IMG/VR virus record: IMGVR_UViG_3300042905_003214 | Location: 1-44,190 of that record | DNA from: a virus | Direction: 5' to 3' (one strand) | Length of the DNA: 44,190 bases | Shown: positions 1-44,190 of the stretch, piece after piece | Layout of the letters: the number at the start of each line of letters is the position of its first letter | Position numbering within the stretch: position 1 is the first letter of the stretch | Translations under genes and position numbers: made by a program | Notes under the pieces: generated by a model | Database searches by the model: none | Seen by the model: the letters and a program-made list of their open reading frames with translations, nothing else | What the model was told of the DNA's origin: nothing

Positions 1-2
1 GA

Positions 3-161
3 TTTTCTCCCTGGCTCCGACAAGATAAAATCAAAGACCTTGATTATGTTAAACGTTACTATGGTTTTAGTAATGAAAAGGCAAAACAAGCTTTGAGGAT
101 TCTTACTAAAGAACAACTAACATTTATAAAATCGAAATTTGAAACTGGAGGAACAAAATGA
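3..161 (+). CDS. 62: Sliding clamp loader small subunit gp62, C-terminal fragment
   Basis: The reading frame is open from the left edge and stops at 159-161, leaving about 52 C-terminal residues that begin FSPWLRQDKIKDLDYV. In T4 and T4-like cyanophages gene 62 lies directly upstream of regA, and the stop here overlaps the regA start as ATGA, the usual 62/regA coupling. The gp44/62 complex loads the gp45 clamp onto primed DNA for gp43. The call rests mainly on position and the lysine-rich, helical C-terminus, because most of the protein lies outside the window. Confidence 0.72.
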   Translation, partial: FSPWLRQDKIKDLDYVKRYYGFSNEKAKQALRILTKEQLTFIKSKFETGGTK

Positions 162-598
162 GTGTCGTTCAAGAACCTGAAGTGAAGTGGACGCCCGACC
201 AAATGGTGGAAGTGATTCTTAATGAACCTGATGATTTTCTTAAGGTTCGTGAGACTTTGACCCGTATCGGAGTTGCTTCAAGAAAGGAAAAGAAAATCTA
301 TCAGTCTTGCCATATTCTGCACAAGCAAGGTAGATATTATCTCGTTCACTTTAAGGAACTGTTTGCTCTGGATGGCAAACATGCTAACCTGACCGTGAAT
401 GATGTGCAACGTCGCAATCGTATCGCTCAACTTCTCGCTGATTGGGGGCTGATTGATATTGTTGATGCTACCAAGATTCAAGATATTGCACCACTTAATC
501 AAATTAAAGTCCTTGCTTATAAGGATAAGGGAGACTGGATTCTGGAAACCAAGTATAATATTGGATCCAAGAAGAAGAAAGTTGAGGATGCTGAGTGA
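158..598 (+). CDS. regA: RegA translational repressor
   Basis: The 146-residue protein shares the T4 RegA core: DDFLKVRETLTRIGVA, then YQSCHILHKQGRYYLVHFKE, then LLADWGLIDIV. RegA binds the translation initiation regions of early mRNAs and shuts off their synthesis, including its own. It is longer than T4 RegA (122 residues) because of a roughly 12-residue N-terminal extension and a basic C-terminal tail (GSKKKKVEDAE). It is translationally coupled to gene 62 upstream and its stop overlaps the next start. Identity is strong; its target set in this phage cannot be read from the sequence. Confidence 0.95.
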   Translation: MSVVQEPEVKWTPDQMVEVILNEPDDFLKVRETLTRIGVASRKEKKIYQSCHILHKQGRYYLVHFKELFALDGKHANLTVNDVQRRNRIAQLLADWGLIDIVDATKIQDIAPLNQIKVLAYKDKGDWILETKYNIGSKKKKVEDAE

Positions 599-840
599 TG
601 TCTTCGGGAAGTTTTGAATTTCGTTTTCGTCACCAAAACGAAGGTGCCGCCTGGCATAACAATCCTAATGCTAAGTTTGCTCTTCCCGATGAAGATGTAG
701 AGATTAGATGTGATGATCCATATCTAAATGAAAATCAATTCCTAGAAATGGTTCGCAGATTTTTCATTGCTTGTGGGTATACCGAACAACAATGGAAAGA
801 TGCTTTAAAAGTTCATCTTAAAGAAGTGGAAACCGAATAA
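598..840 (+). CDS. Small conserved hypothetical protein downstream of regA
   Basis: This 80-residue protein starts at the ATG at 598, which overlaps the regA stop; an in-frame GTG at 595 is a less likely start. It is acidic, with an aromatic N-terminus (SFEFRFRHQNE) and a C-terminal helix (FLEMVRRFFIACGYTEQQW). No catalytic motif is visible. It ends just before a strong terminator, so it is the last gene of the 62-regA transcript. I do not recognise its function. Confidence 0.75.
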   Translation: MSSGSFEFRFRHQNEGAAWHNNPNAKFALPDEDVEIRCDDPYLNENQFLEMVRRFFIACGYTEQQWKDALKVHLKEVETE

Positions 841-848
841 AAGAATTA

Positions 849-871
849 CGGGGTTCAACACCCCGTTTTTT
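849..871 (+). terminator. Rho-independent terminator after the regA operon
   Basis: A 5-bp GC stem (CGGGG/CCCCG, loop TTCAACA) is followed by six T. It ends the clamp loader-regA transcript before hsp20. Confidence 0.85.
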
Positions 872-876
872 GTAAG

Positions 877-897
877 AAGTATTATAATTATATACGG
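877..897 (+). promoter_or_regulatory. Probable hsp20 promoter -10 region
   Basis: TATAAT at 883-888 runs into TATATAC, about 60 bp before the hsp20 start and just after a terminator. No good -35 hexamer is visible 17 bp upstream, so the promoter class is uncertain. Confidence 0.4.
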
Positions 898-948
898 ATG
901 CCGAAAGGGTCCACAAAACACAAACTCGCTTTTAAAGGAGCTACCATA

Positions 949-1383
949 ATGACAAGTTCTACGAGATATACTGCTGCGGATCTTCCTGCTTTGATGGAAC
1001 GAATTACCCGCAATAGCATTGGAATGGATGAATACTTCGATCGTCTTTTTAATCTTCACGAAACTACAACGAACTACCCCCCATATAACCTAGTACAAAT
1101 AAATAATGTTGAATCCCATCTGGAACTCGCATTAGCAGGATTCAAGAAAGGAGAGGTAAATGTTTTCACAGAGTATGGAAAACTTTTTGTCGAAGGGCAA
1201 AAAGCAGATGCCGAATCGGATAGGACGTTTATCCACAAGGGAGTGGCTAGCAGAAGTTTTAAAAGAGCGTGGACTTTATCCGACGACACAGAAGTCCGTG
1301 AAGTCACATTTGAAGACGGACTTCTACGGATCGTACTTGGGAAAATAGTGCCAGACCATCACGCTCGCAAGGACTATCTCTAA
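949..1383 (+). CDS. hsp20: Hsp20 / alpha-crystallin-type small heat shock protein
   Basis: The protein has 144 residues from the ATG at 949, which is preceded by a strong AAAGGAG site at 934-940; an in-frame upstream ATG at 898 lacks such a site. The centre (YNLVQINNVESHLELALAGFKKGEVNV) is the beta-sandwich start of an alpha-crystallin domain, followed by GKLFVEGQK and a final FEDGLLRIVLGKIVP strand. Small heat shock proteins hold unfolding proteins. hsp20 between regA and gene 43 is a hallmark of T4-like cyanophages. The stop codon overlaps a late promoter motif. Confidence 0.92.
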   Translation: MTSSTRYTAADLPALMERITRNSIGMDEYFDRLFNLHETTTNYPPYNLVQINNVESHLELALAGFKKGEVNVFTEYGKLFVEGQKADAESDRTFIHKGVASRSFKRAWTLSDDTEVREVTFEDGLLRIVLGKIVPDHHARKDYL

Positions 1384-1386
1384 ATA
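1380..1386 (+). promoter_or_regulatory. Cyanophage late promoter motif CTAAATA
   Basis: CTAAATA overlaps the hsp20 stop codon and lies 9 bp before the next ATG, which would give a nearly leaderless transcript. The motif matches the late promoter of T4-like cyanophages; use at this site is inferred. Confidence 0.45.
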
Positions 1387-1395
1387 AAAATAAAA

Positions 1396-1566
1396 ATGAA
1401 ATCTTTCCACCAATTTCTTAATGAAATAAAGACTATTTCATATCCAGCAGCAAAAGCACATAAGGTTTATCATAAAGGAAGAGTGACTAATGTAGGTGCT
1501 GGAAGAGCAGTTCCTATTAATCCTGGAAGTGGTGCTGGTGATGGTGGTGGAGGTAATGGTGACTAA
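1396..1566 (+). CDS. Short protein with T4 internal-protein-like N-terminus
   Basis: A 56-residue protein begins MKSFHQFLNE. This resembles the capsid targeting sequence of T4 internal head proteins (MKTYQEFIAE), and L-N-E fits the gp21 prohead protease consensus (L/I)-x-E. The remaining 46 residues are basic and then glycine-rich (GSGAGDGGGGNGD). The same N-terminus occurs on the nucleotidyltransferase at 11852-13129. The gene has its own late promoter motif at 1380 and precedes a terminator. A peptide packaged in the head is inferred from the motif. Confidence 0.7.
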   Translation: MKSFHQFLNEIKTISYPAAKAHKVYHKGRVTNVGAGRAVPINPGSGAGDGGGGNGD

Positions 1567-1597
1567 ATATCTTTGAATATCGTCGGCGCTATGCCAC

Positions 1598-1637
1598 GGG
1601 AGGTAACTGGCAAAAACCAGTTGACACCTCCCTTTTT
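1598..1637 (+). terminator. Strong terminator overlapping an early promoter
   Basis: A 13-bp interrupted stem (GGGAGGT plus AACTGG pairing with CCAGTT and ACCTCCC, loop CAAAAA) is followed by TTTTT. The 3' arm contains the TTGACA of the next promoter. Confidence 0.85.
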
Positions 1638-1650
1638 AATTTGCTATAAT
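1621..1650 (+). promoter_or_regulatory. Early sigma70-type promoter for the gene 43 operon
   Basis: TTGACA at 1621-1626 and TATAAT at 1645-1650 are spaced 18 bp apart. The -35 lies inside the preceding terminator hairpin. The promoter would drive 1673 onward into gene 43. Confidence 0.85.
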
Positions 1651-1672
1651 AGTAAGGAGAAGTACTGAACGC

Positions 1673-2017
1673 ATGTCAATCAAATTAGTTATTCTGAAAT
1701 CTGGGGAAACTGTTATTTCAGATGCAAAAGAGTTGATTGTTGAAGAAGATAAAATTGTTGGATATCTTCTAAACAATCCTTTTAAAATTACCAGTCAAAA
1801 GTCACTTCTTCTTACTGAAGAAGTGAAGGATAGTGATAGTATGGTCGAAATCACTATGTCTCCATGGATTCTTTTAACCTCTGATACTGCTATTCCAATC
1901 AAACCTGATTGGGTGGTTACAGTTGTCGAGCCAATGGAATCTGTTAAGCAAATGTATGAGGAGAGAGTAAATGCCTTTAAACAACAAACAGATCAAGGGA
2001 CTTCTTCTGAAAGTTGA
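1673..2017 (+). CDS. LSm-like small beta protein A
   Basis: This 114-residue protein opens with short beta strands (IKLVILKSGETVISDAKEL) and ends with a helix after the motif WVVTVVEP. The pattern suggests a small Sm-like barrel, a fold seen in small cyanophage proteins; this is a fold guess. The next gene is a distant paralog sharing the D-(I/W)-x(2)-VVEP ending followed by an acidic helix. It is the first gene of the operon that runs into gene 43, and it overlaps the next gene by 47 bp. Confidence 0.8.
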   Translation: MSIKLVILKSGETVISDAKELIVEEDKIVGYLLNNPFKITSQKSLLLTEEVKDSDSMVEITMSPWILLTSDTAIPIKPDWVVTVVEPMESVKQMYEERVNAFKQQTDQGTSSES

Positions 2018-2231
2018 TAACGTAGTTATCTGTGAAGTCATTGAGGTTGAGGCAGAACCAGGGGAACCTAACTGCAAAATAATCAATCCATATGAGTTCG
2101 TTGATGGTGAATTGGTTCCATGGCCAGAAGTATCTGGTCAAAATGAATTAATGCTTCGCTCCAGTGACATTCTTACTGTAGTTGAACCAAAAGAAGAAAT
2201 TATTCAAAAGTATCTTGAACTAACTGCATAA
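1971..2231 (+). CDS. LSm-like small beta protein B
   Basis: This 86-residue protein has strands KGLLLKVDNVVICEVIEVEA and ends DILTVVEPKEEIIQKYLEL, matching the end of the upstream protein. The two look like tandem paralogs. It overlaps its neighbour upstream by 47 bp and shares one base with the gene 43 start, so it is translationally coupled to the DNA polymerase. No catalytic residues are apparent. A role in RNA or polymerase binding would be speculation. Confidence 0.78.
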   Translation: MPLNNKQIKGLLLKVDNVVICEVIEVEAEPGEPNCKIINPYEFVDGELVPWPEVSGQNELMLRSSDILTVVEPKEEIIQKYLELTA

Positions 2232-4732
2232 TGCGATTTTATACTAACGTCCAGATGGTCGGGGATCACTTCTTGGTCCGTGGTTATGAAAATGGAAAAC
2301 ATTTCATTACCCGTGAGAAGTTTAACCCGACTCTTTTTATCCCTGCAAATAAAAAAACAAAATATAAAACTCTTACGGGAGATTACGTGGATGAGATTCA
2401 TCCTGGAACTGTCCGCGAATGTCGAGAGTTTATTAAAAAGTATGAGAATGTTGAGGGATTTAAAATTTATGGAAACGATAAGTACATCTATCAGTATATC
2501 TCTGAAACGTATCCTGAAGAAGAATTAAAGTTTGACATCAATAAAATTAAACTCACTACTCTTGATATTGAGGTTGCATCGGAGAATGGATTCCCTGATG
2601 TAGAGTCTGCTGCAGAGGAAGTTCTTCTTATCACAATTCAAGATTATGCTACGAAACGAATTCGTACCTGGGGTCTTGGACCTTTCAACAATCCAGGCAA
2701 AGATGTAGTCTATAAGCAGTTTTCTACTGAGTATGATTTATTGCATGATTTTATCAACTGGTGGATGATTGAAGAAAATACTCCAGAGGTGATAACTGGA
2801 TGGAATATCCAACTGTATGATATTCCATATCTTGCCCGTCGTTTAGATCGTGTTCTTGGCGAAAAATTGATGAAGAGATTATCTCCTTGGGGTCTTGTCA
2901 CTGAGGATGAAGTGTATATTTCTGGACGTAAGCATATTTCTTATGATGTTGGTGGAATCACTCAACTGGACTATCTGGATTTGTATAAAAAATTCACTTA
3001 TACTAATCAAGAATCTTATCGTCTTGACCATATTGCAAATGTGGAATTGGGGCAGAAAAAACTTGACCACTCTGAGTTTGATACTTTTAAAGACTTCTAC
3101 ACCAAGGGTTGGCAAAAATTTGTAGAGTATAACATTCTTGACGTGAAACTTGTTGATCGTCTGGAAGATAAGATGAAACTTATTGAACTTGCCGTGACAA
3201 TGGCACTTGACGCAAAGGTCAATTTTGTCGATGTGTTTTTTCAAGTAAGAATGTGGGACAGTATCATTTACAATTATCTCAAGAAGAGAAACATTGTAAT
3301 TCCCCCAAAAGAACGTTCTGATAAGGATTCTAAGTATGCTGGTGCTTATGTTAAGGAACCGATTCCTGGAATGTATGATTGGGTGGTAAGTTTTGACTTG
3401 AACTCTCTGTACCCTCACCTGATTATGCAATACAACATCTCTCCAGAAACCCTTCTGGACGAGAGGCATCCAACTGTAACTGTTGATAAGATTCTAAATC
3501 AGGATCTTACCTTTGAGTTGTATAAAGATAAGGCAGTGTGTGCTAATGGAGCAATGTTCCGCAAAGATGTGCGTGGGTTCCTCCCAGAACTGATGGAAAA
3601 AATCTATCAAGACCGCACTATCTACAAAAAGAAAATGCTTGCAGCAAAGCAAGAATATGAAAAGACTAAAAATAAGGAATTAGTTAAAGAGATTGCTCGG
3701 TGTAACAATATCCAAATGGCGAGGAAGATTCAACTTAACTCTGCTTATGGTGCTATCGGCAATCAGTATTTCCGTTATTACAAATTAGCAAACGCTGAGG
3801 CAATCACTTTGTCTGGTCAGGTTTCTATCCGTTGGATTGAGAACAAGATGAATGCCTATCTAAACAAAATTCTCAAGACAAAAGAGGTTGATTATGTTAT
3901 TGCTTCTGATACTGACTCCATTTATCTTGATATGGGTCCTCTGGTTGAAAGTGTATACAAGGGAAGAGAGAAAACTACTCAAAGCGTTGTTTCGTTCCTT
4001 GATAAGGTCGCTAAGGTGGAACTTGAGAAGTATATTGAAAGTTGCTACCAAGAACTGGCAGACTATGTGAATGCCTATGACCAGAAGATGCAGATGAAGC
4101 GTGAGAACATTGCCGAGCGTGGAATCTGGACTGCTAAGAAGCGTTATATCCTCAATGTCTGGGATAGTGAAGGTGTTCGCTATGAAGAACCCAAACTCAA
4201 GATTATGGGAATTGAAGCAGTCAAATCTTCTACACCAGCACCTTGTCGCAAGATGATTAAGGATGGTCTCAAACTGATGATGAATGGAACTGAAGAAGAG
4301 GTGATTGAGTTTATTGATAAGTGTCGTGAAGAATTTAAAAGTCTTCCACCAGAACAAATTGCTTTTCCACGTACTGCTTCTGATGTTCGTAAGTATCATT
4401 CTTCTTCCAGCATTTATGCACCTAAAACTCCAATTCATATTCGTGGAGCACTTTTGTTTAACTACTACGTCAAAGACAAAAAACTCACTAATAAGTATTC
4501 ATTAATCAATAATGGTGAGAAGGTTAAATACATTTTCTTAAAAAAACCAAATACTATTCAAGAAAACGTCATTTCATTCATTCAGGAATTTCCTAAGGAA
4601 CTTGCTCTTGACAAATACATTGACTATGAATTACAATTTGAAAAGAGTTTCTTAGATCCACTCAAGTCAATCCTTGATACGATTGGATGGAATGTGGAAA
4701 AAACTGTAAACCTTGAATTATTTTTTGCCTAA
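2231..4732 (+). CDS. 43: DNA polymerase gp43 (family B)
   Basis: The 833-residue protein has the 3'-5' exonuclease motifs (LDIEVA near residue 110, GWNIQLYDIPYL near 190, YNILDVKLVD near 300). Polymerase motif A is FDLNSLYPHLIM near 387, motif B is QLNSAYGAIGNQYFRYY near 500, and motif C is SDTDSIY near 560. All catalytic acids are present. It is shorter than T4 gp43 (898 residues), as usual in cyanophages, and is a single uninterrupted ORF. It replicates the phage genome with the gp45 clamp and the gp41/gp61 primosome. Confidence 0.98.
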   Translation: MRFYTNVQMVGDHFLVRGYENGKHFITREKFNPTLFIPANKKTKYKTLTGDYVDEIHPGTVRECREFIKKYENVEGFKIYGNDKYIYQYISETYPEEELKFDINKIKLTTLDIEVASENGFPDVESAAEEVLLITIQDYATKRIRTWGLGPFNNPGKDVVYKQFSTEYDLLHDFINWWMIEENTPEVITGWNIQLYDIPYLARRLDRVLGEKLMKRLSPWGLVTEDEVYISGRKHISYDVGGITQLDYLDLYKKFTYTNQESYRLDHIANVELGQKKLDHSEFDTFKDFYTKGWQKFVEYNILDVKLVDRLEDKMKLIELAVTMALDAKVNFVDVFFQVRMWDSIIYNYLKKRNIVIPPKERSDKDSKYAGAYVKEPIPGMYDWVVSFDLNSLYPHLIMQYNISPETLLDERHPTVTVDKILNQDLTFELYKDKAVCANGAMFRKDVRGFLPELMEKIYQDRTIYKKKMLAAKQEYEKTKNKELVKEIARCNNIQMARKIQLNSAYGAIGNQYFRYYKLANAEAITLSGQVSIRWIENKMNAYLNKILKTKEVDYVIASDTDSIYLDMGPLVESVYKGREKTTQSVVSFLDKVAKVELEKYIESCYQELADYVNAYDQKMQMKRENIAERGIWTAKKRYILNVWDSEGVRYEEPKLKIMGIEAVKSSTPAPCRKMIKDGLKLMMNGTEEEVIEFIDKCREEFKSLPPEQIAFPRTASDVRKYHSSSSIYAPKTPIHIRGALLFNYYVKDKKLTNKYSLINNGEKVKYIFLKKPNTIQENVISFIQEFPKELALDKYIDYELQFEKSFLDPLKSILDTIGWNVEKTVNLELFFA

Positions 4733-4896
4733 TGGATTTGCCTATTAACGACGAAGAGCTAAAGAAAATTGTCAGTGCTCTTGGATTTGGGGGAGATGCT
4801 GCTTTGTATCATAAACTAAAACTGGTAAAAGAACTTAGAGAACAGGGTTTACCTTATAAAAAAATACTTCGTGAAGAGTATGGGATGACAGTATGA
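4732..4896 (+). CDS. Small hypothetical protein, paralog of its neighbour (1)
   Basis: The 54-residue protein starts at an ATG that overlaps the gene 43 stop (TAATG). Its core, LPINDEELKKIVSAL then ALYHKLKLVKELR, matches the next gene's LPISEKELNIIINSL then ALYSKLWTYKMN. It is helical and charged with no catalytic motif. The coupling places it in the polymerase operon. Function unknown. Confidence 0.72.
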   Translation: MDLPINDEELKKIVSALGFGGDAALYHKLKLVKELREQGLPYKKILREEYGMTV

Positions 4897-5051
4897 TAAC
4901 CCTTCCTATAAGTGAAAAAGAGTTGAACATTATTATTAATAGTTTAAAGGGGAATCATCCTGCTCTTTACTCTAAACTTTGGACTTATAAAATGAATGAT
5001 TTGAATACGGAAAAAAATAAGAATGAATTATCCATCAAACAAAATTATTAA
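4893..5051 (+). CDS. Small hypothetical protein, paralog of its neighbour (2)
   Basis: The 52-residue protein overlaps the previous gene by 4 bp (ATGA) and the following oxygenase gene by 29 bp. It shares the pattern LPI-x(2)-x-EL-x(3)-I then ALY-x-KLW with the preceding protein, so the pair arose by tandem duplication. The C-terminal tail (about 15 residues, KNELSIKQNY) lies in the overlap and may have been extended when the oxygenase gene was inserted. Confidence 0.7.
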   Translation: MITLPISEKELNIIINSLKGNHPALYSKLWTYKMNDLNTEKNKNELSIKQNY

Positions 5052-5679
5052 TGATTATATCATTTTAGATAATTTTGTACCAGTAAGTTTGCAAAATGAA
5101 ATTGAAGAAATGCTACTCTCTTCAAATTTTCCTTGGTATATTTTTTCAGAGATTTGGTTGGGCGCTTCAACCCCACAAAATTTATTGAGTAATAAAAATA
5201 TATTAAATGCTTCTGGATTGGTGCATAATTTTGTAAATGAGGGACTGCCAGGATCCGAATATAGACATTCATTTATTTACATCTTACATTTTTTATCTAA
5301 GGAATTAAAATTTGATGTAAATGAGATTTTGAGGATAAGAGGAAGAACAACCTTTCAATATCCAGAATCAAATCATAATACTTTTTGTGGTCCGCATGTT
5401 GACTTTAGTATGCGTAACGATTACTATAGTCTAATATATTATGCCAATGATTCTGATGGAGACACCTTCTTATTTGAAGAAGAACGAACAGATAAAGATT
5501 CAAATTTTCATCCAAATCTTTCAAACTTAAAAATAAGACAGAGGATAACTCCAAAAAAGGGAAGATTGTTATTATTTAATGGTAATATCCTACACGCTGG
5601 AAACTGCCCAATAAATTCACAAGTTAGGTGTGTTATAAATTATGATTTTACCGCTTCAAAAAACTACTATGGTAATTAA
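5023..5679 (+). CDS. 2OG-Fe(II) oxygenase, prolyl-4-hydroxylase-like
   Basis: The 218-residue protein keeps the double-stranded beta-helix signature: H125-V-D127 (GPHVDF), distal H191 (NILHAGN) and R202 for 2-oxoglutarate (QVRCVINYDF). The core YYANDSDGDTFLFEEE is shared closely with the protein at 37555-38169. It should use 2-oxoglutarate, O2 and Fe(II) to hydroxylate a substrate that cannot be named. The region is more AT-rich than uvsX beside it and is inserted between the polymerase operon and uvsX, 2 bp before the uvsX start, which suggests acquisition. Confidence 0.85.
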   Translation: MNYPSNKIINDYIILDNFVPVSLQNEIEEMLLSSNFPWYIFSEIWLGASTPQNLLSNKNILNASGLVHNFVNEGLPGSEYRHSFIYILHFLSKELKFDVNEILRIRGRTTFQYPESNHNTFCGPHVDFSMRNDYYSLIYYANDSDGDTFLFEEERTDKDSNFHPNLSNLKIRQRITPKKGRLLLFNGNILHAGNCPINSQVRCVINYDFTASKNYYGN

Positions 5680-5681
5680 TT

Positions 5682-6689
5682 ATGGATTTTCTTAAAGAAA
5701 TTGTAAAAGAGGTTGGTGGTGAATACACCAAACTTGCTTCCGATATTGATGAGACTGAGACTTATGTTGACACGGGTTCGTACATTTTTAACGCACTGGT
5801 TTCAGGTAGCATATTTGGCGGTGTATCTGGCAATAAGATTACTGCTATTGCTGGAGAGTCTAGTACTGGAAAGACTTTCTTTTCTCTCGCTGTGGTTAAG
5901 AATTTTCTTGATAATAACCCCGATGGTTATTGTCTCTACTTTGATACTGAAGCCGCTATTACCAAATCACTCTTGGAGTCACGCGGCATCGACACATCTC
6001 GTCTTGTCGTGGTTAATGTTGTCACCGTAGAAGAGTTTCGTGGAAAAGCACTCAAGGCAGTAGATATTTACTTAAAAAAACCTGAAGGAGAACGCAAACC
6101 TTGTATGTTTGTGCTAGACTCTTTGGGTATGCTTTCAACCGAGAAAGAGATTACCGATGCACTGAATGATAAACAAGTTCGTGATATGACTAAATCACAA
6201 CTTGTCAAAGGTGCTTTCCGTATGCTCACTCTCAAGTTGGGTCAGGCAAACATTCCAATGATTGTAACCAATCACACTTACGATGTCATCGGTGCTTATG
6301 TTCCTACTAAGGAGATGGGAGGTGGCAGCGGTCTTAAGTACGCCGCTTCTACTATCATATATCTTAGTAAGTCTAAGGAAAAGGATGGAAAAGAAGTCAT
6401 TGGAAACATTATCAAGGCAAAGACTGCTAAGTCGCGTTTGAGTAAGGAGAATCAACAAGTTGAAGTCCGTTTATTTTATGATGAGCGCGGTCTTGATCGC
6501 TATTATGGTCTTCTGGAACTCGGGGAACTCGCTGGACTCTGGAAGAATGTTGCGGGGCGTTATGAAATTAATGGCAAAAAACTTTATGCGAAAGAAATCC
6601 TAAAAAATCCCGACCAGTATTTTACCGAAGAAGTAATGCAGCAACTTGATGCTGCCGCGAAACAACAATTCTCTTATGGAACGAATTGA
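5682..6689 (+). CDS. uvsX: UvsX RecA-like recombinase
   Basis: The 335-residue protein has Walker A GESSTGKT near residues 57-64 and Walker B CMFVLDSLGML near 142. Loop 2-type sequence MGGGSGLKYAAS follows near residue 213. It forms filaments on single-stranded DNA and drives strand exchange and recombination-dependent replication. It directly precedes gene 41, overlapping it by 14 bp. Confidence 0.97.
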   Translation: MDFLKEIVKEVGGEYTKLASDIDETETYVDTGSYIFNALVSGSIFGGVSGNKITAIAGESSTGKTFFSLAVVKNFLDNNPDGYCLYFDTEAAITKSLLESRGIDTSRLVVVNVVTVEEFRGKALKAVDIYLKKPEGERKPCMFVLDSLGMLSTEKEITDALNDKQVRDMTKSQLVKGAFRMLTLKLGQANIPMIVTNHTYDVIGAYVPTKEMGGGSGLKYAASTIIYLSKSKEKDGKEVIGNIIKAKTAKSRLSKENQQVEVRLFYDERGLDRYYGLLELGELAGLWKNVAGRYEINGKKLYAKEILKNPDQYFTEEVMQQLDAAAKQQFSYGTN

Positions 6690-8055
6690 GACAACTATTC
6701 TCAGAAACTTAGTATTTAATGAAGACTACTCACGCAAGGTCATTCCTTTCATACAACCAGATTATTTTGAGCAAAAGACGGAAAAGATCATTTTTGAGGA
6801 GATTGTTCAATTCATTGTTAAGTATGGTTCAGCAATCACGATTGAAGCACTCAATATTGAGGTAGAGAATCGCACAGATCTCAATGAAACTGAAGTCAAA
6901 GAGATTCGAGAAATCAATTCGTTTTTAAATGATGCTCCTGTAGAAAAGCAATGGTTACTTGATACTACTGAAAAGTGGTGTCGTGACCGTGCCATTTACT
7001 TGGCACTTATGGAGTCAATTCATATTGCTGATGGAAATAATGATAAGAAAAATCGTGATGCGATTCCAAGCATTCTTTCTGATGCTCTAGCAGTATCGTT
7101 TGATAATAATATCGGACACGATTATCTTCAGAACTATGAGGAGCGATATGAGTTTTATCACCGTAAAGAAGATAAGATCGAGTTTGATCTGGAATATTTC
7201 AACAAAATCACAAAGGGTGGGCTCCCTAATAAGACTCTCAATATCGCTCTCGCTGGGACGGGCGTTGGGAAATCGCTATTCATGTGTCATTTGGCTGCTT
7301 CCGTCTTACTGCAAGGCAGGTCCGTTCTCTATATCACTCTTGAAATGGCAGAAGAGCGAATTGCAGAGAGGATTGATGCGAACCTTCTCAATGTACCGAT
7401 TCAGCAACTGGTTGATCTCCCACGTTCGACATTCGAGAACAAAGTAAATAGTATTGCAAAGAAGACACAAGGTTCTTTGGTCATCAAAGAATACCCAACT
7501 GCTTCTGCTCATTCAGGACACTTTAAAGCACTTCTCAATGAACTTGCTCTCAAGAAGTCATTTAGACCTGATATTATTTTCATTGATTACCTTAATATAT
7601 GTGCTTCCAGCAGGTATAAGTCAAACCTTTCTGTCAATTCATATTCGTACATTAAGGCAATTGCTGAAGAACTTCGCGGTTTGGCAGTGGAATTCAATGT
7701 TCCCATTGTCTCTGCTACCCAGACTACTCGCAGTGGTTATGGGAACTCTGATGTTGAACTTACTGATACTAGTGAGTCCTTTGGTCTCCCTGCTACTGCT
7801 GACCTTATGTTTGCCCTTATTAGCACTGAAGAACTTGAACAGTTGGGACAGATTATGGTGAAGCAATTGAAGAACCGTTATAATGACCCCACTATCTACA
7901 AGCGTTTTATTGTGGGTATTGACCGTGCTAAAATGAGACTGTATGATTGCGAACAGTCAGCACAAAAAGATATACTTGACTCTGGAAACGAAGACGAGTA
8001 TAATGATAACGAAGACAAGAAACCTAAAAAGTCGTTTGAAGGATTTAAATTTTAA
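6676..8055 (+). CDS. 41: Replicative DNA helicase gp41 (DnaB family)
   Basis: I take the start at 6676 (MERIETTILRNLVFN, aligning with T4 gp41); the frame is open 30 bp further upstream but that extension lies within uvsX. The 459-residue protein has an N-terminal DnaB-like helical domain, then Walker A LAGTGVGKS near 192-200, Walker B IIFIDYLN near 300, and a glutamine-containing VSATQTTRSGYG motif III. It is the hexameric 5'-3' replication helicase that partners gp61 primase. Confidence 0.97.
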   Translation: MERIETTILRNLVFNEDYSRKVIPFIQPDYFEQKTEKIIFEEIVQFIVKYGSAITIEALNIEVENRTDLNETEVKEIREINSFLNDAPVEKQWLLDTTEKWCRDRAIYLALMESIHIADGNNDKKNRDAIPSILSDALAVSFDNNIGHDYLQNYEERYEFYHRKEDKIEFDLEYFNKITKGGLPNKTLNIALAGTGVGKSLFMCHLAASVLLQGRSVLYITLEMAEERIAERIDANLLNVPIQQLVDLPRSTFENKVNSIAKKTQGSLVIKEYPTASAHSGHFKALLNELALKKSFRPDIIFIDYLNICASSRYKSNLSVNSYSYIKAIAEELRGLAVEFNVPIVSATQTTRSGYGNSDVELTDTSESFGLPATADLMFALISTEELEQLGQIMVKQLKNRYNDPTIYKRFIVGIDRAKMRLYDCEQSAQKDILDSGNEDEYNDNEDKKPKKSFEGFKF

Positions 8056-8471
8056 TGGAAACTGCTAAACACGTAGATTTTGATAAGTATGCTGAGTTTG
8101 TGGATGCTGTAACTTCTGATGCATCCAAAGACTTTCTTTCTCTATCTGATCGCCTTGTTGCTCTTGATGAGAAAGGTGCCAATATTGAGCGTCTCCTGAC
8201 TGCTGCTGTTGGTATTAATGCCGAAGGTGGTGAGTTTATGGAAATCGTGAAGAAAATGATTTTCCAAGGCAAACCCTTCAATGAAGATAATCGAGAGCAT
8301 ATGATTATCGAACTGGGTGACATTATGTGGTATGTTGCTCAAGCTTGTATGGCACTTGAAGTAACTCTTGATGATGTGGTTGCTAAAAATGTGCAGAAAC
8401 TTCTCAAGCGTTATCCTGAAGGTGCTTTTGATGTTTATTTCTCTGAAAACCGTGCTGCTGACGACCGATGA
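8055..8471 (+). CDS. mazG: MazG-like nucleotide pyrophosphohydrolase
   Basis: This 138-residue protein carries the MazG metal site: E57, E60 and E63 (AEGGEFMEIVKK), then E86 and D89 (IIELGDIMWYVAQ). MazG enzymes hydrolyse nucleoside triphosphates to monophosphates. Cyanophage mazG is common and usually lies next to gene 41, as here, with the start overlapping the gene 41 stop. It may process nucleotides released from host DNA or affect host starvation signalling; the substrate is not visible. Confidence 0.92.
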   Translation: METAKHVDFDKYAEFVDAVTSDASKDFLSLSDRLVALDEKGANIERLLTAAVGINAEGGEFMEIVKKMIFQGKPFNEDNREHMIIELGDIMWYVAQACMALEVTLDDVVAKNVQKLLKRYPEGAFDVYFSENRAADDR

Positions 8472-8647
8472 CTAAAGAAAAGAAAGTAACTCTAAAACTT
8501 GATGTTCGTGCTGCGGCAGCAGTTCGTCAAATTCTTTTTGAGGCACAACGTGGTTATAGTTATGAACATGTTCCTGAAAGAATCACTGAACTTCGCTCTG
8601 TGATTCTGGAACTTGATTCTGGAATCGGTGCGATTGTTGGTGAATAA
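8468..8647 (+). CDS. Small hypothetical protein after mazG
   Basis: The 59-residue protein overlaps the mazG stop by 4 bp (ATGA). It begins basic (MTKEKKVTLKLDV) and continues as helices (RAAAAVRQILFEAQRGYSYEHVPERITELRSVILEL). No catalytic motif is seen. It ends the replication operon, just before a weak hairpin and tRNA-Ala. Function unknown. Confidence 0.7.
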   Translation: MTKEKKVTLKLDVRAAAAVRQILFEAQRGYSYEHVPERITELRSVILELDSGIGAIVGE

Positions 8648-8654
8648 ATAATTG

Positions 8655-8670
8655 ACCCTTAGGGGTTTTT
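8655..8670 (+). terminator. Weak terminator before tRNA-Ala
   Basis: A 4-bp stem (ACCC/GGGT, loop TTAG) is followed by TTTT. The short stem suggests partial termination only, so the tRNA may be read through from mazG. Confidence 0.45.
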
Positions 8671-8743
8671 GGGGAATTAGCTCAGTTGGTAGAGCGCCTG
8701 CTTTGCAAGCAGGATGTCAGGAGTTCGAGTCTCCTATTCTCCA
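8671..8743 (+). tRNA. tRNA-Ala (UGC)
   Basis: The cloverleaf is complete: acceptor GGGGAAT/ATTCTCC (one G-U pair), D arm TAGCTCAGTTGGTAGAGC, anticodon stem CCTGC/GCAGG around TTTGCAA with anticodon TGC, T arm CAGGAGTTCGAGTCTCCTA, discriminator A. No CCA is encoded. Confidence 0.96.
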
Positions 8744-8765
8744 TTGCATTTTATTATAAAATAAT

Positions 8766-9311
8766 ATGAAAGTACATCTGATTGATAATTTTTTACCAGA
8801 AGAAGAATTTCAAAAAATTCGTGGGTTTATAATGGGCGATTGCTTTGACCATAGTTACCCTTCTTTGCCTTGGTATTATGGAAAAGTATTGTCTGAAAAT
8901 ATAAAAGATTTTTCTTCACCGTCGTGTAATGATGATGATAATTATCAATTCAGTCATGTTTTTTATGTTGCTGATGCTCCAACTTCAGCATTAATTCAAA
9001 ACTTACAACCGCTTATTGAATCAATGCCAGAAGTTGGTTGTCGCTCTTTTGTTAAGATAAAGGCTAATTTAAACCCAAGGACTGATAAAATAATCGAGCA
9101 CGGATTTCATATTGATATTGGAAATTTTGAGGGTGGAAAGACTGCGATTTATTATCTCAATACAAATGATGGATATACAAAATTTGAAACTGGTGAAACG
9201 ATTGAAAGCGTAGAAAACCGATTAATTATATTTGATCAAAGTCTTTTGCATACTGGTACAACTTGTACAGATGCCCATGCAAGATATGTTATTAATTTAA
9301 ACTTTTTCTAA
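8766..9311 (+). CDS. 2OG-Fe(II) oxygenase, tandem copy 1
   Basis: The 181-residue protein has H115-x-D117 (GFHIDIG), distal H162 (LLHTGTTC) and R173 (ARYVINLNFF) in a jelly-roll context (KTAIYYLNTNDGYTKFETGE). It is the first of three adjacent paralogs beginning with a V-I-DNFLP motif and ending in an RYVIN-like strand. The substrate is unknown. The genes are AT-rich and follow tRNA-Ala, a typical spot for acquired genes. Confidence 0.87.
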   Translation: MKVHLIDNFLPEEEFQKIRGFIMGDCFDHSYPSLPWYYGKVLSENIKDFSSPSCNDDDNYQFSHVFYVADAPTSALIQNLQPLIESMPEVGCRSFVKIKANLNPRTDKIIEHGFHIDIGNFEGGKTAIYYLNTNDGYTKFETGETIESVENRLIIFDQSLLHTGTTCTDAHARYVINLNFF

Positions 9312-9327
9312 TTCTAATTTAAAAAAA

Positions 9328-9849
9328 ATGAAAGTTCATATCATTGACAATTTCTTACCTGAAGAAGAATTTAATCAAATTAAAAATTTTATTACTGGTA
9401 AAACAATTCCGTGGTATCATGGTCAAGTAATTGAAGAAAATATTCCAAATATATCTTCAATAGATTGTACCACTGAAGAAAACTACCAATTTAGTCATAT
9501 TTTTTATATTGATGACCAGGCAGCACCTTTTATTGGAAGTATATCTCCACTTGTTGATGGTATTATACAAGTTGGATGTCGTTCTTTAGTGAGAATAAAG
9601 GCCAATTTAACGTTAAAAACAGATGAAATAATCGAACATGGGTTTCATGTTGATTATCAAGACTTTGATGGTGGTAAAACTGCAATTTATTATGTCAATA
9701 CAAATAATGGATATACTAAGTTTGAATCTGGAGATACTGTAGATAGTTTAGAAAATAGATTAGTTGTTTTTGATGGGACTATGCTTCATACTGGTACAAC
9801 CTGTACTGATAAAATAGGAAGATACGTTATTAACTTTGACTTCTTCTGA
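9328..9849 (+). CDS. 2OG-Fe(II) oxygenase, tandem copy 2
   Basis: The 173-residue protein has H107-x-D109 (GFHVDYQ), distal H154 (MLHTGTTC) and R165 (GRYVINFDFF). It is the closest relative of copy 1, sharing the N-terminal MKVHxIDNFLPEEEF and most of the core. Copy 1 has a longer insert before its PWY motif (FDHSYPSL). The active site is complete, so it is not a decayed copy. Confidence 0.87.
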   Translation: MKVHIIDNFLPEEEFNQIKNFITGKTIPWYHGQVIEENIPNISSIDCTTEENYQFSHIFYIDDQAAPFIGSISPLVDGIIQVGCRSLVRIKANLTLKTDEIIEHGFHVDYQDFDGGKTAIYYVNTNNGYTKFESGDTVDSLENRLVVFDGTMLHTGTTCTDKIGRYVINFDFF

Positions 9850-9852
9850 TTT

Positions 9853-10359
9853 ATGGAAGTAATTGATAATTTTTTACCTGATACGGCTCACCAAAAATTT
9901 TTTCATTTAATCAAGAGTAATACATTTCCTTGGTTTTTGTCAGAAGTTTTAGAGACAGAATATCATCCGATAGAATGTAATGAAAACGATAACTACCAAT
10001 TCAGTTATATTTTTTGTTCATCAAGAGATGGTGTTCTGAGAAAGGGTAGATTTTTTGAAGACGCATTTCCATTCTTTCAAAAACTAACTCCAAGAAATGT
10101 TCTCGTGATTAAGGCAAATCTTACATTGAGGACCAATAAAATAATAGAGCATGGTATGCATGTCGATCATCATTTCAAGTCAAAGACTGCTGTTTATTAT
10201 GTAAATAGCAACGATGGATATACAAAATTTGAAACTGGTGAAATTGTAGAGAGTGTTGCAAATAGGATTGTAATCTTTGATAGTGATATCAAACATACGG
10301 GTACAACATGCACTAATGCTTTGGGAAGATTTGTTGTCAATCTAAATTACTGGCAGTAA
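9853..10359 (+). CDS. 2OG-Fe(II) oxygenase, tandem copy 3
   Basis: The 168-residue protein has H103-x-D105 (GMHVDHH), distal H148 (IKHTGTTC) and R159 (GRFVVNLNYW). It is more divergent: it lacks the first three residues of the other copies, starts MEVIDNFLP, and has lost the acidic residues after HVD that copies 1 and 2 carry. It starts 3 bp after copy 2 stops. All metal ligands are kept, so three active paralogs with different substrate pockets are likely. Confidence 0.85.
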   Translation: MEVIDNFLPDTAHQKFFHLIKSNTFPWFLSEVLETEYHPIECNENDNYQFSYIFCSSRDGVLRKGRFFEDAFPFFQKLTPRNVLVIKANLTLRTNKIIEHGMHVDHHFKSKTAVYYVNSNDGYTKFETGEIVESVANRIVIFDSDIKHTGTTCTNALGRFVVNLNYWQ

Positions 10360-10367
10360 AATAAATA
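10360..10367 (+). promoter_or_regulatory. Late promoter-like AATAAATA
   Basis: AATAAATA lies 13 bp before the ATG of the next gene and differs at one position from T4-type TATAAATA. It would start the late block at 10381. Confidence 0.4.
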
Positions 10368-10380
10368 CTTAAAAAGTCTT

Positions 10381-11655
10381 ATGTCTAGTAGTTCAAAAGA
10401 CGACAATTGGAGAAAGCATTGGAGAGGAACTCCAACTATACTAACAACCATTAAAAAGGCATCTCCTTATTTTGAAGATCCAGCGACTGGTGGAAGGGGA
10501 ACGGGATACTTGTCTATTGGACAACAAGTTACCTATGTGGATGCGCTTTCACAAAATATGCAAAATAATTCTTTTAGAGTCGCAATACAATTGGGAAGTT
10601 ATGATGCATCAAAACCTGTTTATTATACCCATATTGATAATCTAACCAAACCTATTAATAGGAGTATCTTTGAGGGAATTTTTAAACCTCAAAGATTTGG
10701 ATTGACTGGACAAGAATATAATTATGATACCTATGTTTCTACTCTGAGGCAATCAATTACAAATAGAACGGATATTGTTGGCGAACTTGAAGATTATTTA
10801 CTATCATTAGTCGATTATGCTGACAGTAATGCTTCTGTTGGGAGTTTTGATTCAAATGCCATTAGTAATTTACCACTGAATAATATTCGTAATGACTTTG
10901 GTGAATGTATTGGACCAATTTATTGTATAAGTAGGGGATTTAATACTTTAAATCTTGGAGTTAATAAAACAACATCTAAAATTTTTATCCCAACAAGATC
11001 AAATGAACCTTTACTTGATTATTATATTGTAACTCCAAATAGGTCAATTAAAGTATCTGCAAAATCTAGTGGGGTGTCTTCTAATACTCTTAAGGTTAGG
11101 GATATTATACCGTTGGTTGAACAAAATTCTTCACTTTTGGCACAGATGAGAAACTCACAAGAGTTTGATTTGATGAGAATTATTAATAATAACAATATGG
11201 TGCAAGGTCCTATTCAAGCTGCTGCTCGTCTTGGATTGTTGGATCAAAATGTAGCAAATTCCGTTTTAAATTCTTCTGCTACAGGATTTATTTCAAATCC
11301 TGAATTATTTGATAGTATCATTAGATCTGATCCTAGACTAGTTGGAATATTGAATTCTCAAAGAGGTGATTATTCCAGAGTTAGGATAACCCTGATGCAA
11401 ATATCTTATGCTTGCGAAAGACTAGTAATTGATTATTCTAGGCAATCTGTAGCATCATTAAATTTTACCAATATTGTTAGAAACGCATTATCCAATGAAA
11501 TGTTTTTTGTTCATCTTTCATTGAATAATATCACACCATCATTTACTCTTAGAAGAGCACAGGGAGTGGAGGGTCAAGCAACTATATCAAACTTGCAATT
11601 TAGAACTAAAAATGGATATGACTTTAAAAAAGATAAGTTAGGATTCAAATTATGA
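10381..11655 (+). CDS. Conserved hypothetical protein, possible virion or nuclease-like
   Basis: The 424-residue protein has no signal peptide. It has an aromatic, glycine-rich N-terminal half (GGRGTGYLSIGQQVTYVD) and a segment LLDYYIVTPNRSIKVSAKS that resembles the D-x(n)-x-x-K core of PD-(D/E)xK nucleases, with S where E is usual. The C-terminal half is helical. It overlaps the small gene at 11652 by 4 bp and shares the late promoter at 10360. I do not recognise the family firmly; structural protein and nuclease are both open. Confidence 0.72.
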   Translation: MSSSSKDDNWRKHWRGTPTILTTIKKASPYFEDPATGGRGTGYLSIGQQVTYVDALSQNMQNNSFRVAIQLGSYDASKPVYYTHIDNLTKPINRSIFEGIFKPQRFGLTGQEYNYDTYVSTLRQSITNRTDIVGELEDYLLSLVDYADSNASVGSFDSNAISNLPLNNIRNDFGECIGPIYCISRGFNTLNLGVNKTTSKIFIPTRSNEPLLDYYIVTPNRSIKVSAKSSGVSSNTLKVRDIIPLVEQNSSLLAQMRNSQEFDLMRIINNNNMVQGPIQAAARLGLLDQNVANSVLNSSATGFISNPELFDSIIRSDPRLVGILNSQRGDYSRVRITLMQISYACERLVIDYSRQSVASLNFTNIVRNALSNEMFFVHLSLNNITPSFTLRRAQGVEGQATISNLQFRTKNGYDFKKDKLGFKL

Positions 11656-11852
11656 AAGAATATGTTGATGAATTGCTTAAAAATTTTAAGGGCACGTATC
11701 CAGAATTTGTTCGCTATGTGCATTTAGTTTTAGATAAGAAAATGTCTGTCAGTAAAAATAAACATAAATATAGGCAGATACATAAAAACATCTTAAAATA
11801 TATTACTGATAACGAAAAAGTAATCATATCAAAGATAAAGAAATTTAAGTAA
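11652..11852 (+). CDS. Small basic hypothetical protein
   Basis: The 66-residue lysine-rich helical protein (for example KKMSVSKNKHKYRQIHKNILKY) overlaps the preceding gene by 4 bp and the following nucleotidyltransferase gene by 1 bp. It is translationally coupled to both. A nucleic-acid-binding role is possible from its charge but not shown. Confidence 0.65.
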   Translation: MKEYVDELLKNFKGTYPEFVRYVHLVLDKKMSVSKNKHKYRQIHKNILKYITDNEKVIISKIKKFK

Positions 11853-13129
11853 TGAAAAGTTTTTCTAGATTTTTATCAGAGGCAACTGCATCACAGCAAG
11901 CAGCAAGACTTGGGTTGCAGGGAGATGGTCATGGTGGATGGTATAAGGATGGTGAGTTTGTAGCAAAAACTGTAAAAGGAACTCTAAAGTTTTATAATAA
12001 AAGGCAAGCAGTTGGTGGAAAAGACCCTGCACAAACTGAAAAAGAAAAAAATATTTCTGATCCAAATTTTGTAGATCCTGCACTTCAGCAGCAAGCACCT
12101 GCTCCTGAGCAGCAACCAGTTGCACAAGAACCTGCCGCTCCTGTTGGACCACCACCAGTCGAAAAAACAAAAGGAACTCTTACAATTGCTTTCGGTCGAT
12201 TCAATCCCCCAACGATTGGTCACCAGCAATTAATGGATGTTGCTGCCCAATCATCCGCTGCTGATGGTGGCGATTATCTTATCTATCCTTCAAGAAGTCA
12301 GGATAAGAAAAAGAATCCATTGGACCCTGATACAAAAGTCTCTTACATGAGAAAGATGTTCCCTACACATAGTGAGAGAATTGTAAATGATGCAAATACT
12401 AAAACCATTTTTGATGTTCTAAAGAAAGCGCATAATGATGGATACACAAATGTAAGAATTGTTGGTGGTGCTGATAGAGTTAAAGAGTTTGAAAAGTTAT
12501 CCAATAATTACAATGGACAACTCTATGCATTTGATAACATCGAAGTTGTTTCTGCTGGGGAAAGAGATCCTGATGCAAAGGGTGTTGAAGGAATGTCCGC
12601 ATCCAGAATGCGACTTGCCGCTGCAGAAGGTGACTTTAAGAGATTTAGAGAGGGTCTCCCATCAGATTATTCTCGTAAAGATGCTCTAGAGTTATTTGAT
12701 AATCTTCGCGGTGCGATGAATATTAAAGAAGGGTGGCAACTTTGGCAGATTGCTCCTAAGTTTGATTTTAAGACTCTTCGTGAAAATTATGTTGCAGAGA
12801 ATATTTTCAACATCGGTCAGATGGTAGAGAATCTGAATACAGGATTAACTGGTCGTATTCTCCGCAGAGGCACTAATTATTTAATTTGTGTAACCGAAAC
12901 GGGTCAGATGTTTAAATCTTGGATTAAAGATTTGGTTGAATATACCGAAGTTAAAATGGATAGCATGTATAGAGCACCTGGAAAACCAAATACACTTGCA
13001 GGTACTACGGGATTCTTTAAATACGTTTCGATGCAAACTCCAGGAGCAATTGGAACTGGTAAGGAAAATCTTCAATCTGGGGCAAAGGCATACGGAGTTA
13101 ATTTCATAAATAAGTATAGAAAAAAGTAA
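11852..13129 (+). CDS. Nucleotidyltransferase-fold protein with internal-head-protein-like N-terminus
   Basis: The 425-residue protein starts MKSFSRFLSEAT, like T4 capsid targeting peptides, with L-S-E as a possible gp21 cleavage site. A small AARLGLQGDGHGGWY module and a Gln/Pro/Ala-rich linker follow. Residues 107-290 form an adenylyl/cytidylyltransferase domain: GRFNPPTIGHQQL (HxGH-type T-x-GH), IVGGADRVKEF, and MSASRMR (ISxSxxR-type). NadM- and CoaD-like enzymes of this fold attach AMP or CMP to small molecules. The C-terminal 130 residues are unassigned. It may be a packaged enzyme or simply a structural protein. Confidence 0.82.
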   Translation: MKSFSRFLSEATASQQAARLGLQGDGHGGWYKDGEFVAKTVKGTLKFYNKRQAVGGKDPAQTEKEKNISDPNFVDPALQQQAPAPEQQPVAQEPAAPVGPPPVEKTKGTLTIAFGRFNPPTIGHQQLMDVAAQSSAADGGDYLIYPSRSQDKKKNPLDPDTKVSYMRKMFPTHSERIVNDANTKTIFDVLKKAHNDGYTNVRIVGGADRVKEFEKLSNNYNGQLYAFDNIEVVSAGERDPDAKGVEGMSASRMRLAAAEGDFKRFREGLPSDYSRKDALELFDNLRGAMNIKEGWQLWQIAPKFDFKTLRENYVAENIFNIGQMVENLNTGLTGRILRRGTNYLICVTETGQMFKSWIKDLVEYTEVKMDSMYRAPGKPNTLAGTTGFFKYVSMQTPGAIGTGKENLQSGAKAYGVNFINKYRKK

Positions 13130-13146
13130 AGTAGAAATTATTTTCC

Positions 13147-15234
13147 ATGAAAAAGCATATTGCTGAGGAGCTCCCTGCAAGAAAATTTGCTCCATCTGCT
13201 CCTGCTGCTAAGGGTGGTGGGGATAATGAAAAGGGCGCGGGGGGAAAAGACTCTGCTTCTCCCGAGAAAAAAATTCGTCAGGCAGTTTATGATATTCGTT
13301 ATCGTGCCAGAAGAGAGGACGTTCCTTTGAGAACTGCGTTTGCACAATATATGCAAAACAGCAATCTTGGTGGAAATGAAAGAGCTGCTGTAAAGAAAAA
13401 ACTATTTGGTGAAGGTCCAATGAAGAATGAAGAATTCATTGGATCGGTAAAAGACTTAGCAATGGAAAGTGTTTCTGATGTAATGGTAAGAGTATTTGCC
13501 AAGGAAGATATTGAGGCACCAAAAAAGTATAAGGTTAGAGTTGAAGATAATAATGGCAAAAGTTATGTAAGATATGCTGATAGAAATAAAATTACTCAAC
13601 TTCGTTCTAATCCAAATATTAAGTCTGTAGAAATCACTTCATATGGTGAGCCATATGAGGGTGAGAGAAAGAGAGGTGAGCAAACTGCCGCTGCAACAGC
13701 AGGTAAGGATTATGATGGTGACGGTAAAAAGGAAAGTTCATCAAAAGAACATGCTGGTGCAGTTCATAATGCCATTCAGCGTAAAATGGGTGGTAAGCCA
13801 GACGGTCAGGACACCAGAAAGACTGTTTCCGCTTCTTATGAACCAGAAGGTGAAGCACTGGATGAGATGCGTCGCCCTAAATTTAGATACAACAATACAG
13901 ATAATTCAAAATCATCACGCAGTCATCCTGGCAGGGGAGGGGGTTCCATTAGAAATCCTCAGGCAAGATTCAATGCTCCAAACCCATCCACAACAAGTTC
14001 GGATTCTTCGAACGGAGATAATGTTAAAGAAGCAGTAACAGGTGGAAGTGCTCCAAATTTACCTGCTGGTGTAGTGAAGTTTGTTGATGAGTTGCCAAAG
14101 ACTGTTCAAAATGTTGGGCAAAAAGTATTTGGGGCTAAAACCAAACCAACCAAACCAGCAGTGGAAGAGGCACACAAACCTGGGCATAAAAAAGGTGATG
14201 GAAACCTAGCAAATAATTATCCTCCTTATGATAAGGTAACTAGAGGTGATATTGTTGCAGGTGCTCTAGGCAAAGATCAAAAAGGTGGTAAGGCAAAGGT
14301 TGAAGAAGACTATCTTTGGACTGAAGCAAAAACTGAAAAGAAAAAAGTTGATACCTTACCAAAGGGCGAGTCTAACAAAGTAAAAGTCTTCCCTTCAAAT
14401 ATGGCAGAGAAGATGGATCTTGCTACGGCAGATATGGGTGATGTGATTAAAGATTTCCGCAAGTCTAAAAAGAAACAATTCAAAGGGAAATCAAAGAAGA
14501 AAAAGCAACAAATGGCAATCGCCGCTAAATTAGAAGCAGAAAGAAAAGCAGGAATGAGTGAGCAGTGCGATTCTCCAGTTGATAGATTTAGATCTAGACT
14601 TGCTGATGAATCTAAGAAAAAAGAAGTTGCTAAAAAAGAAAAGGAAGAAATGGATATTAGATCCCTTCCTACATCTATGAATCTTTTTAAGAATAAGATG
14701 AGAGCAATTGGTCTTAAGATGTCTTATGAACCAGAAGGTGAGCAAATTGATGAAATGCTTCCAGCACTCGCTGCAGGAGCTGCTCTTCTTGCTGCACCTG
14801 CGGTAATTAAAACAGTTTTCGATAAGCCAGCGAAAAAAGCACTTGATAATGCAACAAATGACCCAAACAGAAGATTGATGACTGGTGGAACAGTAGGGCA
14901 ACTCAAACAAGCACAAAATAATTCTTATGAACCAGAAGGTGAAGTAATTGATGAAAGAATGGCAGAAGACAGGGGAGAACCAAGAAAACCACGTGATCGT
15001 GCTGTAGAAATTGTTAGAAATATGAATAAGGGTGGTATGATGACTCGTAGTGGTGGAACTGTTGCTCAACATGAAGCAGGAAGAGGTGTAAAAAAAGATA
15101 GAACCAGCGAAGTTAAACCAGAACCTCCAACAAATACACCTGCCAAAAAACTTGCTGCAAAAAAAGCACAACAAGCAGCAGCACAGAGAGCAGCACAGGA
15201 TATGTACAAACCAAGAGCAGGTGAGTCTGACTGA
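13147..15234 (+). CDS. Long Lys/Ala/Glu-rich protein with repeated EPEGExxDE motif
   Basis: The 695-residue protein is mostly low complexity and probably disordered. SYEPEGE followed by two residues and DE occurs at about residues 230, 526 and 593; each ends L-D-E or I-D-E, which fits a gp21-type cleavage consensus. After the second copy is an Ala-rich hydrophobic segment (LPALAAGAALLAAPAVI). The N-terminus MKKHIAEE also contains I-A-E. Charged stretches such as KKKQFKGKSKKKKQQ suggest DNA contact. A processed prohead core or internal protein is my inference; no enzyme domain is seen. Confidence 0.75.
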   Translation: MKKHIAEELPARKFAPSAPAAKGGGDNEKGAGGKDSASPEKKIRQAVYDIRYRARREDVPLRTAFAQYMQNSNLGGNERAAVKKKLFGEGPMKNEEFIGSVKDLAMESVSDVMVRVFAKEDIEAPKKYKVRVEDNNGKSYVRYADRNKITQLRSNPNIKSVEITSYGEPYEGERKRGEQTAAATAGKDYDGDGKKESSSKEHAGAVHNAIQRKMGGKPDGQDTRKTVSASYEPEGEALDEMRRPKFRYNNTDNSKSSRSHPGRGGGSIRNPQARFNAPNPSTTSSDSSNGDNVKEAVTGGSAPNLPAGVVKFVDELPKTVQNVGQKVFGAKTKPTKPAVEEAHKPGHKKGDGNLANNYPPYDKVTRGDIVAGALGKDQKGGKAKVEEDYLWTEAKTEKKKVDTLPKGESNKVKVFPSNMAEKMDLATADMGDVIKDFRKSKKKQFKGKSKKKKQQMAIAAKLEAERKAGMSEQCDSPVDRFRSRLADESKKKEVAKKEKEEMDIRSLPTSMNLFKNKMRAIGLKMSYEPEGEQIDEMLPALAAGAALLAAPAVIKTVFDKPAKKALDNATNDPNRRLMTGGTVGQLKQAQNNSYEPEGEVIDERMAEDRGEPRKPRDRAVEIVRNMNKGGMMTRSGGTVAQHEAGRGVKKDRTSEVKPEPPTNTPAKKLAAKKAQQAAAQRAAQDMYKPRAGESD

Positions 15235-15242
15235 GATAATAT

Positions 15243-15249
15243 CTAAATA
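15243..15249 (+). promoter_or_regulatory. Late promoter CTAAATA
   Basis: CTAAATA followed by A lies 30 bp before the ATG at 15280, in the gap after the 695-residue protein. Spacing and sequence fit the cyanophage late motif. Confidence 0.7.
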
Positions 15250-15279
15250 AGACAGGATACTCTTCACACGGAGGTCATC

Positions 15280-15459
15280 ATGTCGGCACTCGTCGCTTGG
15301 TGTTTAGCAAATCAGGCTCTTATCGCAACTGCTCTTTTTGCAGTTTCGGAAGCACTTGGAGCAAACCCAAAAGTCAAATCAAACGGTATTCTTTCGCTCA
15401 TTCTTCTTCAAGTGCAAGCACAACTGAAGAATAAAGGTGCTAAAGATTTAACTCCTTGA
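15280..15459 (+). CDS. Small hydrophobic protein under a late promoter
   Basis: The 59-residue protein starts after GGAGGT at 15270-15275. Residues 1-27 are hydrophobic (ALVAWCLANQALIATALFAVSEAL), then a basic turn and a second hydrophobic helix (ILSLILLQVQAQL). It lies alone between a late promoter and a terminator, which suggests strong late expression. A membrane or virion peptide is likely; the function is not known to me. Confidence 0.78.
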   Translation: MSALVAWCLANQALIATALFAVSEALGANPKVKSNGILSLILLQVQAQLKNKGAKDLTP

Positions 15460-15471
15460 GTTAAGGATAAA

Positions 15472-15500
15472 GGGGACCGAAACTAAAGGTCTCCTTTTTT
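15472..15500 (+). terminator. Terminator after the 59-residue protein
   Basis: A 7-bp stem (GGGGACC/GGTCTCC, one G-T pair) is followed by seven T. The last T begins a late promoter. Confidence 0.82.
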
Positions 15501-15508
15501 TATAAATA
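15501..15508 (+). promoter_or_regulatory. Late promoter TATAAATA
   Basis: An exact T4-type TATAAATA directly follows the terminator T run and lies 30 bp before the ATG at 15539. Confidence 0.8.
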
Positions 15509-15538
15509 TCAATATAAGAATTTTATAGGTAAGGAAAC

Positions 15539-16105
15539 ATGTCTCTTTGGGGCAATAAAGATTCGGTTTATTCAACAGGAACTATTTCGGTTAATCTAAT
15601 TACAGGAATTGCAACTGGTGGGGTTGGTGTTGTCACCTTTACCTCTGCTGGTATTAGAACTGGAGATGTGATTACAGTTGGTGCTGGTGCTACTTATGGT
15701 TATGCTGTTATCACTGGATTTACCTCCACAAGTATTTCTTTAGCTAGCACTTCATACTTCGTTGCTGGACTAACTACTGTTCCAACAGGAACTGCTTATA
15801 ATATTTCAGAAGAACCAATTTCAACACTTGGAAATTCGGTTTATAGAGCACCTGAGTCTAAGACTACAGGATTCTCAACAAGTCCAGTATTCACTGGTGT
15901 ATTTGGTGTAGATACTACAGAGCAAGCTGTTGCTAACGCAGCTACTGGTAATGCTCGTAAGTTCGCTGCTCCACACGCTGGTTGGGTTGGTGTCATGACT
16001 TACACCGATACTCACGGAAATTTCAGAGTTAAAACTGAAGTATTGGTAGCAGGAAGCACAATCAACACGGATGCTGCTGACGACGCTCAGTATCCAGATA
16101 GCTGA
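15539..16105 (+). CDS. Probable virion structural protein (Gly/Thr/Ser-rich beta protein)
   Basis: The 188-residue protein begins MSLWGNKDSVYSTGTISVN and is almost entirely predicted beta strand with many Gly, Thr and Ser. The C-terminal part, RKFAAPHAGWVGVMTYTDTHGNFRVKTE, is the kind of conserved end seen in phage decoration-like proteins. It follows a perfect late promoter and a good AAGGAA site. I call it a probable virion protein; whether it is on head or tail is unknown. Confidence 0.75.
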   Translation: MSLWGNKDSVYSTGTISVNLITGIATGGVGVVTFTSAGIRTGDVITVGAGATYGYAVITGFTSTSISLASTSYFVAGLTTVPTGTAYNISEEPISTLGNSVYRAPESKTTGFSTSPVFTGVFGVDTTEQAVANAATGNARKFAAPHAGWVGVMTYTDTHGNFRVKTEVLVAGSTINTDAADDAQYPDS

Positions 16106-16114
16106 TAATTTGGT

Positions 16115-16486
16115 ATGAGATTTGATGAATTGAATGAAGATAATTATCTTCTATTTGCTATTAAATTTTATGATAATCCCCAAGCAGTTACTAGGGATGA
16201 TTTTGAGGACGATTTAAAACGTATTAAGTATATTAAAAGATTACTTAAGCGTTATAGGAATACAGGAGTTCTTAAAACTCACTTGATTCTTAATCACCTA
16301 ATCGTCCTATTTAATGTCTTTGATGATGCAGCAGTCCCTTTGCTTCTTTATAATTTAGAATCTGACCTTTGGCCTGCTATTAAAAGTTTTTTGTTATTTT
16401 TAAATAGATTGCCTGAATATCCAAAAACAACTTTGCATTCTATTATTGAAGACCAAGAGTGTATAGACAAATTGCAAGAAGTTTAA
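16115..16486 (+). CDS. Conserved helical hypothetical protein
   Basis: The 123-residue protein is all-helical and charged: KRIKYIKRLLKRYRNTGVLKT, then LILNHLIVLFNVFDDAAVPLLLY and LWPAIKSFLLFLNRLP. This kind of protein recurs in T4-like cyanophages beside small structural genes. The hydrophobic segments look like core helices rather than membrane spans. It is coupled to the next gene by a stop/start overlap. Function unknown. Confidence 0.72.
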   Translation: MRFDELNEDNYLLFAIKFYDNPQAVTRDDFEDDLKRIKYIKRLLKRYRNTGVLKTHLILNHLIVLFNVFDDAAVPLLLYNLESDLWPAIKSFLLFLNRLPEYPKTTLHSIIEDQECIDKLQEV

Positions 16487-16686
16487 TGGACATTGATAAA
16501 TTAATTTCTACAATTCGCACTCTTAAAGAAGAACCAACCGTTAATGTTGGTTCTGGAAATATCGCTGGAACTGCACCAGCGGGAGACGATCCTCCAGTTT
16601 TTAAGAAAGGTAGATATAGAAGTAACTATGCAAAAGGTGGAAGAGGTTCTCGTAGATGGTGGTTACAATTTTTAAAAGGAAGGTAA
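16486..16686 (+). CDS. Small protein with basic C-terminus
   Basis: Translation from the ATG at 16486, overlapping the previous stop, gives 66 residues; the frame is open upstream but that part overlaps the previous gene. A helical start (DIDKLISTIRTLKEE) is followed by a Gly/Pro linker and a basic end (GRYRSNYAKGGRGSRRWWLQFLKGR). The arginine-rich tail suggests nucleic acid or virion contact. Function unknown. Confidence 0.68.
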   Translation: MDIDKLISTIRTLKEEPTVNVGSGNIAGTAPAGDDPPVFKKGRYRSNYAKGGRGSRRWWLQFLKGR

Positions 16687-16687
16687 A

Positions 16688-17098
16688 ATGTTTTCCCAAG
16701 AATCAAAATTAGCGGTTCTTGAATCTAAACTCGGTATTTATGAAGACTTATCCCGCGAAATGCTTGCCAAATTAGAGGCAGCGGTAGATAAAATATCAGA
16801 AGGCAATTCACGTATTGCTACAATCCTTGCGAAGCACGATGAGAGAATTGAGCAAAGTATGAAAAACGATGCACTTCTTGTTAAAATGATTGATGAAATG
16901 AAAGAAGATAATGATAAAGAACACAAAGAAATTTCAGATAGATTTGAAAAATTAGAAAGTAAAATAGAAGAATTATCTAAGTTTAAGTGGCAAATTGCTG
17001 GAATTTCTGCCCTAGCAATCTTTTTAGTTGGTGTTATTCCAACCATTAAAACCTTGACCCCTGCCCCTGCTCCTGCTACAATAGAAAGTACGAAGTAA
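16688..17098 (+). CDS. Coiled-coil protein with one membrane segment
   Basis: The 136-residue protein is a long charged coiled coil (about residues 1-98, with repeats such as ISDRFEKLESKIEEL), then one hydrophobic span (WQIAGISALAIFLVGVIPTI) and a short Ala/Pro tail. The architecture fits a membrane-anchored coiled coil with its N-terminus in the cytoplasm. It precedes gene 61. Roles in lysis timing or in anchoring complexes to the membrane are possible but not shown. Confidence 0.7.
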   Translation: MFSQESKLAVLESKLGIYEDLSREMLAKLEAAVDKISEGNSRIATILAKHDERIEQSMKNDALLVKMIDEMKEDNDKEHKEISDRFEKLESKIEELSKFKWQIAGISALAIFLVGVIPTIKTLTPAPAPATIESTK

Positions 17099-17110
17099 AG
17101 CACCTTTATA

Positions 17111-18082
17111 ATGGATTTGATTGACTCCAAGTACATTGGACTCGTTTCGTCACGCTTACAAAAGTTTAAGAGAGTCAAGGCAGATCTCTACAACTTCCGC
17201 TGCCCACTGTGTGGCGACTCTCAAAAGAACAAAAATAAAACACGAGGATATATCTATCCCGTAAAGAATAACACAAACTTTAAGTGCCATAACTGCGGAG
17301 CAAGTTTATCCTTTAATAACTTTCTCAAAGAGTTAGACCCTACACTTCATAAGCAATATACTCTTGAGAAGTTTAAAGAAGGACATACTGGTAGAAACTT
17401 TGTGGTTGAGGAACCCAAGTTTGAGTTTGCGAAACCAGTCTTCAAAAAGAAACTTGATTTACCCAAAGCATCAGAGAATCCTATTGCCAGAGAATATCTG
17501 GAAAAAAGGAAACTCAATCCTGAAAAGTTTTATTTTGCTGACAAATTTAAGGAGTGGACGAACACTCAAAAAGTTACGTTTGACACTATCGGTAGGGATG
17601 AGAGTCGCATTATTATACCAATGTATGATACAGACTCCAACTTGATAGGTTTTCAGGGAAGAGCACTAGGTCCTAACCCTGTTAAATATATTACTGTGAT
17701 GCTTTCTGATGATTCGCCCAAACTTTATGGACTGGACCAAGTGGATTCTTCGGAACCCATTTACATTGTTGAGGGACCCTTCGACTCCACGTTTGTCAAA
17801 AATGCTGTTGCTATGTGTGGGTCCGACGTTGATATTAGGTCGTTTAATTGGAGCGATTATATTTACGTTTTTGATAACGAACCACGTAATCGAGAAATCG
17901 TCAACCGAATATCAAAAACCATCGACAGAGGCGACAAGGTGATTATTTGGCCAACATCAATCCAGCAAAAAGATATTAATGATATGGTTTTAGCTGGACT
18001 TAACGTTATGGATGTGTTAAAATCAAATACATACACAGGTCTAGAAGCAAAAATTAAGTTTAACAACTGGAAGAAAATATGA
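17111..18082 (+). CDS. 61: DNA primase gp61
   Basis: The 323-residue protein has an N-terminal zinc site (CPLCGDSQKN with CHNCG 30 residues later, residues 32-65) and a TOPRIM core (IYIVEGPFDSTFVKN near 217, then YVFDNEPRNREIV). It synthesises RNA primers on the lagging strand together with the gp41 helicase. It overlaps nrdA by 4 bp, giving a gp61-nrdA-nrdB block. Confidence 0.95.
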   Translation: MDLIDSKYIGLVSSRLQKFKRVKADLYNFRCPLCGDSQKNKNKTRGYIYPVKNNTNFKCHNCGASLSFNNFLKELDPTLHKQYTLEKFKEGHTGRNFVVEEPKFEFAKPVFKKKLDLPKASENPIAREYLEKRKLNPEKFYFADKFKEWTNTQKVTFDTIGRDESRIIIPMYDTDSNLIGFQGRALGPNPVKYITVMLSDDSPKLYGLDQVDSSEPIYIVEGPFDSTFVKNAVAMCGSDVDIRSFNWSDYIYVFDNEPRNREIVNRISKTIDRGDKVIIWPTSIQQKDINDMVLAGLNVMDVLKSNTYTGLEAKIKFNNWKKI

Positions 18083-20376
18083 GCAACGGAACGAAAGTCG
18101 TTAAGAGAAATGGTAAAACTGAACCACTTGATTTAAATAAACTCCACGTTATGGTGGAAGAAGCCTGCAAAGACCTAGCAGGTGTATCAGCATCTCAGGT
18201 AGAGATGCAATCAGGCATTCAATTCTATGATGGTATCACTACCGCAGAGATTCAGGAGATTCTGATTCGTTCTGCTTCTGACCTGATTGATCTGGATCAT
18301 CCCAACTATCAATTCGTTGCTGCTCGCCTGCTTCTGTTCGCCCTCCGTAAGCAGTTGTTTGGTCGTATGCATGAATGCCCCACAGTTAAGCAGCACGTCC
18401 TTCGTGCCGTTGGTAGAGGTGTCTATGACCCAGAAATTCTTACCCTATACTCTGATGATGAGTTTGATAAACTTCAGTCGTTTATTGATCATAGTCGTGA
18501 CTATCTGTTCACTTATGCAGGTCTACGTCAAGTCGTTGATAAGTACCTCGTGCAGGACAGAAGTTCTAACGAACTTTATGAGACGCCACAGTTTATGTAC
18601 CTTTTGATTGCGGCGACAATCTTTTCCAAGTATCCTAAAGAAACACGTTTAGATTACGTTAGGAAGTACTACGATGCAATCTCCAAGCACAAAATCAACA
18701 TTCCCACACCTATCATGGCGGGAGTGCGAACTCCACTTCGACAATATGCTAGCTGTGTTCTTGTTGATGTTGATGACACCCTCGATAGCATCTTTAGTTC
18801 TGATATGGCTATCGGCAGATATGTTGCACAAAGGGCGGGTATCGGCATCAACGCGGGTCGCATCCGTGGCATCAACAGCAAAATCAGAGGCGGAGAAGTT
18901 CAGCACACAGGTGTTGTCCCTTTCCTCAAAAAGTTTGAAGCAACTGTCCGATGCTGCACTCAAAATGGCATCAGAGGTGGATCAGCAACTGTCCATTTTC
19001 CAATCTGGCACCAAGAAATAGAAGATATTCTAGTATTGAAAAATAATAAAGGAACCGAAGATAATCGTGTTCGTAAGTTAGACTATAGTATCCAAATCTC
19101 CAAACTGTTCTATGAACGCTTCATCCGCAACGAAGAGATTTCTCTCTTCTCTCCCCACGCCGTTCCTGGCTTGTATGATGCTTTTGGTACTGATGGATTT
19201 GACGAGTTGTATGTTCGTTATGAACGAGATGAGTCTATTCCAAGAAAAACTATCGGAGCTCAAGAACTCTTTTTGGACCTCCTGAAAGAGAGAGCAGAAA
19301 CAGGTCGTTTGTACATTATGAACATTGACCACTGTAACTCTCACTCATCCTTTATGGATAAGGTTGAGATGAGCAATCTGTGCCAGGAAATTACTCTACC
19401 TACCAAACCAATTCAACATATTGATGACCCAAATGGTGAGATTGCTCTATGCATACTTTCTGCTATTAATGTTGGAAAAATTCGGGATAACGAGGATCTT
19501 GAAGTGCTTTGCGATCTTGCTGTTCGCTCTCTTGATGAACTTATTGATTTTCAAGGATACCCCGTCAATGCAGCAGAAATCGCCACCAGGGCACGTCGTT
19601 CGCTTGGGGTAGGGTTTATTGGTCTGGCACACTATCTCGCCAAGCACGGCGAGCATTACGACGATCCTGGTGCTTGGAGACTGGTACATGAACTTACCGA
19701 AGCATTTCAGTATTACCTAATTCAGGCAACTGTTAATCTTTCGAAAGAAAAAGGTGCTTGTGAGTATAGCAGCCGAACAAAATATGGCAATGGCATTCTC
19801 CCGATTGATACATACAAGAAGGACGTTGATGAAATTGTACCTAACGAATTGAAGTATGATTGGGAGCATCTTAGAGAGCAGGTACTCAAATACGGGGTAC
19901 GGAACTCAACATTGTCCGCACAGATGCCATCGGAGAGCAGTTCCGTTGTGTCAAATGCAACCAACGGAATCGAACCACCTCGCGGATACTTGTCCGTTAA
20001 GAAGTCGAAGAAGGGACCACTCAAGCAGATTGTTCCCCAGTATCAAACACTTAAGAACAACTATACGCTGCTGTGGGATATGCCTAGCAATCGCGGGTAT
20101 ATTCATATTGTTGCTGTTATGCAAAAATTCTTCGATCAAGCGATTTCTGGAAACTGGTCCTATAATCCAGAAAATTACCCAGATAATGAAGTTCCTACTT
20201 CAGTAATGGCACAGGACCTTCTAACTACATATAAGTACGGCTGGAAAACCAGTTACTATCAAAATACTTATGACCATAAGACTGATGAGGTTGAAGAAAC
20301 CAAACAGTCTCTTGATAACTTAATTTCCGATATTCTAGACACGGAGGAGGAAGATTGTGAGTCTTGTAAGATTTAA
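18079..20376 (+). CDS. nrdA: Ribonucleotide reductase class I alpha subunit
   Basis: The 765-residue protein has an N-terminal ATP cone (VVKRNGKTEPLDLNKLHVMVEE), which implies dATP control. Active-site cysteines are in QYASCVLVDVDD, MSNLCQEI and IALCILSAINV, and a C-terminal redox pair is in DCESCKI. It reduces ribonucleotides to deoxyribonucleotides for phage DNA synthesis. The conserved NATNGIEPPRGYLS and TLLWDMPSNRGYI segments match class Ia enzymes. nrdB follows after 22 bp. Confidence 0.98.
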   Translation: MSNGTKVVKRNGKTEPLDLNKLHVMVEEACKDLAGVSASQVEMQSGIQFYDGITTAEIQEILIRSASDLIDLDHPNYQFVAARLLLFALRKQLFGRMHECPTVKQHVLRAVGRGVYDPEILTLYSDDEFDKLQSFIDHSRDYLFTYAGLRQVVDKYLVQDRSSNELYETPQFMYLLIAATIFSKYPKETRLDYVRKYYDAISKHKINIPTPIMAGVRTPLRQYASCVLVDVDDTLDSIFSSDMAIGRYVAQRAGIGINAGRIRGINSKIRGGEVQHTGVVPFLKKFEATVRCCTQNGIRGGSATVHFPIWHQEIEDILVLKNNKGTEDNRVRKLDYSIQISKLFYERFIRNEEISLFSPHAVPGLYDAFGTDGFDELYVRYERDESIPRKTIGAQELFLDLLKERAETGRLYIMNIDHCNSHSSFMDKVEMSNLCQEITLPTKPIQHIDDPNGEIALCILSAINVGKIRDNEDLEVLCDLAVRSLDELIDFQGYPVNAAEIATRARRSLGVGFIGLAHYLAKHGEHYDDPGAWRLVHELTEAFQYYLIQATVNLSKEKGACEYSSRTKYGNGILPIDTYKKDVDEIVPNELKYDWEHLREQVLKYGVRNSTLSAQMPSESSSVVSNATNGIEPPRGYLSVKKSKKGPLKQIVPQYQTLKNNYTLLWDMPSNRGYIHIVAVMQKFFDQAISGNWSYNPENYPDNEVPTSVMAQDLLTTYKYGWKTSYYQNTYDHKTDEVEETKQSLDNLISDILDTEEEDCESCKI

Positions 20377-20398
20377 AACAGGTTTGGAGGAAAAATCA

Positions 20399-21541
20399 AT
20401 GGTCGAATCAATGACCGTTTTTAATCCTCAGGAAGTAGATACCAAAAAGCAACCTATGTTTTTTGGACAACCACTGGGAATACAGAGATATGATTCTTAC
20501 AAATACCCAATCTTCGATAAACTAACCACACAGCAACTGGGTTACTTCTGGAGACCCGAAGAGGTTTCTCTTCAAAAAGATCGTAGCGACTATCATATGC
20601 TACGCCCAGAGCAAAAGCATATCTTCACCAGCAACCTGAAGTATCAGGTGATGCTGGACTCAGTTCAGGGTAGGGGTCCTGGTATGGCATTTGCTCCATA
20701 CTGCTCCCTTCCTGAACTGGAAGCGTGTATGAAGGTTTGGGAGTTTATGGAGATGATCCACTCCCGTTCATACACTTATATCATCAAGAATGTTTATTCG
20801 GACCCATCTGAAGTTTTTGATACGATTCTGAAAGAGGATCGTATTATGGAACGTGCCGTGAGTGTCACTCAGGCATATAACGATTTCATCAACAGTGCCC
20901 AGCATTATGGTTCAACTAATGAATGGATTCATGCGTTAGAACAAGTACCATACGCACAAGAGGCAAGGTATGAACTCAAGAGAAAACTATTCAGAGCAGT
21001 TGCAAACGTTAATATTCTTGAAGGTATTCGCTTTTACGTCAGCTTCGCTTGTAGTTTTGCGTTTGGCGAACTCAAGCTTATGGAAGGAAGTGCAAAAATC
21101 ATCTCACTGATTGCCCGTGATGAGAACCAACATTTGGTTATCACTCAGAATATTCTGAACAAATGGAAAGAGGGTGATGACCCTGAGATGGCACGTATCT
21201 CCAAAGAAGAAGAGCAATGGTTTTACAAGACCTTTGAGAATGCTGTCAATCAAGAAAAACTTTGGGCAGAGTATCTGTTCAAGGATGGTTCTATGATTGG
21301 TTTAAATGATAAACTTCTTCAGCAATATGTCGAGTGGATTGCCAATCGTAGAATGAAGGCAATTGGACTCAAACCACTTTATGATATTCCTGCGAAAAAT
21401 AATCCACTTCCTTGGACTGAGCATTGGATCAGTTCTAAAGGTCTTCAAGTGGCGCCACAGCAAACGCAAGTGCAGTCATATATTGTTGGTGGTATTAAGC
21501 AGGATGTTACCAAAGACTCTTTTGCTGGGTTCCAGTTGTGA
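20399..21541 (+). CDS. nrdB: Ribonucleotide reductase class I beta subunit
   Basis: I start at the ATG at 20399, which has a GGAGG site at 20386-20390; the frame is open to a GTG at 20357 that lies inside nrdA. The 380-residue protein has iron ligands in PELEACMKVWEFMEMIH, the radical-tyrosine context HSRSYTYII, and further ligands in ILKEDRIME and ARDENQH. The C-terminal tail TKDSFAGFQL binds NrdA. That tail is duplicated downstream at 22603-22641, after a homing endonuclease cassette. Confidence 0.97.
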   Translation: MVESMTVFNPQEVDTKKQPMFFGQPLGIQRYDSYKYPIFDKLTTQQLGYFWRPEEVSLQKDRSDYHMLRPEQKHIFTSNLKYQVMLDSVQGRGPGMAFAPYCSLPELEACMKVWEFMEMIHSRSYTYIIKNVYSDPSEVFDTILKEDRIMERAVSVTQAYNDFINSAQHYGSTNEWIHALEQVPYAQEARYELKRKLFRAVANVNILEGIRFYVSFACSFAFGELKLMEGSAKIISLIARDENQHLVITQNILNKWKEGDDPEMARISKEEEQWFYKTFENAVNQEKLWAEYLFKDGSMIGLNDKLLQQYVEWIANRRMKAIGLKPLYDIPAKNNPLPWTEHWISSKGLQVAPQQTQVQSYIVGGIKQDVTKDSFAGFQL

Positions 21542-21570
21542 TTGACATTAAGACTGAAATAGTGTATTAT
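21542..21570 (+). promoter_or_regulatory. Early promoter for the GIY-YIG endonuclease gene
   Basis: TTGACA at 21542-21547 and TATTAT at 21565-21570 are spaced 17 bp apart, immediately after the nrdB stop. The last base is shared with a late promoter. Confidence 0.75.
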
Positions 21571-21600
21571 ATAAATAATAATAGGTAAGTTCAGTCTTAA
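21548..21600 (+). repeat. 11-bp inverted repeat enclosing the endonuclease promoters
   Basis: TTAAGACTGAA (21548-21558) and TTCAGTCTTAA (21590-21600) are perfect complements with a 31-nt loop. The loop holds the -10 element, the late promoter and the GGTAAG ribosome site; the 3' arm ends one base before the endonuclease ATG. Read-through RNA from nrdB can form the hairpin, while RNA started from the internal promoters lacks the 5' arm. T4 I-TevI uses the same kind of switch. Confidence 0.75.
21570..21577 (+). promoter_or_regulatory. Late promoter TATAAATA inside the hairpin loop
   Basis: An exact TATAAATA overlaps the early -10 by one base and lies 24 bp before the ATG at 21602. Confidence 0.72.
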
Positions 21601-21601
21601 A

Positions 21602-22216
21602 ATGAATAATTATATTCTTTACTACTACTTAAGGGAGGACTTTGGTTCTCCCTTTTATGTGGGATATGGGAAACCAAGAAGAATACACGCAAAACATTTG
21701 AGAAGTAATGGTGCAAATCTATTACCACCAAGAGAAAGAAGATGGGTTGTAAAATCTGGTCTTACTAAAGAAGAAGCAATAGAGTTAGAAATAAAACACA
21801 TAGCACTTTGGAAAAGAGAGTGTGATGGTGGTGTATTATTAAATCAAAATCTTGGTGGTGAAGGAAAACCTGGAGGACAAAAAACAATAGGTTTTGGTGG
21901 CAGAAAACACACCGAAGAAGCAAAGAAAAAAATAAGCGAAAAGGTTGCTGGTAAAAATAATCCAAGATATGGTGTTAAACTTTCACAAGAAACAAGAAAT
22001 AAAATAAGTCAAAATAGAGCACCAAAATTTGGAAAAGATAATCCAAACTCTAAAACTTGGAAAATCACTTCTCCAGAAAATAAAGAATATATTATTGTTG
22101 GTGGATTAAAGAAATTTTGTAAATCTCAAAGTATTTCTTATGCAACAATGAATGCAGCAATACTTTATGACAGAAAAGGACCGAGAAAAAATGGATGGTC
22201 AATTGAGAAAATTTAG
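21602..22216 (+). CDS. GIY-YIG homing endonuclease with NUMOD-type DNA-binding modules
   Basis: The 204-residue protein has a GIY-YIG-type start (YILYYYLREDFGSPFYVGYGKPRRI, residues 4-28) and a catalytic-glutamate region (EEAIELEIKHIALW). NUMOD3-like repeats follow (GRKHTEEAKKKISEKVAGKNNPRYG, then LSQETRNKISQNRAPKFGKDNP), and a helix-turn-helix-like end (GGLKKFCKSQSISYATMNAAI). Such free-standing enzymes cut an allele lacking the insertion and so spread their own gene. It sits immediately after nrdB, whose T4 homolog hosts I-TevIII. Confidence 0.88.
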   Translation: MNNYILYYYLREDFGSPFYVGYGKPRRIHAKHLRSNGANLLPPRERRWVVKSGLTKEEAIELEIKHIALWKRECDGGVLLNQNLGGEGKPGGQKTIGFGGRKHTEEAKKKISEKVAGKNNPRYGVKLSQETRNKISQNRAPKFGKDNPNSKTWKITSPENKEYIIVGGLKKFCKSQSISYATMNAAILYDRKGPRKNGWSIEKI

Positions 22217-22604
22217 AGTATCACTACCTGAAGATGAGTGTGTGATGAAACTTCAGGAGTATTGTAAGTTTTCTTCTACTTTACTGAAGATCCCTGTTAT
22301 TAAAAAACCATTATGTATTGATGCAAACTGCCACAATAATGTAAATCATTATGTGAATACTTATGGCGGAGAAAAGATAAGTGGATACTATTTGATTACA
22401 GATACTGAAGATGAAACTTATGGATGTGCAATATATCATAGTATCTGGAAAAATACTTATGGAGATCTAGTTGATATAACTCCATTTGAGGATGGTAGAG
22501 AATATAATATGTTTTCCGTTATGAATACTACAGAATATTACTCTGGGGTTGCATATGATGGAAAAAGATATAAATTATTAGAACCAGGACTTAACATAAT
22601 CTAA
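22191..22604 (+). CDS. Conserved hypothetical protein within the homing cassette
   Basis: I start at the ATG at 22191, which overlaps the endonuclease gene by 26 bp; the frame is open to 22152. The 137-residue protein has a conserved-looking CHNNVNHYVNTYGGEKISGYYLI motif and aromatic beta strands after it. I do not recognise an enzyme signature. It ends 1 bp before the nrdB tail duplicate and travels with the endonuclease between the two nrdB ends, so it looks like cargo of the homing insertion. Confidence 0.7.
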   Translation: MDGQLRKFRVSLPEDECVMKLQEYCKFSSTLLKIPVIKKPLCIDANCHNNVNHYVNTYGGEKISGYYLITDTEDETYGCAIYHSIWKNTYGDLVDITPFEDGREYNMFSVMNTTEYYSGVAYDGKRYKLLEPGLNII

Positions 22605-22641
22605 TGTTACCAAAGATACTTTCTCAGGATTCCAACTATGA
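22603..22641 (+). pseudogene. nrdB: Duplicate of the nrdB 3' end (12 codons plus stop)
   Basis: This stretch encodes NVTKDTFSGFQL-stop; the true NrdB ends DVTKDSFAGFQL-stop at 21503-21541. The offset is exactly 1100 bp. Over the last 38 bases I count 9 mismatches, mostly silent, with only S/T and A/S changes beyond the first codon. It marks the far edge of the endonuclease cassette and overlaps the start of the next gene in another frame. Confidence 0.88.
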
Positions 22642-22765
22642 TGAATGGTGCGAACAGGAAATCCTGAACGCATATCAGGAAGCGGCAGAGTGCGATGAGT
22701 TTCTTTTTGGAGATTATGATTATTCCAAAGAATGGTTGGGTAAATGCAATGACGATGTGAAATGA
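22604..22765 (+). CDS. Small acidic protein whose start overlaps the nrdB tail duplicate
   Basis: The 53-residue protein starts at the ATG inside the duplicated nrdB tail and reads MLPKILSQDSNYDEWCEQEI and on to a terminator. The same frame in the intact nrdB end also starts MLPK before stopping after 13 codons. So the ancestral nrdB and this gene probably overlapped, and the duplication kept both complete. It is acidic, with several Tyr and Cys. Function unknown. Confidence 0.72.
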   Translation: MLPKILSQDSNYDEWCEQEILNAYQEAAECDEFLFGDYDYSKEWLGKCNDDVK

Positions 22766-22788
22766 GGGTCTTCGGACCCTCTTTTTTT
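22764..22788 (+). terminator. Terminator with UUCG tetraloop
   Basis: The 7-bp stem GAGGGTC/GACCCTC with a TTCG loop is followed by seven T. The last T starts the next late promoter. Confidence 0.92.
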
Positions 22789-22795
22789 ATAAATA
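22788..22795 (+). promoter_or_regulatory. Late promoter TATAAATA
   Basis: An exact TATAAATA begins in the terminator T run, 28 bp before the ATG at 22824. The same terminator-to-late-promoter junction occurs at 15501. Confidence 0.8.
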
Positions 22796-22823
22796 AAATT
22801 ATAGAAAAATCATAAAAGAAAAG

Positions 22824-24134
22824 ATGTCTAGACTTACAGGTAATGAAGTTGCAAATATGATGGAAGCATATAGTGCTGTCTATGCTCCTCAACAAGAAGA
22901 AGTTGTAGAAAATGTTGAGAAGATCGATGAAAAAATGGATGTATTTTCTACACCTGCTATGAAATCTGCACAACAACAATCTGCCACTCAACTTTTGACA
23001 GGTAAAAAACCACCAGCTAAACCAGATTATCTTAAACCAGCTGTAACTGCAGGAGCAGCAAAGTTCTTCACTAAACCAGGTGCTGAAACTGATAAATCTT
23101 GGGAAGTCGCTAGACAAAAAGCTGGTGTATCAAAACCTACACGTCCAGCAGGTTCAGGTAATCCTCCAGCAGGTTCAGGTAATCCTCCAGCAGGTTCAGG
23201 GAATCCACCAGCAGGCACTAAAACCGCTCCTGCTGCCTCTTCAGTCGTTCTTGCCAAGCAAGGTGGTGTAGAAGGTAAATTAGATAAGGCAACTGGTAAA
23301 TTCACTGCAGGTGCCTTTACAGGTGCTGAGAAAGAGCGTTATGTTGCTCGTGGTGGTAGTGCTGCTCCTTCTGCACCAAAACCAGCGGCACCAGCACAAC
23401 CAAAGATTAAACAAGATGTCGCTGATATTAAAGCAATGCAAACGGCTTCTCAGATGAGACAGGCAGGTGCAAATGTTACATCAGACCAATTAAAGACACC
23501 ACCATCAACCGCTGTTAATACATCACAAGCGACCGCAGCAGCATCTAATCTTAAAGCACCAGACCCCGCCACAAAATTCTCACAGGGAACTGCTGCAACC
23601 CCTAAACCAGTAGAGAATAAACCAACAACAGGTTTTGATCTTGCTAAAAAGGGTGTAAATCTTCAATCCCAATCCTTTGATATATTTGATATCATCAAGG
23701 GTCATCTTCTTGATGAGGGTTATGCCGAAACTGAAAAAGCAGCTCTTGCTATTATGGCAAATATGGGTGAAGGGTGGAAAAAAGAAATTCTTGATGAGAT
23801 TGCACCTGCATTACTTGCTGGAGGTGTGCTTGCTAGTGGTGCTTTAGCGGCTATGGCAGCAAAAAATAAAATTGACAGAAGCAATGCTGCCAGAGCAAAT
23901 ACTAATCCATTTGCAAATCAACAAACTAAACCACTTCCTAGCACTCCTTCACCATTTGCTAAACCAGCAAGTAAGGATGACAGTGGTAGATTAACAACCT
24001 ATGGTGCTGGCGGCGGTGCTGCAGCAGAAAAAACAGGTCAAACTCGTGCCCAAGTTATGCAGCAAGGTGGTAAGAATCTTGAAAATAAAAACAAAATCAA
24101 ACCAGTAAATCAAGGAACAGATTTCGGTCGTTGA
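22824..24134 (+). CDS. Ala/Pro-rich probable head-internal or structural protein
   Basis: The 436-residue protein begins MSRLTGNEVANMMEAYSAVY. It has a disordered Pro/Ala/Gly middle with PAGSGNP repeats, then an ordered module FDIIKGHLLDEGYAETEKAALAIMANMGEGW and the segment ILDEIAPALLAGGVLASGALAAM. The latter resembles the IDE-MLPALAAGAALLAA segment of the 695-residue protein at 13147. Several L-D-E and I-D-E sites fit prohead protease cleavage. Late promoter and own terminator suggest a single-gene late transcript. The virion role is inferred. Confidence 0.76.
   Translation: MSRLTGNEVANMMEAYSAVYAPQQEEVVENVEKIDEKMDVFSTPAMKSAQQQSATQLLTGKKPPAKPDYLKPAVTAGAAKFFTKPGAETDKSWEVARQKAGVSKPTRPAGSGNPPAGSGNPPAGSGNPPAGTKTAPAASSVVLAKQGGVEGKLDKATGKFTAGAFTGAEKERYVARGGSAAPSAPKPAAPAQPKIKQDVADIKAMQTASQMRQAGANVTSDQLKTPPSTAVNTSQATAAASNLKAPDPATKFSQGTAATPKPVENKPTTGFDLAKKGVNLQSQSFDIFDIIKGHLLDEGYAETEKAALAIMANMGEGWKKEILDEIAPALLAGGVLASGALAAMAAKNKIDRSNAARANTNPFANQQTKPLPSTPSPFAKPASKDDSGRLTTYGAGGGAAAEKTGQTRAQVMQQGGKNLENKNKIKPVNQGTDFGR
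23145..23216 (+). repeat. 21-bp tandem repeat encoding PAGSGNP
   Basis: Three full 21-bp units (23145-23165, 23166-23186, 23187-23207) plus 9 bases of a fourth are nearly identical, in frame, and encode PAGSGNP. The near identity suggests recent slippage and a copy number that varies. Confidence 0.9.
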
Positions 24135-24154
24135 TATAATCATAACATAATTCT

Positions 24155-24182
24155 AAGCACCTCTTGACAGGGGTGCTTTTTT
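24155..24182 (+). terminator. Terminator with a promoter -35 in its loop
   Basis: The stem AGCACCT/GGGTGCT (one T-G pair) is followed by six T. The loop contains TTGACA at 24164-24169. Confidence 0.85.
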
Positions 24183-24193
24183 ATTGCTAGAAT
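24164..24193 (+). promoter_or_regulatory. Early promoter overlapping a terminator
   Basis: TTGACA (24164-24169) and TAGAAT (24188-24193) are spaced 18 bp. It is about 50 bp upstream of the gene at 24242. An ATAAATA at 24213-24219 may add late expression. Confidence 0.72.
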
Positions 24194-24241
24194 CGCTTTG
24201 CTAGGGTTGAAGATAAATAATAGCTCATAAAGATTCTTAGT

Positions 24242-24691
24242 ATGAGTTATGAAAACCCTTGGAGATTCAATGGGGAAATTTTTGAGTCTTCTGATATTCA
24301 AGATAATTTTGGTTTCGTTTATCATATTCACTGTAATAAAACTGGTCGTAGTTATATTGGTAGAAAGTATTTCTGGTCTTTCCGCACACCAAGAGGAAAA
24401 TCTAGAAAAGTTAAGTCAGAGTCCGATTGGAAAAGATATTACGGCTCCTGTCCTGAACTCAAAGCCGATATTGACATTTGGGGAAAAGCATCCTGCGACA
24501 GAAGAATACTTAGCCTCCATAAAACAAAAGGACAGTGTAACTACGAAGAAACAAAACAGCTTTTCCTAAATAATGTGTTGATCGAGTCTCTTGACGATGG
24601 GAGTCCAGCGTATTACAATAGTAATATCCTAGGACGCTACATGCGAAAAGATTATGGAAATTTTGGAAAAGACTCTGAAACAATCACATGA
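24242..24691 (+). CDS. GIY-YIG-like endonuclease family protein
   Basis: The 149-residue protein has FGFVYHIHCNKTGRSYIGRK at residues 23-42, a GIY-YIG-type pair with a conserved tyrosine in each strand. SDWKRYYGSCPELKADI and EETKQLFLNNVLIES follow, the latter supplying a likely metal-binding glutamate. It resembles SegE-like phage proteins. No NUMOD modules are present and the ends look compact. Whether it is a homing enzyme or a repair/processing nuclease cannot be decided from sequence. Confidence 0.78.
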   Translation: MSYENPWRFNGEIFESSDIQDNFGFVYHIHCNKTGRSYIGRKYFWSFRTPRGKSRKVKSESDWKRYYGSCPELKADIDIWGKASCDRRILSLHKTKGQCNYEETKQLFLNNVLIESLDDGSPAYYNSNILGRYMRKDYGNFGKDSETIT

Positions 24692-24845
24692 TTGGGCAGT
24701 TGATCGTATTCATACTCTCTGTGAAGAAAACTGTTTTGAAAATGCCCATGCGATTCAATCTGAGTTTAGTGAATGGTTGAATCCGAATATTCCAGAGCAT
24801 GATATTTTCTCATTAGAGTTCATAGGAGAGGAAGATGACACTTGA
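24654..24845 (+). CDS. Small acidic hypothetical protein
   Basis: The 63-residue protein overlaps the endonuclease gene by 38 bp and the peptidase gene by 11 bp. It is helical and acidic (EKTLKQSHDWAVDRIHTLCEEN, ending GEEDDT). The double overlap implies translational coupling in a lysis-region transcript. Function unknown. Confidence 0.62.
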   Translation: MEILEKTLKQSHDWAVDRIHTLCEENCFENAHAIQSEFSEWLNPNIPEHDIFSLEFIGEEDDT

Positions 24846-25506
24846 CCTTCACAACTTTTTTAAGTTTTACGACGAAAAAAATTCAAATCACGTAGCAGCA
24901 GTACAATGGTTAGAGGATAACCTGCCTGCTGAGTTTTTAGACGATGCAGAAACTGATTGGATTGGTATTTTTAGAACAAAACCACCAACTCCAGCAGTTC
25001 TTGAAGTTCCATATTTTAACCAAGTAGATAACTACAGAGATGCACATAGAACGTGTAACTCTTCATCGTGTGCAATGTGCCTTGCTTTCCTCAAGCCAGG
25101 AAGCATCAAAGGTGATGATGAGTATGTCAAAAAAGTATTTGCGATTGGTGACACGACTGACCATGCGGTACAGACAAAAGTTCTGGCAGGTTATGGAGTT
25201 AAGTCACACTTTAGCTATAATCTTTCTTTTGCTGACATTGATAAGAGTCTTGATGCTGGGAAACCTGTTGTTATTGGTATCCTGCACCGTGGTCCTTTAT
25301 CTGCTCCTACTGGTGGGCACATGTGTGTAGTCATCGGTAAGACACCAGATGGTAAAGGATATTATGTCAATGATCCATATGGTTCTTGCAATGACAATTA
25401 CACTGGTCCAGTAACAAATGGTAAGAAGACCATTTACACTAAGGCAATGCTGAAGCACCGCTGGTGTCCAGGAGGGAACGATGGCTGGGGAAGAATCTTC
25501 GATTAA
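24835..25506 (+). CDS. C39-like papain-fold peptidase with shared N-terminal module
   Basis: The 223-residue protein has two parts. Residues 3-48 (DLHNFFKFYDEKNSNHVAAVQWLEDNLP and on) are a module shared with the lysozyme at 25608. The rest is a cysteine-peptidase-like domain: VPYFNQVDNYRDAHRTC with C74 or C79 as nucleophile, H162 in GGHMCVVIG and D180 in VNDPYG. This pattern matches C39-like peptidases, many of which act on cell-wall peptides. With the adjacent lysozyme it suggests a second wall-cutting enzyme. No signal peptide is seen. Confidence 0.82.
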   Translation: MTLDLHNFFKFYDEKNSNHVAAVQWLEDNLPAEFLDDAETDWIGIFRTKPPTPAVLEVPYFNQVDNYRDAHRTCNSSSCAMCLAFLKPGSIKGDDEYVKKVFAIGDTTDHAVQTKVLAGYGVKSHFSYNLSFADIDKSLDAGKPVVIGILHRGPLSAPTGGHMCVVIGKTPDGKGYYVNDPYGSCNDNYTGPVTNGKKTIYTKAMLKHRWCPGGNDGWGRIFD

Positions 25507-25621
25507 TTTCAAGAGGAAAATCTTACAAAAGATTAAAGACCTCACAAATCACGGCAGACACGTAGAAGCACAACAACTTTATTCAAAGTATTTCGAAGGA
25601 GACAACAATGGCAAGAGTTGA
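25481..25621 (+). CDS. 46-residue protein nested between the two lysins
   Basis: The ATG at 25481 follows a GGAGGG site at 25471-25476. The protein is basic and helical (NFKRKILQKIKDLTNHGRHVEAQQLYSKYF). It overlaps the end of the peptidase gene by 26 bp and the start of the lysozyme gene by 14 bp, so it fills the gap and couples them. Function unknown; the strong ribosome site argues it is made. Confidence 0.7.
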   Translation: MAGEESSINFKRKILQKIKDLTNHGRHVEAQQLYSKYFEGDNNGKS

Positions 25622-26276
25622 TTTACACAATTTCTTTCAGTTTTATGATGAAAGAAATCCTAACCATGTCAAGGCAGTTCAGTGGTTAGAAGATAACCTA
25701 CCAGTCAAGTATCTAGAAGATAACGTAGATTGGGCGGAGATTTTTAGAGGAAAAAAGACTAGTGCTGCACCAGCCCCTGCCGCTGCTGCAGCTCCTGTAA
25801 CAGGTGGTGATGATGTCCCACAAATGGGCATTAAGTTAATCAAAGAGTTTGAAGGATGTCACCTAAAGGCATATCCTGACCCTCTTACAGGGGGACTTCC
25901 AATCACAATCGGTTGGGGTTCCACCCGCAAGAAAGATGGTTCAGCATTCAAACTTGGTGATACCCTTACACAGGCAGAAGCAGATGCACTTCTGATTGAA
26001 CAGTGCAAGAAGGAGTTTCTTCCCGCATTACGCAAAATCCCATATTGGAGTGAAATGTCAGATGGAAAAAGAGGCGCTCTGCTCAGCTTTGCTTATAATC
26101 TCGGTGCTGGTTTCTACGGTGGCGATAACTTTAATACTATTACTAAACGCCTGAAGAATAAAGAGTGGGACTTAGTGCCCGATGCTTTATTCCTCTATCG
26201 CAATCCTGGTTCAAATGTAGAAGCAGGACTAGCACGTAGAAGAAAAGCAGAAGGCGAGGCTTGGAAAAAAGGATAA
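25608..26276 (+). CDS. Endolysin, T4-type lysozyme (GH24)
   Basis: The 222-residue protein has the shared N-terminal module (DLHNFFQFYDERNPNHVKAVQWLEDNLP) at residues 4-31, an Ala/Pro linker, then a GH24 domain from about residue 72. The catalytic triad is E82 (KEFEGCHLKAY), D91 (YPDP) and T100 (ITIGWG), with T4 spacing. The C-terminal NPGSNVEAGLARRRKAE segment is standard. It cleaves peptidoglycan glycan strands. With no signal peptide, it needs a holin; the small membrane protein at 28507 is a candidate. Confidence 0.94.
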   Translation: MARVDLHNFFQFYDERNPNHVKAVQWLEDNLPVKYLEDNVDWAEIFRGKKTSAAPAPAAAAAPVTGGDDVPQMGIKLIKEFEGCHLKAYPDPLTGGLPITIGWGSTRKKDGSAFKLGDTLTQAEADALLIEQCKKEFLPALRKIPYWSEMSDGKRGALLSFAYNLGAGFYGGDNFNTITKRLKNKEWDLVPDALFLYRNPGSNVEAGLARRRKAEGEAWKKG

Positions 26277-26283
26277 CTAAATA
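26277..26283 (+). promoter_or_regulatory. Late promoter CTAAATA upstream of the secreted barrel protein
   Basis: CTAAATA follows the lysozyme stop and gives a leader of about 130 nt to the ATG at 26423. Confidence 0.7.
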
Positions 26284-26333
26284 GTTGCAATCATTACTGA
26301 TTCTTGATCTTAACTGGTCTGAATCTACATAGC

Positions 26334-26352
26334 CCGAGTCCTCTGGACTTGG
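26334..26352 (+). other. Stable hairpin in the leader of the barrel gene
   Basis: CCGAGTCC, TCT, GGACTTGG forms an 8-bp stem with a 3-nt loop (one G-T pair). A second A/T-rich hairpin (AAACAAA/TTTGTTT with ACTTCGG between) follows at about 26370-26390. There is no long T run, so these look like leader structures rather than terminators. Confidence 0.6.
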
Positions 26353-26422
26353 TGAATACTTTACTTTTAAACAAAACTTCGGTTTGTTTCGTTTAGTACA
26401 CACTGAGTCACAGAGGATTTTT

Positions 26423-28447
26423 ATGTCTTACGCCACAAAGGCGCTCGCTGCAGCGTCTGCTTTGTTGATGGGAAGTAGTGCAATCGCAGCACCATTGGTC
26501 CTAGAAGGAAACTACGTCAAGATTGGAGTTAATGATGCTGGAACCGTTGGTTCTGGTGGAGCAACTTCTCCTGGTATTCAGTATGATTCAACTGGAACCG
26601 CAACGTTTAATCCAGCATACGATTACCTGACTCCTGGAAATCCTTTTGAAGGATTTACTGTTAAAGGTAAAGACGGTTCAACCGTTCTTTTCAACTACTA
26701 TAATAACAATAATAGTGTTGGAGGAGCGCAGATTACTGGAACACTTATAGATTATTCAGGTATTTCTTATCGCGGAGTTACTTTTGATAACCGTGCCGTA
26801 TGGTCTGGTTCAGTAACTGAGTTTGATATTGAAAACGATTATCGCTTTAATGATAACCAACAGTTTGTTGATATCAATACTCGTTTAGAATTCAAGATGA
26901 ACGTTCCAACATTATACTTTGGACGTTTTACGGATCCAGACGCAAGAGCCGCTGCTGGAGACAGTTCTAGAACGGACAATACTAGAGGATATGCTGGTGG
27001 TATTCCAGCAACCAACGTTGTTCTTTCTGAAGCACTTGTATCCAAATATGCTTTAGGATTATTTACTGGACAGATTGGTGGTGTAAATTCTGGAATTAGT
27101 GCTGGATGGTCTACAAATCCAGAAGACTATTATAATGGAACTGATGGTGGTCCAAGTGGAGACCATACAATTGGTCTTGGATTTATGTTCTCTGGTATTA
27201 ATACTGGAGACATTGTAAATATCCAATATGCTTATATTTTTGGACCATCTGCATTCGCTGCTGGTTCTGGTGCAGTTGCTGGTGGTGCTGGAGGAGCGAC
27301 TCCATCAACTTTTACTGTTACTGATGTGGGTTCTGCTTCTGCCCCTACAACTCCATCTACCCCAACAGTTGTAAGCACAAGCACTGTTAATAATGTAAGT
27401 TCATCGACTGCACAATCCACAACTCTTCCTGTCGTAACTGTAAGTCTGGCAGAGCATGGTGCAACCGAAACTGGTGGTCGTCAAAGAATCAATCGCCACA
27501 CCACCACAAATGTAACCACACCTTATGTAACAACCACAGTTACAACTCCTGTAACAACTGATACTTATAGTGACGGTTCTACCGTTGTTACGAACGGAAC
27601 ACCAGTTACTACTTATAATTTAACAAACTCTGTCGAAACTTCACACGCTTATGACGATTTCTATGGACGTATTGATCAATTAGAAGTTCTTGATGGTATC
27701 AATGATAGTATCAACGGACTTTTAAATCATGAACCAACTGTAGGTAAGCAAAGACTCAGAGTATTTGAGAACAACAGATTTGTTCAGTCATACAATGCTG
27801 ATGGATACAATGCTGATTCCAAGATTTTTGGTGGTGGTTTTGAGTTTGATGCTACCAAAGGTTGGACTGTTGGTTTCCAGTATAATAGAGTTAATATAAA
27901 CCTCAATGGTGTTGATTCAATTACGCAACACAACAAAGATCACTTTGGTGTATTCAGCGAACTTAGAGGTAATACACTGACTCTGAATACAAATGCTGCG
28001 ATTGCAAACAGCAAATACAATTACAACAGAACCGTAGAGGGCGTCTTCAATAATGAAGGTGCAACGACTGGTTCTGAGTGGTGGGTTTCGAATCGTTTAT
28101 ACTGGCATCTTCATAAAGCAATTAAACCATTTATTGGTTATACTGTGTGGAATAACAAGAGAAACGCTTATGTGGAAACTGGTTCGATTCAGTCTGCTAG
28201 AAGTGTTGAAGAATTCAATCAAACATCTCACGTTGGTGAAGCAGGTCTCAAACTTGAAACTCGTTTTGGTGGTAAGAAGAAAGACTTGTTTGGTGTCAGT
28301 GTAGAAGGTGCTTATGGTACTGATAACTCATATGGAGTTACTGCAGAAGTAGATTATAAGGAGATGTTGATTGTTGAAGCATCTCACGGTGTGAATAATG
28401 GAGTCACCAACAATTCTATTGCTGGAAAAGTTAAATTTAAGTTCTAA
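26423..28447 (+). CDS. Large secreted protein with probable C-terminal outer-membrane beta-barrel
   Basis: Translation from the ATG at 26423 (AGAGGA upstream) gives 674 residues. A signal peptide (KALAAASALLMGSSAIAAP) is followed by a beta-rich passenger, a Thr/Ser/Pro linker (residues ~300-400), and about 210 C-terminal residues of alternating strands (FGGGFEFDATKGWTVGFQYNR, GVFSELRGNTLTLNTN, GAYGTDNSYGVTAEVDYKE) ending KVKFKF with a terminal Phe. That is the layout of an autotransporter or outer-membrane barrel. Homology to a named family is not established. It may alter the host surface, for example exclusion or lysis. Confidence 0.8.
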   Translation: MSYATKALAAASALLMGSSAIAAPLVLEGNYVKIGVNDAGTVGSGGATSPGIQYDSTGTATFNPAYDYLTPGNPFEGFTVKGKDGSTVLFNYYNNNNSVGGAQITGTLIDYSGISYRGVTFDNRAVWSGSVTEFDIENDYRFNDNQQFVDINTRLEFKMNVPTLYFGRFTDPDARAAAGDSSRTDNTRGYAGGIPATNVVLSEALVSKYALGLFTGQIGGVNSGISAGWSTNPEDYYNGTDGGPSGDHTIGLGFMFSGINTGDIVNIQYAYIFGPSAFAAGSGAVAGGAGGATPSTFTVTDVGSASAPTTPSTPTVVSTSTVNNVSSSTAQSTTLPVVTVSLAEHGATETGGRQRINRHTTTNVTTPYVTTTVTTPVTTDTYSDGSTVVTNGTPVTTYNLTNSVETSHAYDDFYGRIDQLEVLDGINDSINGLLNHEPTVGKQRLRVFENNRFVQSYNADGYNADSKIFGGGFEFDATKGWTVGFQYNRVNINLNGVDSITQHNKDHFGVFSELRGNTLTLNTNAAIANSKYNYNRTVEGVFNNEGATTGSEWWVSNRLYWHLHKAIKPFIGYTVWNNKRNAYVETGSIQSARSVEEFNQTSHVGEAGLKLETRFGGKKKDLFGVSVEGAYGTDNSYGVTAEVDYKEMLIVEASHGVNNGVTNNSIAGKVKFKF

Positions 28448-28451
28448 AAAC

Positions 28452-28458
28452 CTAAATA
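28452..28458 (+). promoter_or_regulatory. Late promoter CTAAATA
   Basis: CTAAATA followed by AA lies just after the barrel gene and 48 bp before the ATG at 28507. Confidence 0.7.
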
Positions 28459-28506
28459 AAACAGACTTCATCACACGGACTGATGGGAAACACAAAGGAA
28501 AAAGCT

Positions 28507-28824
28507 ATGGGACAAGTGATTCGTATTGCTATTTTGAGTTGGTCTGCCGCTCTTCTGACTGCTAGCTATGCTGGTATGCTATCCAAAATGGATCCTACCT
28601 TTATTGCGACGGTCTTCACCGCTTCTGCTGCCACTTTTGGTATTAATACAATGAAGAAAGGTGGTGAGGATGATGAGAAGAAAGAAGAGCCACGCAGAGA
28701 AGCAGTTGTAGAAGCTCCTCCAGAACCACCTGCTCCAGTAGCAGAAGCACCTGTTACAAATCTTGAAGCAAGAGTTGAAGCACTGGAAGAGGGTCAAGTT
28801 CAACCCCGCACAGGTGGAGCATAA
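28507..28824 (+). CDS. Small membrane protein, holin-like
   Basis: I start at 28507 after AAAGGAAAAAG; an in-frame ATG at 28483 lacks a ribosome site. The 105-residue protein has two hydrophobic spans (IRIAILSWSAALLTASYAGML and FIATVFTASAATFGINTM) joined by a short turn, then a charged coiled tail rich in Glu and Pro. Two spans, small size and its place downstream of the lysozyme fit a class II holin, but gene order alone does not prove it. Confidence 0.72.
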   Translation: MGQVIRIAILSWSAALLTASYAGMLSKMDPTFIATVFTASAATFGINTMKKGGEDDEKKEEPRREAVVEAPPEPPAPVAEAPVTNLEARVEALEEGQVQPRTGGA

Positions 28825-28937
28825 TGGCAAAGTCCGCAAACAAAGGCAAGAAAGGTTCTGCTGGAGGTAAAAACTCTAAGCAGAACCAAGGAAATGCGAC
28901 GGCAAACAAAGCAAAAAACGGTGGTAAAAAAAAGTGA
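28824..28937 (+). CDS. 37-residue Lys/Gly/Asn-rich basic peptide
   Basis: The start overlaps the previous stop (TAATG). The peptide has about 13 lysines in 37 residues and no acidic residue (MAKSANKGKKGSAGGKNSK). It would bind nucleic acid or acidic surfaces. Coupled translation with the holin-like gene supports its reality. Function unknown. Confidence 0.62.
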   Translation: MAKSANKGKKGSAGGKNSKQNQGNATANKAKNGGKKK

Positions 28938-28943
28938 GGTATT

Positions 28944-29138
28944 ATGCCACGAGAGTGGAACACTCCGATTCGGGAGCCTTGGAATCCTATAATTAAAAAG
29001 TGTCTAGACGCAGTTGATAATCATATGAGACTGTATCTAGATACACAAGAAGAGTGGCACCTATCACAAGCAGAAACCTTAAGAAAATATGTAAAAGATT
29101 TGAAAGTTTGGATACATCATCAAGAGGGACGAGAATGA
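28944..29138 (+). CDS. Small hypothetical protein upstream of the secreted zincin
   Basis: The 64-residue protein follows a GAGGT site at 28936-28940. It has a proline-rich start (PREWNTPIREPWNPIIKK) and then amphipathic helices (CLDAVDNHMRLYLDTQEEWHLSQAETLRKYV). It overlaps the next gene by 4 bp. Function unknown. Confidence 0.7.
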   Translation: MPREWNTPIREPWNPIIKKCLDAVDNHMRLYLDTQEEWHLSQAETLRKYVKDLKVWIHHQEGRE

Positions 29139-29881
29139 AAAAACTCCTCACGGCAATCGGTCTATCATTAAGTTTAGTTCTTCCCGCAAGTGCTGAAAAA
29201 ATAGTAAAGAAACAACCCACCGTTCCAGCATATAGTCTGGCAGCGATGGGTTGTATGATTCTATTAGAATGTACTGAAGGTGTTGAGAAACTTACATCAG
29301 AATCAGAATTACTCAAAGCAAAAGAACTTGACCCATTCAGAGAAGAAGTCAAGCGTATTTTAGTAGGACTAGAGAAAGTCAATGTTGGTGTTTATATTGC
29401 TCCACCCAGATATTTCACACCAAGAACAGTAGGGTTATATAAACCAAAGTATAATCGTCTTTTTATAAATGAAGAGTTACTCAAAGACCCAAGAGAGTTT
29501 CTAGGAACACTACGTCACGAAGGATGGCACGTTGTTCAGGACTGTATGGGTGGTGGAATAGAAACAGCATTTATGGCTCAGGTTCATCAAGATGCTGAAA
29601 TACCATCTTGGGTAATGAAGACCACAAGGCTTTCTTATGAGTCTATGGGTCAAAGTCGTGCTGTGCCTTGGGAGGCAGATGCGAACTGGGCAGAAGAACA
29701 GTTAGGTCAAACGGCAAAGCACCTAGAAATGTGTGCGAAAGGACCACTCTGGGAGCAGGTAAGACCCACTCCGATGACGATGGAATGGTTGATTGGATGT
29801 GGTTGGATGAAACCCCAAGAAGGTCATAAGGAATATACACCAAATAAAAAAGCAGATTATTGTGTAGAAGGTAAGTTCTAA
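29135..29881 (+). CDS. Secreted HExxH metallopeptidase-like protein
   Basis: I start at the ATG at 29135, overlapping the previous gene by 4 bp, because it begins with a clean signal peptide (KKLLTAIGLSLSLVLPASAEK); the frame is open to 29054. The 248-residue protein has H128-E129-G-W-H132 (LRHEGWHVVQD) and a downstream acidic pair E180/D182 (WEADANWAEE) as third-ligand candidates. That is a zincin metallopeptidase signature. Secretion places it in the periplasm. It lies among lysis genes, so cleavage of an envelope or host surface protein is plausible. Confidence 0.82.
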   Translation: MKKLLTAIGLSLSLVLPASAEKIVKKQPTVPAYSLAAMGCMILLECTEGVEKLTSESELLKAKELDPFREEVKRILVGLEKVNVGVYIAPPRYFTPRTVGLYKPKYNRLFINEELLKDPREFLGTLRHEGWHVVQDCMGGGIETAFMAQVHQDAEIPSWVMKTTRLSYESMGQSRAVPWEADANWAEEQLGQTAKHLEMCAKGPLWEQVRPTPMTMEWLIGCGWMKPQEGHKEYTPNKKADYCVEGKF

Positions 29882-30033
29882 TGCCGCAAGAATTTCCTTG
29901 GGGAGTAATGGCGATTCTTGGTCCAGGACTTATCTTTGTTTCGTATATCATTTACTATATACTACGGTTAGCAAACGAGGAGATGAAAGATGAACACAAC
30001 ATTACCAAAGGAAGTCATTCTAAAGGCAGTTAA
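29881..30033 (+). CDS. Single-span membrane protein, 50 residues
   Basis: The start shares one base with the zincin stop. One transmembrane span (GVMAILGPGLIFVSYIIYYIL) is followed by a charged tail (RLANEEMKDEHNITKG). It overlaps the start of the lipase gene by 44 bp. Size and topology would fit a spanin or small lysis protein, but no lipobox is present. Function unknown. Confidence 0.65.
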   Translation: MPQEFPWGVMAILGPGLIFVSYIIYYILRLANEEMKDEHNITKGSHSKGS

Positions 30034-30586
30034 AAACTGTGTTGATGTTTATGCTGATAAGAATGATTTCATTGTAGATAAGAGTATTCCTGGATATTGT
30101 ATTCTCGCAATTGAGGGAACCAACGAAACATCAGACTGGGCAACTAATCTAAAATTCTTATTCCGTAGTGAGGATACTCACAGGGGATTTAAAGATAATG
30201 CTACCAGAACAATTACTGAGTTAGTATTAAACTTTGAGTCACTAGAGAAGGGTAGAAAACTGATTCTTGCGGGACACTCTCTTGGTGGTGCGACTGCGAC
30301 TGTTGTTGCTGACCTTATGCTTAAGTCCGCACCAGACCTAGCAATCATCACAATTGGTTCTCCCCGTCCAGGTGGTAGAGGTTTGAAAGAAAGACTGAAG
30401 AATGTAGAGCACCTTCGTTTTGTTCACGGCGATGATGTTGTTCCCAAAACTCCACCTTTCTTGACTGGATATGTTCATACTCATCCAGAGATTCATTTAG
30501 AAGATGCTGATGATAAGAGATTTGATGGTGTAGAAGACCATAATGCTGTTTACTATTATAACGCAATTGAGAAGTTACTAAAATGA
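29990..30586 (+). CDS. Lipase class 3 family protein
   Basis: The 198-residue alpha/beta hydrolase has the nucleophile elbow GHSLGGATATVV with S97, an oxyanion-type GTNETSDWATN segment, ITIGSPRPGG, and HGDDVVPKTPP carrying the likely acidic residue, with a later histidine (EDHNAVYYY). These match fungal-type Lipase_3 enzymes that hydrolyse acylglycerols. No signal peptide is seen. Membrane lipid breakdown or remodelling late in infection is inferred from the motif and the lysis neighbourhood. Confidence 0.87.
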   Translation: MNTTLPKEVILKAVKNCVDVYADKNDFIVDKSIPGYCILAIEGTNETSDWATNLKFLFRSEDTHRGFKDNATRTITELVLNFESLEKGRKLILAGHSLGGATATVVADLMLKSAPDLAIITIGSPRPGGRGLKERLKNVEHLRFVHGDDVVPKTPPFLTGYVHTHPEIHLEDADDKRFDGVEDHNAVYYYNAIEKLLK

Positions 30587-30795
30587 AGAACCTAGCACTT
30601 ATTTTATCAGCGGCAAGTCTGGCGGTGAGTGGAGCACTATGCTATGGTGCTTATGTGACTTATCAGAAAGCACAGAAGATTCTGGACAACCCAGAAGAGT
30701 TCGTCGGTGCTGTTGTAGAGAAGCAAGTCAGCAAAGCATTTGAGAAACTTCCTATCCCCAAACTAAATACTGAGAAGTTCAAGTTACCTTTCTGA
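30583..30795 (+). CDS. Small membrane-anchored protein
   Basis: The 70-residue protein overlaps the lipase stop by 4 bp. Its N-terminus is a span or signal anchor (LALILSAASLAVSGALCYGAYV), followed by a charged helix (EEFVGAVVEKQVSKAFEKL). It shares one base with the nuclease start. A periplasmic tail anchored in the inner membrane is likely. Function unknown. Confidence 0.7.
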   Translation: MKNLALILSAASLAVSGALCYGAYVTYQKAQKILDNPEEFVGAVVEKQVSKAFEKLPIPKLNTEKFKLPF

Positions 30796-31208
30796 TGGAA
30801 AATAAAGATCCATATATTTACAGAATTCGTGAGATTCATAAAGTAGTCGATGGGGATACGATTGATGCGGATATTGATTTAGGGTTTGATATATCTCTCA
30901 CTAAACGTATTCGTCTTGCTGGGGTTGATACTCCCGAAAGTAGAACAACGGATCTCAAAGAGAAGGCAATGGGTCTTGAATCAAAAGAATGGTTGAAAAA
31001 AAAACTTGAAGGTGCTAAAGATATTATTATCAAGACCGAACTTCCAGACAGTACAGAGAAGTATGGAAGAATCATCGGGCATTTGTTTATTAATGGACAA
31101 GAGACCTCATTGAATAATCAAATGATTGACGAAGGTTATGCTCTTGCTTATGATGGGGGAACAAAAGATAAAAACTTTAGTGTATTGTTAGAGAAGCGTA
31201 AGAAGTAA
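30795..31208 (+). CDS. Thermonuclease (staphylococcal nuclease) family protein
   Basis: The 137-residue protein has the SNase core: VVDGDTIDADIDLGF (Ca-binding aspartates), RIRLAGVDTPESR (catalytic Arg and Glu) and EKYGRIIGHLF (second catalytic Arg), then LNNQMIDEGYALAY. It hydrolyses DNA or RNA in a calcium-dependent way. No signal peptide, so it acts in the cytoplasm until lysis, possibly in host DNA breakdown. Its stop directly abuts the end of the minus-strand operon, with no spacer. Confidence 0.9.
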   Translation: MENKDPYIYRIREIHKVVDGDTIDADIDLGFDISLTKRIRLAGVDTPESRTTDLKEKAMGLESKEWLKKKLEGAKDIIIKTELPDSTEKYGRIIGHLFINGQETSLNNQMIDEGYALAYDGGTKDKNFSVLLEKRKK

Positions 31209-31883
31209 TCACTTTGAGTGAAACTTTTTGTATTGTTCTTTCTTTTGATTCTTCTGTTCTTTCTTCAGTAACTTATTTACTTTTTTAAGAGACTGACTTT
31301 TTTCAAACGCAAAATAAACTTGAAGTTCATAGGGGGTAAGGTCTCTGCTTAAGAGTTTCTTACCCCTTACAAATATCTGTTGAACAATAGGTTTCATCTT
31401 ACCTACCATCCATTCCACCAAAGATTTCCCAACAAGAGCCGCAGCAACAGAAGCAGTAGCAGTGGTGCCAGCAAGAATAACCTGCTCTTTAGGTGGGATA
31501 GGGACTTCTCCGACGATTGGTACTTCAATGACGGGCACTCCTAAGTTACTAGTTTTGGGTGCATCATCGGAAATAATCCGATTATCCTGGGGGGTTTGAA
31601 CAGATGGAGGCAGTTGAGGGGTAGGGGTAGCATCAGGAAGTCCTCTGGTCTTTTCTTCTTTCTCTTCCTGCTGTTTCTTTTGCTCTGCCCTTACTGCAGC
31701 ATCAAACTCTTCTTGAGTCGGCACATCAATTATTGGATATTTGATAGTTGTATCAGGCATATTAATGATGGGCATATTAATTTCGGGTATAATAGTTCTA
31801 CCCGTTCTGCGAGTCACAGGAGGTTCTATAGTTGGAATAATCGGTGGAGGATTACTTCTTATTTGGATTGGTCTGATTTCCAT
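31209..31883 (-). CDS. Proline-rich protein with one predicted membrane span
   Basis: The 224-residue protein is the last gene of a minus-strand operon. It has a Pro/Ile-rich N-terminal region (RSNPPPIIPTIEPPVTRRTG, then repeated PEINMPIINMP), a charged coiled region (RAEQKKQQEEKEEKTRG), one hydrophobic stretch (QVILAGTTATASVAAALVGKS) and a lysine-rich C-terminus. It could bridge inner membrane and periplasm as TonB-like proteins do, but no conserved TonB domain is visible. It overlaps the next upstream gene by 32 bp. Function unknown. Confidence 0.75.
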   Translation of the reverse strand: MEIRPIQIRSNPPPIIPTIEPPVTRRTGRTIIPEINMPIINMPDTTIKYPIIDVPTQEEFDAAVRAEQKKQQEEKEEKTRGLPDATPTPQLPPSVQTPQDNRIISDDAPKTSNLGVPVIEVPIVGEVPIPPKEQVILAGTTATASVAAALVGKSLVEWMVGKMKPIVQQIFVRGKKLLSRDLTPYELQVYFAFEKSQSLKKVNKLLKKEQKNQKKEQYKKFHSK

Positions 31884-32439
31884 TTGCTACATCCTGTACT
31901 CGTGGATACTTCACAACGACATCAGCACAAATTTTCGCATAAGGACTTTCTGGGTGAAATGAAATTCCATTCTTCATTGCTTCACCACACTTTAATAATC
32001 TGACTAACTCAAAGTCCAAACGTGCTTTATCTGCTTCTGCTTGTTGTCTTGTAATCTCTGTACGAACCCTTGCTTTACAGAGTTCTTGAAATGAACCATC
32101 AAGAGGGATGGAAAATCCTGCTGATAAACCAGTGTTCAGAGAGTTTTGTTGATAAGTTGTTGGGTCGGTGCTACCAGATAGACTATTGTATCCAAAGGTC
32201 TGTAAGTTCAGTGTAGGTCCCTGGCAAGAAACACCAGAACCATAAGTATTCACAGAAAAAGGACCCTGAAGCACCTGTACTGCCTGGTTGGTTACATTAC
32301 CAGTCGCAGATGCTGAGGGTCCTGCAATATTCGTATTAGATGGTGCTTCTGCAAATGCAGGTGCCGCTAAACCGATTATTGTGTAAAGACAGATATAGAA
32401 TTTGTTACCGATTCTTCGGTAGTTTTGCGATCTATCCAT
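31852..32439 (-). CDS. Secreted hypothetical protein of the minus-strand operon
   Basis: The 195-residue protein has an N-terminal signal sequence after a basic n-region (RRIGNKFYICLYTIIGLAAPAFAEA). A Gly/Ser/Asn-rich beta part follows (NVTNQAVQVLQGPFSVNTYGSG), with a C-terminal helical part (VRTEITRQQAEADKARLDFELVRLLKCGEAMKNG). Four cysteines remain after cleavage, which suggests disulfides. It overlaps the upstream gene by 64 bp, so the long n-region may result from the overlap. Function unknown. Confidence 0.76.
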   Translation of the reverse strand: MDRSQNYRRIGNKFYICLYTIIGLAAPAFAEAPSNTNIAGPSASATGNVTNQAVQVLQGPFSVNTYGSGVSCQGPTLNLQTFGYNSLSGSTDPTTYQQNSLNTGLSAGFSIPLDGSFQELCKARVRTEITRQQAEADKARLDFELVRLLKCGEAMKNGISFHPESPYAKICADVVVKYPRVQDVANGNQTNPNKK

Positions 32440-32738
32440 GTTTCTTTCGCAATTCCAGGAGTCAAGTGTGTTTCACTAAACTGGAACGGAGCACCTTGAT
32501 TGATGATGGTGTAGTTCGCTCCTGGAGCAGGTGTTCCAGGGATGTTGATATTAGTACCAGTGACTGTATAAGATGTCCCAGTGGTATATTCTATTTGTTT
32601 GATAACTTCAATCACTTCAGTACGAGTTTTAGTCTCAGAAGTAATTGTGCCACTCGTAAAGTTAGGAGTGAGGGGCGCAGCATAGCAGGGAGATATAAGT
32701 CCCGCTGCTGCCAGCAAAACGGGAGTTATGTGTCTCAC
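32376..32738 (-). CDS. Secreted beta-rich protein, paralog of the operon's first gene
   Basis: The 120-residue protein has a signal peptide (ITPVLLAAAGLISPCYAAP) and a compact beta domain with SYTVTGTNINIPG and then GAPFQFSETHL. The same pair (SYAVSGTNINV, then GQAFSFSETSI) occurs in the protein encoded just upstream, so the two are paralogs. It overlaps its neighbours by 4 and 64 bp. Export followed by surface or periplasmic assembly is likely. Confidence 0.76.
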   Translation of the reverse strand: MRHITPVLLAAAGLISPCYAAPLTPNFTSGTITSETKTRTEVIEVIKQIEYTTGTSYTVTGTNINIPGTPAPGANYTIINQGAPFQFSETHLTPGIAKETWIDRKTTEESVTNSISVFTQ

Positions 32739-33196
32739 TTGAATACGCTTAACTCAATGGTTCTTTGTGCTGTTGCGCTGCTTCCAGGACCACCAGCAGT
32801 GACTGTAGGAACACCAGTTCCACTCAGAGTACCTGCCAGAGAACCTTTATCTCCACCTAACTGAGTAGTAGAGTTGCTATAAAGGTTGGGAGAAGCAATT
32901 GTTCCAGAAGCTGCCGACTGACTGGTAACATCAGTATCTGCAGTAATTGATGTTTCAGAGAAACTAAATGCTTGTCCGTTTGTGTTGATCGCATAAGAAC
33001 CTGCTCCACCAACTCCTCCAAGAGTTGTTACATTAATGTTTGTGCCTGAGACAGCGTAGGAAGCTCCTACTCTTTCTGATTGAACCGCCGCACCCTGAAC
33101 GCTTAATTGAATTGAGTCAGTGATTTTTGATGTGATTTCGCCAGCAAAAGCAGGAGTAGTAAGGAATAACGAAAAGATAAGTGCTAATCTTTTCAT
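32735..33196 (-). CDS. Secreted beta-rich protein, first gene of the minus-strand operon
   Basis: The 153-residue protein has a signal peptide (KRLALIFSLFLTTPAFAGE) and a Ser/Thr/Gly-rich mature part with SYAVSGTNINVTTLGG and GQAFSFSETSI. It contains no cysteine. It begins 26 bp downstream of a minus-strand late promoter and overlaps the next gene by 4 bp. The repetitive Gly/Thr/Ser make-up resembles self-assembling surface proteins, but I recognise no named family. Confidence 0.77.
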   Translation of the reverse strand: MKRLALIFSLFLTTPAFAGEITSKITDSIQLSVQGAAVQSERVGASYAVSGTNINVTTLGGVGGAGSYAINTNGQAFSFSETSITADTDVTSQSAASGTIASPNLYSNSTTQLGGDKGSLAGTLSGTGVPTVTAGGPGSSATAQRTIELSVFK

Positions 33197-33221
33197 TGTT
33201 CTAGTGGTGATGAACTATTTG

Positions 33222-33228
33222 TATTTAG
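33222..33228 (-). promoter_or_regulatory. Late promoter CTAAATA on the minus strand
   Basis: The plus strand reads TATTTAG, so CTAAATA faces the secreted-protein operon, 26 bp before its first ATG. Confidence 0.75.
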
Positions 33229-33252
33229 TAAGACACTTCTTTAATTGGCACC

Positions 33253-33281
33253 TTGACAAAACCTAAATATTAACTTATTAT
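33253..33281 (+). promoter_or_regulatory. Early promoter with embedded late motif, divergent from the minus operon
   Basis: TTGACA (33253-33258) and TATTAT (33276-33281) are spaced 17 bp; CTAAATA at 33263-33269 lies in the spacer. The start point falls near 33288, at the base of a hairpin. Confidence 0.75.
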
Positions 33282-33285
33282 GTAC

Positions 33286-33310
33286 AAACCCGCTACAAAA
33301 TGGCGGGTTT
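33286..33310 (+). other. Perfect 8-bp hairpin at the predicted transcript start
   Basis: AAACCCGC (33286-33293) pairs with GCGGGTTT (33303-33310) around a 9-nt loop. With a start near 33287 the RNA would begin with this stem-loop. TTTCTTATT follows, so attenuation is possible. Confidence 0.65.
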
Positions 33311-33319
33311 CTTATTATT

Positions 33320-33405
33320 AGTCCTTGACGTGACAATTAGAGCCGTGGGGTCTGCCCTCTGAGAAGAGGGAAGTGCGCTTTCCCTATACGGATGTAGAGT
33401 TCAAT
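33320..33405 (+). ncRNA. Candidate structured leader RNA before the muramidase gene
   Basis: The stretch holds a GNRA-type hairpin (CCCTCT, GAGA, AGAGGG at about 33355-33370), an adjacent GGGAAG/CTTTCCC stem that competes for the same G residues, and outer CCGT/ACGG pairing. No ORF covers it. It could be a leader switch or a small RNA; no known RNA family is recognised. Confidence 0.45.
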
Positions 33406-33413
33406 CAAATTTA

Positions 33414-34034
33414 ATGCAAAATATCTTTACAGTAGCCCTGCCTCTCCTGGCAACGGTTACAACATCGACGGCAACACTGCCATTCGTAAACTACAAAATG
33501 GACGGTCCTCCGCCCCCTGTAGTTGAAGAGACAGCGACCAGAGAGGTTGCTCAACCTGAAAAGCCAAAAGAGAAAAGGCTAATTTGTAAAGGGTGTAATG
33601 AAAATGAGAATGCTACCCTGGCATATTTCCAGGATCGTGGTATTAAAGACAGAAACGCCCTTGCTACCATCATGGGCAATATTAGACAAGAATCAACATT
33701 CGTGCCTAATATTTGCGAAGGAGGTAGCAGAACCAGTTGGGGTAACTGCGGACGCGGTTACGGACTGATTCAATGGACATCTGCCAACCGTTATTATGGA
33801 TTGGGTGATTTTGCTAAGAAGTTTGGTGGTTCGCCATCAAATCTTCACACGCAACTTCGTTATCTAACAAATGAAGTCCAGTGGAAAGAGATTGAGGAGC
33901 GTATGAAGACTCCTGGTAAATCAATTAACCGCTACATGGACTATGCGTATAGTTGGATTGGTTGGGGGCATCATGGTGCTCGCACTTCGTATGCTCATGA
34001 TTATGCCAACCGACTGATCACGGTAGAAGTTTAA
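33414..34034 (+). CDS. Secreted phage-type lysozyme/muramidase domain protein
   Basis: The 206-residue protein has a hydrophobic N-terminus (IFTVALPLLATVTTSTATLPF) that looks like a signal peptide or anchor and a Pro/Glu linker. A lysozyme-like domain follows: NALATIMGNIRQESTFVPNI, with the glutamate in RQES as likely catalyst, then GYGLIQWTSANRY. The pattern matches the phage tail lysozyme family (Phage_lysozyme2). It is the third wall-degrading enzyme in the window, and the only one that looks exported. Confidence 0.84.
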   Translation: MQNIFTVALPLLATVTTSTATLPFVNYKMDGPPPPVVEETATREVAQPEKPKEKRLICKGCNENENATLAYFQDRGIKDRNALATIMGNIRQESTFVPNICEGGSRTSWGNCGRGYGLIQWTSANRYYGLGDFAKKFGGSPSNLHTQLRYLTNEVQWKEIEERMKTPGKSINRYMDYAYSWIGWGHHGARTSYAHDYANRLITVEV

Positions 34035-34040
34035 TATATA

Positions 34041-34068
34041 AGGGGAGTGCTGCAGAACTCCCCTTTCT
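34041..34068 (+). terminator. Terminator after the muramidase gene
   Basis: The 8-bp stem AGGGGAGT/ACTCCCCT is followed by TT, C, TT. The T run is interrupted, but the stem is strong. Confidence 0.75.
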
Positions 34069-34069
34069 T

Positions 34070-34492
34070 ATGTTTAACTTTAACTTCGGTAAGAAGAAAA
34101 CTGATAAGAAACAACTGCTCATAGTTGGTGTCGTATTATCAAGTCTTATTGCAGCACTTTCACAATGTACAAAAATTCCCGATCACGCACTTTGGGACTT
34201 ATTGGATGAAGTTCAACGTAAATATTTCCCGAACGGGATTTTGAATGAACTTATTTTGCAAGATCCTCACGCGGTAGAACGCAGAGTCAAGCGTGATATA
34301 GATCGAGCAATTGATGAAGTCACACCTGAGTATGATCGCATTATTTCTGAATCAAATAAAAGATATCAACCTCAGTATATTGAAGAAAAAAATGACGATT
34401 CAGTGTGCTATACTGATGAATGTAAAAAACTTGCTCCTCCCATGAGGATTTGCTCTCCTTGGATTGAAAATTGTTCAAATGAAAGTATTTAA
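34070..34492 (+). CDS. Membrane-anchored hypothetical protein with paired cysteines
   Basis: The 140-residue protein has a basic start (GKKKTDKKQ), one span (LLIVGVVLSSLIAALSQC), then a charged helical domain (AVERRVKRDIDRAIDEVTPEYDRII). The C-terminal part has four cysteines in about 25 residues (SVCYTDECKKLAPPMRICSPWIENC), suggesting disulfides in the periplasm. The gene overlaps the following oxygenase by 14 bp. Function unknown. Confidence 0.74.
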   Translation: MFNFNFGKKKTDKKQLLIVGVVLSSLIAALSQCTKIPDHALWDLLDEVQRKYFPNGILNELILQDPHAVERRVKRDIDRAIDEVTPEYDRIISESNKRYQPQYIEEKNDDSVCYTDECKKLAPPMRICSPWIENCSNESI

Positions 34493-34985
34493 AGATAGTA
34501 TTAGTTTAGATTTGTGGAAAAAATGTCTTGATGATGTTAATTCCAATCTCTCCGATAGTTGGAAAGTTAGTACCTTTGCTTGGCCAAGGTATGCAACACT
34601 GGGTATTTCTGGAAACTGTCTATTCAGAAAAGTAAATCCAGAATTGAGATTAGAAATACTCGAAGAAATTAAAGATATTTTACCCTATTGTAATAAAATA
34701 TCCATGAATTATCATGTAACGCTACCTAACGGTGGTATCGCACTTCATGATGATTCTAATCATAAATTTGGTGCAACTATATACTTAAACAAAGAATGGC
34801 ATATTAATCATGGTGGATTATTTGTGTGGCAAGAAGAGCAAGAGGATGGTAGTTCTATCATGAAAGCCCTAGTTCCAGAATGTAGGTCTTTAGTTTTGAA
34901 TGATATTCATGAAGGTCATGTCGTAACATTAGTCTCAAATTATTTACCAGAACCAAGAATTTCGATTCAAATTTTTGGATCTTGA
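34479..34985 (+). CDS. 2OG-Fe(II) oxygenase family protein
   Basis: I start at the ATG at 34479; an in-frame ATG at 34464 lies deeper in the previous gene. The 168-residue protein has H90-D-D92 (IALHDDSNHKFGATIYLN), GGLFVWQEE as the strand after it, distal H144 or H147 (NDIHEGHVV) and R160 (PRISIQIF). It belongs to a different 2OG subfamily from the tandem copies at 8766-10359. The substrate is unknown. Confidence 0.83.
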   Translation: MKVFKDSISLDLWKKCLDDVNSNLSDSWKVSTFAWPRYATLGISGNCLFRKVNPELRLEILEEIKDILPYCNKISMNYHVTLPNGGIALHDDSNHKFGATIYLNKEWHINHGGLFVWQEEQEDGSSIMKALVPECRSLVLNDIHEGHVVTLVSNYLPEPRISIQIFGS

Positions 34986-35010
34986 CGATTCGCACCGTAT
35001 CTGGTATGAT
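34982..35010 (+). promoter_or_regulatory. Promoter of the tRNA-Arg/tRNA-Leu transcript
   Basis: TTGACG (34982-34987) and TATGAT (35005-35010) are spaced 17 bp. The -35 begins before the preceding stop codon ends. Confidence 0.72.
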
Positions 35011-35011
35011 T

Positions 35012-35094
35012 GTCTCATAGGCGGCGGGGGTTCAAACTCCGTATAAGACCTGCCCCTCCTTGCCCACTGGGTCGATAAAGATGGGAGGTCTCTT
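35012..35094 (+). ncRNA. Structured leader before tRNA-Arg, with a tRNA T-arm-like hairpin
   Basis: The RNA should start near 35017. GTCTCATA pairs with TATAAGAC (one mismatch) around CGGGG, GTTCAAA, CTCCG, which is shaped like an acceptor stem plus T arm. A second stem joins GACCTgCCC with GGGAGGTC just before tRNA-Arg. It may be a tRNA remnant or a processing signal. Confidence 0.45.
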
Positions 35095-35171
<77 letters not shown>

Positions 35172-35251
35172 GCCCGAGTGGTGTAATTGGTAGCCACGCA
35201 TGACTTAGGATCATGTTCTTCGGAGTGGAGGTTCGAGTCCTCTCTCGGGCA
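35172..35251 (+). tRNA. tRNA-Leu (UAG)
   Basis: It begins directly after the CCA of tRNA-Arg, so both come from one precursor. Acceptor GCCCGAG/CTCGGGC, anticodon stem CATGA/TCATG around CTTAGGA with anticodon TAG, an extended variable arm (TTCTTCGGAG) and T arm GGAGGTTCGAGTCCTCT support a class II tRNA. Confidence 0.94.
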
Positions 35252-35300
35252 TTGGAGATTTTATTCTCCATACACACACAAACACACAAGGAGTAAAACA

Positions 35301-35498
35301 ATGACACCTTACGAACTGCGCTTTGAAATTTTTAAGCAAGCTTACGGTCAGGCGCAAGATGAGTTTCACGCAAACTATAATCTTGCAGAAATGTGGAATA
35401 GGGATAGAAATGTAAAAATGGATTATCCAGAGTTTCCTACATATGAAGAGGTTGAAGCACTTGCTGATAAAATCAATACTTTTGTAAGTTCCAAATAA
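35301..35498 (+). CDS. Small hypothetical protein within the tRNA cluster
   Basis: The 65-residue protein starts at the ATG at 35301, after AAGGAG at 35288-35293. It is helical and aromatic (TPYELRFEIFKQAYGQAQDEFHANYNLAEMW), ending YEEVEALADKINTFVSS. Similar short proteins recur in T4-like phages, but no function is known to me. A GGGGTG/CACCCC hairpin at 35505-35520 follows, with no T run. Confidence 0.78.
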   Translation: MTPYELRFEIFKQAYGQAQDEFHANYNLAEMWNRDRNVKMDYPEFPTYEEVEALADKINTFVSSK

Positions 35499-35529
35499 AA
35501 TAGTGGGGTGGCAACACCCCCGTTAGTAT

Positions 35530-35601
35530 TCCCCCTTGGCGCAGCGGTAGCGCAAACGACTGTTAATCGTAGGGTCCCTGGTTCGAATCCAGGAGGGGGA
35601 G
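35530..35601 (+). tRNA. tRNA-Asn (GUU)
   Basis: Acceptor TCCCCCT/AGGGGGA, D arm TGGCGCAGCGGTAGCGCA, anticodon stem ACGAC/ATCGT-type pairing around TGTTAAT with anticodon GTT, T arm CCTGGTTCGAATCCAGG, discriminator G. Confidence 0.95.
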
Positions 35602-35691
35602 TTGGAAGTGATCCTGCGATAACCTCAAGAGCACTCCTTCCAACTAAAACCTAGAATATTTCTAGGTCAGGGGGATGGCCTCCCCTGTTTC
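35602..35691 (+). other. Spacer with three hairpins between tRNA-Asn and tRNA-Thr
   Basis: GTTGGAAG (35601-35608) pairs with CTTCCAAC (35637-35644). ACCTAGAA/TTCTAGGT forms an 8-bp stem with a 3-nt loop. CAGGGG/CCCCTG with TTT after it could terminate weakly. These probably guide tRNA processing; no ORF or known RNA is seen. Confidence 0.5.
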
Positions 35692-35764
35692 GCCCTTGTA
35701 GCTCAGCTGGTAGAGCGCGGCTTTTGTAAAGCCGATGTCGCAAGTTCAAGTCTTGTCGGGGGCT
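35692..35764 (+). tRNA. tRNA-Thr (UGU)
   Basis: Acceptor GCCCTTG/CGGGGGC (two T-G pairs), D arm TAGCTCAGCTGGTAGAGC, anticodon stem CGGCT/AGCCG around TTTGTAA with anticodon TGT, T arm GCAAGTTCAAGTCTTGT, discriminator T. Confidence 0.93.
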
Positions 35765-35771
35765 CTTACAA

Positions 35772-35800
35772 TATACACTTCCTAAATAAGGAAGTGTATA
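35772..35800 (+). repeat. Perfect 11-bp inverted repeat before the HNH gene
   Basis: TATACACTTCC (35772-35782) pairs with GGAAGTGTATA (35790-35800) around a 7-nt loop. CTAAATA (35782-35788) covers the loop and TATAAATA starts in the 3' arm, so RNA from the late promoter cannot form the hairpin. Confidence 0.85.
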
Positions 35801-35804
35801 AATA
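35797..35804 (+). promoter_or_regulatory. Late promoter TATAAATA of the HNH gene
   Basis: An exact TATAAATA overlaps the 3' arm of the hairpin by 4 bases and lies 20 bp before the ATG at 35825. Confidence 0.78.
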
Positions 35805-35824
35805 CTAATAGATAAACTTTTTAT

Positions 35825-36274
35825 ATGTCTATTAAAAATTTATATTCTGATGAGGAAATAAAATCTTTTCTTTTAGAAAGTTCTTCTTTTTGGCAGTTTT
35901 GTAAAAAACTTGGATATACTAATAAAAGCGGAACTACTTATGATATTGTAAAAAAAGACCTTGATAATAGAGGAATTAAACTTCCTATTTTTAGGAAGGG
36001 TGGTAAAAGCACCAAAAAGAAAACTCACTCTGAAATTTTTTGCGAATTTTCTACTTATGATAGAAAAGATTTAAAAAAGAGAATATTGAAAGATGATATA
36101 TTAAAGTATGAATGTTTAAAGTGTGGTATATCTGAATGGATGGGAAATCCAATATCACTACAAATAGACCATATTAATGGTGTAAATAACGACAACCGAG
36201 TAGAAAATTTAAGATTTTTATGTCCAAATTGCCACTCTCAGACAGATACTTGGGGAAATAAAAAAAGGGCTTGA
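35825..36274 (+). CDS. HNH endonuclease, probable homing enzyme in the tRNA cluster
   Basis: The 149-residue protein has a helix-turn-helix-like N-terminus (SSSFWQFCKKLGYTNKSGTTYDIVKKDL) for DNA binding and a C-terminal HNH domain. The domain has a CLKCG/CPNCH zinc pair enclosing LQIDHINGVNNDNRVENLRFLC, with catalytic D-H and N. It is very AT-rich compared with the tRNAs around it and separates tRNA-Thr from tRNA-Gly, as a mobile insertion would. No clear ribosome site precedes the ATG. Confidence 0.88.
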   Translation: MSIKNLYSDEEIKSFLLESSSFWQFCKKLGYTNKSGTTYDIVKKDLDNRGIKLPIFRKGGKSTKKKTHSEIFCEFSTYDRKDLKKRILKDDILKYECLKCGISEWMGNPISLQIDHINGVNNDNRVENLRFLCPNCHSQTDTWGNKKRA

Positions 36275-36299
36275 CATAATACTCATTATGCTTTATAAT
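36271..36299 (+). promoter_or_regulatory. Strong early promoter of tRNA-Gly
   Basis: TTGACA (36271-36276) and TATAAT (36294-36299) are spaced 17 bp, a full consensus. The -35 overlaps the HNH stop codon. Confidence 0.88.
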
Positions 36300-36305
36300 A
36301 TTTTA

Positions 36306-36383
36306 GTCCGTGTGAAGCGAAGATGCGCTGGGGTTCCGTGCCTGTGAAGAGGAAACTCTGAGGCTGGGTAAATCCCCACCATT
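36306..36383 (+). ncRNA. Structured leader RNA before tRNA-Gly
   Basis: Nested pairing is visible: GGGG/CCCC outside, GCCT/AGGC inside, and AGAG-GAAA-CTCT with a GNRA loop at the tip, plus an AGCG/CGCT stem near the start. About 78 nt lie between the start point and the tRNA, more than a simple leader needs. No known RNA family is recognised. Confidence 0.5.
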
Positions 36384-36455
36384 GCGGAGTTAGTTCAGCG
36401 GTAGAACGCTATCCTTCCAAGTTAGATGTCGTCGGTTCGATTCCGATACTCCGCT
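36384..36455 (+). tRNA. tRNA-Gly (UCC)
   Basis: Acceptor GCGGAGT/ACTCCGC, D arm TAGTTCAGCGGTAGAAC, anticodon loop CTTCCAA with anticodon TCC, T arm GTCGGTTCGATTCCGAT, discriminator T. The anticodon stem CTATC/GTTAG has one T-T mismatch. Confidence 0.9.
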
Positions 36456-36472
36456 CTTACGAAGTAGTAAAA

Positions 36473-37042
36473 ATGAGCATATACAATAATTATTACTATA
36501 TTCCTTCTGGCATTAAAAAAGAATTTTGTAGTCTAATACAAAAAGAATTTGGACAAGAATCTTTAACATCCTCAACGATTAGACTTCAAGATTCTCAATC
36601 TGCCATTGACTCTGATATAAGAAAAAGTAAAAATTTTTGGATACCAACAGACCATTGGGTTGCTGGTATGATGGCACACTTTATTAACTGTGCAAACTTA
36701 AATCTTTTTAATTATGATTTAACATCTTGGCACGATCAAATTCAATTTACAGTCTATGAGGGAAAAGGTTCTCATTATGCTTGGCACAGTGATTTTACTA
36801 CTGAACAGTACAATCCTGGTATAATAAGAAAACTAAGCATATCTCTTTGCTTATCATCAAAGGATGACTATGAAGGTGGAGAATTTCAACTCATGTCTGG
36901 TCCGAGAAATATGAAAACAATTTCAATGGATGTTGGTGACGTAATCATATTCCCTTCAGATATAATACATAGAGTACGTCGATTAAAAAGTGGTAAAAGA
37001 ATTTCTTTAGTTGGGTGGTATGGTGGACCAGCATTTAGATAG
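36473..37042 (+). CDS. 2OG-Fe(II) oxygenase, PKHD/PiuC-like
   Basis: The 189-residue protein has H105-x-D107 (YAWHSDFTTE), the strand KLSISLCLSSKDDYEGGEFQL, distal H166 (DIIHRVRRL) and R176 (GKRISLVGWYGG). This order and the GGEF motif match PKHD-type hydroxylases (PiuC-like) common in T4-like cyanophages. The next gene overlaps its 3' end by 23 bp. The substrate is unknown. Confidence 0.9.
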   Translation: MSIYNNYYYIPSGIKKEFCSLIQKEFGQESLTSSTIRLQDSQSAIDSDIRKSKNFWIPTDHWVAGMMAHFINCANLNLFNYDLTSWHDQIQFTVYEGKGSHYAWHSDFTTEQYNPGIIRKLSISLCLSSKDDYEGGEFQLMSGPRNMKTISMDVGDVIIFPSDIIHRVRRLKSGKRISLVGWYGGPAFR

Positions 37043-37550
37043 TATAAAATTAACCAGAAATCATTATCCTTCAGTTAAGGATGTGACTTGGGATGATGTT
37101 ATGGATAAGGCATCTTCTGAGTTATCAGTACCACCTTTTACTGGTATTGTTATCTGGAATGATTATGAGATACATTCCTCAGTAAATCCACATGAAAAAG
37201 TAAAACTCCGTAAAACTATTCATAGACAATTCACTAATCCACCAACTTTTGTTTTGCATAGTGATTATCGTCCAGGAACTTTAAATCAAATTTTTCAAGA
37301 AGTTTCTGCAAAGCAAGGATTAAAGGTCATGCATGTTTATTTTTCATTTGGACGTGATAACTTAACTTTTGGTGATCATAAAGATACGGTCGATGTTTTG
37401 ATATTGCAAGCAAAGGGAACAATGTCATATATCTGTGAAGGTATTACTTATAAATTGAATGTTGGAGATAGTCTTTTCATTCCAAAAGGTACATATCATG
37501 AACCAGTTGTAACTGGTCCTAGAATTACATTAAGTTTTTCATGGGAGTAG
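37020..37550 (+). CDS. Cupin/JmjC-like protein
   Basis: I start at the ATG at 37020, overlapping the previous gene by 23 bp; a TTG at 37011 is also possible. The 176-residue protein has GDHKDTVDVLILQAKG with H120-x-D122, then YKLNVGDSLFIPKGTYHEP with H160, the standard two cupin motifs. The order and spacing fit either a JmjC-type 2OG oxygenase or another metal cupin. It sits between two 2OG oxygenases, which favours an oxygenase. Confidence 0.8.
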   Translation: MVDQHLDSIKLTRNHYPSVKDVTWDDVMDKASSELSVPPFTGIVIWNDYEIHSSVNPHEKVKLRKTIHRQFTNPPTFVLHSDYRPGTLNQIFQEVSAKQGLKVMHVYFSFGRDNLTFGDHKDTVDVLILQAKGTMSYICEGITYKLNVGDSLFIPKGTYHEPVVTGPRITLSFSWE

Positions 37551-37554
37551 TCAT

Positions 37555-38169
37555 ATGATAAAAGTAATTGATAATGTTATTGGAAAAAGATATCAAGAAG
37601 AAATAAAAGCCACTCTTTTTGGTAAAGTTTTTGATTGGCATTATAATCGTCTATTAACTTCTGATAATTATGGGAGTGCTTCTGGATTTACTCATTGGTT
37701 GTGTGAAACCAGACCAGAGATGAACAGTAAGTACTATGATTTTTTTTCACCTCTAATTTATGAAGTTTCTAATAAATCTGGTGTAAATTATGACCATGTA
37801 ATAAGAGCTAGAACATTTTTTCAACTGCCATCAATGAATGAAAAGGACCATGACTTTTTTCATATTGATGATATTGAAGTTCCTCATACCGTATTCTTAT
37901 ATTATGTGAATGATTCTGATGGAGATACGGTTATTCTGAAAAATAAATTTGAGTATGGTAAAGACGAAGATGATGATTCAACAGCAGGTAATCCAAACTG
38001 GCATAATCCAAAGGGTTTGATTACTGATGATGCACACATTGAAATCTTAGAAAGAGTTACTCCAAAACAAGGAAGAGTTGTGGTTTTTGATGGAGCACAT
38101 TATCATGCTGCTGGAATTCCAAAGTACAATGAACGTATTGTTTTGAATTTTGATGTTTTTGTTCCCTAA
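37555..38169 (+). CDS. 2OG-Fe(II) oxygenase, relative of the pre-uvsX copy
   Basis: The 204-residue protein has H103-x-D105 (DFFHIDDIE), FLYYVNDSDGDTVIL, distal H182 or H184 (GAHYHAAG) and R194 (NERIVLNFDVF). NDSDGDT and RVTPKQGRVVVFDG match the oxygenase at 5023 (NDSDGDT, RITPKKGRLLLFNG), so these two form a subfamily 32 kb apart. It has lost the upstream spacer, starting 4 bp after the cupin gene. The substrate is unknown. Confidence 0.87.
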   Translation: MIKVIDNVIGKRYQEEIKATLFGKVFDWHYNRLLTSDNYGSASGFTHWLCETRPEMNSKYYDFFSPLIYEVSNKSGVNYDHVIRARTFFQLPSMNEKDHDFFHIDDIEVPHTVFLYYVNDSDGDTVILKNKFEYGKDEDDDSTAGNPNWHNPKGLITDDAHIEILERVTPKQGRVVVFDGAHYHAAGIPKYNERIVLNFDVFVP

Positions 38170-38176
38170 CAATAAT

Positions 38177-38195
38177 CTTAACCGTATCTTAATTG
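38177..38195 (+). promoter_or_regulatory. Pho-box-like direct repeat A
   Basis: CTTAACCG, TAT, CTTAATTG: two 8-bp half sites at an 11-bp period, close to the cyanobacterial PhoB consensus CTTAACCT-N3-CTTAACCA. It runs into the -35 at 38193. Confidence 0.6.
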
Positions 38196-38211
38196 ACACA
38201 ACCGATACGGT
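38181..38211 (+). repeat. Inverted repeat across the -35 region
   Basis: ACCGTATC (38181-38188) and GATACGGT (38204-38211) are perfect complements flanking TTGACA. It could be an operator or a transcription stop signal for the oxygenase gene before it. Confidence 0.55.
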
Positions 38212-38222
38212 TATGCTATGAT
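38193..38222 (+). promoter_or_regulatory. Distal promoter of the porin gene
   Basis: TTGACA (38193-38198) and TATGAT (38217-38222) are spaced 18 bp, overlapping Pho-box-like repeat A. Confidence 0.62.
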
Positions 38223-38230
38223 ACCACCAA

Positions 38231-38260
38231 CTTAATTATCTTTTAAGATTTGGTTAAGTC
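38231..38260 (+). promoter_or_regulatory. Pho-box-like direct repeat B (three half sites)
   Basis: CTTAATTA, TTTAAGAT and GTTAAGTC start at 38231, 38242 and 38253, so TTAA recurs every 11 bp. CTAAATA at 38264-38270 continues the phase and is also a late promoter motif. Confidence 0.5.
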
Positions 38261-38323
38261 ACTCTAAATACTCCCGCATAGCAGACGCCCCAACTACTCG
38301 CGTCTATATGTGACCCATAATAC

Positions 38324-38352
38324 TTGAGGTATATCTGTATCTCTGGTACAAT
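38324..38352 (+). promoter_or_regulatory. Proximal promoter of the porin gene
   Basis: TTGAGG (38324-38329) and TACAAT (38347-38352) are spaced 17 bp, leaving a leader of about 20 nt. The same TACAAT serves pstS. Confidence 0.6.
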
Positions 38353-38379
38353 GTCGTTTAGTACTAAAAACAAACTTTT

Positions 38380-39882
38380 ATGAAATTCAAACAACTGATG
38401 CTTGCACCTGTTGCTTTTGGAATGGTTGCTCCTGTTGCTGCGAATGCCGCAGACCTGAATATTGCAGCAGTCAACCAATACACTTCCACAGAACAAGTTT
38501 CTAGCGTCACACAACTGTCTGATGTCCGTCCTACGGATTGGGCTTATCAGGCACTCAGCAATCTGGTTGAGCGTTATGGTTGCGTTGCTGGTTATGAAAA
38601 CGGAACTTACCTTGGTGGTAAGTCCATGACCCGTTTTGAAGCCGCTGCTCTTCTGAATGCTTGTCTGGATCGCGTAACTGAAGTTACCGATGAACTCCAG
38701 CGTCTTGCTACTGAGTTCGCCAATGAACTTCAAGTTCTTCGTGGTCGCGTTGCCAAACTGGAGAAGCAGTCTGCTGCTCTTCAGGCACAACAGTTTTCCA
38801 CTACTACCAAACTCAAGGGTGAAGCAACCTTCGTTCTGGGTGGTGTAGAAGGCGCCCGTCTTGCTAACAGTACCAACGTTGGAAACACTGCTTTCAACTA
38901 TGACCTCCGTCTGAGTTTTGATACTTCCTTCACTGGTAAGGATCTGCTCAAGACCCGTCTGCGTTCGGGTAACTTCTCATCGCAACCTTTCGGTTCTTCC
39001 TCGTCACTGTTCAAACTGGACAAGGCAGAAACCTATGCGAACACGATGACGCTTGACCGTCTCTACTATCGCTTCCCTGCACTTGCTAAGGGCGTTTATC
39101 TGACCGCTGGTGCTCAGGTTCGTAACACTGAGATGGCATGGGTTCCTACCGCATATAAGTCGGACATCCTTGACTTCTTCTCCGTTGCTGGTGCTCCTGG
39201 TGTCTATAACAAGGCAACTGGTTCTGGTTTCGGTGTAGAGTGGGTACAACCCACCAAGAAGGGTAAAGGTGGTTTCGTTGCTAACCTGAACTATGTTGCC
39301 CAGAGCGGTAACGATTCTACCAAAGGTCAGTTTGATGAAGATGGTTCTCTGAACACTCTTGCTCAAGTTGGGTATCGTGCTCCTCAGTATGGTATTGCTT
39401 TCGGTTACCGCTACGGCACTGAAGGAACTCGCGTCCGTAACTTCAACGCTCTGGGTGGTGGTTCTGGTAACCTTGCTGCTAACCAAACCTCCAATGGTTA
39501 TGCGATTAATGCTTACTGGCAACCCAAGAAGTCGGGCATCATTCCTTCTGTGAGTGCTGCTTATGGTTGGAACACCGTAAGTCTGTCTAACAACCGCACG
39601 ACTCCTAATGCTGCTACCGATTCACAAACTTGGATGGCAGGTCTTCAGTGGAGCGATGTGTTTGTGAAGGGTAATGCCGCTGGTTTCGCCATCGGTGCTC
39701 CTGGTAATGCTGCTACTCTGAATGATGACCAAAAGGCAATTATGTGGGAAGCCTTCTATCGTTACAAGGTTAGCGATGCGATTAGCGTGACTCCTGCGGT
39801 CTTCTATGTGTCCAACAACCAAGGTCTGAAGCAAGCTTCGGACAATTATGGTGGTGTGATTCAGACGACCTTCCGCTTCTGA
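38380..39882 (+). CDS. Cyanobacterial-type outer-membrane porin with SLH domain (PhoE-like)
   Basis: The 500-residue protein has a signal peptide (MLAPVAFGMVAPVAANA), an SLH domain (VRPTDWAYQALSNLVERYGCVAGYENGTY, about residues 48-110), a short coiled coil (ELQVLRGRVAKLEKQSAAL) and a barrel ending VIQTTFRF. This is the architecture of cyanobacterial SomA/SomB porins, which bind the wall through SLH. Cyanophages carry such a porin next to pstS, presumably for phosphate entry. Codon use is much richer in C and G than in the oxygenases before it, as expected for a host-derived gene. Confidence 0.93.
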   Translation: MKFKQLMLAPVAFGMVAPVAANAADLNIAAVNQYTSTEQVSSVTQLSDVRPTDWAYQALSNLVERYGCVAGYENGTYLGGKSMTRFEAAALLNACLDRVTEVTDELQRLATEFANELQVLRGRVAKLEKQSAALQAQQFSTTTKLKGEATFVLGGVEGARLANSTNVGNTAFNYDLRLSFDTSFTGKDLLKTRLRSGNFSSQPFGSSSSLFKLDKAETYANTMTLDRLYYRFPALAKGVYLTAGAQVRNTEMAWVPTAYKSDILDFFSVAGAPGVYNKATGSGFGVEWVQPTKKGKGGFVANLNYVAQSGNDSTKGQFDEDGSLNTLAQVGYRAPQYGIAFGYRYGTEGTRVRNFNALGGGSGNLAANQTSNGYAINAYWQPKKSGIIPSVSAAYGWNTVSLSNNRTTPNAATDSQTWMAGLQWSDVFVKGNAAGFAIGAPGNAATLNDDQKAIMWEAFYRYKVSDAISVTPAVFYVSNNQGLKQASDNYGGVIQTTFRF

Positions 39883-39901
39883 TAGTATCTTTATACCTCT
39901 A

Positions 39902-39925
39902 AACCTCCTTTCGGGGAGGTTTTTT
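39902..39925 (+). terminator. Terminator after the porin gene
   Basis: AACCTCC/GGAGGTT with a TTTCGG loop is followed by five to six T. Confidence 0.88.
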
Positions 39926-39939
39926 GGTGTTTGGCGACA

Positions 39940-39972
39940 TTTAACTTTCTCTTAAACTTAATCGAGTACAAT
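39940..39972 (+). promoter_or_regulatory. Pho box and -10 element of pstS
   Basis: TTTAACTT, TCT, CTTAAACT (39940-39958) are two half sites with an 11-bp period. TACAAT at 39967-39972 follows with no -35 hexamer, as in promoters where PhoB replaces -35 contact. The pstS ATG is 22 bp downstream. Confidence 0.68.
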
Positions 39973-39994
39973 TACAAAGAAGTTTTTAATTCTC

Positions 39995-40972
39995 ATGAAA
40001 CTCAAACATATTGCTACAATCGGTCTCGCTCTTGCTCCCGCTACCGCATTTGCTGGACCTGCTATTAATGGTGCTGGTGCTACCTTCCCTGCACCTATCT
40101 ACCAGCGTTGGTTCGTTGATTATTCTTCCACCACTGGTGAAAAAGTCAATTATCAGTCCGTTGGTTCTGGTGCTGGCGTTCGCCAGTTCGTTGCTGGAAC
40201 TGTTGATTTTGGTGCTACTGATGAACCTATCAAAGCAAAGGAAGCAGCAAAAGTAAAGCGTGGTGTCGTTCAGATTCCTATGGTCGGTGGAACTATTGCT
40301 GTTGCCTATAACAAGCCTGGATGCAAACTGAAACTGACTCAGAAACAAGTTGTCCATATCTTTATGGGACACATCAAGGACTGGAAGGAAGTTGGTTGTG
40401 CTGCTGGTTCTATCAGAGTTGTCCATCGTTCAGACGGTTCTGGAACTACCTATGCATTCACTAATTCTCTGGATGCTTTTGGTGGTTGGACTGCGGGTGT
40501 TGGTAAGTCAATCAACTGGCCTACTGGTGTTGGTGCTAAAGGTAACGAAGGCGTTGCTGGAACCCTTTCTAACACTCCTGGCGGTATCGGTTATCTGAAC
40601 ACTGGATTCGTTCGTGCTAACAAACTCCAGGCTGCTGTGCTTCAGAACAAGGCAGGTAAGTTTGTTGGACCTTCTGCTGTGACTGGTGCTGCCGCTCTGA
40701 ATGGCATCAAACTGGACCCCGTGACCCTTGCTGGAGAAGATCCCAATCCTGCAGGTGCCCGTGCCTATCCTATCTCCACTCTGACTTGGATTCTTGCCTA
40801 TAAGAGTGGTTATGCTCCTGGTAAGGCATCTGCTGTTCGTGATGCTCTGAACTATGCTCTGAGTTCTAAGGCACAGTCGATTGCTGATGACCTGGGTTAT
40901 GTTCCTCTTGCTGGTTCGGTCCTGAACCGTGCCCGTCTGAAAGTTCAACAAGTCGGTCTGGGCGAGAAGTGA
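39995..40972 (+). CDS. pstS: Periplasmic phosphate-binding protein PstS
   Basis: The 325-residue protein has a signal peptide (IATIGLALAPATAFAGP) and the PstS phosphate-site motifs: GAGATFPAPIYQRW, SVGSGAGVRQF, DFGATDEP and HRSDGSGTTYAFT. It delivers phosphate to the host Pst ABC transporter. Cyanophage pstS is a known auxiliary metabolic gene, usually expressed under host phosphate limitation. Its promoter carries a Pho-box-like repeat, and a porin gene lies just upstream. Confidence 0.98.
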   Translation: MKLKHIATIGLALAPATAFAGPAINGAGATFPAPIYQRWFVDYSSTTGEKVNYQSVGSGAGVRQFVAGTVDFGATDEPIKAKEAAKVKRGVVQIPMVGGTIAVAYNKPGCKLKLTQKQVVHIFMGHIKDWKEVGCAAGSIRVVHRSDGSGTTYAFTNSLDAFGGWTAGVGKSINWPTGVGAKGNEGVAGTLSNTPGGIGYLNTGFVRANKLQAAVLQNKAGKFVGPSAVTGAAALNGIKLDPVTLAGEDPNPAGARAYPISTLTWILAYKSGYAPGKASAVRDALNYALSSKAQSIADDLGYVPLAGSVLNRARLKVQQVGLGEK

Positions 40973-40978
40973 TACATA

Positions 40979-41003
40979 GGGGGGTTGACAAAACCCCCTT
41001 TTT
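40979..41003 (+). terminator. pstS terminator with an early promoter -35 in its loop
   Basis: GGGGGTT/AACCCCC with loop GACAA is followed by five T. TTGACA spans the 5' arm and loop. Confidence 0.88.
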
Positions 41004-41013
41004 AATGTATTAT
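40985..41013 (+). promoter_or_regulatory. Early promoter overlapping the pstS terminator
   Basis: TTGACA (40985-40990) and TATTAT (41008-41013) are spaced 17 bp; the ATG of the next gene is 22 bp further. Confidence 0.76.
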
Positions 41014-41034
41014 AAGTAACGAGTCAGGTGGTTT

Positions 41035-41247
41035 ATGTCTCTTCTTTCACAACTCGATAGACAACTTGCTATTACTGCCTTTGAGCATTATGCGGATTTT
41101 CTTAAAAGTGAAATTTCTTTTATTGAAGATTCTGACTTAGTTGGAGATTCAAACTATCCAGAATATACTACATATAAACAAGAACTGTATGAGTTAAATA
41201 CTCTTCTTAACTGGGTTCGTTTGGAATACTTCAAGAATGAAAATTAA
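41035..41247 (+). CDS. Small acidic hypothetical protein
   Basis: The 70-residue protein is acidic and helical (LLSQLDRQLAITAFEHYADFLKSEISFIED), ending in NTLLNWVRLEYF. It is first after an early promoter, so it is probably an early gene. It overlaps the next gene by 11 bp. Function unknown. Confidence 0.74.
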   Translation: MSLLSQLDRQLAITAFEHYADFLKSEISFIEDSDLVGDSNYPEYTTYKQELYELNTLLNWVRLEYFKNEN

Positions 41248-41401
41248 TCTCTGGTATTGTAAAGATATGAACCTCTGGCGTTGGACTTTGACTGATGATC
41301 ATCGTCCAATTGTCAGACAAGAATCTGGACAACAAAAACATCTACGTGATGCTATGAATGATGTAGCAAATACTGTAGAATACATTATGGATAAACATTG
41401 A
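41237..41401 (+). CDS. 54-residue hypothetical protein
   Basis: The protein begins with tryptophan-rich strands (KINLWYCKDMNLWRWTL) and ends helical (LRDAMNDVANTVEYIMDKH). It overlaps the previous gene by 11 bp and ends 7 bp before tRNA-Val. The Trp-rich two-strand start may form a small sheet. Function unknown. Confidence 0.7.
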   Translation: MKINLWYCKDMNLWRWTLTDDHRPIVRQESGQQKHLRDAMNDVANTVEYIMDKH

Positions 41402-41408
41402 ATTGATT

Positions 41409-41480
41409 GGGCGATTAGCGCAGCGGTAGCGCAGTTGCTTTACACGCAATTGGTCGGCGGTTCGAATCCGTCATCGCCCA
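41409..41480 (+). tRNA. tRNA-Val (UAC)
   Basis: Acceptor GGGCGAT/ATCGCCC, D arm TAGCGCAGCGGTAGCGCA, anticodon stem TTGCT/ACGCAA-type pairing with anticodon TAC, T arm GGCGGTTCGAATCCGTC, discriminator A. Confidence 0.94.
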
Positions 41481-41483
41481 CTT

Positions 41484-41491
41484 TATAAATA
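41484..41491 (+). promoter_or_regulatory. Late promoter TATAAATA of the Dps-like gene
   Basis: An exact TATAAATA lies 4 bp after tRNA-Val and 18 bp before the ATG at 41510. Confidence 0.78.
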
Positions 41492-41509
41492 CTTCAAAAA
41501 AGAAGTATA

Positions 41510-42070
41510 ATGGAAAAACTTTTCAAACAATTGAGTGATATTCAGGCATCTTTGTTTGTCTTGTTTCATAAGACATGGATTTATCATTGGAATGTTGTAG
41601 GACCTGATTTTCACCAACTACATACTCTCTTCGGTGAGCAATATACTGCAATGTTTGAAGAGATCGATCGTCTGACTGAACATATGAGATTTCTTGGTAT
41701 GAAACCAGTGAGCACACTAACTAGAATCACTGAAGTCACTCATATTGAACAAGCATCAAATAGTGCTCAGGGAATCAACGCTAAGATGATGGTGAAGCAA
41801 CTTCTTGGTGATAATCAAACACTTATTGATATGCTAATTGATGCTTCCAATTCTGCTGAAAGAATTGAGAGTCTTGCTACAGCAAATATTCTTCAGGACT
41901 TAATGGAGTCTCATGGCAAATATGTGTGGATGTTGAGGTCTATCTCAGAGACTGCCAGATCGGCATCTGCGGCACTAGAAGATATCCAAGTAGAAGTAGA
42001 AGTTCCTCAACAAGCACCTGTACAAACTGAGTCAGTCGAAGAACCAATTGAAGAAGTAATTCCAGAATAA
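41510..42070 (+). CDS. Dps-like ferritin family protein
   Basis: The 186-residue four-helix protein keeps the Dps ferroxidase ligands at standard spacing: H26 and H38 (YHWNVVGPDFHQLH), D53 and E57 (EEIDRLTEH). The C-terminal 30 residues are an acidic, Pro/Val-rich tail (VPQQAPVQTESVEEPIEE) absent from typical Dps. Dps proteins form 12-mers that oxidise iron and may bind DNA. Its late promoter suggests use during assembly or in protection of DNA late in infection. Confidence 0.88.
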   Translation: MEKLFKQLSDIQASLFVLFHKTWIYHWNVVGPDFHQLHTLFGEQYTAMFEEIDRLTEHMRFLGMKPVSTLTRITEVTHIEQASNSAQGINAKMMVKQLLGDNQTLIDMLIDASNSAERIESLATANILQDLMESHGKYVWMLRSISETARSASAALEDIQVEVEVPQQAPVQTESVEEPIEEVIPE

Positions 42071-42092
42071 TAAAGTTAATTATTTTTAAACC

Positions 42093-42344
42093 ATGATTGT
42101 AATTAGATGTAAAGAGTGTGGAGTCGAATTGACTAGCCACCCTACAAAAACAAGGTGCTGTGGGTGTTCTAATATGACCACAGTTAGAGGGGAAACTATT
42201 ACTGCTTTAGATTTGTCTAAAATTGTAATGGTATCTTCTAATGCTTCAAATCAAAAATCAAGTGTCTTTTCCAATGAAGACCTAGAATATCAAAATGCTC
42301 GTAGAAATAGAAAAGTAAGACGTTTAGATTTTGAAGTTAGATAG
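42093..42344 (+). CDS. Small zinc-ribbon-like protein
   Basis: The 83-residue protein begins with CKECG and continues with RCCGCSN, a likely four-cysteine zinc site at residues 6-25. The rest is polar with a basic C-terminus (YQNARRNRKVRRLDFEVR). It converges on the minus-strand gene and overlaps it by 8 bp. A nucleic-acid-binding role is possible. Function unknown. Confidence 0.72.
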   Translation: MIVIRCKECGVELTSHPTKTRCCGCSNMTTVRGETITALDLSKIVMVSSNASNQKSSVFSNEDLEYQNARRNRKVRRLDFEVR

Positions 42345-42945
42345 GTCTTAGTATAGTATTTTCATCATAACGTGCATACTGAAATCCATCATCATTTAGT
42401 TTTCCAAAACCAAATCTGCGAGCAACCAAAGAACGTTGGTGTTTTCCAATAACCAGTGAAGACTCTGTAAAACCATCGTTTAGTTTTGGTCCATGTGGTT
42501 TTGCAACTAAAACATCTCCAGGTCTTGGAGAAAGTTTGACCATACCCTCTTCTAAATTTTTATAAGTATATTTCATAAAGTTATAGAAGATTTTTTTCCT
42601 TTCTTCTAATGAAAATTCGTTTGGTTGCTTAGTATATTTGACTTCATAACCAACCTCTGCAACTCTGGTTTTTTCATGAAAATAAATTCTTTCTGCTAAA
42701 GTTTTTATTTTTTCTTCTAACTGTGGTGAGTTATAATGGTCTTCAAACTCTAAGTATAAGTAACTTTTTTTAGTTTGATAAAGTATTATAAATGTATAAA
42801 TTGCTAGAGCGCCATCCTCACATTTAAAATTGACTTGTTGATATCTTTTATTTTCTTTTGGATAAACTGGAGACCTATCACGATATCCAAGTTTTTTGAG
42901 TAGTCTTTCAAACTCAATTCTTTTTGTTGATGGGGTGATAAGCAC
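42337..42945 (-). CDS. Minus-strand hypothetical protein
   Basis: The 202-residue protein is predicted alpha/beta with many aromatic and charged residues (VNFKCEDGALAIYTFIILYQ, SYLYLEFEDHYNSP). It has a C-terminal Gly-rich part (RPGDVLVAKPHGPKLNDGFTESSLVIG). It has no signal peptide and no recognised catalytic motif. Its start is next to a promoter that faces away towards tRNA-Ser, so divergent control is likely. Function unknown. Confidence 0.72.
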   Translation of the reverse strand: MLITPSTKRIEFERLLKKLGYRDRSPVYPKENKRYQQVNFKCEDGALAIYTFIILYQTKKSYLYLEFEDHYNSPQLEEKIKTLAERIYFHEKTRVAEVGYEVKYTKQPNEFSLEERKKIFYNFMKYTYKNLEEGMVKLSPRPGDVLVAKPHGPKLNDGFTESSLVIGKHQRSLVARRFGFGKLNDDGFQYARYDENTILRPI

Positions 42946-42974
42946 TTGACGAAATTGAATAGATAGTGTATATT
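42946..42974 (+). promoter_or_regulatory. Promoter of tRNA-Ser
   Basis: TTGACG (42946-42951) and TATATT (42969-42974, or TATTAT at 42971-42976) are spaced 17-19 bp, 12 bp before the tRNA. Confidence 0.7.
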
Positions 42975-42985
42975 ATAACATAATC

Positions 42986-43071
42986 GGAAGATTGGCCGAG
43001 TGGTTGATGGCGTTAGTCTTGAAAACTAATAACGTTAATAGCGTTCCAGGGTTCGAATCCCTGATCTTCCT
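42986..43071 (+). tRNA. tRNA-Ser (UGA)
   Basis: Class II tRNA: acceptor GGAAGAT/ATCTTCC, D arm TGGCCGAGTGGTTGATGGC, anticodon stem TTAGT/ACTAA around CTTGAAA with anticodon TGA, a long variable arm (AACGTTAATAGCGTT) and T arm CCAGGGTTCGAATCCCTG. The discriminator is T, unusual for a serine tRNA, where G is normal. Confidence 0.92.
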
Positions 43072-43094
43072 TGTTACAAATATTACAAAGTTTT

Positions 43095-43118
43095 AGATTT
43101 TCTTAATCTATATTTTTG
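43095..43118 (+). terminator. Terminator after tRNA-Ser
   Basis: TAGATT/AATCTA stem is followed by TATTTTT. The stem is AT-rich and probably leaky. Confidence 0.6.
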
Positions 43119-43131
43119 TATCAACACATAG

Positions 43132-43160
43132 TTGACATAGTAAAAGTACTCACTAGTATA
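43132..43160 (+). promoter_or_regulatory. Early promoter of the small-gene train
   Basis: TTGACA (43132-43137) and TAGTAT (43155-43160) are spaced 17 bp, about 27 bp before the ATG at 43187. Confidence 0.72.
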
Positions 43161-43186
43161 ACTAATAATATTCAATCTAAAACCCT

Positions 43187-43336
43187 ATGGATCAACGCAC
43201 CTACGACAATTGGGTGAAGATCAAGGAGACGTTTGAAACGTCTGGTAATACGGACAATATGTTCTACAAAAGATCAGTTGAAATCGTAAAGACCAGAAAA
43301 GACCCACTTGCGAAGTTTCTTGGAGATGAGAAGTGA
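43187..43336 (+). CDS. 49-residue hypothetical protein
   Basis: The protein is basic and polar (DQRTYDNWVKIKETFETSG, then KRSVEIVKTRKDPLAKFLG). It is first in a train of at least seven very small overlapping genes transcribed from the promoter at 43132. Its stop overlaps the next start. Function unknown. Confidence 0.72.
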   Translation: MDQRTYDNWVKIKETFETSGNTDNMFYKRSVEIVKTRKDPLAKFLGDEK

Positions 43337-43536
43337 TGGAACCTCAAGACGAGTTTGTAAGCCGTTCTGAAGTTCAGGAGATGATTGATGCTGCTATACG
43401 ACGACACAACCGTAATGCTTCTATCATTAGCATGTGCGTCGGTTGGGTGGTTCTTGCTTTATTTGCTGAAGGACTCCTCCGACTTGTAGGTGTTATTCCG
43501 CCTGTATTACCATGGCTCAACATTACCCTGAACTAA
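43336..43536 (+). CDS. Small membrane protein, 66 residues
   Basis: Translation from the ATG at 43336, sharing one base with the previous stop. A charged helix (EFVSRSEVQEMIDAAIRRHNRN) precedes one span (IISMCVGWVVLALFAEGLLRLVGV). The layout suggests a cytoplasmic N-terminus. Function unknown. Confidence 0.72.
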   Translation: MEPQDEFVSRSEVQEMIDAAIRRHNRNASIISMCVGWVVLALFAEGLLRLVGVIPPVLPWLNITLN

Positions 43537-43691
43537 TCGGTATTGTTTTCCTGTTAGTATTTGCCGCCACGATGTTCTATCAAGGCACTTGTATTATGAG
43601 AGGTCAAAGAGGATATTCTCTCCGAGACTATATGAAACAGGAAAGTTCAAATATGCGTAAAAGAATAGAAGACTTACTCAAGGACAAATGA
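43512..43691 (+). CDS. Small membrane protein, 59 residues
   Basis: It overlaps the previous gene by 25 bp. One span (LIGIVFLLVFAATMFYQGTCI) is followed by a basic helix (RKRIEDLLKDK). Its stop overlaps the next start (ATGA). Function unknown. Confidence 0.7.
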   Translation: MAQHYPELIGIVFLLVFAATMFYQGTCIMRGQRGYSLRDYMKQESSNMRKRIEDLLKDK

Positions 43692-43804
43692 TCTCTCTTA
43701 CAGAAGAAGATTTAAAAGAACTCCAAAGAAGAGTTACACAACAAAAAATAGAAGAACTATTTGAAGAACCATCTACTTATGAGGACGAGAATGATGAATA
43801 CTAA
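43688..43804 (+). CDS. 38-residue acidic protein
   Basis: The protein is a charged helix (TEEDLKELQRRVTQQKIEELFEE) with an acidic tail (YEDENDEY). It overlaps both neighbours by 4 and 11 bp. Function unknown. Confidence 0.65.
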   Translation: MISLTEEDLKELQRRVTQQKIEELFEEPSTYEDENDEY

Positions 43805-43886
43805 TTTAGTTTTCAGCGCAATAACGATTTTAGGTGCGATTGGATGTTTTGTTGTATGGGGACTTAATAACGCATATCCACAATAA
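43794..43886 (+). CDS. 30-residue single-span membrane peptide
   Basis: Almost the whole peptide is one span (LVFSAITILGAIGCFVVWGL) ending NNAYPQ. Size and the VVWG end recall PetN of the cytochrome b6f complex, which is 29-33 residues and ends VVWGRNG; the similarity is too short to claim homology. It overlaps the previous gene by 11 bp. Confidence 0.6.
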   Translation: MNTNLVFSAITILGAIGCFVVWGLNNAYPQ

Positions 43887-43891
43887 AAGTT

Positions 43892-44014
43892 ATGTTACTA
43901 GGAAAACTATTGTTATTTGCTTCAGTCCCATTTGTTTTAGCAACACTCTATTTCGGAACAAGAGGAGGGTATTATGACTCCAAAGACTATAAGGGAAATG
44001 GAACCGCACACTAG
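43892..44014 (+). CDS. 40-residue membrane protein
   Basis: One span (LLGKLLLFASVPFVLATLYFG) precedes a polar tail (TRGGYYDSKDYKGNGTAH). It starts 5 bp after the previous stop and overlaps the next gene by 41 bp. Small proteins with this tail occur widely in cyanophages. Function unknown. Confidence 0.66.
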   Translation: MLLGKLLLFASVPFVLATLYFGTRGGYYDSKDYKGNGTAH

Positions 44015-44190
44015 GCAGAGATATCACTTTGCTGCTTCTGCTTTTGTGAGAATGTGGGGACACAGTTCATTACACGACTGTCGTATTGTAGAGTTCTGTG
44101 TTGAGTGGGCACATAAAGAAGAAGATGCCCCATTAGATAATAGTGTTGATCAATATTTTTACTATGAGTTCAAGACCTGGAGGGGATACT
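43974..44190 (+). CDS. Hypothetical protein, C-terminus outside the window
   Basis: Seventy-two residues are visible, starting MTPKTIREMEPHTRQRYHFA at an ATG with AGGAGG upstream at 43962-43967. It contains His, Trp and Cys residues (WGHSSLHDCRIVEFCVEWAH) and an acidic stretch. The frame is still open at the right edge. Function unknown. Confidence 0.68.
   Translation, partial: MTPKTIREMEPHTRQRYHFAASAFVRMWGHSSLHDCRIVEFCVEWAHKEEDAPLDNSVDQYFYYEFKTWRGY

Follow-up and report, generated by a model that had tools for sequence, protein, structure and literature searches.

Organization of the nrdB end

The window analysed here is the whole 44,190-nt stretch of a freshwater cyanophage (IMG/VR record IMGVR_UViG_3300042905_003214), and all the features described below lie on its (+) strand. 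The host gene of the insertion is nrdB (20399–21541; start assigned as in the S-SKS1 annotation), which encodes the small subunit of an essential enzyme, a class Ia ribonucleotide reductase. Its product matched Pfam Ribonuc_red_sm (E = 1.3e-54) and the E. coli R2 chain 1jpr (E = 1.3e-121).

We observed that the end of nrdB occurs twice. Positions 21504–21542 and 22604–22642 are identical at 30 of 39 bases, with an offset of exactly 1100 bp. This repeat was also the best match of the 39-mer on both strands of the whole window (runner-up, 24/39), and a 39-mer shuffled 200 times reached at most 25 matches in the region 20000–24500. Hence, the repeat reported in the original prediction is real, and nine positions do differ inside the 38-nt overlap, as was stated there. 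In the nrdB frame, the inner copy (21504–21541) reads DVTKDSFAGFQL and the outer copy (22604–22641) reads NVTKDTFSGFQL, each followed by a stop. The mismatches had been described as mostly silent; this holds for the nrdB frame, where two residues change among the 11 codons lying wholly in the repeat, but not for the frame of the following small gene, in which the inner copy would specify another peptide. Translation also bore out that the small-gene frame of the inner copy begins MLPK and stops after 13 codons.

The segment that is missing from empty relatives is a cassette of 1062 bp (21542–22603), the gap being −38 without it and +1062 with it. It contains an ORF (21602–22216) in which NUMOD3, a homing-endonuclease motif, was recognized, and a second ORF, ORF2 (22191–22604), which overlaps the end of the first and has one base in common with the start of the small gene. 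Next comes the small gene (22604–22765; 53 aa), whose counterparts in empty relatives share 38 bp with nrdB; a hairpin resembling an intrinsic terminator lies at the 3′ side of the small gene (22764–22781).

The putative homing endonuclease has a GIY-YIG-like N-terminus, NUMOD3 at residues 100–136 (Pfam, E = 7e-14) and a C-terminal domain with SYATM. On its own the window protein gave no GIY-YIG match in Pfam; among the A2 members, 32/32 matched NUMOD3, nine LEM-3_GIY-YIG and six GIY-YIG, and the A2 profile matched a PDB GIY-YIG chain over positions 4–51 (E = 1.2e-4). The AlphaFold model (pLDDT 62.5; best Foldseek match I-HmuI, E = 0.017) was too weak for use. ORF2, a putative passenger gene, has 62 invariant columns among 38 homologues. 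Below E 0.3 it matched a single PHROGs family, PHROG 37148, which has no assigned function (E = 3.2e-7), and it also matched one unannotated phage record (E = 2e-3); searches of Pfam, NCBIfam, PADLOC and PDB gave nothing credible, and its AlphaFold model (pLDDT 42.6) was unusable. A group I intron or an intein was considered and rejected, as nrdB is complete with its stop upstream of the insert and is not restored by splicing, and no Rfam intron was found in 21300–22900 up to E 1. The endonuclease gene is free-standing, outside any self-splicing intron.

Empty relatives and the origin of the two ends

Empty and inserted loci were retrieved by separate queries. Among the best 80 of 547 relatives found with the small gene, 60 were empty and had the exact 38-bp overlap of nrdB and the small gene, 14 were inserted, five were ended by the contig edge and one (L024) was dropped. 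The named phages S-SKS1, RB11-B and P-SSM2 also lack the insert and have the 38-bp overlap. The further relative sets comprised 80 of 124 and 80 of 102 loci, so that rarer arrangements may be missed. The overlap of about 38 bp that was predicted for relatives without the endonuclease is thus present, and the empty alleles, set beside the 1062-bp insert with its NUMOD3 ORF, agree with the endonuclease insertion that had been proposed.

The overlap was further expected to match one of the two copies, and we found that it matches the outer one, which is identical to the overlap of empty loci such as L007, L008 and L010. The inner copy differs from every empty haplotype at 8–11 of 38 positions. 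When 32 distinct inner/outer pairs were compared with the empty 38-mers, the outer copy was nearer in 26, the inner in four, and two were ties. The original prediction had left both directions open; an outer resident end with an inner end that came with the cassette fits these data, and the reverse does not, the outer copy being identical to empty loci. Judged from these comparisons, the insertion point is inside nrdB, 12 codons upstream of its stop.

The coding properties of the two ends were compared next. The inner end was in frame and open to the stop in 26/26 inner haplotypes, and the nrdB frame was still open to its stop in 14/20 outer haplotypes. An ATG with an open small-gene frame was present in all 20 outer haplotypes, a count that is partly circular because the loci were picked by their small-gene match. 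The most variable codon position (L001 left out) was the nrdB third position in inner copies (0.52) and the small-gene third position in outer copies (0.40). Carriers and empty phages would offer a natural experiment on gene overlap, with replicates, in which the same 38 bp stand under two frames in the empty alleles and under one frame each in the carriers.

Relics of the displaced nrdB end

A resident nrdB-end relic of 31–40 nt is also found in phages without an overlapping gene. A second lineage that lacks the small gene comprised 12 empty and four inserted loci (n = 16), and in the four inserted ones a 31–37-nt relic separates the cassette from the resident flank. Relics of similar length, with no small gene following or with its ATG lost, were seen in L105/L106, L136, L179, L099, L108 and L118. 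From 68 loci two were too short for the relic test; in the remaining 66, the relic scored beyond the highest null in 45 and not in 21. Its left edge is mostly at −38 (range, −42 to −31), and by sequence comparison the junction lies at a nearly constant place across phages with differing or no downstream genes.

As relics occur without an overlapping gene, the target is nrdB itself, the survival of the small gene follows from the position of the insertion point, and the rescue of the overlap is a by-product. In the window the insertion falls exactly at the ATG of the overlapping gene, so that the displaced end persists, now only as the start of that gene, and the two frames that shared 38 bp are released from each other.

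Shared tracts between carriers

Next, we compared carriers with each other. Between the window and L067, the insert differs at two of 1062 positions, and nrdB shows five differences in its last 505 nt and 74 from −1180 to −506, with a change-point at −498; the small gene has none in its first 50 nt and is 83% identical in the remainder. In addition, L022 is identical to two sequences in turn, the empty locus L028 as far as −481 and the window from −498 onward. This is a homing-like footprint, and the 3′ part of nrdB (21044–21541) is a putative co-conversion tract of ∼498 bp, common to another carrier with a different background.

Among 33 pairs that are at least 95% alike over the first 600 nt of the insert, six showed a clear change-point with high divergence far from the insert and low divergence near it; seven were identical or nearly so throughout and uninformative, and several had the reversed pattern. 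The six represent five distinct pairs, since L104 repeats L103, and their bounded nrdB tracts measure 498, 108, 108, 111 and 80 bp. As these pairs were chosen by this very signature, the presence of the inner copy within each tract is not an independent test. It appears from these comparisons that the detectable recent transfers took along 80–498 bp of nrdB. The inner end is common to other cassette carriers across different backgrounds.

No long-range correlation was found between nrdB and endonuclease distances in 31 loci (r at most 0.23). In 23 loci, the nrdB body was a closer correlate of the inner 38 bp (0.57) than were the leader and 5′ part of the endonuclease (0.40); the outer 38 bp correlated alike with the small gene and the endonuclease (0.51). 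By these distances, the cassette and the nrdB end do not stay linked over long times.

A recoded NrdB motif tracks the insertion

A new observation is that an NrdB motif just before the insertion point tracks insertion state. The recoded stretch (21461–21475), a putative endonuclease target, reads QTQVQ in the window and ETEVE in empty alleles, and in the alignment the first Q corresponds to E350 of E. coli R2. L024 and L120, in which nrdB stops prematurely, do not enter the tail counts, and loci without an insert and with <600 nt past nrdB were omitted from the motif counts. Distinct empty ends numbered 43, of which 42 read ETEVES (the odd one, S-SRM01, has EVEIEQ), versus one of 61 inserted ends: A-type 0/37, C-type 1/12, B-type 0/10 and unclassified 0/2. 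On the tree of the nrdB body, the insertion state changes at least 21 times. Comparing motif with insertion in 16 supported independent pairs, we found 14 concordant, none opposite and two without difference (p = 1.2e-4). The many state changes within one cyanophage set would make this a natural system for reading immunity recoding from sequence.

The kind of change differs among cassette types. At least one of the three sites is changed from E to Q in 33/37 A-type, 11/12 C-type, 0/10 B-type and 0/43 distinct empty ends, and B-type ends instead alter the residue in between (ETEIES, ETEQET). The A and C endonucleases, which differ in their catalytic domains, have a C-terminal domain in common, and B has another. 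Four of the 37 A-type ends lack E-to-Q (ETEITS in two, ETEQET and ETENES in one each). In L179, whose cassette is C-type, ETEVES is unchanged and the inner end is almost identical to the relic. S-CREM1, outside the 43 empty ends, has no cassette and shows ETEIES as in six B-type ends.

Since the empty–empty control is nearer in the nrdB body (0.925) than carrier–empty comparisons (0.896), and dual coding constrains its last 38 bp, only the contrast from −110 to −38 is telling. In the window the outer 38 bp are unchanged, so a recognition site would have to extend upstream of −38, where the changes sit. From this pattern we infer that the carrier end would be a recoded, cut-resistant rescue end.

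Substitution of E350 in E. coli R2 is reported to disrupt radical transfer. Among the 61 distinct ends with an insert, 29 have Q at this position, which would provide RNR biochemistry with natural NrdB proteins having Q at the E350 position.

A probable mobile cassette with its own nrdB end, and alternatives

Taken together, the locus is very probably a mobile homing-endonuclease cassette within nrdB, 12 codons before its stop, that brings along a replacement for the nrdB 3′ end. The endonuclease would cut the empty nrdB end at about codons 350–364 (E. coli numbering), and repair from the carrier would copy the recoded nrdB end together with the cassette. Recoding would protect the carrier from its own enzyme and keep NrdB whole, so that one and the same end could serve as immunity and rescue at once. 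In a stronger form, to which we give an even chance, this would be a natural viral cleave-and-rescue homing drive: the endonuclease would attack codons of the radical-transfer tail (E350–Y356 region of E. coli R2), the cassette would bring an uncuttable recoded end, DNA-binding domains paired with recodings would define immunity groups, and Q at the E350 position would be the price or the tolerance of immunity.

The protective role of the recoding has a serious competitor, which we regard as possible but on balance doubtful, namely that the recoding is hitch-hiking. A cassette that began beside a QTQVQ-type nrdB would drag this end along by homing and confer no protection, and one-sided co-conversion alone could spread such a linked end. 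The unchanged motif of L179, the A-type ends without E-to-Q and the B-type motif of the cassette-free S-CREM1 fit this. Against it, there are several changed motifs whose kind largely follows the C-terminal domain (A/C versus B), and the unchanged outer 38 bp place the site partly upstream of −38; the motif/domain argument is not decisive, the independent motif origins being few. The direction of change could also be the opposite, with an ancestral cassette and an overlap created by precise excision between the copies. Flanking repeats permit such excision and the 21 parsimony changes do not separate gain from loss, and some losses may well have occurred; as a general account, however, this is quite unlikely, in view of the 38-bp overlap in named, distantly related phages that lack the cassette, the outer haplotypes with the nrdB frame still open, the relics where no gene needs them, and the bounded tract seen between L067 and the window, which favours gain.

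Two further proposals concern the repeat itself. The original prediction held that the insertion copied the shared stretch so that both genes stay intact. The intact small-gene starts of the outer haplotypes would suit selection of this kind, but the same relics occur where no small gene follows or its ATG is lost. We therefore rejected saving the small gene as the reason for the duplication and consider such selection very unlikely; the need for the small gene is contradicted as the cause and may account for the retention of the repeat. A plain transposon-type target-site duplication, in which a staggered cut copied 38 bp and the copies later diverged, was rejected as well and is the most improbable of all, even if the near-identity of inner end and relic in L179 is what it would leave. 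In other carriers the inner end is unlike the resident one, the divergence from empty relatives continues upstream of the repeat, the relic length varies, and neither ORF of the window insert matched a transposase family in Pfam, PHROGs or NCBIfam.

Relation to known mobile systems

In the engineered TARE drive, the rescue copy is recoded. Engineered drives of this kind disrupt a target gene and carry a rescue (PMC7046741). By the same logic, the cassette would combine a nuclease against an essential gene with an altered copy safe from cutting; the phage system differs in being natural and viral, in that just the 3′ end is replaced, and in that its resistance is predicted. It would be a natural counterpart to rescue-type drives.

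By analogy, the closest known system is that of the fungal mitochondrial mobile ORFs (mORFs) with replacement C-termini, described for atp6, atp9, cox2 and nad3 of Glomus sp. and, as cited there, atp6 of Allomyces macrogynus (PMC3630166). In these, an endonuclease ORF that has inserted close to the 3′ end of an essential gene supplies an in-phase foreign C-terminus, the native C-terminus is left downstream as a relic, and the inserted and native ends differ in DNA (PMC3630166). The phage loci likewise have a homing endonuclease (assigned by family profile only), an insertion near the 3′ end of a gene with ORF-less alleles, an in-phase foreign gene end (L179 being an exception) and, in 45/66, a downstream native relic. 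Unlike the mitochondrial elements, the cassette resides in phages, its relic is reused by the next overlapping gene, and upstream codon changes largely go with the DNA-binding domain of the endonuclease; the available part of that source describes neither of the latter two for mORFs (PMC3630166). If our reading is right, the replacement-C-terminus trick of fungal mitochondria is also used by phages. A literature search that took in few subscription journals returned no description of such an arrangement in phages, a weak negative.

Phage T4 has free-standing endonucleases of the GIY-YIG (Seg) and HNH (Mob) kinds as well as Hef, several of them aimed at nrd genes (PMC2988022). The cassette is like these in having a free-standing gene beside its probable target, putative flank co-conversion, ORF overlaps and a putative nrd target. 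The reviewed enzymes lie between genes or split one, as mobE does in Aeh1 nrdA and mobA in gene 60, and the available portion of that review describes for them no replacement gene end with a relic of the kind found here (PMC2988022).

Predicted control of the endonuclease gene

Finally, we analysed the leader of the endonuclease gene. L120, L200 and L245 were omitted manually, no start was obtained for L141 and L247, and the alignment comprised 35 of the 39 leaders. A hairpin at 21548–21600 (arms 21548–21558 and 21590–21600) showed covariation across the 35 leaders, with one of five measures, further pair types, not above shuffles (88/500 reached it). Flanked by its arms lies TATAAATA (21570–21577), a T4-type late promoter element that is present in 37 of 39 distinct leaders. 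A sigma-70-like promoter, TTGACA-17-TATTAT (11/12 matches), lies at 21542–21570; the count of such sites in the region was not above shuffles, and the pattern was not found in the listed B- and C-type leaders. No operator-like match to the target was found in the leader, the best 20-mer having 13 matches and shuffles reaching up to 14.

The endonuclease is probably made late in infection. On read-through RNA the hairpin would hide its ribosome site, and the late promoter inside the hairpin would give RNA without the 5′ arm, as for T4 I-TevI. In the I-TevI leader, a hairpin hides the ribosome site and a late promoter yields late RNA without the hairpin (PMC2988022); as here, the hairpin arms flank the late-promoter element just 5′ of the start codon. 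The phage cassette differs in that it has no intron and its control is predicted from sequence. Similar leader arrangements are described for the free-standing segB and for Aeh1 mobE (PMC2988022).

Repeat of the nrdB end around the cassette

The last 38 bases of nrdB, which ends at 21541, form an inner copy (21504–21541) that is repeated as the start of the small gene (22604–22765; outer copy, 22604–22641). Between the copies, a leader is followed by the putative endonuclease ORF (21602–22216) and ORF2 (22191–22604). The copies differ at 9 of 38 bases. The 39-mer matches at 30/39 positions with a spacing of 1100, its best match in the window (next best 24/39; shuffles at most 25), so that the repeat with nine mismatches described in the original prediction was recovered. 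The window is a virus record of 44,190 bases; among the phage records searched, its nrdB has its closest counterparts in Synechococcus phages S-SRM01 and S-SKS1.

Judged from sequence comparisons, the block is very probably a homing cassette carrying a replacement nrdB end. It seems to work like the fungal mitochondrial mobile ORFs (PMC3630166), but its setting is a phage genome and a pair of genes that overlap. The new element relative to the fungal ORFs is the cassette-linked recoding of nrdB.

The outer copy as the resident end

Relatives without the endonuclease were predicted to show an overlap of about 38 bp matching one of the two copies. Among the best 80 of 547 IMG/VR loci retrieved via the small gene, 60 have an exact 38-bp nrdB/small-gene overlap with the insert absent and 14 carry the endonuclease and ORF2, while 5 are truncated by the edge of the contig and the remaining one, L024, has a premature nrdB stop. 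The same overlap is annotated in S-SKS1, RB11-B and P-SSM2, in agreement with the prediction. It is not universal: the annotated overlap is 4 bp in S-SRM01 and Sf-FS3 and 1 bp in DSL-LC03, the S-T4 annotation has no overlapping gene after nrdB, and in S-SCSM2R and S-CREM1 a stop directly follows the ATG of the small-gene frame. In L024 and a further locus, L120, the in-frame nrdB stop (TAG and TAA, respectively) lies at the relatives' Gln codon, and may reflect sequencing error, a broken gene or stop-codon reassignment.

The match to one copy also held, as the window's outer copy has exactly the sequence of the overlap in some empty (cassette-free) loci, among them L007, L008 and L010. Every empty haplotype differs from the inner copy at 8–11 of 38 sites. 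In 32 distinct inner/outer pairs, the outer copy was closer to an empty 38-mer in 26, tied in 2 and farther in 4; thus, of the two assignments originally left open, the outer copy as resident is favoured and the inner copy is not. Compared with its nearest empty relatives (L007/L008), the window nrdB shows 95–98% identity as far as ∼21100 and then drops stepwise to 82%; the inner copy is at 76%, whereas the outer copy is back at 100% and the remainder of the small gene at 94%.

Each copy appears to be released from dual coding, the inner for nrdB and the outer for the small gene. Variation is highest at nrdB third positions in 26 inner haplotypes (0.52 versus 0.28 and 0.13), and at small-gene third positions in 20 outer haplotypes (0.40 versus 0.22 and 0.21). 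The small-gene frame contains a stop in 11 of the 26 inner haplotypes and lacks the ATG in one more; the nrdB frame has internal stops in 6/20 outer haplotypes. Some inner ends may never have been in an overlap.

nrdB as the insertion target

In carriers with another or no downstream gene, a relic of the displaced nrdB end can still come after the cassette. A pattern search with the right flank of a carrier lacking the usual downstream gene returned 16 loci: in 12, which are empty, the nrdB end passes directly into the flank, and the other 4 have the cassette and then a 31–37-nt relic. The relic score exceeded the highest null in 45 of the 66 carriers with enough sequence, in which the left edge lies mostly at −38 from the nrdB end (range −42 to −31); the insertion point is therefore near codon 364 (E. 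coli numbering). The insertion target is thus nrdB, not its overlap with the small gene, and the claim that the insertion copied the shared stretch to keep both genes intact was not sustained. In the window lineage the insertion point coincides with the small-gene ATG.

Cassette contents differ among carriers: the endonuclease may be accompanied by ORF2, by a third ORF, by both or by neither. The third ORF (L119, L124, L154, L158, L160–L163) lies between endonuclease and relic and ends in a DEGYAET...AIMVNMSEEW module, which a motif in the window gene 22824–24134 resembles. In L145 (4596–5045), ORF2 continues in frame into the relic (...GLNVVQDVKKDTFSGFQL), apparently as a fusion.

Transfer footprints

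The window and L067 differ at 2 of 1062 cassette positions, at 5 of the last 505 nt of nrdB and nowhere in the opening 50 nt of the small gene; beyond this block there are 74 differences in nrdB −1180 to −506, and identity over the remainder of the small gene is 83%. The L022 nrdB equals empty L028 upstream of −481 and matches the window exactly from −498 onwards; as L022 also resembles the window on the downstream side, it represents by itself a crossover rather than a bounded tract. Of the 33 pairs with ≥95% identity over the first 600 nt of the insert, five distinct pairs, selected by this very signature, have a near-identical nrdB tract adjoining the cassette (498, 108, 108, 111 and 80 bp) and are divergent beyond; counting L104, which repeats L103, gives six. 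The remaining pairs show no step, the reverse, or identity throughout. Long-term linkage is loose: the nrdB block from −150 to −38 shows partial decoupling from the body of the gene (0.43 versus 0.72–0.79), the inner 38 bases track that body (0.57) more closely than they do the endonuclease (0.40), and the outer 38 track the small gene and endonuclease equally (0.51 each).

Recoding upstream of the insertion point

The NrdB peptide ETEVES is present in 42/43 distinct empty ends (the exception, S-SRM01, reads EVEIEQ) versus 1/61 distinct carrier ends (A-type 0/37, C 1/12, B 0/10, unclassified 0/2). A and C endonucleases have unlike catalytic parts and a common C-terminal SYATM domain; B types combine the A catalytic part with another C-terminal domain. 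A-type ends mostly read QTQVQS or ETQVQS and B-type ends ETEIES or ETEQET, and at least one of the three E residues is replaced by Q in 33/37 A, 11/12 C, 0/10 B and 0/43 empty ends. The cassette-free isolate S-CREM1, fetched later than the 43 empty ends, reads ETEIES as do six B-type ends; at least the B-type change is therefore not limited to carriers. L179, the single ETEVES carrier, has a C-type cassette and a relic almost identical to its inner end, and may represent either a very recent insertion or an inactive enzyme.

A quick nrdB-body tree (110 rows, −1000 to −200) required at least 21 switches of insertion state and 19 of the motif; among 16 supported independent pairs, motif and insertion agreed in 14 and were opposed in none, and 2 pairs showed no motif difference (p = 1.2e-4). 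For 38 carriers and their nearest empty relatives (body identity >85%), mean identity fell from 0.896 across the body to 0.785 between −110 and −38 and 0.747 over the final 38 bases; the corresponding means for 32 empty–empty controls were 0.925, 0.878 and 0.984. The window and L028 differ at 22 of the last 40 codons, with five amino-acid changes. In an alignment to E. coli R2, with residues counted manually along chain 1jpr, the first altered position corresponds to E350 and the tyrosine to Y356; Q occupies the E350 position in 29/61 distinct carrier ends. According to a 2024 preprint, radical transfer between the subunits is disrupted when E350 is substituted (PMC11482829); a 2015 paper regarded its role as without evidence at that time (PMC5968753).

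We suggest that the recoding may make a carrier immune to its own putative endonuclease. A site wholly within the outer 38 bp would be self-cut, because these are unchanged in the window; the site must therefore reach upstream of −38, the region in which the changes lie. The one-sided upstream tracts would be consistent with cleavage before the insertion point, a geometry known from I-TevI. The recoding could instead be hitch-hiking, which we consider possible though less likely.

Endonuclease, ORF2 and expression

NUMOD3 was found in 32/32 endonuclease members and GIY-YIG-type Pfam matches in a minority; the window protein alone was not recognised as GIY-YIG by Pfam, whereas the endonuclease profile matched a PDB GIY-YIG chain (E 1.2e-4). 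In 37/39 distinct leaders we found TATAAATA, the consensus of T4 late promoters. A hairpin is predicted around it, with the 3′ arm ending immediately before the start codon; in a set of 35 leaders, pairing holds in 97.1% of cells (88.0 in shuffles), and both sides have changed in 30 cells (6.8 in shuffles). The same arrangement of hairpin and late promoter is described for I-TevI, SegB and Aeh1 mobE (PMC2988022).

ORF2 is present in all 14 inserted loci among the best 80 of 547 and absent from the B-type cassettes examined; it has invariant Cys, His and Asp in CHNNV, YHSIW and DITP. Downstream, window 24242–24691 matches Pfam SegE_GIY-YIG (E 1.5e-50) and PHROG 447, labelled 'NAD synthetase', probably a label error; S-SKS1 has a CDS of that name in the same neighbourhood. 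In Synechococcus phage DSL-LC02 (L248:1–431), a putative endonuclease is annotated directly upstream of nrdB, perhaps marking a second endonuclease site in this gene neighbourhood.
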